Source: Candidatus Thioglobus sp. (GTDB lineage Bacteria > Pseudomonadota > Gammaproteobacteria > PS1 > Pseudothioglobaceae). Taken from it: DNA of 47,445 nucleotides. Under the pieces are notes generated by a model that was given only the letters and a program-made list of their open reading frames with translations, made no database searches and was not told the origin of the DNA. The stretch lies in NCBI GenBank assembly GCA_012964205.1, contig DTUI01000029.1, positions 1 through 47,445 of the forward strand. Reading direction: 5' to 3'. Numbering within the stretch: position 1 is the stretch's first letter; each line of letters starts with the position of its first letter. This document shows, piece by piece, positions 1 through 47,445 of this stretch. Made by a program: the position numbers and the translations under genes.

Positions 1-1225
1 CATCCTTATGTGTAAATTTAGTACTCACTAATGATAAATCCATGCGACGATTATCCAACCCTGCAAAACCTTTTGAAATGGATAGCTCTGGCGCCCTGGT
101 GTATTTAGCAGTGCCAGAATTAATTAACTGTTCACTTTCAGCAAAAAATACCATATTAAGATTTTTATCAGCATCTTCAAAGGTTAAATCAACCTTCGAG
201 TTAAGTGCAGAACCTGAGGTGTTAGTGTGTGCTATTTCTTTAAAGTAATCTACGTCAGAAACGCGATTAGTTGCGATGTTTAATTTTGTTTTATCATTGA
301 GCGATAGATCGATTGTTGAGTTTAACAACCACCTTGCATTGTAGACACTACTAAGTTTGTCATTATTTAAATAATGACCTTCAATTTCAAACCGACCGCC
401 ATCAACATAATCATTCGCAGCAATTAATTGTCGGTATTTAGCTTCGATGACACTACCGCGACTTGAAAGCTGATTTAAGCTTAATAGTAAATCGCGATCT
501 GCAGCAATATTAAAATAATATGGAATTCTTACTTGGTAGTTGCTACCTTGATCGGCAACTGACTCATGGTAACTACCAAAAGAAGGTGCTAAAAATCCAG
601 AACCTCTACCTTCAAGCACCCATTCATGATGTGGTGCATAAAATACTGGAACACCTAAAAACTCAACAACTACATCACTAGCTACACCACGATTAGTGTC
701 AGAATTTAGGGTAATTTGATCAGCCTTCATTTGCCAATCTGTATTACCTAACGGACATAATGTATAACTAACCGAATCAAATACTTGACTCACGCCATCG
801 TTAACAACCTGACTGGCCTTGCCGTTCATTTTACTTTCAGGATAATGAAAGCTAACTTGCTGCAAGGTAATGTGATTGTTATCAGCTTTCTTTTTAACCA
901 CAGCGCTTTCACCGACGAACATTAACTCATCATCTTGATATTTAACACCACCCTTGGCAGTCGATGTTTTATCCGTTTTTTTAATTTGAATTTCGTCTGC
1001 AGCTAAAAAATAAGCGCTAGAGTTGAGTGAAACATTGCCAGTTAATAAATATGTATCACCCTTACTGATCTCGCTACGATCGGCCAAAACGTCTAGACTA
1101 TCATCAGTAGAAAGGGTTTGCTTGGGGAATAGTAGGCGAGAATCATCGCAACTAAGGCTGTAGCCTTGAGCGCTCACAACGCCAGAAAAAAGGATTAATG
1201 AGCAAAGGGTAATTGACTTTTTCAT
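1..1225 (-). CDS. lptD: LPS-assembly protein LptD, N-terminal part (runs off left edge of window)
   Basis: Own translation of the reverse strand from CAT at 1223-1225: MKKSITLCSLILFFSGVVSAQGYSLSCDDSRLLFPKQ..., open to base 1. Signal peptide, OstA-like region and 'YAPHHEWVLEGRGSGFLAPSFG' typical of LptD. Missing from the ORF track because it is truncated by the edge. Confidence 0.85.
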   Translation of the reverse strand, partial: MKKSITLCSLILFSGVVSAQGYSLSCDDSRLLFPKQTLSTDDSLDVLADRSEISKGDTYLLTGNVSLNSSAYFLAADEIQIKKTDKTSTAKGGVKYQDDELMFVGESAVVKKKADNNHITLQQVSFHYPESKMNGKASQVVNDGVSQVFDSVSYTLCPLGNTDWQMKADQITLNSDTNRGVASDVVVEFLGVPVFYAPHHEWVLEGRGSGFLAPSFGSYHESVADQGSNYQVRIPYYFNIAADRDLLLSLNQLSSRGSVIEAKYRQLIAANDYVDGGRFEIEGHYLNNDKLSSVYNARWLLNSTIDLSLNDKTKLNIATNRVSDVDYFKEIAHTNTSGSALNSKVDLTFEDADKNLNMVFFAESEQLINSGTAKYTRAPELSISKGFAGLDNRRMDLSLVSTKFTHKD

Positions 1226-1360
1226 ACTAAATAGAGGCTTTTCAAATGCATTTATTTTAACACCATATAAATGAGCAAAGGACTGCATATATTAGTTACA
1301 TAGAGGTGTGTTTAATTGGGTAAAATAACTGAGGTTTTTAACAATAATGGAAGCACTTAA

Positions 1361-2527
1361 ATGGCTTGGAATGACAATAACAACAATCAAAATCCTTGGG
1401 GTGACAGCAATCAAACACCGCCGGAATTAGATGAAGTAATCAAAGATTTTAAAAATAAATTTAACGGTATGTTTGGCTCTAGTAAGTCATCAGACTCATC
1501 TTCTACACCAGAAGCACCTAAGGGCAGTATAAAATTTATTGCTATTGTTGGTGTTTTGATTTGGATGTTATCGGGTATTTATATTATCGATCCGGCTGAA
1601 AAAGGTGTTGTTAAGCGCTTCGGTGCTTTCCAAGAAGAAACCGGTCAAGGGCCTCATTGGCACCTGCCATTTCCAATTGAAACGCTTAGTAGGGTCAACG
1701 TAGCGCAAATTAGAACTGCTGAAATTGGCTACCGCAATGTGGCGCAAGGCAGTCGCCGTTTTGGTGGAAATGTTGCTTCTGAATCGATCATGTTAACTAA
1801 AGATGAAAATATGATTGATGCGAAGTTTGCAGTTCAATATAAAGTTGACGACGCACAAGCTTACTTATTTAATGTTGCCAGCCCAGATACAACACTTCGT
1901 CATGTTTCTGAAAGCGCCATTCGCCAAGTAGTTGGTCAAAATACCATGGATTACATCTTAACTGATGGTCGACTTGACATTGCTGACCGTATCCTAGAAA
2001 GATCACAAGAGTTGCTACACCTTTATAAAACAGGCCTACATATTACTACGGTTAACATGCAGGATGCTCAGCCCCCTGAGCAGGTTCAAGCGGCATTTTC
2101 TGATGCAGTAAAGGCACGTGAAGACAAGCAGCGCTTAATTAACGAAGCACAAACTTACTCCAATGATATTTTGCCAAAATCTCGTGGTCTAGCAGCTCGA
2201 ATATTGGAAGAATCAAGAGCTTACAAGTCGAAAGTTGTTTCTAAGTCTGAAGGTGAATCAGCTCGATTTGTTCAAATCCTAAGAGAATATGAAAAGGCAC
2301 CAGTTGTTACCAGAGAGCGCCTATATCGTGAAACCATGGAAGACGTATTTGCCTCCACTAGTAAGGTGGTGGTTGACTCAAAAGCCAATTCAATGATGTA
2401 CTTGCCGATTGACAAGCTAATCAATGCCAAACAATCAAATACTCAGGCAGCGACCCAAGGGTCCCAAGAGCAAATAGAAAACCCAAACAACGCTAGAAAT
2501 GTTTTTCGTAATAGAGGAGTAAGATAA
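1361..2527 (+). CDS. hflK: FtsH protease modulator HflK (SPFH/band 7)
   Basis: 388 aa; N-terminal TM, 'GVVKRFGAFQEETGQGPHWHLPFPIE', followed immediately by hflC. Confidence 0.95.
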   Translation: MAWNDNNNNQNPWGDSNQTPPELDEVIKDFKNKFNGMFGSSKSSDSSSTPEAPKGSIKFIAIVGVLIWMLSGIYIIDPAEKGVVKRFGAFQEETGQGPHWHLPFPIETLSRVNVAQIRTAEIGYRNVAQGSRRFGGNVASESIMLTKDENMIDAKFAVQYKVDDAQAYLFNVASPDTTLRHVSESAIRQVVGQNTMDYILTDGRLDIADRILERSQELLHLYKTGLHITTVNMQDAQPPEQVQAAFSDAVKAREDKQRLINEAQTYSNDILPKSRGLAARILEESRAYKSKVVSKSEGESARFVQILREYEKAPVVTRERLYRETMEDVFASTSKVVVDSKANSMMYLPIDKLINAKQSNTQAATQGSQEQIENPNNARNVFRNRGVR

Positions 2528-3384
2528 TGCAAAAAATAGGATTAATCATTATTGCTGCAGTATTTTTTATACTAAGCTCGGCCGTATATACTGTTGACGA
2601 AACACAAGTAGCGCTCAAATTGCGTTTAGGTGAAATTGTTAGTGTTGAAAAAGAGCCTGGTCTTAAATTTAAAACGCCATTTGTCAACAACGTGGTCAAG
2701 TTTGATGCTCGTATACAAACACTAGATGCGCCAGCAGAACGTTTCTTAACCGGTGAGAAGAAAAACGTAATCGTTGACTCGTACGTTAAATGGCGTATTG
2801 TCGATGCAGAACGATTTTACAAGTCAACAGGTGGTAATTTAGCGCGTACTAACAATCGTCTAGCTCAAATTATTAAAACAGGCCTTAAGAGTGAATTTTC
2901 AAAGCGTACTATTGCTGATGTAGTGTCAGGTGAGCGTAGTGAAATTATGGCTAACATTGTTACGCTAGCTTCGAAAGATATTGGTGAGTTTGGTATTGAG
3001 ATTGTTGATGTACGTATTAAGCGTATCGACCTTTCTCAAGAGGTTTCCAATTCAGTTTATCGTCGTATGCAAGCAGAGCGCCATCGTGTTGCTAAAGAGT
3101 TTAGATCTATGGGTGCTGAGGAAGCTGAAATTATTCGCGCAGGAGCAGATAAAGAAAGAACTATCATCCTAGCCAATGCTTACCGTGACTCTGAGATTAT
3201 TCGAGGTGAGGGTGATGCAATGTCAGCAAACAACTATGCGAAAGCGTATAGTCAAAATTCTGATTTTTATTCATTCCATCGCTCGCTAGAATCATATAAA
3301 AAATCATTTGCAAATCAAAATGATGTTTTAGTATTAAGCCCAAATACAGAGTTTTTCCGCCACTTTAATCCTGAGGCTAAATAA
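2527..3384 (+). CDS. hflC: FtsH protease modulator HflC
   Basis: 285 aa SPFH protein, 'DETQVALKLRLGEIV...EPGLKFKTPFVNNV'; start overlaps the hflK stop. Confidence 0.95.
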   Translation: MQKIGLIIIAAVFFILSSAVYTVDETQVALKLRLGEIVSVEKEPGLKFKTPFVNNVVKFDARIQTLDAPAERFLTGEKKNVIVDSYVKWRIVDAERFYKSTGGNLARTNNRLAQIIKTGLKSEFSKRTIADVVSGERSEIMANIVTLASKDIGEFGIEIVDVRIKRIDLSQEVSNSVYRRMQAERHRVAKEFRSMGAEEAEIIRAGADKERTIILANAYRDSEIIRGEGDAMSANNYAKAYSQNSDFYSFHRSLESYKKSFANQNDVLVLSPNTEFFRHFNPEAK

Positions 3385-3390
3385 AGCCAT

Positions 3391-4344
3391 ATGAATACAT
3401 GGCAACTACCAGAAGGCATTGATGAGTTAACTGGCGATCAAGCAATGAAGTTCGAATTGCTTCGTCGTTCGTTAATCGATTTATACACTGATAAAGGCTT
3501 TAACTTAGTTGTTCCACCAATGGTGGAGCATGTTGACTCATTGCTATTAACCAGTGATTCTGTAAACGAGAAGACTTTTAAATTTTTAGATCCTGCTAGT
3601 GGCAAGATGCTTGGCGTACATGCTGACATTACACCGCAAATAGCAAGAATCGATGCCAGACGTGCCGGCAATAAAATTGAGAAATATTGCTATATCAATG
3701 CAATCTTACAAACCAGGGCGGATGATTTTTACGATTCAAGGTCTCCAATTCAAGCAGGTGCGGAACTATATGGCACAACAGATACCTCGGCTGATGTTGA
3801 AGTAATTGAATTAATGCTAGAAAGTTTAAACATTCTAGCGATTGACTCAATTGTTGTTAGCTTAGGTAATGTTGCTATTTTTGATGCGCTAATTGCTGAT
3901 GAAACCTTAAATGCAAGTCAATCTGCTGAATTACGACACATCTTTGCGCATCGATCTACACCAGATTTAAGCGTATTTATGGCTAACAATACGCTTAATA
4001 ATGCATCATTATTTAGCGCATTAATGCAGCTAGAAGGTGATACTAGTGTGCTTAGCCAAGCGTTAGAATTGTTTAAAGATTTCCCATTGGCACAAGCAGC
4101 CATTAAAGATTTACAAGAGATTGACCAAGCGCTGCAAGCTAAAGGTATACAAGCTAGCTATGATTTAGCAGAATTGCAAAGCTATGAATATCACACGGGT
4201 GTAGTATTCTCCGCCTACAACGAAAATTACTCAAAGGCACTTGCCCAAGGTGGTCGATACAACGGTATTGGCGAGTCTTTTGGTCAGTCAAGAGCAGCAA
4301 CAGGATTTTCATTTGATTTGAAATTTTTATCTCAATCAAAGTAA
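3391..4344 (+). CDS. hisZ: ATP phosphoribosyltransferase regulatory subunit HisZ
   Basis: 317 aa class II HisRS-like paralogue without anticodon-binding domain; between hflC and purA, a known order. Confidence 0.88.
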   Translation: MNTWQLPEGIDELTGDQAMKFELLRRSLIDLYTDKGFNLVVPPMVEHVDSLLLTSDSVNEKTFKFLDPASGKMLGVHADITPQIARIDARRAGNKIEKYCYINAILQTRADDFYDSRSPIQAGAELYGTTDTSADVEVIELMLESLNILAIDSIVVSLGNVAIFDALIADETLNASQSAELRHIFAHRSTPDLSVFMANNTLNNASLFSALMQLEGDTSVLSQALELFKDFPLAQAAIKDLQEIDQALQAKGIQASYDLAELQSYEYHTGVVFSAYNENYSKALAQGGRYNGIGESFGQSRAATGFSFDLKFLSQSK

Positions 4345-4370
4345 ACAATATTAATAAACAAATTAACTAG

Positions 4371-5702
<1,332 letters not shown>

Positions 5703-5705
5703 TCT

Positions 5706-7883
5706 ATGAAAGATCCACATCAAAAAAGAGAATCAGAAAAGTACGATAACCCAATACCTTCTAGAGAGCACATTCTTTCTTTCTTCAAGAAGAAAAAATC
5801 TTTATCAAAATACGACTTATTTGACCTATTAGAAGTTGATGGTAAGCAGAAAAAACCACTAACACATCGTTTAAAAGCCATGGTTCGTGACGAACAGCTA
5901 GACTATGATGGCGATGGAGACTTTGTAATCTTTGATCCTGAAGCAGGTATTAAAATTGGTATAGTTGTTGCCAACCCTAAAGGTTTTGGCTTTCTTAAAT
6001 TAGAAGAAGGTGGCAAGGATTTACGTCTTAATTCAAGACAAATGCAATTGGTATTTCACGGAGATAAGGTTAAAGCTCGCCTAATTAGTAAGCGTGGTGA
6101 TGCCAAAATTATTGAAGTACTAGAAAGTGTCAAAACTGTTGTTGCACGTCTACACATTACAGAAGATGGTGCTTACGTTGTTGTTGATGACAAGCGCATT
6201 CGTAACAACATCAATATTCCAAATATCAGTAATGAGAATACTAACGAGCAAATTGTTATTGTTGAAATCACCAAGGCTCCAACTTTCAATTCATTAGCCG
6301 AAGGCAAGATTACTAAAATTCTTGGCTCTTATATGGATGAAGGTGTGGAAACTGATGCAGCTCTATATCGCAATGGCATTCCAGTTGAGTTCTCAAAAGA
6401 AGCATTAGCGCAAACTGCTAAAATTCCGGCTGAAGTCACCAAGCAAGATAAAGTTGGGCGTATTGATATTACCGACATGAAGCTAGTCACCATTGATGGT
6501 GAAGATTCAAAAGACTTTGATGATGCAGTATTTGCAGAATCTACAGATAAAGGCTGGAAGCTAGTTGTTGCTATTGCAGATGTATCTCATTATGTTGCAG
6601 AAGGCACATCACTGGATGACGACGCAATTGAAAGAGGTAACTCTGTTTACTTCCCTCGTCGCGTTGTACCAATGCTTCCTGAAGCCTTGTCAAATGGCTT
6701 ATGTTCGATTAATCCTGGCGTAGAGCGCCTATGCATGACTTGTGAGATGAATATCGATAAATCGGGTAATTTACTAGATTATAAATTCTATCCTGCAGTT
6801 ATGTATTCACATGCACGTTTAACTTACACTAAAGTGAGCGACATTCTTGAGCACGACAACAAAGAGCTTAAAACTGAATTTGCTTCTGTATTGGATAACC
6901 TTAACGATTTGTATGACTTATACAAAACCTTAAGAGAAGCTAGAATTAAACGTGGTGTGATGGATTTTGATCGAATTGAGTCACAAATTTTATTTAACGA
7001 TAATGGTAAGATTGACAACATCATTGCCCGCTCAAGAAATGACGCTCACAAGCTAATTGAAGAATGTATGCTAATGGCTAATCAGGCCACGGCTAAATTC
7101 TTAGGTGAAAATAGAGAAGATTTCCTTTATAGAATTCATCCAAAGCCAACTGCGGAAAAAGTTAAGGTAACTCGTCAATTTCTAGCAGCTGTTGGCCTAA
7201 CATTAGAGGGTGGTGATCAGCCAGAATCTCAGCACTTTGCAAAAGTATTAGAAGATGCAAAAGGACGTGATGATGAAAATATCATTAAAACTGTAGTACT
7301 GCGCACAATGAAACAAGCGGTATACACACCAGCAAACGAAGGGCATTTTGGCTTAGCATTTGAAGATTACACACACTTCACTTCGCCAATCAGAAGATAT
7401 CCAGATCTATTAGTTCACCGAGCAATCAACCGTGTACTAAACAAAAAATCCCCATCATTCATGGGCAAGTTGGTTAAAAAAGTATTAGGTAATAAAAAGA
7501 AAGAGCCGTCTAAAAAAATGATCGAGCTTGGTACCAACCTATCAGTAACAGAGCGTCGTGCTAATGATGCATCGCGCGATGTTGAGCAGTGGTTAAAGTG
7601 TGAATACATGCGAGATAGAGTAGGTGAAACCTTTAACGGTGTTATCTCTGGTGTTGCTGGATTTGGTATCTTTATTGAGCTTACTGAAGTGTTTGTTGAA
7701 GGCATGATTTCAGTACGAGACTTAAACGATGACTACTATAACTTTGATGATATCCATCATCAGTTAAAAGGTGATCGCACTGGTAAAGTGTTCCGTTTAG
7801 GCGATACCATCAAGATTCAGATTGCATCGGTTAATCTAGATGATAGACAAATGGTTTTTGTTCCTGCACCAGAAGAAGAGTAG
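5706..7883 (+). CDS. rnr: Ribonuclease R
   Basis: 725 aa; RNB signature 'DGEDSKDFDDAVFAE', 'YTHFTSPIRRYPDLLVHRA', C-terminal S1 domain. Confidence 0.96.
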   Translation: MKDPHQKRESEKYDNPIPSREHILSFFKKKKSLSKYDLFDLLEVDGKQKKPLTHRLKAMVRDEQLDYDGDGDFVIFDPEAGIKIGIVVANPKGFGFLKLEEGGKDLRLNSRQMQLVFHGDKVKARLISKRGDAKIIEVLESVKTVVARLHITEDGAYVVVDDKRIRNNINIPNISNENTNEQIVIVEITKAPTFNSLAEGKITKILGSYMDEGVETDAALYRNGIPVEFSKEALAQTAKIPAEVTKQDKVGRIDITDMKLVTIDGEDSKDFDDAVFAESTDKGWKLVVAIADVSHYVAEGTSLDDDAIERGNSVYFPRRVVPMLPEALSNGLCSINPGVERLCMTCEMNIDKSGNLLDYKFYPAVMYSHARLTYTKVSDILEHDNKELKTEFASVLDNLNDLYDLYKTLREARIKRGVMDFDRIESQILFNDNGKIDNIIARSRNDAHKLIEECMLMANQATAKFLGENREDFLYRIHPKPTAEKVKVTRQFLAAVGLTLEGGDQPESQHFAKVLEDAKGRDDENIIKTVVLRTMKQAVYTPANEGHFGLAFEDYTHFTSPIRRYPDLLVHRAINRVLNKKSPSFMGKLVKKVLGNKKKEPSKKMIELGTNLSVTERRANDASRDVEQWLKCEYMRDRVGETFNGVISGVAGFGIFIELTEVFVEGMISVRDLNDDYYNFDDIHHQLKGDRTGKVFRLGDTIKIQIASVNLDDRQMVFVPAPEEE

Positions 7884-7901
7884 CAAATATCAAGACACAT
7901 T

Positions 7902-7929
7902 AAAAAAGGAGGCTAAAGCCTCCTTTTTT
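7902..7929. terminator. Bidirectional intrinsic terminator between convergent rnr and ilvD
   Basis: Perfect inverted repeat AAAAAAGGAGGC-TAAA-GCCTCCTTTTTT; U-run in both orientations. Confidence 0.9.
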
Positions 7930-7953
7930 ATTATTTAAGAGAAGCTTGAAAAT

Positions 7954-9618
7954 CTAAGTCGTTACCGCACCTTCAGAAGCAGACTTTGCAAGCTTGGCAA
8001 ATTTAGCCAGCACACCCTTAGTGTAGTTTGGCTTAGGCTGAGTCCAATGAGATAAGCGCTCATCAATAATTGATTGATCCACTAATAACTCTAAGACATT
8101 ATTTTCAGCATCAATCAAGATTTCATCACCATCTTCAACAACAGCTAGTACACCACCTTTGAATGCTTCAGGAGTGATATGACCCACTACAAATCCGTGT
8201 GTTCCACCCGAGAATCGACCATCTGTAATTAACGCTACCTGTCCACCAAGACCTTTACCCATAACTGCAGAAGTTGGCGCAAGCATTTCACGCATACCAG
8301 GGCCACCAGCAGGGCCTTCATAACGAATTACAATCACATCTCCGGATTTAATGTCGTCATTTAAGATGGCTGAAAGCGCCTCTTCTTCACGACCATAACA
8401 TTTGGCAACACCTTTAAAGCTTAAGCCTTCTTTGCCAGTAATCTTGGCTACCGAACCTTCAGAAGCCAGGTTGCCACGCAAAATGCGTAAGTGTGAATCT
8501 TTCTTAATTGGATTATCTAATGACCTTATAATTTCTTGAGAATCATCATACGGTTTAACATCAGCTAAATTTTCAGCCATAGTTTTTCCCGTTACGGTCA
8601 TACAGTCGCCATGTAATAGACCTGCATCTAGTAACATTTTCATTAATGGTAATGTGCCGCCAATTTCAATTAACTCACTCATTAGGTATTTACCCGATGG
8701 CTTAAGATCTGCAATCACAGGTACATTAGCACCAATACGCGTAAAGTCATCAATATTTAAATCAACACCTGCAGCATCTGCCATAGCGATCAAATGTAAT
8801 ACTGCATTAGTTGAGCCACCTAAAGTAATAATCACAGTAATGGCATTCTCGAATGCCTTCATTGTCATGATATCATTTGGCTTAATATCCTTTTCAAGTA
8901 GATTAAGCACCGCTTCACCTGCACGAACACAGTCATTATTTTTTTCAGCTGAAATCGCATCTTGAGCTGATGAATTTGGCAAACTCATACCTAGCGCTTC
9001 AATAGCAGAAGCCATAGTGTTGGCCGTGTACATACCACCACAAGAGCCTGGACCTGGAATAGCTGTTTTTTCAATATTTTCTAATTCAATCGCATCAATG
9101 GTATTGTTAGCATATTTTCCAACCGCTTCAAAAACACTAACAACATCTGTATGATTTTTTCCTGGCTGAATAGTGCCACCGTAAACAAAAATACCTGGAC
9201 GGTTTAATCTAGAAAGGCCGATAATACAGCCTGGCATATTTTTATCACAACCACCAATTGCCACAACACCGTCAAAACCCTGACAACCAACAACCGTTTC
9301 AATTGAGTCAGCAATCACCTCACGAGATACTAATGAGTACTTCATGCCTTCAGAGCCCATAGAGATGCCATCTGAAATGGTAATTGTGTTAAAAATAACA
9401 GCCTTACCACCTGCAGAATTAACGCCTTTTTCAGCTTCATCAGCGAGCTTATTGATATGCATATTACAAGGAGTAACCATAGACCAAGTAGAAGCGATAC
9501 CTACTTGAGGTTTGTTAAAATCTTCCTTCTTAAATCCAACAGGGTAGAGCATTGCACGCGAAGGCGCTCTTTCATAACCATCAACAACTTGAGAGGAAAA
9601 TTTTCTTGTATTAGACAT
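7954..9618 (-). CDS. ilvD: Dihydroxy-acid dehydratase
   Basis: Start placed at [24 protein letters not shown] (CAT at 9616-9618) rather than the upstream track start 9678; '[13 protein letters not shown]', '[14 protein letters not shown]'. Confidence 0.96.
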
Positions 9619-9695
9619 AATTACTTTGTATTGATATAAAGCATTATATTTTAGATTAAAATAGTGCACTTCTATCAACGTTTTAACATCGTACT

Positions 9696-10124
9696 TTGGA
9701 TAATTCTGAAAAAATATTGACTTTAATCAAGCCTTTTGTAGATCAAGGAAAAATCCTATCTAGAAGCAAGCAAGAGATTGAAAAAAGCATTAATGATTTT
9801 GTGTTGATATTCGATCAAGAACAACAGCTTGTTGCTTGTGCCGGTTTGAAGGATTGTCAGGAAGGTTTCACGGGTGAGATCTACTCACTCGCTGTAGCGC
9901 TAAATTCTCAAAATACAGGGCTTTCTAACGAATTACTTAATAAGATACTAGCTAGCGCCAAACAAAGGAAATTTAGTAAGATTTTCGCCTTAACTAAATT
10001 CGGCACCAATTGGTTTATAAAAAATGGCTTTATTCAAATGAGCATATCCGATCTACCAAGCAAGCGTCAAAAGTACTTTAATCATGATCGAAATTCTTCT
10101 ATCTTTTTCAAAGAGGTTAACTAA
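9696..10124 (+). CDS. GNAT N-acetyltransferase, similar to the ArgA C-terminal (N-acetylglutamate synthase) domain
   Basis: 142 aa; '[26 protein letters not shown]', '[18 protein letters not shown]' GNAT/ArgA-like pattern; TTG start; stop overlaps rnt start. Confidence 0.65.
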
Positions 10125-10729
10125 TGCAAATTAAAGATCGTATTCGTGGCTATTTGCCAGTTGTGGTAGATATTGAAACGGGTGGATTTAATTGCGAAAC
10201 AGATGCCATGCTGGAGATCTGTGCGGTAATCATTGGTATTGATGAGCATGGCAAGTTATTTCCAAAAGAGCCAGAACACTTTCACATAGAGCCTTTTTCA
10301 GGTGCCAATCTTGAACCGGCCGCATTAAAGTTTAACGGCATTGATGTTTATAATCCACTACGTGGCGCTGTTAAAGAAAAGCTGGCATTAAACGAAATGT
10401 TTAAAACCATTCGCACTGAAATGAAAACGCAGGATTGTACGCGCTCAATCTTAGTTGGTCATAATGCATTTTTTGATTTGGGCTTTTTGTACGCAGCCAG
10501 TAACCGCTCAAAACTAAAAAGTCCGTTTCATCAGTTTTCTACAATTGATACAGTTAGCTTATCGGCACTTGCATTTGGAGAGACAGTGCTTGCCAAGGCT
10601 ATTGCTAAAGCAGGCATCGAATTTGACAACAAGCAAGCGCATTCAGCACTATACGATACGGTTAAAACCGCGGAGTTATTCTGTCAGATTTTTAACAGTT
10701 TAGATTTTTCAAGCACTGAAAAAGACTAA
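10124..10729 (+). CDS. rnt: Ribonuclease T
   Basis: 201 aa DEDD exonuclease: 'LPVVVDIETGGFNCETDAMLEICAV', 'VGHNAFFDLGFLYAA', 'QAHSALYDTVKTAELF'. Confidence 0.95.
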   Translation: MQIKDRIRGYLPVVVDIETGGFNCETDAMLEICAVIIGIDEHGKLFPKEPEHFHIEPFSGANLEPAALKFNGIDVYNPLRGAVKEKLALNEMFKTIRTEMKTQDCTRSILVGHNAFFDLGFLYAASNRSKLKSPFHQFSTIDTVSLSALAFGETVLAKAIAKAGIEFDNKQAHSALYDTVKTAELFCQIFNSLDFSSTEKD

Positions 10730-11634
10730 TATTCAATCGCAAAGAATTTATTAAATTCAGCGCGTTGTTTTTGCGCCTGTTCAATATCCATTAATTCAAA
10801 CTTTATATTATCGCCCATTTGTTTTTGTGCAAGCTTGGCTAAATCCAACGAGAATACTGTGCCAATTTTCGGATAGCCGCCAATGGTTGGCGCATCTTTT
10901 AATAGGATGATGGGCAGTCCATCCGTGGCAATTTCAACACTACCATAACTTATACCCTCTGAGATCATCTTGGATTTAGTTTTAGCAATTGGCACGCCAC
11001 TTAACCTGGCACCAGTTCGATCATTAGCACTACTAATTTGATAGGTTTGTGCAAAAAATAACTCTCGTTGCTCTAAGCTAAATTCATTAAATTGATAGCT
11101 TGGTAATATTCTTAAGGTTAATGCTTGCTCATAATTAGGGATAAATTTTGCCGCCATAAAATGATTGATTTCATCATTTGATTTACTGCATTTAAGCACC
11201 TCATTAGCTTGTATTTTTTCACCGATATTTTCACGCAAATTAACTGACCTTGAGTCAAACATAACATCAGTTTCAAATCCGTCTTTAACGCACAAGTACC
11301 CCCTAACACCAGACTTTAATACACCCCAACTCAACACATCACCTTGATAAACTTGGACACTGTGCCAGGTTAATGCTCGCTTGTTGTTAATTTTAAAATC
11401 TAAATCTGCACCGGTGATACAAATAACACTGTCATTCAATACTTCAAGTGTCACACTGCCAAACACAATCTCCAAAGCAGCGGCATTAAAGTGATTCTCT
11501 AATAAGTAATTACCCCACATATAAGCCTGCTCATCCATTACGCCACTCACACTCATGCCGTAAGATGCGTGAGTTATCCGGCCGTAGTCTTGAATGCTGC
11601 TTAAAAAACCTGGATTAATGACTTTAATGCTCAT
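10726..11634 (-). CDS. pxpC: 5-oxoprolinase subunit PxpC (biotin-dependent carboxyltransferase-like)
   Basis: 302 aa; 'PGFLSSIQDYGRITHASYGMSVSGVMDEQAYMWGNYLLEN'; adjacent to pxpB and pxpA. Confidence 0.9.
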   Translation of the reverse strand: MSIKVINPGFLSSIQDYGRITHASYGMSVSGVMDEQAYMWGNYLLENHFNAAALEIVFGSVTLEVLNDSVICITGADLDFKINNKRALTWHSVQVYQGDVLSWGVLKSGVRGYLCVKDGFETDVMFDSRSVNLRENIGEKIQANEVLKCSKSNDEINHFMAAKFIPNYEQALTLRILPSYQFNEFSLEQRELFFAQTYQISSANDRTGARLSGVPIAKTKSKMISEGISYGSVEIATDGLPIILLKDAPTIGGYPKIGTVFSLDLAKLAQKQMGDNIKFELMDIEQAQKQRAEFNKFFAIEY

Positions 11635-12314
11635 AGTTTGCCACCGTTTGATAAATATTCATCTCGAGTAATCGGATAGAATGCCACCTTATCACCGGTT
11701 TTAAATTTATGAATATTTTCTGGATTATTTAATGATAAATCCAATAATATTCTACCGATAATATTCCAGCCACCAGATGAATCAGCTGGATAGACGGCTG
11801 TTTGAGAATCAGCAATACCAACACTGCCAGCTGGAATTTTGATTCTTGGTGTGGCTAAACGGGGTGCTTGAATACGCTCATCCACTTGACCCAAAAAAGC
11901 AAAGTTAGGGCTAAAACCAATTGCATGCACTAAATACTCGCCAGCACTATGAATTTCAATAAACTCATCCAAGCTCAGATCTTTCTCCGAGAGTAGTCTT
12001 TCTAAGTCCAACCCTGTTTCAAAACCATAATAAACTGGAATATGAATTATGCTGGGCGCTTTGGCCGAATCTGAAAATTGAAAATTATTTAATAAAGCTT
12101 TCACCTTATCTGAAAACTTTGAATAATCAATTTTACTCAAGTCATAATTTACCAATAATGATGTATAAGATTGTGTTTGATCAATAATTAATTCAGAATA
12201 TTGACTTTTTAGCTCATTTGCAAAATTTGCGATATTTTCAGGCAACGAGGCATCAATCTTATCGCCAAAGTAGATGAGTATTGAACTCTCCCCCGCCAGA
12301 ATGATTTTATGCAT
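11631..12314 (-). CDS. pxpB: 5-oxoprolinase subunit PxpB (allophanate hydrolase subunit 1-like)
   Basis: 227 aa; 'IPVYYGFETGLDLERLL', 'HAIGFSPNFAFLGQVDERIQAPRLATPRIKIPAGSVGIADSQTAVYPADSSGGWNIIGR'. Confidence 0.93.
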   Translation of the reverse strand: MHKIILAGESSILIYFGDKIDASLPENIANFANELKSQYSELIIDQTQSYTSLLVNYDLSKIDYSKFSDKVKALLNNFQFSDSAKAPSIIHIPVYYGFETGLDLERLLSEKDLSLDEFIEIHSAGEYLVHAIGFSPNFAFLGQVDERIQAPRLATPRIKIPAGSVGIADSQTAVYPADSSGGWNIIGRILLDLSLNNPENIHKFKTGDKVAFYPITRDEYLSNGGKL

Positions 12315-12984
12315 TTTTAAGCCTTATAAGCGCCTCTACAGAGGCTGGATTATCACTATGAAAGCAAATTGTATCAATTTTATGTGCAGTGTTACTACTA
12401 AACCGCCAAAATTGCTCAATAATACGGTCAGCATCACTTAAAACAGCCTCTTTTTCTGTTCTTGAGATCAGGTGCAATCCATCATAAGCTCGATCAGCAA
12501 ATACTTCTCGCAAAAAACCACTATGTTGATTATTTTCGAATTTTTTAAAATGATCTTCATTGCCAGCTTGCACCACCAAAGTTAAATTTGAATCAATTGA
12601 TTCAATCACTTTACACATGACGCCAAGTACAGATGGCTGATGAGTCATGTCATGATACAAAGCGCCATGAGGCTTTATGTATTCTAAAGTTGCGCCATTC
12701 TGATGGCAAAGATTTTGAAAATGCATCACTTGAGTATGGATTAAATCAAATAATTCATCCTCTGACAGGGTGTGACTAACACGGCCAAAATTAGCCTTAT
12801 CGGCATAGCTAGGATGCACACCAATGCTAACGTTATTATTGACAGCCAACCTAATCGCATCAACCATACTTTGATCATTGCCGGCATGCCCACCACAAGC
12901 GATATTAGCCATGCCAATGAGTGGCATGATATTTGCATCAAGATTAGGTGTTAAACATTCACCAAGATCACAATTGATTATCAT
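12307..12984 (-). CDS. pxpA: 5-oxoprolinase subunit PxpA (LamB/YcsF family)
   Basis: 225 aa; 'INCDLGE', 'NIACGGHAGNDQSM', 'GVHPSYADKANFGR', 'YIKPHGALYHDM'. Confidence 0.93.
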   Translation of the reverse strand: MIINCDLGECLTPNLDANIMPLIGMANIACGGHAGNDQSMVDAIRLAVNNNVSIGVHPSYADKANFGRVSHTLSEDELFDLIHTQVMHFQNLCHQNGATLEYIKPHGALYHDMTHQPSVLGVMCKVIESIDSNLTLVVQAGNEDHFKKFENNQHSGFLREVFADRAYDGLHLISRTEKEAVLSDADRIIEQFWRFSSNTAHKIDTICFHSDNPASVEALIRLKNA

Positions 12985-12990
12985 TATTTT

Positions 12991-13767
12991 CTAATTTATC
13001 TCTATATTAAATGCATGTGTTTTTCGTTTTTCTTTAGGTGGCGTCTTGGTATAGTTAGATGAATATATTTCGGTTAGATAATGATGACAATCATTTGGAA
13101 CTGGAAACTCAATCCCCTCAAACTCTAATTTTTTCAATGGTAACACCTTGCCTAGATCAAACCAGGCGGAAACATCTGGCATCTCACCACCATATATTAT
13201 TTTTGATGTGTCGTTATCCCACTCTTTGTGCAAGCAGTCTAACTCATTGATAAGCGCTTTACGCTTATCTGGACTATCTATACCGTTTGGCGTATGCAGA
13301 CTAATAGAGGAAAATGAACGAATTTTTTCCAATGTGTCACTATAAAAAGCTTGATTTTTTGGCGTGTTATCAATACTTAACATGGGGAAAATATCAACAA
13401 ACACACCTTGATGGTACTGAATGTCTCTGTCTTTTTCATGAAATTCCACTATGTCAGCCTTATTTGAGCGAAGCTTTATATAGTCAAATTTGAAGTTTTC
13501 GTCAGCTTCTTTAGTTTGAAAAAAAACATCACTAGATAGCTCACTTGTTGCGATATCCTTAAATTTATTGTAATCTTCAACCGGCATAGATAGATCAATG
13601 TCATCATCCCAAGGGATAAATCCCTGATATCTGACAGCGCCTAGCAGGGTGCCTGAATCTAGCCAATAGCTCAAATTATGTTTTGTGCAAATAGCATCAA
13701 ATTCAATCAACATATCTAAAATAATCAATTGAGCTTTTCTTAGTGTATTTTGACTTATATTGCTCAT
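12991..13767 (-). CDS. LicD family phosphotransferase
   Basis: 258 aa; 'YWLDSGTLLGAVRYQGFIPWDDDIDLSMPVEDYNKF' LicD hallmark. Confidence 0.93.
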   Translation of the reverse strand: MSNISQNTLRKAQLIILDMLIEFDAICTKHNLSYWLDSGTLLGAVRYQGFIPWDDDIDLSMPVEDYNKFKDIATSELSSDVFFQTKEADENFKFDYIKLRSNKADIVEFHEKDRDIQYHQGVFVDIFPMLSIDNTPKNQAFYSDTLEKIRSFSSISLHTPNGIDSPDKRKALINELDCLHKEWDNDTSKIIYGGEMPDVSAWFDLGKVLPLKKLEFEGIEFPVPNDCHHYLTEIYSSNYTKTPPKEKRKTHAFNIEIN

Positions 13768-13770
13768 AGG

Positions 13771-14847
13771 CTAGTTTCTACTCACTTTGTAATAATCAAA
13801 CAAGGCATCTATAAGCACATCTGTATAAGCTTTATCCACCTCACCCATGTGCGACACTCTAAATATAGTTTCCCGCTCATCACCACCATTAGGGCACACC
13901 ATTACCTTATAGTTACGCTCTAGATCATTGACAATATCGAGTGCTGATTTGCCATCTGTTGGGCTTAGTGCCGTCATAGCATTTGGCATAAATAAGGTTG
14001 CAACCTTTAGGGGTAGGCCTTCTAAGCTTGATCTAAAATATTCAGCCACTTCTTTAGCGCTAGCAATACTTTGGGAAATTCCACCCCTTTTTTCTATCTG
14101 TTTTAATCTTGCTTCTAATTGAAGCATAATGGTAACAGCAGGCGTGTAGGGCGTTTGACCTCTTTCACCATTGCTCAAATAATCTTTAAAATTAAAGTAA
14201 AGTGATTTTACAGTTTGTAATCTCTCTATTGCTTTAGGGGATAACACCACCATGGTCAATCCGGGTGGTAGGGCAAAACCTTTTTGTGAACTGGCGATAA
14301 CAACATCAATATGACTTTTCTGCATGTCTAAATCATCAGTAACCAACATAGAGATAGCATCAACAATATGCAGCATGTTATGTTGTGTAGCGTAGTCCCC
14401 TAATGCTGTTACATCATACAAACATCCAACCGAGGTTTCGTGTGCATTGACTACCAGCGCACTAAAGTCACCCTGTGGTGCAAGTGTATCAATATCACTT
14501 AGGTTGGTGTTTTTTACCTTAAAGTTTGTATTAGGTATTTCATGCGTATTGCAAATATCTACAAATCTAGCACCAAACCCTCCACCATTAACAACCAACG
14601 CATTATCATCATCATTTAGTAGATTCATCACCACAGACTCCATGCCTGCAGTGCCTGATGCTGTTAAAAATATAACTTTAGATCCTTTAGGTGCATTAAC
14701 AATATCAATCAGACCTTGTTCACAGTTATAGACAACGCGAGAAAATTCAGGGTTTCTAAAATAAGGTGTTTGCATACTGCCTATATCCAATATCTCCTGA
14801 GACATTTTTACTGGACCAGGTGTAAAAATATAGTGATCTTCGTACAT
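13771..14847 (-). CDS. Class V PLP aminotransferase, 2-aminoethylphosphonate:pyruvate / alanine:glyoxylate-like
   Basis: 358 aa; 'FTPGPVKMSQEI', 'FLTASGTAGMESVVMNLL', PLP lysine context 'IASSQKGFALPPGL'. Confidence 0.85.
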   Translation of the reverse strand: MYEDHYIFTPGPVKMSQEILDIGSMQTPYFRNPEFSRVVYNCEQGLIDIVNAPKGSKVIFLTASGTAGMESVVMNLLNDDDNALVVNGGGFGARFVDICNTHEIPNTNFKVKNTNLSDIDTLAPQGDFSALVVNAHETSVGCLYDVTALGDYATQHNMLHIVDAISMLVTDDLDMQKSHIDVVIASSQKGFALPPGLTMVVLSPKAIERLQTVKSLYFNFKDYLSNGERGQTPYTPAVTIMLQLEARLKQIEKRGGISQSIASAKEVAEYFRSSLEGLPLKVATLFMPNAMTALSPTDGKSALDIVNDLERNYKVMVCPNGGDERETIFRVSHMGEVDKAYTDVLIDALFDYYKVSRN

Positions 14848-14913
14848 TATTTAGCTTCCTTTTTTTAATTATTTACCACTGCCTTAGCAATGGACACTCA
14901 ACAAGTTTAATGA

Positions 14914-15780
14914 TTAAGATTTCACCGAGCTTCTTTGAATTAGCGAGGTAAATTCAGCCATCATATATCTAAACCCACAGCCATTAAGACCATGATTAAG
15001 TGCCGATAGATAGTCTTTTTTTAATTCAGATAAAAAAACCAGACGTTTATTTTTTGCTAAATCAAGTAGCTCTTGTCGTTGCATGTCGCTCAAGTCAGAA
15101 GGCCTTTCACACAACACGTGTTTTCCATGTTCGAGTGTTTTTTTGATCAGAGCGTAGCGTTCATCTGGCTGGCAATTTATATATACAGCATCAATATCAC
15201 CACCCAAGAATTCAGTGTAATTGTTGTATCCATGTGCAACATCATTACTCTCATTGGTAAACTCTTCCATGGCTTTTGAATCTTGAGAATAGACTTGATT
15301 TATATCTAAATTAGAAACAAATTTAGATTCATCGATAAATTGCTTTGTATTACGACCAAGGTCAGCAATGCCTAGTTTCACAGTGCCAAAAATATCGCTT
15401 CTAAGTTGTGTACTAGATATACCTTGAGTTCTAGGTAAATACACCACCTGAGTGTATTTATTTAAGTAATCAAACATACCTAGCCAGTCATCACCAATAG
15501 CAAAAGTATCTACCTTGTATTTGACCATGTCCTCGGACTTTTGGTTTCTGTGTGATTCGATAATCACTTCATCAACAAACTCAATTGCCTTAATAGCTTC
15601 AACTCTTTGCTCTGTGCTTTGGGCGACATTTAGCTTACCCCGAGAACGGTCATAATCTTCATCGGTAACACCAACGATCAGATAATCTCCAAAATCCTTG
15701 GCGCGCTCTAGCAGTCTCATATGGCCTCTATGCAACATATCAAATGTTCCATAGGTGATTACTATTTTTTTCTTAACGAT
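14914..15780 (-). CDS. Cytidylyltransferase (TagD-like, HxGH) fused to a truncated Gfo/Idh/MocA NAD-binding domain; proposed non-ATG start
   Basis: Track gives 14914-15738 starting MLHRGH, but the in-frame reading continues upstream as (ATC)VKKKIVITYGTFDMLHRGHMRLL, completing the conserved nucleotidyltransferase motif. C-terminal part 'KLGIADLGRNTKQFIDES...DIDAVYINCQPDERYALIKKTLEHGKHVLCERPSDLS' is Gfo/Idh-like. Confidence 0.8.
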   Translation of the reverse strand: MVKKKIVITYGTFDMLHRGHMRLLERAKDFGDYLIVGVTDEDYDRSRGKLNVAQSTEQRVEAIKAIEFVDEVIIESHRNQKSEDMVKYKVDTFAIGDDWLGMFDYLNKYTQVVYLPRTQGISSTQLRSDIFGTVKLGIADLGRNTKQFIDESKFVSNLDINQVYSQDSKAMEEFTNESNDVAHGYNNYTEFLGGDIDAVYINCQPDERYALIKKTLEHGKHVLCERPSDLSDMQRQELLDLAKNKRLVFLSELKKDYLSALNHGLNGCGFRYMMAEFTSLIQRSSVKS

Positions 15781-16023
15781 TACAAGACTCTAATTTATAA
15801 GTGTAGTCAGAAGTATAAACTATTGACTCATAATCTCAGGATTAATCAAGCCTAGAGCTATCAATTTAAAGGTTAGTTTTGTTAATAAAATTAACCCAAT
15901 TTTCTAATATTAGAATGTAGTGGCCATACAAACCACTTGTTTTTATTTCCTGATAAAATCAATGTTTAACGCTTGTAATCAAGATAAGGACACATGCTTT
16001 TCATCAATGGAGTTTATAAATAA

Positions 16024-16941
16024 ATGTCAGGTTTAATTAGCTATATTGGCGCCTTAGCAGACGACTTATCAGTGGTTGCCACAAAAGTAGCTGCAGGCTC
16101 TTTAGATGACATTGCCAATCAAACAGCAAAATCATTATCTAAAACGGCTGGCATCTTAATCGATGATACAGCCACCATTCCACAATACGTTAGTAACACA
16201 GCGGCTAAACGCGAATTGCCCGTTATTTGGAAAATTACCAAAAAATCTTTACGCAATAAAGCACTCATGATTCCGATTGCAATATTGATTACCTATTTTG
16301 CACCTTGGATTATGGCGCCTATTTTAATTCTGGGTGGTTCGTATTTGGCTTACGAAGGTACTGAATCTTTAGCTGAAAAGCTAGGGTTTATTAAAGCACA
16401 TGAACATGCCCATGATCACAGCATGCCTGACACACAAGACTTAACCGCAGCAGAAGATGCAACTGTTAATTCAGCTGTTAGAACGGATACAATTTTATCC
16501 ATTGAAATTATCGCATTAACGATCTCTTCAGTGGCAACAGAGCCTCTAGCAACTCAGCTAGGCGTACTAATTGTTGTTGCTTTAATCGCTACCTTTGCAG
16601 TGTACGGTATTGTTGGCATGATTATAAAGATGGACGATGTGGGTTTTTATCTACAAGAAAAACAAAATAAACTCTACCAAGCTATTGGCTCTTTACTTAT
16701 CAAAGGCATGCCAAAAGTATTAAAAACACTAGGCTGGATTGGTATGATCGCCATGCTAATGGTCGGTGGCAGTATTATTATGCACAATATAGATCAGTTG
16801 CATTTTTTATCTTCTTTTGCAAATAATTTGCCATCAATATTGCCCTTATTAATGGAACTTTTCATCACTCCTGTAACGCTTGCTATTGTTGTTGGTATAT
16901 TGATTATTGCCATTAAAAAACTCACACCATTTCAGGCTTAA
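16024..16941 (+). CDS. DUF808 family inner-membrane protein (YedI-like)
   Basis: 305 aa; 'DDLSVVATKVAAGSLDDIANQTAKSLSKTAGILIDDTATIPQYV' plus several TM segments. Confidence 0.9.
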   Translation: MSGLISYIGALADDLSVVATKVAAGSLDDIANQTAKSLSKTAGILIDDTATIPQYVSNTAAKRELPVIWKITKKSLRNKALMIPIAILITYFAPWIMAPILILGGSYLAYEGTESLAEKLGFIKAHEHAHDHSMPDTQDLTAAEDATVNSAVRTDTILSIEIIALTISSVATEPLATQLGVLIVVALIATFAVYGIVGMIIKMDDVGFYLQEKQNKLYQAIGSLLIKGMPKVLKTLGWIGMIAMLMVGGSIIMHNIDQLHFLSSFANNLPSILPLLMELFITPVTLAIVVGILIIAIKKLTPFQA

Positions 16942-16993
16942 ATTAAAGGCCTGTCACTATATAATAATTGTTAATTAGCAACCTATATATAAC

Positions 16994-17641
16994 ATGAATC
17001 AAATTAAACAAATGTTCGAGCTACAACAAAAGCTTAATGACGCCACTAATGGAGAAATTTGGACTGAAGGTGCCACTCAAGAAGGGCGTCAAATTTCTTG
17101 GCTACGTTGCATCCATATGGAAGCCGCTGAAGCGATTGATTCATTTAACTGGAAACATTGGAAAGATCTTGAGGCACCTCATGATCTTGATAATGCCAGG
17201 GTTGAGTTGGTTGATATTTGGCATTTTTTAATGTCAGAAGCTATTCATTTTGGTGATGCTGGTTTTGCTGAGATTTATAACGATATGAAGGCCGAACGCG
17301 ATACCGATCCTGAAAAATTAGTAGAAATTTTAGAAAAAATAATAGCAGTTTCAGCCAGTGCTAGCGTTGATCCATCTAAAAATTCACTGTACGATTTGTT
17401 TGCCTTATTTTTTCAAGCGATTGCACACATGGAAATGGACATACCTGAACTCTACAAGCGCTATTTAGTAAAAAACCAACTCAACACATTCAGACAAGAC
17501 CATGGCTACAAAAATGGCTCTTACGTGAAGATGTGGGGTGCTGTTGAAGACAACGTGGTTGCCTTTAAGATCATGGATGACAATCCTGAACTAACCCCTG
17601 AAGAGCTTTACGAACAACTGGAGTTAGCTTACCCAGCTTAA
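16994..17641 (+). CDS. Dimeric (all-alpha) dUTP diphosphatase
   Basis: 215 aa; 'LQQKLNDATNGEIW', 'CIHMEAAEAIDSFNWKHWKD', 'ARVELVDIWHFLMSEAI' metal-binding pattern of the dUTPase_2 family. Confidence 0.85.
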   Translation: MNQIKQMFELQQKLNDATNGEIWTEGATQEGRQISWLRCIHMEAAEAIDSFNWKHWKDLEAPHDLDNARVELVDIWHFLMSEAIHFGDAGFAEIYNDMKAERDTDPEKLVEILEKIIAVSASASVDPSKNSLYDLFALFFQAIAHMEMDIPELYKRYLVKNQLNTFRQDHGYKNGSYVKMWGAVEDNVVAFKIMDDNPELTPEELYEQLELAYPA

Positions 17642-17650
17642 TAATTACAA

Positions 17651-18598
17651 ATGCCGACTATGATCAAGACAATAAAAACTGAAATTCAAAAGATTATTAT
17701 CGGTCAAGAAAATTTGGTTGATAATCTACTGATTGGTTTGATTACTGGTGGGCATATTTTGGTAGAAAGTGTACCGGGCTTAGCAAAAACCACTGCAATT
17801 AATACATTGGCAAAAGCACTTGGTATTGATTTTAAGCGTATTCAATTTACGCCTGACTTACTTCCTAGTGATTTAACTGGCTCTCAAATATATAATCCAA
17901 AAAGTGGTGAATTTAGCATTAAGCAAGGGCCAATTTTTACCAACCTACTATTGGCGGATGAAATTAATCGATCGCCCGCTAAAGTACAGTCTGCATTGCT
18001 CGAGGTAATGGCTGAAAAACAAGTCACCATCGGCAACGAAAGTTTTAAAATTGATGAGCCATTTTTGGTAATGGCCACTCAAAACCCGGTTGAACAAGAG
18101 GGAACCTATCAACTGCCAGAAGCCCAGCTTGATCGATTTATGCTTAAAACCATCTTGGATTACAACACTATTGATGAAGAGTTAGAGGTGGTTAATCGAG
18201 TAGCGATTCGTGGCTTTGACGCAGTCAATCAAGTTGCAAACATGGATGATATCCAACAGTTGCGTGACCAGTTCAGGCAGATTCATGTGGATGAGGCAGT
18301 GAAGCAATATATTGTTAAAATTATCTTTGCAACTCGATTCCCTCAAGACTATGGACTTGAAGATATTAAAGACTTGATAGAGTTTGGCGCTAGCCCTAGA
18401 GCAAGTATCGATTTGTATAAAGCTAGCTGCGCTAAGGCGCTTATAAGAGGTAATGATTTTGTCACACCACTTGATGTCGCCAGTGTCGTTACTGAAGTAT
18501 TACAGCATAGAATTGTGCTCAGCTATCAAGCTCAAGCGGACAATATCAGCACACAATTTATCATCCAAAAAATACTTAAAGCCATCAAAACTCCCTAA
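17651..18598 (+). CDS. MoxR family AAA+ ATPase
   Basis: 315 aa; 'ILVESVPGLAKTT', 'LLADEINRSPAKVQSALLEVMAEKQVTIG', 'MATQNPVEQEGTYQLPEAQLDRFMLK'. Confidence 0.96.
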   Translation: MPTMIKTIKTEIQKIIIGQENLVDNLLIGLITGGHILVESVPGLAKTTAINTLAKALGIDFKRIQFTPDLLPSDLTGSQIYNPKSGEFSIKQGPIFTNLLLADEINRSPAKVQSALLEVMAEKQVTIGNESFKIDEPFLVMATQNPVEQEGTYQLPEAQLDRFMLKTILDYNTIDEELEVVNRVAIRGFDAVNQVANMDDIQQLRDQFRQIHVDEAVKQYIVKIIFATRFPQDYGLEDIKDLIEFGASPRASIDLYKASCAKALIRGNDFVTPLDVASVVTEVLQHRIVLSYQAQADNISTQFIIQKILKAIKTP

Positions 18599-18606
18599 GC
18601 TTTATC

Positions 18607-19419
18607 ATGCTAGCCCAAGAGATACTATTACGCGCTAAGAAGAATGTTTTTACCAATAAGTCAGCTGGAGAGCTATCAAAAATACGTGGCGAAGGTTTGG
18701 ATTTTTGTGAAATTCGCCCATATGAAGCGGGTGATGATGTTCGTAAAATAAACTTTTCGGCCAGCGCCAAAACTGGTGATCTGCAAACCAATGTCTTTAA
18801 TGAAAACAAGCAGATCAATGTACTCATTTGTGTTGTACTATCAAGCAGTCTACACTTTGGCTCCCAGCGTTTGAAAAGTGACACTATTGCTGAAATTATC
18901 GCCTTGTTAGGCTGCTCATCGATTAAACAACAAAATAAAACTCAGCTACTATTTTTTACAAATGGTGAGCCGAAATTATTCCACCTTAACAACACAGGTG
19001 ACGTACTTCGAGTAATTGAAGCAATACAGTCTTGGGATTTATTAAATATTCAATCTGACCTTAAGACTCTTGATAATTACCTCTTGCAACAGAACAAATC
19101 ATTAAGCTTTATTGTTGGAGATTTTTATCAAATGCATGACTACTCTTTGATGGCTCATAAGCATCAAATTAATGCGATAATCGTGCGAGATACACTTGAA
19201 GAATTACCCTTGTTTGCCTCAGAGTTAGATTTGGTTAGTACAGAAAATGGACGTACCATTGAGGCAAATATGGGCAAAAAATTAGCCAGAAAATACCAGA
19301 CAAAACTACTGTCTCAAGATGATCAGCTTTTATCTCATTTTTCAAAACATGGTGTTAATGTCGGAAAAATATATACAGACGATAACGCCTTTATTAAACT
19401 GAGCCAAATCCTACGATAA
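18607..19419 (+). CDS. DUF58 domain protein
   Basis: 270 aa; 'GEGLDFCEIRPYEAGDDVRKINFSASAKTGDLQTNVFNE' DUF58 motif; next to moxR. Confidence 0.9.
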   Translation: MLAQEILLRAKKNVFTNKSAGELSKIRGEGLDFCEIRPYEAGDDVRKINFSASAKTGDLQTNVFNENKQINVLICVVLSSSLHFGSQRLKSDTIAEIIALLGCSSIKQQNKTQLLFFTNGEPKLFHLNNTGDVLRVIEAIQSWDLLNIQSDLKTLDNYLLQQNKSLSFIVGDFYQMHDYSLMAHKHQINAIIVRDTLEELPLFASELDLVSTENGRTIEANMGKKLARKYQTKLLSQDDQLLSHFSKHGVNVGKIYTDDNAFIKLSQILR

Positions 19420-19784
19420 TGAACCAGTTAAAAGACATTAAACCAATTGTTGCCATTAGCGATAACTCCTTAGTTTATCTTCTAATAATTGTATTTATTG
19501 CCATATTAATAGCTATCTTTTTCTATTGGAAAACCTCAACATCAAGGCGCAACGATAAACGAAAAATTGCCGCTCAGAAATTACAAAATCTTGATTTTTC
19601 AGACAGCAAAAAGACAGCTTATAGCTTTAAGAAATACGCTGAATATTTGTGCAATCATGATAACAAGGATCAACTTAAGCAGATAAATCAAGCGTTGATG
19701 CAATACAAATACAAGAAACAAGTTGCTGAGCTTGATCCAGTATTAATAGAAAAAATTAAGGATTTTATTAATGCTGAGCTTTGA
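19419..19784 (+). CDS. DUF4381-like single-TM protein of the Bat cluster
   Basis: 121 aa, one TM, positioned between the DUF58 and vWA genes; family call is mainly positional. Confidence 0.5.
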   Translation: MNQLKDIKPIVAISDNSLVYLLIIVFIAILIAIFFYWKTSTSRRNDKRKIAAQKLQNLDFSDSKKTAYSFKKYAEYLCNHDNKDQLKQINQALMQYKYKKQVAELDPVLIEKIKDFINAEL

Positions 19785-20664
19785 GAATCCTTACGCCTTT
19801 CTACTGCTAATACTAATTGCAGGTTGCATGCTACTTTGCAAAGAAAAAAAGCGTGCCATCTACTTTCCAAATACCGCGCTATTAACTAGTCTTACCAAAT
19901 CCAAACAATTACTACTCAATATTCTTAAGGCTACCTCTCTTGGCTTGCTGGTGATCGGACTTGCTAGTCCAATTAAAACACAGCAAATAATTTTGGATAA
20001 TTCGAAAGGTCATGAAATATCCTTGATTTTAGATGCTTCTGGATCAATGGCCTATCAGGACAAATTTAGAATCGTTAAATCAATTATGATTGATTTTATT
20101 TCACAACGTAAAACTGACAAATTAGCGCTCAGTATTTTTGCAGATTTTGCCTATACAGTTGTGCCGCTCACATATGACAAAAAAAGCGTTATAAAAATGC
20201 TTAATAACATTGAAATTGGTGTGGCTGGTAGGCGTAAAACTGCACTTTATGAAGCGTTATTTTTAAGTGCAAAGCTATTCAATAATTCTAAATCTAAAGA
20301 GCGCATTGCCATCTTACTAACGGATGGTAAGGATAATGCTGATAGCGTACCATTGGATATAGCACTTGAGCGCGTTAAGAAAAACAAAATTAAAATTTAT
20401 ACTGTGGCAGTAGGCAATGAGCGCGACTACAATGCCGATATACTCAAGCATATCGCCAACAGTACTGGTGCTAAATTCTTTTCAGCTAATAGCAAGGAAA
20501 GCATTCAGAAAATTTATAAGCAAATCAACCAGTTAGAAAAAAGCAAAATTAACATTCACAAATATGAGAAAAAAACCTATTACTTTCATTACCCACTAGG
20601 GCTATCACTAGTATTTTTATTGATTTATTTTTGGCGAAAAAACACATGGATTTTGAACAAATAG
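19771..20664 (+). CDS. vWA domain protein BatA-like
   Basis: 297 aa; MIDAS 'ILDASGSMAYQD', 'ILLTDGKDNADSV'; terminal TMs. Confidence 0.9.
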   Translation: MLSFENPYAFLLLILIAGCMLLCKEKKRAIYFPNTALLTSLTKSKQLLLNILKATSLGLLVIGLASPIKTQQIILDNSKGHEISLILDASGSMAYQDKFRIVKSIMIDFISQRKTDKLALSIFADFAYTVVPLTYDKKSVIKMLNNIEIGVAGRRKTALYEALFLSAKLFNNSKSKERIAILLTDGKDNADSVPLDIALERVKKNKIKIYTVAVGNERDYNADILKHIANSTGAKFFSANSKESIQKIYKQINQLEKSKINIHKYEKKTYYFHYPLGLSLVFLLIYFWRKNTWILNK

Positions 20665-21596
20665 AGCTGCTATATCTGATCATACCTGTGGCATTATTAT
20701 GGTTTTTTATCCATAGTAAAAATAGCCATATCGAAGATCTATTTTCAGCAGAAGTGCTGGCCAAAATTAGCCTGAACAATCACAAGACATCGACAAAAAC
20801 ACGGCTTAAGTTGTTGTTGCTAAGCATGATTTTAATTCTTATTGCGCTTAGCAGGCCTACGCTTGAAAGTGGCGAAATAAAGGTAAGTAAGCAACTTAGC
20901 GATATCATCATTGCAATTGATATGTCAAAGTCTATGCTGGCTAATGACATCTACCCTAATCGATTTGAGTTCGCAAAAAACAAACTGCTTAACAGCCTTG
21001 ATAAGATTGAAAATACTCGTATTGCTATTTTAGGCTTTGCTAACCAGGCATTTTTAATATCACCACTAACTGATGATTTTTCCAGTCTTAAATTTTTGAT
21101 TAAAAACTTATACCTAGATAGCATTAGTTTGACAGGCACCAATATACTCAATATTTTAAATTCTGCAAATGAGCTGTTTGACCACACTTCGACAAAACAA
21201 TTGTTATTGTTAACCGATGGTGGTGATAGAACTGATTTTAGCGATGAGATTGATTTTGCCAATGAGCACAACATTCAAGTGTTTATCTTTGATGTTGCAA
21301 GTGAGCATGGCAGTAGCATTCCCATTGAATCTGGAATTTTAGAAGATGCTTATGGCAACCTTGTGATTGTTAAAAGTAATCCACATATTAAAGATCTTGG
21401 TAAACATACTCAAGGTGGCTATTTGAAATATTCACTGGGTGGTGAAGTCTTATCTAAGTTTATTAATAACTTCAAACAGCTTTCAAGCAGCAAAGATACA
21501 AGCATCATTCAAAAACAACAACTGTTTTATTACCCATTGTCACTTGCTTTATTGTTGTTATTTTTTGTTTTTTTCTCACTACCAAGAAAGCCATGA
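20646..21596 (+). CDS. vWA domain protein BatB-like
   Basis: MIDAS 'AIDMSKSMLANDI', 'LLLTDGGDRTD'. ATG at 20646 preferred over the TTG at 20631. Confidence 0.88.
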   Translation: MDFEQIELLYLIIPVALLWFFIHSKNSHIEDLFSAEVLAKISLNNHKTSTKTRLKLLLLSMILILIALSRPTLESGEIKVSKQLSDIIIAIDMSKSMLANDIYPNRFEFAKNKLLNSLDKIENTRIAILGFANQAFLISPLTDDFSSLKFLIKNLYLDSISLTGTNILNILNSANELFDHTSTKQLLLLTDGGDRTDFSDEIDFANEHNIQVFIFDVASEHGSSIPIESGILEDAYGNLVIVKSNPHIKDLGKHTQGGYLKYSLGGEVLSKFINNFKQLSSSKDTSIIQKQQLFYYPLSLALLLLFFVFFSLPRKP

Positions 21597-22198
21597 AGTT
21601 CTTATTCACACTACTGATTTCTTTTAATGTGGAAGCGGGTCTGTTTGACTTTTTGAGTATTTATCAAGCTAATAGCGCCTATGAAAATCAACAATTTAAA
21701 CTTGCTGGTGAAAAATTTAACAACATTGATAATGATGCTGCACGCTTAAATCAAGCAAACAGCCTATACAAACAAGGCCTATACAAACAATCTTTAAAGA
21801 AGTATCAAAGTGTAAAGCGCAACGACCTTAGCTTTGATCGTTTATACAATTCAGGCAATGCTTACGCCAAATCAGGAAAAATTAATGAAGCCATTGATAG
21901 CTACAAGGCCGCTTTAAAGTTAAAATCTGACAAAGATGCGACGTTTAATTTAGAGTTGTTAAAAAAACAAAAAAGAAAAAAATCAAATAATAAAGAAAAT
22001 AAAAAAGCTAAAAATAAGAAAAAGAAAAACCCTAACAACAAAAACAGTAAAAAGAAAACTAAAAACAAACAGCAGCAAAGAAATAAACTCAATACAATCA
22101 AACAGCAGCGATGGGAGAAATCGCTCAATAAGAAACTCAGAACCCTTATGATCCCTCTCAATAACCAACAAGACAATAATGAACAAAATCCTTGGTAG
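21593..22198 (+). CDS. TPR protein BatC-like with Lys/Asn-rich tail
   Basis: 201 aa; TPR 'LYNSGNAYAKSGKINEAIDSYKAALKLKSDKDATFNLELL', low-complexity KN tail, C-terminal '...EQNPW'. Confidence 0.82.
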   Translation: MKFLFTLLISFNVEAGLFDFLSIYQANSAYENQQFKLAGEKFNNIDNDAARLNQANSLYKQGLYKQSLKKYQSVKRNDLSFDRLYNSGNAYAKSGKINEAIDSYKAALKLKSDKDATFNLELLKKQKRKKSNNKENKKAKNKKKKNPNNKNSKKKTKNKQQQRNKLNTIKQQRWEKSLNKKLRTLMIPLNNQQDNNEQNPW

Positions 22199-23603
22199 TT
22201 TATTTTTAATCCTTAACACGTCTGTTTTTGCACTCAGCACAGCCAGTGTTAATCAGTCATGGTTTTATCCGGGTGATCAAGTAATCTTAACCATAAGCTC
22301 AGATGGCAATAATGTCATCTTTCCAGTTATTGATGCCGTAGCTGGGAACCCTGTTTTATATACTAGTAATTCTCAAAAAATTCTAATTATTAATGGAAAA
22401 CGCTCGAGATCCATCAATCAATCCTATGCTTTTTCACCACAATCTGATTTAACCATTCCCACCTATACGCTAACAGTTGATGGTGTAAAGCAAGATACCT
22501 TGCCAATTGATATTAGCCTTAAGACACCCGTTAAAACCAAGATGGGTGATAACTACATACTACAAACTAAAATTAATAAAAAATCCATTTTCATTGGTGA
22601 CGAAGTTGAGCTAACCGTCACCATTAAAGAAAAGAAAACAGCCACCAAAGGTATGCAGTTAAACTTAGTAATACCTGAGGTGGCCGGCTTATTTTTTATA
22701 AAAAATAACAACTCTGATCAAGCTTCAGACGAAAATTATAATATTCATACGCTTAAATATAAAATTGTTGCCGATGATTTTGGCCACTTTGATATTCCGC
22801 CAGTTATGGCGATTGTTGGCAGTCAAAACACCAGGGTATTTGGTAATTTTTCGATAAACTCTCAAGCCTCAAAAACAATTAAAATCCGTTCTAATTCACT
22901 GACTCTAACCGTCAAACCTTTGCCAGATGAACTTAGAATTTTTGGTGACTTTAAAATAGAAGCCCGCATTGATACAAGCAAGTCTGAATCAGGCAAGGCG
23001 GTCAACCTCATTATTACAATACGCGGCAATGGAAACTTTGAAGACATTGAAAAATATAATCTAGCTATCGCCAATACCACCATCTATGGTGATGAGTCTG
23101 AATTTGATTACCAACAATGGCAGCAAAAATTTGCCATTGTTGGTGAGCAAGATTTCATCATTCCTAGTTTTGCGCTTGATTATTTTGACAAAGTTACCCA
23201 ACGCAAAAAACACATTGCCACTCAGCCTATTAGCATCCAAGTGAAGCACGCCAAACTTGAAAAGCAACCAACCGTTAAAATAGATCAAAATCTATCACAC
23301 ATTAATAGCAATTCTCCGGCGAACAATCTAAAATACAGCTACCTATTATTTGGTATTGTGATTGGAATTTTTATTGGAATACTTCTGTTTAAAATTAAAA
23401 ATAGAGGCATCATTAAAGACAAAAACCTAATCACTCAAATTAAGCTAAGTAGGAATGATAAAGCTTTATTTGATTTATTATTACCACTCAATATGGCAAG
23501 TTTAAGCACTATATTGCAACAACTAGAGGCAAATATTTATAAAAATGCCCAATACAAAATTAGAAAAAAGGATGTTATTAATGCCATCAAATCTGAACAT
23601 TAA
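22179..23603 (+). CDS. BatD-like (oxygen-tolerance) membrane protein
   Basis: 474 aa; signal peptide, '[11 protein letters not shown]', '[15 protein letters not shown]', TM near C-terminus; last gene of Bat cluster. Confidence 0.8.
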
Positions 23604-24630
23604 ACTCACTGAATACAGTCATGGTCAAGGCTGTGGTTGCAAGATATCTCCTAAAGTATTGGATACGATTTTAGAATCCTCACTGACTGATATTGATGAT
23701 GCTAATTTACTTGTAGGTAATGCATCGCGTGATGATGCAGCCGTGTACGATTTAGGCAATGGTGAGGCGATTATCAGTACCACAGATTTCTTTATGCCAA
23801 TTGTTGACGATCCATTTACCTTTGGACGCATTGCTGCCACCAACGCAATTAGCGATATTTACGCCATGGGCGGCTCACCTATCATGGCCATTGCTATTTT
23901 TGGCTGGCCACTGGATAAGCTTCCACCTGAAGTGGGACAACAAGTCATTGAGGGTGGTCGTAGTGTTTGCATTGAAGCAGGCATCTCTTTAGCAGGTGGC
24001 CATAGTATTGATGCACCAGAACCGATTTTTGGCTTAGCAGTTACTGGCAGAGTGGCGATTAAACACCTTAAAGAAAACTCAACCGCTCAAGTGGGTGACA
24101 AAATCTATTTAACCAAGCCTTTAGGCATCGGCATTCTAACCACTGCACAAAAACAAAAGAAAATCACCAAAGAAGATGAGACTCGCGCTATTGACACCAT
24201 GTGCCAATTGAATGACATCGGCTCCAAGCTGGCTAAAATTGAAGGCATTAATGCGATTACTGATGTAACAGGCTTTGGTCTGGGCGGACATTTGGTAGAG
24301 GTTTGCCAAGGCTCTCGTGTCTCTGCTATTGTTGATTATCAGAAGGTGCCAATATTACCAAACATTCATGGCTATTTAGAAAATGGCTGTTCACCAGGTG
24401 GTGCACAGCGTAATTTTGATAGTTACGGCCAACACTTAAGCCAAATGAAATCAGAAGTTCAGTCTATTATTTGCGACCCACAAACCAGTGGCGGCTTATT
24501 GATAATGGTTAATGACAAAGCCCAAGGTGAATTCCAAGATGTAATGCGCTTAGCAGGCTTTGAGCTAGAAGCTATTGGCGAGATTATCAAATCAGATAGT
24601 AGCATAGCAACTGTCACCATCAATGAGTAA
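23581..24630 (+). CDS. selD: Selenide, water dikinase (Cys form)
   Basis: [28 protein letters not shown]; Cys (not Sec) in the catalytic GxGCGCK motif; ATG at 23581 overlaps batD. Confidence 0.95.
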
Positions 24631-25723
24631 GTCACTTACTCAACTTCAAGATTTCCGAACACTTGTTACAAGTGATACACCTATGTTTGATACGCGTGCA
24701 CCGATTGAATTTACACAGGGTGCTTTCCCACATACGCAGAATTTACCCTTAATGAGTGATAAAGAGCGCGAGCTTGTTGGCACTTGCTATAAGAATAAAG
24801 GTCAGGATAAGGCCATACTACTAGGCCATGAATTGGTACAAGGCGAGGCTAAACAAGCACGACTTGATATCTGGCTTGAATTTATCAAAAAACACCCTGA
24901 TGGCGCTTTATATTGCTTTCGCGGCGGCATGCGCAGTCAAATTACCCAGCAATGGATTTTTGAAGCAACAGGTATTGACTATCCACGCCTAAAAGGTGGC
25001 TACAAAGCCCTACGTCGCTATCTTATTGATGAAACTGATCGTATCATGGCTAACACCACTGCTGTCGTCATTGGTGGACAAACAGGCTGTGGTAAAACCT
25101 TACTGCTAGATCAAATCCACCAACAGATTGACTTAGAGGGTTTGGCTAATCATCGAGGCTCCGCTTTTGGCAATACAACAACACCTCAGCCAACCCAAAT
25201 TTCTTTTGAAAATGAGCTTGCGATTGAGTTAATTAAAAAACAAGATTACTCGCATTTAATTTTTGAAGACGAGGGCGCTAATGTTGGTACTGTTCACATT
25301 CCTGATTGCGTTAAAAACAAAACCTCTCAGGCCGATCTAATTTTATTAGAGGCTACTACGCAAGAGCGCGTTCAAGTTAGTATGGATGCTTATGTCATTC
25401 ACATGCATGATAATTTTATTGCTCAAGATGTCGATCAAGGCTTTGATAACTTTGCCAACTACTGGCTTCGAAGCCTGGAAAAGATTCAAAAAAGATTAGG
25501 GTTAGAGCGCTATAAAGCCATGAAACTACAAGTGCAATTAGCGCTAAATAACTACCAAAGTACAAACAATTTTGATGGTTTTTTACCTATTGTAGAATCG
25601 CTTCTAGTTGATTATTACGACCCGATGTATAACTATCAAATTCAAAAGAAACTGGATCGTGTTATTTTTAAAGGCAATAGCCAAGAAGTACTAGACTACA
25701 TTCACAGCCTATCAATTTCTTGA
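24623..25723 (+). CDS. selU (mnmH): tRNA 2-selenouridine synthase
   Basis: 366 aa rhodanese plus P-loop: '[39 protein letters not shown]', 'CFRGGMRSQ', '[15 protein letters not shown]'; overlaps selD stop. Confidence 0.95.
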
Positions 25724-25975
25724 TCCGATCTCAATGTCAGTAATAGGTTTAGCTTGACAGGCTAGAATCTCACCTCGAGATAACGGCACCAAACAATCTT
25801 GATGCATGACATCACCCTTAAGCAATTGTAAAATACAAGAGCCACAATGGCCTTGTCGACAAGAGTGGTTAATGAGTATGCTATGATCTTCCAGCTCAGT
25901 TAGAATCGATTGCTCACCATACACATAAAGCGATTCGGTTTTACCGTTGATATTATTAATATCGATTCTAAACAT
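25712..25975 (-). CDS. 2Fe-2S ferredoxin, YfaE-like (class Ia RNR cofactor maintenance)
   Basis: 87 aa; 'CRQGHCGSCILQLLKG...CQAKP'; directly downstream of nrdB. Confidence 0.85.
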   Translation of the reverse strand: MFRIDINNINGKTESLYVYGEQSILTELEDHSILINHSCRQGHCGSCILQLLKGDVMHQDCLVPLSRGEILACQAKPITDIEIGSRN

Positions 25976-25982
25976 TAATCAA

Positions 25983-27119
25983 TTACAGTTTAAAGTCGCC
26001 AAAATCAGAATCATCCTGCTCTAGTGTGTTGTCAATGGCACTAACTAAATAAGAAGTAATCTCTGTTTCTTGAGGTGCTACTTGAACATTATCAGAATCC
26101 AGCCAATGATTAATCCACGGTAGTGGGTTTGTACATTCATCAAAAATAGGTGTTAAGCCAATCGCTTTCATACGTATATTGGTAATATATTCAAGATATT
26201 GTTTTAGGATGTCAGCATTCAGACCAATCATTGAGCCATCACGGAACAAATACTCCGCCCAATTCTTTTCTTGCTCACAAGCATCTTTAAACATTTCAAT
26301 CACTTCTTCTTCACAATCAGCAGCAATTTTAGTCATCTCTGGATCATCTTTGCCATCACGAATAATATTGATAATATGCTGAGTGCCAGTTAAGTGTAGT
26401 GCTTCATCACGAGCAATCATCTTAATAATCTTAGCATTTCCTTCCATTACTTTACGTTCAGCAAATGCAAACGAACAAGCAAAAGATACATAAAAACGCA
26501 CCGCTTCTAAGATATTAACCGACATAATCGTAAGATACAATTTACGTTTTAAGCATGTAAGATCGATAGTAATTTTCTCACCATTAAGATCGTGCGTGCC
26601 TTCGCCATGTAAGAGATAAGCTTGCGAGCACTTGATTAGCTCATCATAATGCTTAGAAACACTTTCAGCGCGCTCAATGATTTGCTCTGTTTTCATGATA
26701 TCGTCAAACACAGCACCTGGCTCATTAACAATGGCACGAATAATATGCGTGTAAGAACGCGAGTGGATTGTTTCAGAAAAAGACCAGGTTTCAATCCAAT
26801 TTTCTAATTCTGGTAATGAGACAATTGGTAAAAAAGCAATATTAGGACTGCGCCCTTGAACCGAATCCAGTAAGATTTGATATTGCAGATTAGAGAGAAA
26901 AATATGCTTTTCATTCGGCAATAATTTAGCAAAATCCATTTTATCCTTGGAGACATCAATCTCTTCAGGTCGCCAGAAGAAAGATAACTGTTTTTCCGTA
27001 AGCTTTTCAAACATCTCAAACTTTTGCTTATCGAAACGAGCAACGTTAACCGTCTCACCAAAAAACATTGGCTGGGTTAATGTATCGATAGCTGTTTTAT
27101 TAAAAATAGTATATGACAT
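25983..27119 (-). CDS. nrdB: Class Ia ribonucleotide reductase beta subunit
   Basis: 378 aa; '[17 protein letters not shown]', '[18 protein letters not shown]'. Confidence 0.97.
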
Positions 27120-27130
27120 AATTGATTCCG

Positions 27131-29407
27131 TTAAAGTTTACAAACGCCGTCAGCGCACGCATTATCATCTTCTTTTTCAAGCATGTCATCGCCACCGCCA
27201 TCACGCGTCGTATGATAATAAAGCGTCTTCACGCCGTATTTATAAGCCTTCAAAAGATCCATTAAGAATAACTTCATTGGCACTCGATTACCTTCAAATT
27301 GAGAAGGGTCATAATGTGTATTAGCGCTAATTGATTGGTCGACAAATTTTTGCATAATGGCACAAAGCTGCAAATAACCCTCGTTGTCTTTAATCTCCCA
27401 TAGTAGCTCGTACTTATCTTTTAAATTTTCATAATCTGGTACGATTTGCTTTAAGATACCGTCTTTAGATTGTTTAACCGAAACAAAGCCTCTTGGCGGC
27501 TCAATGCCATTGGTTGAATTAGAGATTTGCGATGAACTCTCACATGGCATTAGTGCAGTTAAAGTTGAGTTTCTTAAGCCATTTTCTTTAATATCACTAC
27601 GTAATTGATCCCAATCTAAGGTTAACTCACTACTGCAAAATGCATCGACATCTTTTTTATAGGTGTCGATTGGCATAATGCCTTTAGCATACTGAGTCTC
27701 GTGAAATAAAGGACAAGCACCTTTTTCATTGGCCAGAATATTTGATGCCTTTAATGAATAGTATTGTAAAGCCTCAAAAGTATTGTGAATTAATTCATTG
27801 CCCGATCCATCAGAATATTTAGCATTATTTTTGGCCAAATAATAAGCCAAGTTTGTCACACCAATACCCAGTGTACGACGATTCATACTAGCAATTTGCG
27901 CTGCTTTGATTGGATAATCTTGGTAATCAAGTAGCGAGTCCAAAGCACGAACAATAATATCGGTAATATCCTCAAGTTCATCCAGCGAATCTAGTGCGCC
28001 TAGATTAACTGCAGAAAGCGTACACAGTGCCACCTCGCCATTTTCATCTTGAACCGAATGTAACGGCTTGGTTGGTAAGGTAATCTCCATGCAAAGATTT
28101 GATTGACGAACTGGCGCAACTTTTGGATCAAATGCACCATGAGTATTACAATGATCAACATTTTGCAAATAGATACGACCCGTGTTGGCACGCTCTTGCA
28201 TAAACTTGGCAAATAAATCTCTAGCCTTAATGGTTTGCTTGCGAATTGAATCATCTTGCTCATAGACCTCATACAAACGTTTGAATTCAGCTTGATCTTC
28301 AAAGTATGCATCGTACAAGCCAGGCACTTCATGCGGTGAGAAAAGCGTAATGTTGCCATCCTCTAAAAAACGCTGGTACATAAGACCGTTAAATTGCACA
28401 CCATAATCTAAATGACGAATTCTGTTTTCATCAGTACCCGTATTGTTTTTCAACACCAGTAAGCTTTCAACCTCTAAATGCCACAATGGATAAAATAGGG
28501 TAGCTGCACCACCACGAACGCCACCTTGAGAACAAGATTTAACCGCTGTATGGAAATGTTTGTAAAAAGGGATGCAGCCAGTGTGCGTTGCCTCACCATT
28601 GCGAATAGGACTACCAATAGCACGAATACGTCCTGCATTAACACCGATGCCAGCACGCTGAGAAACATACTTAACAATAGCGCCTGCAGTTGCACTAATT
28701 GAATCAAGATCATCATCTGCTTCAATTAAAACACAAGACGAAAACTGACGCGTAGGGGTGCGAACACCCGCCATGATTGGCGTTGGAAGTGAAATTTTAA
28801 AATTAGAAACAGCATCATAAAAGCGCTTAACAATCTCCATTCTAGCTTGGGTTGTATACTCCTGAAATAAGCACATACCCACCAACATATAAAGCTGCTG
28901 CGGAGATTCATAAATAGCACCAGTAACACGATTCTGCACTAAGTATTTTCCTTCAAGCTGTTTAACAGCAGCATAAGAAAACTTCATGTCACGCCAGTGA
29001 TCAATGTATTCATCAAGCTCTTGAATTTCAGCTTTCGTATATTTATCTAAAATATCTTTATCGTAAATACCTAAATCAGTAAATTTTGTTACATGCTCAA
29101 AAAGGGGGGGCGGGGTAAAAGATTTAAAGGCTTTTTTACGCAAATGAAAGATAGCCAAACGCGCAGCTAAATACTGATAATCGGGAGAGTCTGTAGAGAT
29201 TAAATCAGCAGCTGATTTAATAATAGTTTCATGAATATCTTCAGTCTTAATACCGTCAAAAAATGCCAGTTGTGCATTGATTTCAACTTGAGAAACACTC
29301 ACCCCTTTTAGGTCTTGAGATGCCCAGTGTACCACGCGATGGATTTTCTCCATATCGATTGACTCTTGCTGACCATTTCGCTTGGTGACTTTAATATTTT
29401 GATTCAT
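27131..29407 (-). CDS. nrdA: Class Ia ribonucleotide reductase alpha subunit
   Basis: 758 aa; ATP-cone N-terminus '[24 protein letters not shown]', '[21 protein letters not shown]', C-terminal CxxxxC. Confidence 0.97.
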
Positions 29408-29425
29408 ACTCCCCCAGAGTAAAAA

Positions 29426-29441
29426 ACACTACATATAGTGT
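29426..29441 (-). promoter_or_regulatory. NrdR box 1 upstream of nrdA
   Basis: ACACTACATATAGTGT, near-perfect palindrome matching the NrdR consensus acaCwAtATaTwGtgt. Confidence 0.85.
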
Positions 29442-29457
29442 TAATAAAAGATAACTG

Positions 29458-29473
29458 CAACTAAATATAGTGT
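29458..29473 (-). promoter_or_regulatory. NrdR box 2 upstream of nrdA
   Basis: CAACTAAATATAGTGT, weaker match; starts 32 bp (about 3 helical turns) from box 1, typical for paired NrdR boxes. Confidence 0.8.
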
Positions 29474-29701
29474 GTTTTGCCTTTTTTTGCAAGGGGTGTG
29501 TTTGTCATAAATAGCTCAAAATCACAAAACATATTGATACAAAAGGGATTGCGAGAATGAAAATAAATGAAAATAATTTCAGCAAATGTAGCGTGTAAAT
29601 ATCATTAATTTATAATGCCATAATATTACTTTTTTCTAATAAAAAGCGTAAAGCCTTATAGGCCAATAGTTGGGGTCAAAATACAAAAAAATCTATTTTT
29701 A

Positions 29702-31300
29702 TTAATTATTTAATAATCTCTTAATAATTTTTCCGTCAGTAGATTTTGGCAATGATTCAACCCACTCAATTTTTTTTGGAATTTTATAATGAGCAAGATG
29801 TTTTTTGCAGTGATTAATAAGCGACTTTTTCTTAAGTGTTGAGTCTGATTTTTTAACAACAAAAGCCTTGATAGTTTGGCCACTAACCTTGTGATCAATA
29901 CCAACACAGGCAGACTCTAAAACATCTGGGTGCTGATCCAATACTTGCTCTACATTACACGGGTAAACATTAAATCCTGAAACAATAACCATATCTTTCA
30001 CCCGATCAACAATAACAATTCGGCCATGTTCATCTAAATAACCTAAGTCACCACTAAGAAAATAACCATCTATGGTAAAAACTTTTTTGTTCAGCTCCTC
30101 TCTGTGCCAATATGATTTCATTACCTGAGGGCCTTTAATGCCAATTTCGCCAATTTTATTGGCCTTTAGTTTATTTAATTTTGGATCAAAAATTTTAATC
30201 TTAGTATCGATCAAAGGCCTTCCAACAGATCCACTAAATTCACTTGTTTGAGAATCTTCAACACTAACAACAGGTGAGCATTCACTCAGTCCATACCCTT
30301 GCAAGATAGGCATTCCAACTACTAGCTGCCATTGGTCTGACGTTTTTTTATCTAGCGGCATTCCCCCTGATACGGTCAACTTTAAATTTGAAAAGTTAAT
30401 TTTTTTAAAGTCTTTGTGTCGAATCAATACATTGAACAGTGTATTTACGCCAGTAATCACACTAATATTGTATTCTTTAATTGGTTTAATTAATTGTTTA
30501 ATATTCCTTGGGTTAAGCACCAATACATTGGTGCCCTTGATATGCATAAATAACAAGAAATTAACGCTTAACGCAAAGACATGATAAAGTGGCAGGGCGG
30601 TTAAGATAATGCTATCACTATTGATATCCTCTGGGAGCCAGTGCTCAAGTTGATTAATATTGGCTAAAATATTAGAATGCCTTAAGGTTGCAGGTTTGGG
30701 GGTTCCACTTGTCCCTCCAGTATATTGTAACAAGGCTATTTTGTTTTTAAATCTTCCAGTCTTAGGCTTGTTAGAATAATTACCAACTATATGGTTTAGC
30801 GTCGCATACTTAAACTGTGAGTATTTTTGAACTCTAAATGATTTGTCTTTAAGGCAGGTAGTAAAATTTACAATCTGTCGCTTAAAAAATGGTTGAAAAT
30901 CCCCAATACCAACTGTAACAATATATTTTATTTTGGTATCTTTAAGTATAGGAGCAAGTTTTTTATAAAATACCTTGGCAACAATAATCGTACTAACTTG
31001 AGCATCTAAGCATTGTTTCAACAACTCTGTACTCGTGTAAAGCGGATTAATTAATGTCACTGTCCGATCAGCATACCATGCTCCAAAAAGGCTAACAGGT
31101 TGTGCCAAAATATTAGGCATCATAATGCCAACCACGCCTTTATTAACTTGAGATGATAAATAATTTGATAAACAAATACTATGGTTATACAGTTCATCAT
31201 AATGCATTGACTTACCCAAGCCAATCAATGCTGGATGGTCAGGTTTTTTGTAAAACGCCTCATCTAGTATTTGCGTTAAATGTGTCAACTTATTATTCAT
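29702..31300 (-). CDS. Long-chain acyl-CoA synthetase-like AMP-binding protein (FadD-like)
   Basis: 532 aa; 'LLQYTGGTSGTPKPATLRHSN', 'QGYGLSECSPVVS', 'GYFLSGDLGYLDEHGRIVIVDR'. Confidence 0.9.
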   Translation of the reverse strand: MNNKLTHLTQILDEAFYKKPDHPALIGLGKSMHYDELYNHSICLSNYLSSQVNKGVVGIMMPNILAQPVSLFGAWYADRTVTLINPLYTSTELLKQCLDAQVSTIIVAKVFYKKLAPILKDTKIKYIVTVGIGDFQPFFKRQIVNFTTCLKDKSFRVQKYSQFKYATLNHIVGNYSNKPKTGRFKNKIALLQYTGGTSGTPKPATLRHSNILANINQLEHWLPEDINSDSIILTALPLYHVFALSVNFLLFMHIKGTNVLVLNPRNIKQLIKPIKEYNISVITGVNTLFNVLIRHKDFKKINFSNLKLTVSGGMPLDKKTSDQWQLVVGMPILQGYGLSECSPVVSVEDSQTSEFSGSVGRPLIDTKIKIFDPKLNKLKANKIGEIGIKGPQVMKSYWHREELNKKVFTIDGYFLSGDLGYLDEHGRIVIVDRVKDMVIVSGFNVYPCNVEQVLDQHPDVLESACVGIDHKVSGQTIKAFVVKKSDSTLKKKSLINHCKKHLAHYKIPKKIEWVESLPKSTDGKIIKRLLNN

Positions 31301-32481
31301 AGTTTTTCAAAAATACCGGCAGCCCCCATGCCACTACCAATACACATTGTTACCATGCCGTAACGTGTATTAGTTCTTTGTAAATGATGAAGTAGCGTTG
31401 TAGTTCTAATACTTCCAGTCGCACCTAATGGATGGCCCAAGGCAATAGCTCCCCCCAAAGGGTTAACAATAGCTGGATCTAGTTTCAATTCTCGAATAAT
31501 AGCTAGACTTTGGGCGGCAAAGGCTTCGTTAAGCTCAATGTGGCCAATGTCATGCTGCTTAAGCCCACATTGTGTCAATATTTTTGGAATGGCCAAGACT
31601 GGACCTATTCCCATTATTTTAGGATCGACACCACTTACCGCATAACCAACAAACCGTGCCATTGGTGTTAAATCAAAACGCTTGAGTGCTTTTTCACTAC
31701 ATAGCAAAATAGCGCTAGCACCATCGCTCATTTGTGAGCTATTGCCCGCGGTAACTGATCCTTGGTGATTAAATACAGGTTTCAATTTTTCCAGCTGCTC
31801 AATTGAAGTGTTAAATCTAATGCCTTCATCCATAGATACAATATTAGATTGATGTGTTGCTTTTTGTAACTCTAAATTGTAAGATTTGGTGATAACGTTG
31901 TAGGGCTTTATTTCATCTTTAAAATAATTTTGCTCAACTGCATTAATGGCTTTTAGATGAGATTCAAAAGCAAAACGATCTTGCGAATCTCTATCGATAT
32001 GATATTTATTAGCCACCAACTCAGCAGTAGCACCCATGCCGTAGGCAAGGCCCACATTATCTGTCTTAAAAACTTTGATATTAAAAGCAGGATGATGCCC
32101 CATCATTGGAATCATGCTCATTGACTCAACACCCCCAGCTACCATTACATCCGCCTCACCTAAACGAATTCGGTCAGCTGCATAGGCGATAGACTGTAGA
32201 CCTGAGGCACAAAAACGATTCACTGTCACGCCAGGGACTGAATGAGGGTAATTTGCGAGTAAAGCAGAGATTCTAGCAACATTAAGACCTTGTTCAGCCT
32301 CTGGCATTGCACAGCCAATAATAACATCATCGATTGTGCTAGGATCAATACTTGGGCTGTCCTCCAACAAAGAGCTTAAAACAAAGCTAAGTAAATCATC
32401 AGGACGAATTTTTTTAAAGACACCACCGGCCTTACCAACAGGGGTTCTAACACTATTAACAATGTAGACTGTTTCTGACAT
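31297..32481 (-). CDS. Acetyl-CoA acyltransferase (thiolase, FadA-like)
   Basis: 394 aa; 'VNRFCASGLQSIAYAADRIRLG', 'NPLGGAIALGHPLGATGSIRT', 'MCIGSGMGAAGIFE'. Confidence 0.95.
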   Translation of the reverse strand: MSETVYIVNSVRTPVGKAGGVFKKIRPDDLLSFVLSSLLEDSPSIDPSTIDDVIIGCAMPEAEQGLNVARISALLANYPHSVPGVTVNRFCASGLQSIAYAADRIRLGEADVMVAGGVESMSMIPMMGHHPAFNIKVFKTDNVGLAYGMGATAELVANKYHIDRDSQDRFAFESHLKAINAVEQNYFKDEIKPYNVITKSYNLELQKATHQSNIVSMDEGIRFNTSIEQLEKLKPVFNHQGSVTAGNSSQMSDGASAILLCSEKALKRFDLTPMARFVGYAVSGVDPKIMGIGPVLAIPKILTQCGLKQHDIGHIELNEAFAAQSLAIIRELKLDPAIVNPLGGAIALGHPLGATGSIRTTTLLHHLQRTNTRYGMVTMCIGSGMGAAGIFEKL

Positions 32482-32482
32482 A

Positions 32483-34867
32483 TTAATTCCTTAACAGCTT
32501 GTGTTTAATCAACATATGCTCAATCCTATCTTGCGTTTTTTGCAACTTCAACAGCTCGATAAAATGAGCTTTTTCTAAATCTAATAAATATTGACTATCA
32601 ACCACAGTGTTGGCATCGAGTTCACTACCACAAAGAGCATCTGCAATTTTTTGTGCAATTAATTCATCATGTTCGGAAATAAAGCCACCAACCTTCATAT
32701 TGGTCAATTGTGCTAATATGTTAGCTTTTGCAGTAACACCACCAACTTTAAAGGTTTGATATAGATCTTCTGGACGATATTGCCCATCAATCATAATTTG
32801 CGCCTGCATCTTAGCAAAATATAATAACTCTAGTCGTTGTGCAACAATAACATCCTGCTGATCTAAATATCCCATATCAACAGCTAATCGTGCACTTTTA
32901 GATACTTTGGCCAACCCGATTTGCTCAAAATATTGACTCAATGCAGTAAAACTATCTTTTCTAGCTGCCGCTCGTCTAGCCATCTCTTTACAACCGCCAC
33001 CCGCAGGAATTAGTCCAACACCCATCTCTACTAAACCAATATAACTTTCTGTATGAGCTACTCGACGATTACAATGCATCAGCAATTCACAGCCGCCACC
33101 CAATGCCAAACCCTCAACTGCTGCAATAGTTGGAATTTTGCTGTATTTAAGTGACATTAGAGTTTTCTGCAATAATTCAATTACTTCATTGATAGGCCTT
33201 AAATCATCAATATTTGGTAAATTAGGTTTAAATAGTTGCCAGGCTTTTTTCTTAAACTTAGTATATAAATTTTGATGATCTATCATTCCTAATTTAGCAC
33301 CAGCAACAATCTCATATAAATTAGCGCCTGCACAAAAAGGAGCGCTATCTTGCCATAAAATCATGGCTTTAAACTCTTGTTCGGAAATTTTTATGGCTTG
33401 TTGTAGTGATTCAATCATTTCTAAATTCAAAGTATGTAACTTGGTTTTTAAACTAAAGACCGTAATACCATCATTCTCATGAAAGAATTTAACTGAATCA
33501 TTTTCAAAAATAATCTGTTCTTGCCTATTTTGACGCTCGCCCATTAGCGAAGGACGATACAGTTGGCGATCATAAACCGGATGATTAGAATAAGGAATAA
33601 ATTTGTTCTCACTAGGCGAATACGCACCATCATCAGTATAAAAGCTTGACAAGTTGTTAATCCAAGGAGGTAATGACATGGCTGGATCATCTTCTAAGAA
33701 TAAATTTAATGAAGACTGAATGCCATTAGCTTGCCATAATTCAAAAATCCCCACTTCCCAGCCAAAACCCCAGCGCAGCGCCCAATCAATATCTCTAGTT
33801 GAGATCGCAATCGTTTGTAAGTGATAAGCACTATAAAGACAAGTGTCTTTAATCACTGAATAAAGAAACTGCGATTGAGGGTGTTGATTAGCTCTAAGCT
33901 TGGCAATCCATAGGGAGCTATCTGTTTTTAAAATAGATTTAACGGAAGAATCAATCTCATAGTTAGCTTTGATATAATTTTTATCATCTATTTGATAAAC
34001 TTGAATTTCACCATTCTCTTTTTTATAAATACCAGTCTTGGTTTTTTCACCCAGTGCATGTTGTTTTAACAATCGATCTAACCACTGAGGACTTTTAAAA
34101 TAAGCGCGCCAAGGGTCTTCTTCAAGCATATGATAAAATTGATTTAAAACATGATTTAAAATGTCTAATCCAACTAGATCAGCCGTTCTAAAAGTTGCGC
34201 TTTTTGGTCGTTTTAATTGAGTCCCTGTCAAGGCATCAACCGTATCAAAATTAAGATTTAGTCTATTAGCATGATAGATACAAGTTGCTATAGAAAAAAC
34301 CCCAATACGATTAGCAACAAAGCCAGGCTCGTCCTTAGCATAGAGAATATTTTTACCTAGTTCTGAGGTAAAAAAACCTTCTAGCTGGTCTAATATTTTA
34401 GTATCAGTTTGTTTGGTTGGTATTAACTCAACCAGAGGCATATAACGTGGTGGATTAAAAAAATGGATGCCACAGAATTGATTCTTAAATTTACCTAAAT
34501 TCTCTCCAATTTGTTCAATGTTCAAACTAGATGTATTGGTTGACAAAACAACACTAGCAGATAAATAAGGAATCACCTTAATAAAGAGATCTTGTTTGGC
34601 GCTTAAATTCTCAACAATTGCCTCAATAACCAAATCACACTCTTTTAATTTAGCCAAATCATTTTCAAAAGAAGCTGGATAAATCCAAGATTGTTGAGAG
34701 GGATGGGTGAACGCCTCAGGTTTTAAGTTTTTGATATTATTTAAATCATCTTTAACATGAGATGCAAAACCAAACAACAAAGTAGGGATGTTTGCATTGG
34801 CAAATACAGCTGCAATTTGTGCACCCATCGTCCCACTGCCTAAAATACCAACCTTGTTAATCTTCAT
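32483..34867 (-). CDS. 3-hydroxyacyl-CoA dehydrogenase / enoyl-CoA hydratase fusion, dehydrogenase first
   Basis: 794 aa; N-terminal 'VGILGSGTMGAQIAAVFANANI', C-terminal crotonase 'AAVEGLALGGGCELLMHCNRRVAH'. Confidence 0.93.
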   Translation of the reverse strand: MKINKVGILGSGTMGAQIAAVFANANIPTLLFGFASHVKDDLNNIKNLKPEAFTHPSQQSWIYPASFENDLAKLKECDLVIEAIVENLSAKQDLFIKVIPYLSASVVLSTNTSSLNIEQIGENLGKFKNQFCGIHFFNPPRYMPLVELIPTKQTDTKILDQLEGFFTSELGKNILYAKDEPGFVANRIGVFSIATCIYHANRLNLNFDTVDALTGTQLKRPKSATFRTADLVGLDILNHVLNQFYHMLEEDPWRAYFKSPQWLDRLLKQHALGEKTKTGIYKKENGEIQVYQIDDKNYIKANYEIDSSVKSILKTDSSLWIAKLRANQHPQSQFLYSVIKDTCLYSAYHLQTIAISTRDIDWALRWGFGWEVGIFELWQANGIQSSLNLFLEDDPAMSLPPWINNLSSFYTDDGAYSPSENKFIPYSNHPVYDRQLYRPSLMGERQNRQEQIIFENDSVKFFHENDGITVFSLKTKLHTLNLEMIESLQQAIKISEQEFKAMILWQDSAPFCAGANLYEIVAGAKLGMIDHQNLYTKFKKKAWQLFKPNLPNIDDLRPINEVIELLQKTLMSLKYSKIPTIAAVEGLALGGGCELLMHCNRRVAHTESYIGLVEMGVGLIPAGGGCKEMARRAAARKDSFTALSQYFEQIGLAKVSKSARLAVDMGYLDQQDVIVAQRLELLYFAKMQAQIMIDGQYRPEDLYQTFKVGGVTAKANILAQLTNMKVGGFISEHDELIAQKIADALCGSELDANTVVDSQYLLDLEKAHFIELLKLQKTQDRIEHMLIKHKLLRN

Positions 34868-37196
34868 AATCGTCCACCATTAATATTTTTCGACGCAACT
34901 TAGTTAAACGTAATAGCAGCTGCTGATCATCGATATTAATTAGCTGCCTATCTAATAGCACATCAATGGCTTCAAAACTATCAACATATCCAACTCTTTT
35001 ATAAACCTTTTCAGCCTCTAGTGCAAGTATATAGGCTTGATCTAATTCATCTAATGCACTATGTTTTGCATACATCACATTACTTGTAAGCGTATCTTTT
35101 AAGTTGGAATCATTAATCAATTGATTAATTACCTTATCCTGTAGTTTGATACTGGGAAACGTCTGTTTAATGCCTCTAGGCAAGATAACCCACTTAAATA
35201 TTGATGAATAATTTAATTGATCACAAATATCACTAAGCAAAACTTGCGACTGGTGAATTTGTTTTTGTAAAGTCCACTTAACAAGATTGTCAAACTCATT
35301 GCCTAGCACTTGATGATATCTCAGCAAAGTTGAAACACCGTACATTTTTATCAATAAGTCCGAAAACATTCCGTTAACACTCTCTTGAAATTTAATTTTT
35401 GCACCAAATTTAATTAATGCAATTTCAACCAGAAAAGAAAAACTAGCACTTAAGGTGGCAAGTTGTTGGTAGCCATGTTTTTCAAAACCTTTGGTATTTT
35501 TAGGAGTCTTAGCAAGGCGACCAACGCTTAATTGCAAAACAAAACCTTTGATTTTTACACTGATAAGGTGAGCTAAGTGGCGACCTGATAATTGGTTGAA
35601 CAATGTCAAATCTTTTTTTTCTAAACTCGCCATTTCATCTCTTAAAAAAGGATGACAGCGCATTAAACCTTGTCCAAAAATAATCATGGATCGAGTTAGT
35701 ATGTTGGCACCTTCAACAGTGATAGCTATAGGGATTGCTTGATAAAGATCAGACAAATAGTTGCGCTGTCCAAGCATCACTGTCTTGCCACCATGGATGT
35801 CCATTGCTCGATTAATGTTGGTTCGTAATAATTCAGTATGATGGTATTTTAAAATTGCAGAACTCACTGAAGGGTTAAGCCCTTGGTCGAGTAAGTCTAA
35901 ATGGAAGTTACTCATAGCTTTCATGATTAAAGTGTCTGCAGCCATAGATACCAACTGTTCTGAAATTCCTTGAAATCGATATAGTGATTGTTTAAACTGC
36001 TTCCTAATCAAAGCATACTCAAGCGAGGTTTTAAGACCCAGCTCAACACCCGCTAATGACAATGAAGGTAATGATATGCCACGACCTAAGGAGAGTGATT
36101 CCATTAACATCAACCAACCTTGGCCAATCATTGCTTGGCCACCAATAACGGCAGACATTGGAATAAACACATCTTTTCCTTGGTGTGGGCCATTACTAAA
36201 ATTAGAACCAATAGGGTGATGATAACGACCAATACTTACACCTTTAAGAGAGCTATCAACCAAAGCACAAGTGATACCCAAATCTGACTGGGTGCCAATT
36301 AAGTTTTCAGGATCATAGGTTTTAAAAGCAAGGCCGATAAGTGTTGCGATTGGTGCAAGAGTGGTATAGCGCTTATCCCAATTGAGACGAATTCCTAAAA
36401 CATTATCACCGTTATGTATTTGCTGACAAATCACACCAGAATCGATCATAGCCCCAGCATCTGATCCCGCTTCAGTGGAAGTTAATGCAAAACAAGGAAT
36501 ATGAACACCAGTGGCTAGTTTCGGCAATAAATCTTTTTTTTGTTCATCTGTACCATAATGCAAAATTAATTCAGCCGGACCTAAGGAATTAGGAACCATA
36601 ACAGTCACTGCTAAAGAAATGTTGCAGCTAGATAATTGAGTCAAAATTTTTGAATGCGCCTGTGCAGAAAAGTCAAGCCCTCCATATTTTTTAGGAATAT
36701 TAAGAGACCAAAATCCTGCTGATTTGATTTGATCTAACGTCTTATCTGACAAGCCAAATTGATTGAAAGTGTCACAAAGTAAAGGTACTTTATTATGGAT
36801 AAAATCATTTTCTATAGGATTTAACAACTTGGTTTTAATATTTAATAATTTATGCCAATCAAGCTGATTAATAAACAACTGCTTTTCCCAATAAGTGTCA
36901 CCACACTCTATTGCCACTCTCTCAGTATCGCTGAGAGAAAATTTGGCTTTATTCGCAAAACGGGAGACAATAGGCTTAATTAGTAATAGCCTAATAAAGG
37001 CAATAGATAAAACCAAATTAATAAATAATAGAATAAATCCTATTATCCAAATAGCCAAGTGATTTAACCCCAGGGCAATAAGAAGGTAAAGTGTTGAAAC
37101 TGAGAAAATAAGGACAAAAAGATGCAAATACCGTTCATATCGAGAAAATAGAACGGCTAAGCCAATAACCAATGCTGCATAATAAATGAGAAGCAT
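34857..37196 (-). CDS. fadE: Acyl-CoA dehydrogenase, FadE-like
   Basis: 779 aa; two N-terminal TMs, 'DTERVAIECGDTYWEKQLF', 'VTVMVPNSLGPAELILHYGTDEQKKDLLPKLATGVHIPCFALTSTEAGSDAGAM'. Confidence 0.93.
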   Translation of the reverse strand: MLLIYYAALVIGLAVLFSRYERYLHLFVLIFSVSTLYLLIALGLNHLAIWIIGFILLFINLVLSIAFIRLLLIKPIVSRFANKAKFSLSDTERVAIECGDTYWEKQLFINQLDWHKLLNIKTKLLNPIENDFIHNKVPLLCDTFNQFGLSDKTLDQIKSAGFWSLNIPKKYGGLDFSAQAHSKILTQLSSCNISLAVTVMVPNSLGPAELILHYGTDEQKKDLLPKLATGVHIPCFALTSTEAGSDAGAMIDSGVICQQIHNGDNVLGIRLNWDKRYTTLAPIATLIGLAFKTYDPENLIGTQSDLGITCALVDSSLKGVSIGRYHHPIGSNFSNGPHQGKDVFIPMSAVIGGQAMIGQGWLMLMESLSLGRGISLPSLSLAGVELGLKTSLEYALIRKQFKQSLYRFQGISEQLVSMAADTLIMKAMSNFHLDLLDQGLNPSVSSAILKYHHTELLRTNINRAMDIHGGKTVMLGQRNYLSDLYQAIPIAITVEGANILTRSMIIFGQGLMRCHPFLRDEMASLEKKDLTLFNQLSGRHLAHLISVKIKGFVLQLSVGRLAKTPKNTKGFEKHGYQQLATLSASFSFLVEIALIKFGAKIKFQESVNGMFSDLLIKMYGVSTLLRYHQVLGNEFDNLVKWTLQKQIHQSQVLLSDICDQLNYSSIFKWVILPRGIKQTFPSIKLQDKVINQLINDSNLKDTLTSNVMYAKHSALDELDQAYILALEAEKVYKRVGYVDSFEAIDVLLDRQLINIDDQQLLLRLTKLRRKILMVDDYED

Positions 37197-37232
37197 GGTT
37201 CTATCATAACCCTATTTACAGCAAAAAAAATG

Positions 37233-38249
37233 CTAAATAGGAGAGGCGATTAGTTGTGATTCGTCCAAGCCATTATCAAGTAGCAATTCACCTAAATATA
37301 TCAAAACTTCAGCCGGAGCGGAAATGTAGAGTTCAGATTGGTTAATCACTTTATGGTCTAACGAATCATAAATCTGTTTAGCTACCTTATGGCAATCATT
37401 TTTACTAGATCGATCAAAATCACACGCAATGGTTTTATAATGATACTCATCCATCACCGCACGCCAAGATTGTGCGTAGTTATCAAAATAGGGTGAAGGT
37501 TCGGTAGCAGGATAAGCCCAATAAAAATAAACAGGATTGGTCATTTCCAAAGAAAATGCATGTTCGGCTAAACTTCTAATAGGGGCAAAGCCACCATCCC
37601 AAGCAATGAAAACCATTGGCTTGGCGGATGTTTCTTTTAGTACAAACATGCCTTTTGGGCCTACTAACTCAACCTTTGCCTTTGCCTTTAGTTTTTTAGA
37701 GAAAATTTCTTGTGAAAATTTATCAATATTAAGATTTCGAATATGAAACTCTAATTCCATACCGTGACAAGGGCAAGAGGCGATAGGGTAGCGAGAAACA
37801 ACACCTTTAAAACTCAATTCCACATCTTGACCGGCCATAAACTGCAGGGTTTGAGATCTTGGCGTTCTTAGATTGACAATCGCCATATCATCGTTAATAA
37901 AGCGAATATCTTTAATTTTAGTTTGAATACTTTGAATGGGAATTGATCGAACATCGCCAATTAAATCAAGCTCGAGCTTGATATCTGAACGCGGCGCATG
38001 ACAACACGTCAAGAATTCTTTATTATCTATTTCACTAGTAGAGAGTGAATAATCATGATGTTTTATTTTTTTTATCTCACCCTCAATAAGTTTTGCCTTG
38101 CAAGTACCGCACGTACCATTGCTACATTTATAGTTAATAGCTAAACCATGGCGCAGACCACCTTCAAGAATTGAATCATTCTCTGGGCATTCAAAATTCT
38201 GCTTATTATTCAGTTGAATATTAAAAATCTGATTAGACATATTTGCCAT
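37233..38249 (-). CDS. 2Fe-2S ferredoxin/FAD-NAD(P) oxidoreductase (CDP-6-deoxy-glucoseen reductase-like)
   Basis: N-terminal 'CSNGTCGTCKAKLIEGE...FLTCCHAP' then an FNR-like module. Start probably MANMSNQ at 38249 or MSNQ at 38240 rather than 38270. Confidence 0.85.
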   Translation of the reverse strand: MANMSNQIFNIQLNNKQNFECPENDSILEGGLRHGLAINYKCSNGTCGTCKAKLIEGEIKKIKHHDYSLSTSEIDNKEFLTCCHAPRSDIKLELDLIGDVRSIPIQSIQTKIKDIRFINDDMAIVNLRTPRSQTLQFMAGQDVELSFKGVVSRYPIASCPCHGMELEFHIRNLNIDKFSQEIFSKKLKAKAKVELVGPKGMFVLKETSAKPMVFIAWDGGFAPIRSLAEHAFSLEMTNPVYFYWAYPATEPSPYFDNYAQSWRAVMDEYHYKTIACDFDRSSKNDCHKVAKQIYDSLDHKVINQSELYISAPAEVLIYLGELLLDNGLDESQLIASPI

Positions 38250-38305
38250 TATAAAGAGTAAGAGATACAATGATTACCGAACAAGCAAAGATAAGGTGTT
38301 AATAC

Positions 38306-38794
38306 ATGATTAAATTTAAAGCGCTAATGTTATTACTTTTAAGCAGCACTGTAATGGCGAATTACACACATCCTAGTGTTGATCGTCTCCTACAGTCCAA
38401 CAATGAACCTGAGGGTGTGGTATTTGAACTGATTGAAAAAGGTAAAAATACTTGGGAGTGGGCTGCGCCCATGATCAAAGATTTAAGAGTGCAGTTGAAA
38501 GACAAATATCCAAATATAGAAATTGCCGTTGTATCCCATGGTCGTGAACAATTTCAACTCCTAAGAAAAAGAGCAAAGAAACAACAAAAGGCAATGTCTA
38601 TCTTAGAGAATCTTGTACAAAAAGAAGAGGTCAACTTACATGTTTGTGGCACACACTCCTCATGGTTTGGTATAAAACCTAGTGGCTATATTGATATTGT
38701 TGATGTTGTTGATAGTGGTCCAGCCAAGATTAATGACTACATTAACTTAGGCTATCAACCCATTCAATTGCATAAACCTAGCCATTTAAAGTAA
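38306..38794 (+). CDS. Secreted DsrE-like family protein
   Basis: 162 aa; signal peptide MIKFKALMLLLLSSTVMA, 'IAVVSHGREQFQLL', 'EEVNLHVCGTHSSWFGI' DsrE-like fold pattern. Confidence 0.7.
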   Translation: MIKFKALMLLLLSSTVMANYTHPSVDRLLQSNNEPEGVVFELIEKGKNTWEWAAPMIKDLRVQLKDKYPNIEIAVVSHGREQFQLLRKRAKKQQKAMSILENLVQKEEVNLHVCGTHSSWFGIKPSGYIDIVDVVDSGPAKINDYINLGYQPIQLHKPSHLK

Positions 38795-38967
38795 AGATGC
38801 TTGTTCGCCTTAACCCCAACCATTAAAATTAAAGTCTTGATGGAGAGTGTAATACTTGCCAAGAGTATGTATTTGAGACCTCTTAAGGTAACTGATAACG
38901 AATTAACAGTAGAGAGTCAAATTGGGTAACTTGCAAGCGTTTTGAGATAATGAAATAAGAATAAATC

Positions 38968-40035
38968 ATGAATAATGAAGCAATTAAATGTACAGACGAT
39001 AACATCGTTAAAGAACAAATAAAATTTGTTAATGGAAAAGAAGAGGGCTTAGAAATCCAGTGGTACAAAGATGGACAAAAGAAAGCTGAAGTCAATTTTG
39101 TTAATGGAAAAGAAGAGGGCTTAGAAATCCAGTGGTACAAAGATGGACAAAAGAAAGCTGAAGTCAATTTTATTAATGGCAAGAAAGACGGCTTAACGAC
39201 CTTTTGGAACGAGAATGGTCAGAAGAAAGCTGAAGTCAACTTTAAAGACGGCGAGCGAGATGGTTTATTGACTCAGTGGCACGAAAACGGTCAGAAGGAA
39301 TCTGAAGTAAATCTTGTTAATGGCAAGAAAGACAGTTTAACAACTTATTGGTACGGGGATGGTCAGAAGAAATCTAAAGTTAACTTTAAAGATGGAAAGG
39401 AAGATGGTTTAACAACCTATTGGTACGAGAACGGCCAGAAGAAATCTGAAACCAACTTTGCTAAGGAAAAGGAAGAAGGCTTAGAAACTCAATGGTACGA
39501 AAATGGACATAAAAAATCCGAAGTCAATTTTAAAGACGGCGATCGAGATGGTTTAGTGACTCTTTGGCGCGAAAATGGTCAGAAGAAGGCTGAAGTCAAC
39601 TTTAAAGACGGCGAGCGAGATGGTTTGGTAACTCTTTGGCATGAAAATGGTCAGAAGAAAACTGATTCTCACTTTGTTAACGGCAAGGAAGAGGGTCTAA
39701 AGACTCTTTGGCACGAAAATGGTCAGAAGAAATCTGAAGCTAACTTTAAAGATAACAAGCAAGATGGTTTATTGACTCAGTGGCACGAAAACGGTCAGAA
39801 AGAGCGTGAAGTCAAAGTTGTTAACGGCAAGGAGGAAGGTTTAGCAACCTATTGGCACAAAAATGGCCAGAAGAAAGGTAACAACAACTATGTCAATGGC
39901 AAAAAAGAGGGTTTAGAGACTCATTGGAACGAAAATGGTCAGAAGGAGCTTGAAATCAATTTTGTTAATGGAAGGCGAATTAGTTTTTTAGGCACTTGTC
40001 TGGGAATAATCAAAAGAGCTTTAAAATTAGCATAA
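38968..40035 (+). CDS. MORN-variant (YwqK-like) repeat protein
   Basis: 355 aa built from thirteen 24-aa units of type FVNGKEEGLETxWxENGQKKxEVN. Confidence 0.88.
   Translation: MNNEAIKCTDDNIVKEQIKFVNGKEEGLEIQWYKDGQKKAEVNFVNGKEEGLEIQWYKDGQKKAEVNFINGKKDGLTTFWNENGQKKAEVNFKDGERDGLLTQWHENGQKESEVNLVNGKKDSLTTYWYGDGQKKSKVNFKDGKEDGLTTYWYENGQKKSETNFAKEKEEGLETQWYENGHKKSEVNFKDGDRDGLVTLWRENGQKKAEVNFKDGERDGLVTLWHENGQKKTDSHFVNGKEEGLKTLWHENGQKKSEANFKDNKQDGLLTQWHENGQKEREVKVVNGKEEGLATYWHKNGQKKGNNNYVNGKKEGLETHWNENGQKELEINFVNGRRISFLGTCLGIIKRALKLA
39025..39960 (+). repeat. Thirteen 72-bp tandem coding repeats; units 1 and 2 (39025-39096, 39097-39168) identical
   Basis: Direct alignment of the DNA and protein; 13 x 72 = 936 bp. 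Confidence 0.92.
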
Positions 40036-40123
40036 TATCTCTTAGATTGGCAGGGGTATAAAAATAATATAAACTATAGCGTTAATACAATCAATTTAAC
40101 ATAATATAAATTATACGAACTAA

Positions 40124-41098
40124 TTATAAATGTTCAGAAATAACATCAATGAGCGCTTCAATATGATCTGTACGTGTATTTAATGCAGGAATGTAGCCAA
40201 ACTCCTTGCCACCAGCATCTATAAAATAACCACGGTTTTCATCGTCAATCTCTTCAAGTGTCTCTAAACAGTCGGCTGAGAACCCTGGGCACACTACCTG
40301 AACACTTTTAATGCCAGAATTTGCAAAAGATTCCAAAGTATCCTTTGTGTAGGGCTTGGTCCATTCTTCTCTGCCAAAAATAGATTGAAAGCTAGCCTGC
40401 CATTGATCATCTTTCAAATTAAGGGATTTAGCCAGTAAGTCAGCCGTTTGCATACAATGCTGATAATAAACATCGCCATTGTCAACATAACGCTGTGGAA
40501 TGCCATGAAATGAAATAAGCAACTTATCAGCAACACCATGCTCGGTTTGATACTCACTAATAGAGTTGTTTAACGCCTGAATATAGCTTTTATTTTGATA
40601 ATATTGCTCTATAAAAACAAGTTCTGGTTGTTTTGACCAAGTATCTAGCTCTAAGTTGATTGCATCAAGTGTTGAAAGTGTTGTGGTTTTTGAATATTGA
40701 GGATAAAGCGGCAAAACAATAATTTTGTCACAAGCCTTGTCTTTTAGCTTGTTTAGTGCAGAGGAGATAGATGGATTGCCATAACGCATACCCATTTCAA
40801 ATTCTAACTCTGTATCTTGATTTTTCAGTGCTTTTTTAACACCAGATAGCTGTTTTTGAGTGATATTCAATAAAGGGGATCCTGGGCCAAAGCTATCCCA
40901 AATTTTGGCATAATTAAGTGCAGATTTTGCAGGCCTGATATTCAAGATAACCAAATTTAATGCTAGCCACCAGATAAGTTTATTTGGTGGATCAACCACT
41001 CTAGGGTCGGATAAAAATTCAGATAGATATCGTCTTAAAGCAGCTTTTGTGGGCTCGTCTGGTGTGCCTAAATTGGTCAATAAAACGCCTATTTTCAT
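40124..41098 (-). CDS. hemH: Ferrochelatase
   Basis: 324 aa; 'GVLLTNLGTPDEPTKAALRRYLSEFLSDPRVVD', 'LLISFHGIPQRYVDNGDVY', 'CPGFSADCLETLEEI'. Confidence 0.97.
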   Translation of the reverse strand: MKIGVLLTNLGTPDEPTKAALRRYLSEFLSDPRVVDPPNKLIWWLALNLVILNIRPAKSALNYAKIWDSFGPGSPLLNITQKQLSGVKKALKNQDTELEFEMGMRYGNPSISSALNKLKDKACDKIIVLPLYPQYSKTTTLSTLDAINLELDTWSKQPELVFIEQYYQNKSYIQALNNSISEYQTEHGVADKLLISFHGIPQRYVDNGDVYYQHCMQTADLLAKSLNLKDDQWQASFQSIFGREEWTKPYTKDTLESFANSGIKSVQVVCPGFSADCLETLEEIDDENRGYFIDAGGKEFGYIPALNTRTDHIEALIDVISEHL

Positions 41099-41439
41099 GA
41101 TATTTTATCCAAGTTAGTGTCAATAAAATCACGCACAAAATCAGGTGTTTGTGCTGAATGAAAACGATCCACCTCTTCACCATTAATAAAAGCGATAACC
41201 GTTGGAAATCCACGCACACCATAGCGTCCAGCGATTTTCATATTCTCATCTTCAGCTTCAATTTTGGTCAATAAGAATTCAGATTCATCAAATTCAGCAG
41301 CAACAGCAGTAATAATAGGCTCCAAAATATTACACGGCCCACACCACTCTGCTGAAATATCTAAAACCACCAAACGCTCAAAAGACTCTTTCAAGACAAG
41401 CACTTCAAATGTATCAATATTTACCTCCATAGCAGACAT
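41095..41439 (-). CDS. Thioredoxin-family protein
   Basis: 114 aa; 'VVLDISAEWCGPCNILEPII' with WCGPC, 'YGVRGFPTVIAFINGEEV'. Confidence 0.93.
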   Translation of the reverse strand: MSAMEVNIDTFEVLVLKESFERLVVLDISAEWCGPCNILEPIITAVAAEFDESEFLLTKIEAEDENMKIAGRYGVRGFPTVIAFINGEEVDRFHSAQTPDFVRDFIDTNLDKIS

Positions 41440-41443
41440 ATTA

Positions 41444-42133
41444 TTAACGTCTTAAAGAGTTTAAATCAAAGTGTCGGCGTCTATTTCTATTAACAATTAA
41501 GAAAGAAATTAGCAGAAAGGTAGCTGCAATCGCCACACTAAAATAAATCCAATTAGCTATCAGTATATTCATTAAGAAGTCTTCTTTAATCTCGTTATTA
41601 ACTGGATTAAGTGTTTCAGTATTAACAGTCTCAGAGATGCTAGTAGTAGCAGACTTAAATGCGCTGGCCGCTTGATTTAATGCAAGGTTATCTTGTGTTA
41701 AGGTGTTAATAGATGCATTAAGTGTACTGATATCGGCAATTAACTTAGTATTAGACTGCTCAAGAAGGGTGATATTATTCTCTGCATTAAGTAATTCAGC
41801 AGATAAAGCGGTTATTTTTATCTTGTATTTCTCGTTGTTAGTATCAAGGTTAAGTACCGGCTTAGGTTTAATAATTGGTGCTTGGCTAGTTACATTAGAA
41901 GATAAGATCCAGCCATTTATATCATCAACAGCCACCAAAGACCATCCAGAATAATGCATGGTTAAGCGCTGTAATTGCTGATTCTGATTCACGATTTTAA
42001 GAATATTTTTAGAACTTTGCTCAGATTTACTAGATCGAATCTTACTGTCGTCATTAATAACAAAAACAGCTGAATTTGCCCAAAGGTTAGCACTTAGTAA
42101 TAATGAAAAAATTAGCAGAAATCTAGCTTGCAT
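41444..42133 (-). CDS. SH3-domain membrane protein (YgiM/TIGR04211-like)
   Basis: 229 aa; signal peptide, SH3b-like N-term 'KIRSSKSEQSSKNILKIVNQNQQLQRL', coiled coil, C-terminal TM then 'NRNRRRHFDLNSLRR'. Confidence 0.75.
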   Translation of the reverse strand: MQARFLLIFSLLLSANLWANSAVFVINDDSKIRSSKSEQSSKNILKIVNQNQQLQRLTMHYSGWSLVAVDDINGWILSSNVTSQAPIIKPKPVLNLDTNNEKYKIKITALSAELLNAENNITLLEQSNTKLIADISTLNASINTLTQDNLALNQAASAFKSATTSISETVNTETLNPVNNEIKEDFLMNILIANWIYFSVAIAATFLLISFLIVNRNRRRHFDLNSLRR

Positions 42134-42403
42134 ATCAAAATAGTAAAAAATAGATAAAAAGTAGTCATAGTATAAGCTGAAAATGACAAAAATCTAAAAA
42201 ATAAGCCTAAAAATAGATAAATTCATTAAAAATCAATAGGTTAAGAGAATAAAAATGACTTGTCCATATTTTGACGATTTAATATTAAGCCAAGGATTTA
42301 TTTAGTTTTTTTGTAAAAGTAGCTTAAATCTAATATTTGGCAATATTCATCAAAAAAATGCTGAAAAATCATTTTTTTTACAATTTTTTTGGTTAAGTTT
42401 TGA

Positions 42404-42832
42404 TTATGACAATTTTATGCGAACAAATTTATTGGTTAGTCGATATTTTTGTTTTGGGCTTTTTGGCTTTTCTGGAATTGTACGCTCAAAAAAATCACAC
42501 TCTAGTAGTGGATTTAAAATATCATTCCTAAATCTGGTCTTATGAGTTCGATTTAAGATTTTCATTAACTCTTCAGCGCTACTTTCCGGATGACAATTTC
42601 GTAAAATTTTAACTTGGTCCGAGCTTATTTTTTCCAAAATACAACTTAGTCCCTTCTTAGTACTTGATGTATCTTTAGATACTAATGTAGAAGTGTTTTC
42701 TTGAAAATCAAATCCATGCTGTTCGGATGAAATTGGGTGTTGATTGTTGCGTTTTAATTCCTTGTTCCAGTCTTTACTTTCAACTGAATTTTGACCTTCT
42801 TTAGTTTTTTTATCTTTTGAGAACCAAGCCAT
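42404..42832 (-). CDS. Hypothetical protein with Fic/RecG-like C-terminal winged-helix
   Basis: 142 aa; C-terminal 'RTHKTRFRNDILNPLLECDFFERTIPEKPKSPKQKYRLTNKF' resembles the wHTH at the ends of Fic and AlbA_2/RecG-like proteins; N-terminus polar and low complexity. Confidence 0.6.
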   Translation of the reverse strand: MAWFSKDKKTKEGQNSVESKDWNKELKRNNQHPISSEQHGFDFQENTSTLVSKDTSSTKKGLSCILEKISSDQVKILRNCHPESSAEELMKILNRTHKTRFRNDILNPLLECDFFERTIPEKPKSPKQKYRLTNKFVRIKLS

Positions 42833-42954
42833 GATTATTAAATATTGAACAAGTTAAGTTAAGTTTAACAAAAAACGGCGTGAGCCAACATACTGAATAA
42901 CTGGCAAACGACTGTTCAAGCTTAAAATAATAACTTTGAACGCAAATACAGGGT

Positions 42955-43731
42955 TTATTGAGTGAGGATTTGATCTAAAAATAACTGTAAACGCTCTGAT
43001 TCAGGACTTCCAAAGAATTTATCAGGTGTATTCTGCTCAATAACTTGACCTTCATCCATAAAAATAACCCGATCAGCTACTTTTTTGGCAAATCCCATCT
43101 CATGGGTAACACAAACCATTGTAATACCTTCCTTTGCTAACTCAATCATTACATCCAAAACCTCTGCGATCATTTCTGGATCAAGTGCTGAGGTTGGCTC
43201 ATCAAAGAGCATTATCTTTGGAGATGTGCACAATGCCCTCGCAATGGCGACACGTTGCTGCTGGCCACCAGAAAGCTGGTTTGGGTATTTTTCAGCTTGG
43301 TCCTTGATACCTACTCTATCTAGTAGTTTCAGTGCTTTTTCTTTTGCCTCTTGCTTGGTTTCGTTATGCACCCAAATTGGGGCTAAGGTTAAGTTATTAA
43401 TAATACTCAGATGTGGAAACAAGTTAAAGTGTTGAAACACCATGGATACCTCTGAGCGTATTTGTCTGATTTTTTTAACATCATCTGTTAGCTCAGTTCC
43501 ATCCACTACAATAGAACCCTCTTGAAATTTTTCTAGAAAGTTAACACAACGAATTAAAGTTGACTTGCCACTACCAGAAGGGCCACAAACAACAATAATC
43601 TCACCTTCTTTAACATTGAGATCAATCTCCTTGAGTGCATGAAAGTCGCCATACCACTTGTTTAATCCTTTTATTTCAATTAAATTGCAACAGTTTTTTT
43701 CGCCGATTTCTTTATTTGTTAATTCACTCAT
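42955..43731 (-). CDS. aapP: Amino-acid ABC transporter ATP-binding protein (AapP-like)
   Basis: 258 aa; Walker A 'GPSGSGKST', '[15 protein letters not shown]', '[12 protein letters not shown]'. Confidence 0.93.
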
Positions 43732-43739
43732 TTTTTTAC

Positions 43740-44837
43740 CTACTTGTGTTCAGTGCTAAAACGTACTTCTAATCTTTTTGAATAACGACTCATTGAATAT
43801 AAAATCACCCAGATAACCATGGCAACAAATACGTAGCCTTCAGTTTCTCTTCCTAGCCAGTTAGAATTGCTACTAGCTGCACCTACGATCGCTAACATAT
43901 CAAACAACCCAATAATCAATAGCAAGGTTGTATCTTTAAATAAAGCAATAAAAGAACCTACAATGTTTGGAATGGAGATCTTTAGTGCTTGTGGCAAAAT
44001 AACAAACATTGTCTTTTGTATAAAGCTAAGTCCTACCGCATCAGCAGCTTCATATTGCCCCTTAGGAATAGCTTGCAAACCACCACGAATCACTTCTGCT
44101 ATATAAGCTGTTTGAAACAAAGTGATACCAATCACGGCTCTAAGTAGCTTGTCAAAGTCCATTCCTGCAGAGAAAAACAATGGCAATACAACAGACGCCA
44201 TAAACAAAATGGTAATAAGTGGCACACCACGTACAAACTCAATATATACCACTGAAATAAATTTCACAACGCGCATTTCAGATTGTCGCCCTAATGCGAG
44301 CAAAATGCCTAATGGAAAGGAGGCGATAATACCAATAGCAGCAACCACGACAGTCAATGTAAGACCACCCCATTTGTCAGTTTCAACGATCTCTAGGCCT
44401 AGCCCCCCATATAACAAAACAAAGGCAACAACAGGGTATATTAAAAAAGACCCGATAATATAATGCGCTCTATATTGTGATTTTTTTATAAGCGATCCAA
44501 ATACAACAAGTGCTGCGATAAGGCCAAACATAGTATTAACGCGCCATAATTCTTCTTGCGGGTAAAACCCATAAATAAACATTTTAAGGTTAGCATTAAC
44601 AAAAGACCAACAAGCACCTTCTCGACCACAAGATTGATTATCTGCAGTCAAATCAAAATTAGCATCAAAAATTGTCCAATTTAAAATCGGCGGCAAGAGT
44701 AAATAGATGACGTATAACGCAATAAACGTAAGTGCAGCATTAGATATGGATGAAAACAAGTTGTCTTTCAGCCATAGAAAGGCCTTAGTTTTCGATTCTG
44801 GCGGTTGTTTTGTTTCTTTTAGCGAGTAGATTGCCAT
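43740..44837 (-). CDS. aapM: Amino-acid ABC transporter permease (AapM-like)
   Basis: 365 aa; '[27 protein letters not shown]...[29 protein letters not shown]'. Confidence 0.92.
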
Positions 44838-44842
44838 AATGG

Positions 44843-46006
44843 TTACTTGCCCTTAATTTGCATTTTCTTATTAAAAATATTCAGGATTAATGAAATAACA
44901 AGTGATATCGTTAAATACACTAGCATCGTCAATATAATAATCTCAATTGCTTGGCCAACCACATTTAAGACAGTGCCTGAGAATATGGTTACTAACTCTG
45001 TATAACCAACCGCCGCTGCCAAAGAGGAGTTTTTAGTAAGATTTAAGTATTGGTTAATGATCGGCGGTATAGCTACTCTTAGCGCTTGTGGCAACACCAC
45101 CAGTCTTAATGATTGTGTTTGCGTCAGCCCCATTGCTGATGCAGCCTCTTTCTGTCCGCTATCGACAGACTCAATACCAGAGCGAATGGCTTCAGCAATA
45201 TAAGTAGCGGTATAAATACTCAAAGCAAAGGCTAGAGAGAAGAACTCAATAGATAAATCCACACCACCTCTAAAATTAAAACCTTTAAGCATTGGATACT
45301 CTAATTGCACACCAAAGGCAAAATAAACCACGCTTGGTAGTAGTAGCACAAGCCCTAAAAAGTACACAGTAGTATTAGTAACTACGCCTGTTTCATCATG
45401 CTTCTTGTTGCTACGTTTTTTAATAAAAATATAAGCAACAATACCAATAACAAGACTTGCAAGTACAAAGAAAAATCCACTCTCCATAATAGGCTTGGGC
45501 AGATACAACCCTCTTGAATTGAGAAAAATACTATCAAAAAAATTGATACTATTTTTAGGGGATGGAAAGGTGCTAAGTGCTATTGAATACCAGAATAGAA
45601 TTTGAAGCAATATTGGTATATTTCTAAAAATCTCAATATACACAGTGGCTATTTTTCTAATCAAATAATTGCTAGATAAACGTGAAATACCAACAATAAG
45701 ACCTAAGACTGATGCGAAAAATATACCAGTTATTGCAACAATCAAGGTGTTAACAATACCTACATAAAACGCTTGAAGATTGGTTGATGCTGGCGAATAA
45801 TCCAAAAAGAAATTATCATTAACAGCAAAACCAGCCTCATCATTTAAAAAACCAAAACCACTTCTAATACCTCTTTGCTCAATATTAAGCATCAAGTTAT
45901 CAAACGCTTGATAAGCAAAATAAGCAATAACAACAACGGCGAGTATCTGAAATACGATCGCCCTAACTTCGTTGTTATTTAGTAGTGATTTTAGTTTTGT
46001 AAACAC
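44843..46006 (-). CDS. aapQ: Amino-acid ABC transporter permease (AapQ-like)
   Basis: 387 aa; 'TATYIAEAIRSGIESVDSGQKEAASAMGLTQTQSLRLVVLPQALRVAIPP'. Confidence 0.92.
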   Translation of the reverse strand: MFTKLKSLLNNNEVRAIVFQILAVVVIAYFAYQAFDNLMLNIEQRGIRSGFGFLNDEAGFAVNDNFFLDYSPASTNLQAFYVGIVNTLIVAITGIFFASVLGLIVGISRLSSNYLIRKIATVYIEIFRNIPILLQILFWYSIALSTFPSPKNSINFFDSIFLNSRGLYLPKPIMESGFFFVLASLVIGIVAYIFIKKRSNKKHDETGVVTNTTVYFLGLVLLLPSVVYFAFGVQLEYPMLKGFNFRGGVDLSIEFFSLAFALSIYTATYIAEAIRSGIESVDSGQKEAASAMGLTQTQSLRLVVLPQALRVAIPPIINQYLNLTKNSSLAAAVGYTELVTIFSGTVLNVVGQAIEIIILTMLVYLTISLVISLILNIFNKKMQIKGK

Positions 46007-46024
46007 AAAAAAACCTCAATAAAA

Positions 46025-46052
46025 AAATGGCTAACTTTTTAGTTAGCCATTT
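46025..46052 (-). terminator. Intra-operon intrinsic terminator/attenuator between aapJ and aapQ
   Basis: Perfect 12-bp stem, minus strand AAATGGCTAACT-AAAA-AGTTAGCCATTT followed by a T-run. Confidence 0.85.
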
Positions 46053-46069
46053 CATATTTTGCTTAGACT

Positions 46070-47092
46070 CTATCTAAACGCTGGAGCGTATAAGATGCCG
46101 CCCTTAAGCCACAACTGGTTTACACCACGTGGAAGCTGAATTGGTGTTGACATGCCGATGTTTCTCTCGAAACTTTCGCCATAGTTACCCACTTGCGCAA
46201 TAATGTTACGCGACCAATCTTTACTAAGACCTAAGCTTTCGTTAAGCTTGCCAGATTTTCCTTGTAGTCTCTGTATACCAGGACTAGTAGAAGCATCATC
46301 GATAGTAGCTGAAGTAACACCTAACTCTTCTGCCTCAATCATTGCATTAAGTGACCATCTAACAATATTAAGCCAAGTGTTGTCATCCTTACGCACAACC
46401 GGACCTAAAGGCTCTTTAGAGATAACGTCACCCAAAACTACAGCAGAACTAGGATCTTTAAGTGTAGATCTAAGACCAGCAAGCTGAGATACATCTGAAG
46501 TTAGTGCATCACAACGATCTGCCTCAAAGCCACCTTTGGTTTGTGCAGATGTATCGTAAGTAACCGCCTTAAATTCCATTTTATTTGAACGGAAGTAATC
46601 AGCTAAGTTAAGCTCAGTTGTTGTGCCTGCTTGGATACAGAATGAAGCACCATCTAATTCTTTCACGCTGTTAACGCCTAATGCTTTCTTAACCATGAAG
46701 CCTTGACCGTCATAGTAGTTAACACCAGCAAAAGTAAGACCTAGTGAAGTATCACGAGTATGTGTCCAAGTCGTGTTACGAGAAAGCATGTCTATTTCAC
46801 CAGATGATAATGCAACAAAACGTTCTTTAGCTGTTAATGGTACGAATTTCACTTTCATGGCATCACCTAATGTAGCGGCAGCAACTGCACGACAAACATC
46901 AACATCAATACCAGACCAATGACCACTTGAGTCAGGGCTAGAAAAACCAGGTGTACCTGTTGATACGCCACAAGTTAAACTACCTTTAGCTTGTACATCT
47001 TTTAAAGTGTCACTATGGAATATACCAGCTTGCACACTAAAACTACCAATCGTTATTAACGATACAGCAGACAATTTTAATAATTGATTCAT
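46070..47092 (-). CDS. aapJ: Amino-acid ABC transporter periplasmic binding protein (AapJ-like)
   Basis: 340 aa; signal peptide, 'DVQAKGSLTCGVSTGTPGFSSPDSSGHWSGIDVDVCRAVAAATLGD'; SD-like GAGGAG upstream. Confidence 0.95.
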   Translation of the reverse strand: MNQLLKLSAVSLITIGSFSVQAGIFHSDTLKDVQAKGSLTCGVSTGTPGFSSPDSSGHWSGIDVDVCRAVAAATLGDAMKVKFVPLTAKERFVALSSGEIDMLSRNTTWTHTRDTSLGLTFAGVNYYDGQGFMVKKALGVNSVKELDGASFCIQAGTTTELNLADYFRSNKMEFKAVTYDTSAQTKGGFEADRCDALTSDVSQLAGLRSTLKDPSSAVVLGDVISKEPLGPVVRKDDNTWLNIVRWSLNAMIEAEELGVTSATIDDASTSPGIQRLQGKSGKLNESLGLSKDWSRNIIAQVGNYGESFERNIGMSTPIQLPRGVNQLWLKGGILYAPAFR

Positions 47093-47165
47093 AAACTTCT
47101 CCTCGTTGAGATAAATTAAAAAAAATTAGCTCTAATTGACACTAACCAAAGAGGAGTTTAGCAAA

Positions 47166-47193
47166 AAAAACCATTCAAAAAAGAACGGTTTTT
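47166..47193 (-). terminator. Putative intrinsic terminator after the small ORF 47202-47381
   Basis: Minus strand AAAAACCGTTC-TTTTTT-GAATGGTTTTT followed by T's; 11-bp stem with one G-T wobble. Confidence 0.65.
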
Positions 47194-47201
47194 AAAAAAA
47201 A

Positions 47202-47381
47202 TTAATGTTGTTTTTGGTAGAGTGCAATAAGACCAAGAAGCATGGTTACGGTGATAATAATACTCAAGTGCTTAGAATCAACAATAGGCGAATAACTTGT
47301 ATACGCAGAAGCTAATGTCGTACTGGCAACTAAAGATGCGGCTAGAGCCAGAATTGGCTTAATAATGATTGATAATTTCAT
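47202..47381 (-). CDS. Small membrane protein (59 aa) with signal peptide/TM
   Basis: Own translation: MKLSIIIKPILALAASLVASTTLASAYTSYSPIVDSKHLSIIITVTMLLGLIALYQKQH*. Below the ORF-track length limit. Confidence 0.6.
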   Translation of the reverse strand: MKLSIIIKPILALAASLVASTTLASAYTSYSPIVDSKHLSIIITVTMLLGLIALYQKQH

Positions 47382-47385
47382 CGGC

Positions 47386-47445
47386 TTAGTGAATTAATGC
47401 TACGCTTAAAGACATGATAACTGCTGCTGATGAATAGATAATTGT
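47386..47445 (-). CDS. 3' end of a possible short ORF running off the right edge
   Basis: Minus strand reads ...TIIYSSAAVIMSLSVALIH*, hydrophobic and only 5 bp from the next ORF; too little sequence to identify. Confidence 0.3.
   Translation of the reverse strand, partial: TIIYSSAAVIMSLSVALIH

Follow-up and report, generated by a model that had tools for sequence, protein, structure and literature searches.

A conserved AUC codon as the probable start of a cytidylyltransferase gene in Candidatus Thioglobus

Only few bacterial genes naturally start with a codon other than AUG, GUG or UUG, the best-known ones being those for initiation factor IF3 and for poly(A) polymerase. Here, we describe a gene for a cytidylyltransferase fused to a shortened oxidoreductase domain on the minus strand of a 47,445-nucleotide stretch of DNA from the marine bacterium Candidatus Thioglobus sp. 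(contig DTUI01000029.1), which is called the window in the following. We consider it probable that the first half of this gene is intact and translated from a conserved AUC codon (15780-15778, minus strand), and that the gene is the first of a CDP-alcohol/LicD-type glycan-decoration operon. As judged from the sequence comparisons below, the codon most likely is a conserved AUC start and not the product of start loss or error, and would add a gene of an unexpected type to the small class of near-cognate starts.

The cytidylyltransferase frame, which ends with its stop codon at 14914, contains no ATG, GTG or TTG between an upstream in-frame TAG and the ATG at codon 15 (15738). Reading this interval thus confirms an earlier sequence-only reading of the same DNA, according to which no such codon precedes the conserved motif. 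From the upstream stop, the frame proceeds as TAG AGT CTT GTA ATC GTT AAG AAA AAA ATA GTA ATC ACC TAT GGA ACA TTT GAT ATG. Hereby, the TAG is located four codons upstream of the ATC with three codons in between, so that the in-frame stop described earlier stands, while its distance of three codons has to be corrected. The first canonical start, ATG 15738, is situated within the nucleotide-binding motif GTFDMLHRGH. As had been pointed out, initiation at this position would truncate the motif; GTFD and the first beta strand would go. The start region comprises the following features:

15778 to 15780, minus strand: ATC, the putative initiation codon; ATC in 4/4 gammaproteobacterial orthologues, ATG at that codon in two Campylobacterota records (L036 and L037)
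15790 to 15792, minus strand: in-frame TAG, the upstream limit of the frame, from reading of the sequence
15788 to 15790, minus strand: GAG 7 nt ahead of the ATC, weakly Shine-Dalgarno-like; matches of only three to four bases, hence weak evidence
15765 to 15771, minus strand: A7 run just past the start; the other frames entering it lack a canonical start
15739 to 15750, minus strand: GTFD part of the nucleotide-binding motif, which would be missing from a protein initiated at ATG 15738

Counted from the ATC, the two other frames are closed by stops at +5 and +19, and none of their canonical starts leads into the A7 run without meeting a stop. In line with the earlier reading, an insertion or deletion in this run would therefore not rescue a start.

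We compared the gene with its homologues in a congeneric Candidatus Thioglobus sp. (G010; NZ_JAQWSS010000096.1) and in the genomes of two Gammaproteobacteria from other families (G420 and G116). G116 consists of a single contig and is rated 100% complete, and the genome of the window (G000) is a draft of 103 contigs. The G010 orthologue (L035) shows 74% protein identity to the window. Its aligned codon reads ATC as well; an in-frame TAA lies 18 nt upstream of it, and a canonical start is missing. The homologues of G420 and G116 (L182 and L183) are full-length fusions with about 60% identity to the window; here, too, the aligned codon reads ATC and canonical starts are lacking. Hence, all four close gammaproteobacterial homologues, representing three families in total, possess ATC at the homologous codon and lack ATG, GTG and TTG before the motif. 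Eleven isoleucine columns are common to the four genomes, and ATC is found in all four only at the first of them (0/10 others). The conservation of the codon in three further genomes supports the AUC start that the sequence-only reading had put forward in its title. Its explanation by a G-to-C change from ATG or by an assembly error, with weak translation at best, is not supported, as the change is old and present in separately assembled genomes, including the single-contig G116, and as purifying selection acts on the codons that follow. An ATG at this codon, to be looked for in related genomes according to that reading, is found in the two Campylobacterota homologues, not in the four gammaproteobacterial ones.

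In the Campylobacterota record L037 the aligned ATG is preceded by a strong GAGGAGG, and L036 offers another ATG three codons further upstream. In four fusion homologues of greater distance, the ATG start precedes the motif by seven codons. Taken together, homologues with canonical starts open 7-13 codons ahead of the GT(F/Y)D sequence, L037 exactly at the codon that is ATC here, and none was found that truly begins at MLHRGH, in keeping with the upstream start assumed earlier. In a phylogenetic tree, the ATC sequences fall on one side of a branch with a support of only 54/63, so that a single origin and two origins of the ATC are both possible. The four sequences form two pairs and thus represent at most two, perhaps one, independent origins, which counts against the AUC reading. 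The fusions of G420 and G116 are 89% identical although the two genomes belong to different orders, which makes a recent horizontal transfer of the gene likely; most sampled Gammaproteobacteria lack it. Class and phylum scans for further homologues added only L190, which has an ATG, and the orthologue search in viral contigs and in plasmids yielded none. Three human-gut contigs filed as 'Bacteriophage sp.' (L186, L187 and L188; MT836586.1, MT837899.1 and MT837690.1) contain the same cytidylyltransferase-Gfo/Idh fusion with ATG starts and are probably bacterial DNA.

To what extent the codons upstream of ATG 15738 behave as coding sequence can be judged from the comparison with G010. Within codons 2-14, four changes are synonymous and two replace a residue (V/S and K/R), and these codons thus appear to be read as protein. 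Over the whole gene, pS amounts to 0.61 (near-saturated), pN to 0.146 and dN/dS to 0.13. The Gfo/Idh remnant (dN 0.227, pN 0.196) evolves faster than the cytidylyltransferase part (dN 0.094, dS 1.16, pN 0.088), and this faster, truncated second half could be a hint of decay. Start loss or error would imply either that the same event was repeated or that a dead gene stayed in frame to near synonymous saturation. In an orthologue screen of 0.91 Mb of G000 against 0.31 Mb of G010, in which shadow frames were removed and 183 pairs were judged, coding-type conservation upstream of the first shared canonical start was seen for this gene only (1/183; 13/16 residues, four synonymous changes). Other pairs with conserved upstream residues show none to two synonymous changes, as for leaders or overlapping genes. 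A looser first screen had flagged 118 pairs, mostly shadow frames and leaders running into the shared start. The infC gene of G000 (L181, G000:C93 near 10001-10210), which was outside the G010 sample of the screen, shows an ATT but no canonical start at its N-terminus, so that near-cognate initiation seems plausible in this organism. In the genome stretches examined for an odd initiator tRNA, only 16 tRNAs were seen.

The encoded protein consists of two domains:

15385 to 15780, minus strand: TagD-like cytidylyltransferase domain, residues 1-132 (PF01467; TIGR01518 below cut-off; PDB 1coz; Foldseek)
14917 to 15381, minus strand: shortened Gfo/Idh/MocA-like oxidoreductase domain, residues 134-288 (PF01408; alignment)

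The first domain matches PF01467 (E 6e-19) and the sequence of PDB 1coz (E 2e-36), and 1coz is also ranked first in a Foldseek search with the predicted fold. Both nucleotide-binding motifs, HxGH and GTFD, are present in a Rossmann-like fold, as seen in sequence and predicted structure. In the structure model (mean pLDDT 77), strand 1 is formed by residues 5-9, upstream of ATG 15738; strand 1 and GTFD align to residues 2-11 of TagD 1coz, with GTFD at 8-11. The protein hence resembles TagD/TarD (PDB 1coz, TIGR01518) in sequence, predicted fold and motif over residues 5-132, but differs in its fusion to a Gfo/Idh domain, in the ATC start and in its score for the glycerol-3-phosphate cytidylyltransferase equivalog TIGR01518 (125.9 bits, below the cut-off of 165.4). 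Because of this score, we assign no substrate to the cytidylyltransferase. The second domain has lost about 165 residues of its C-terminal, Gfo/Idh-type part through an in-frame deletion in the window and in G010 (L035 3001-3897), whereas this part is present in G420, G116, L036 and L037. With most of the C-terminal part gone in these two species, the combination of N-terminal nucleotide-binding and C-terminal catalytic domain that characterizes Gfo/Idh/MocA proteins is incomplete.

Two genes follow the fusion gene in the operon:

13771 to 14847, minus strand: class V aminotransferase (PhnW/AGXT-like), the next operon gene (PF00266; adjacent in L035, L036, L037, L182 and L183)
12991 to 13767, minus strand: LicD-family phosphotransferase gene (PF04991, E 1e-41; same order in L035, L036 and L037)

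The order of fusion gene, aminotransferase and LicD is thus shared by the window, G010 and both Campylobacterota records. In G420 and G116 the aminotransferase follows the fusion gene and the sequence examined ends within it; in L190 the fusion gene stands between the aminotransferase, which precedes it, and LicD. A cytidylyltransferase beside a PhnW-like aminotransferase is also found in PntC-type phosphonate cytidylyltransferase operons (PMC6697681), but unlike in those, no PEP mutase was found in the genome of the window, which is about 90% complete. Since this enzyme was not found, phosphonate synthesis is unlikely, and the gene content would rather point to a CDP-activated amino-alcohol phosphate for a surface glycan. 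Directly downstream of LicD (10726-12984), three adjacent genes resemble, by eye, the PxpABC (YcsF/KipI/KipA) 5-oxoprolinase set. Elsewhere in the window (38968-40035), a 355-residue protein shows tandem repeats of about 23 residues (NGKEEGL..W..NGQKK), which appear MORN-like by eye.

The leader upstream of the ATC offers weak promoter candidates:

15812 to 15817, minus strand: possible -10 box TATACT within TAGTTTATAC; conserved with G010, weak
15834 to 15839, minus strand: possible -35 element CTGAGA; weak

The element TAGTTTATAC is common to the window and G010 and located about 31-33 nt before the AUC; a promoter scan found no more -10/-35-type sites than shuffled sequences give. The leaders of the window and G010 fold less stably than 197 and 199 of 200 shuffles, respectively. 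In both genomes the upstream gene is divergent, which speaks against coupling to it. Shine-Dalgarno-like matches in the relatives are AGGA at 7 nt in G010 and GGA at 6-7 nt in G420 and G116. The AUC at codon 1, 6-7 nt after a weak GAG, AGGA or GGA, is the only near-cognate codon at a sensible position common to the four genomes.

In the 2017 work of Hecht, AUC is reported to initiate only very weakly in E. coli reporters, which counts against the AUC reading. IF3 is known to discriminate against third-base mismatches at the start codon. Based on this, initiation may proceed as follows. The initiator fMet-tRNA(CAU) would pair with the AU of AUC, leaving the third base mismatched, and discrimination by IF3 against this mismatch would keep translation low. 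The weak GAG/GGA about 7 nt upstream and the unstructured, A-rich leader may aid binding of the 30S subunit. The product would combine a TagD-like cytidylyltransferase with a shortened Gfo/Idh-like domain. Its gene heads an operon that also encodes an aminotransferase and a LicD transferase, and this operon probably serves to make a CDP-activated amino-alcohol phosphate and to attach it to a surface glycan. Higher IF3 levels have been described to lower initiation at non-canonical codons (PMC2268962), and a GFP reporter starting with AUC gave stronger expression in a suppressor strain whose translation is altered (PMC8299109); translation of the present gene would hence be expected to be low and sensitive to IF3. 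A reconstruction over related genomes of limited groups counted 61,358 ancestral AUG starts, with one change of AUG to AUU, two of AUG to CUG and no mention of AUC (PMC5622118), which marks the present case as rare and counts against the AUC reading.

Apart from initiation at the AUC, the protein could arise from another non-canonical site, i.e. the AUA at codon 6, the Ile codon 8, or entry from another frame by slippage or frameshifting on the A7 run. AUA is present at codon 6 in three of the four genomes, but this codon is ACA in G116, which also disfavors the AUA start that the sequence-only reading had offered as alternative. Codon 8 is AUC or AUU in all four, but lies inside strand 1 and is Ile in the ATG-started relatives as well. 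For an entry from another frame, G116 provides an ATG 58 nt upstream in a frame open across the A run, while the three other genomes possess no canonical start in another frame reaching the run. Thus, we regard these sites as unlikely. If instead ATG 15738 were the true start, a shorter protein would be made in place of the full-length one containing KKKIVITYGTFD. This ATG is the first canonical start, and the codon is Met in all six nearest homologues; however, a protein begun there would lack strand 1 and GTFD, both conserved among the homologues and in TagD 1coz, and the codons upstream are constrained as coding sequence, so that we judge it highly improbable.

One could further assume that an ancestral ATG was mutated, that the oxidoreductase half was subsequently deleted and that the gene is now decaying as a start-lost pseudogene. 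The loss of about 165 residues from the second domain, common to both congeneric species, and the faster evolution of this domain would fit such a scenario. Yet the gene has acquired no stop or frameshift despite the pS value given above, its overall dN/dS is low, the cytidylyltransferase part and codons 2-14 are constrained and the operon partner genes are intact. Moreover, G420 and G116 keep the full-length fusion and still have ATC, which renders decay very unlikely. An assembly or sequencing error that turned ATG into ATC is conceivable in principle in a 103-contig draft, where single-base errors may occur; since the same ATC is found in three other genomes, one of them a single contig, the probability of such an error is practically negligible.

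The conserved AUC start favored here can be set beside the few known cases. In other bacteria, infC starts with AUU, which is used for feedback on IF3 itself. The gene described here shares with infC a conserved AUN start with a mismatch at the third base and the expected restraint by IF3, but it would serve glycan-precursor synthesis, has no evident feedback link and uses AUC. Further rare bacterial genes with a natural start other than AUG, GUG or UUG are pcnB, encoding poly(A) polymerase (AUU), and dsg of Myxococcus xanthus, encoding IF3 (AUC); in contrast to the present gene, these act in RNA metabolism or translation, and neither is a horizontally spread biosynthetic gene. For gene prediction, callers restricted to three start codons will truncate or miss such genes, and in the present case the active-site motif would be cut off. 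If true, a conserved AUC in a biosynthetic operon carried between orders would suggest that such starts can be tolerated, or favored by selection, in genes of ordinary metabolism. We only tentatively suggest, and are inclined to doubt, that the AUC itself is selected, keeping the transferred glycan-decoration operon at low or IF3-responsive expression after having arisen once or twice and moved between orders together with the gene. Should this be the case, near-cognate starts would act as expression limits outside of translation and RNA genes.
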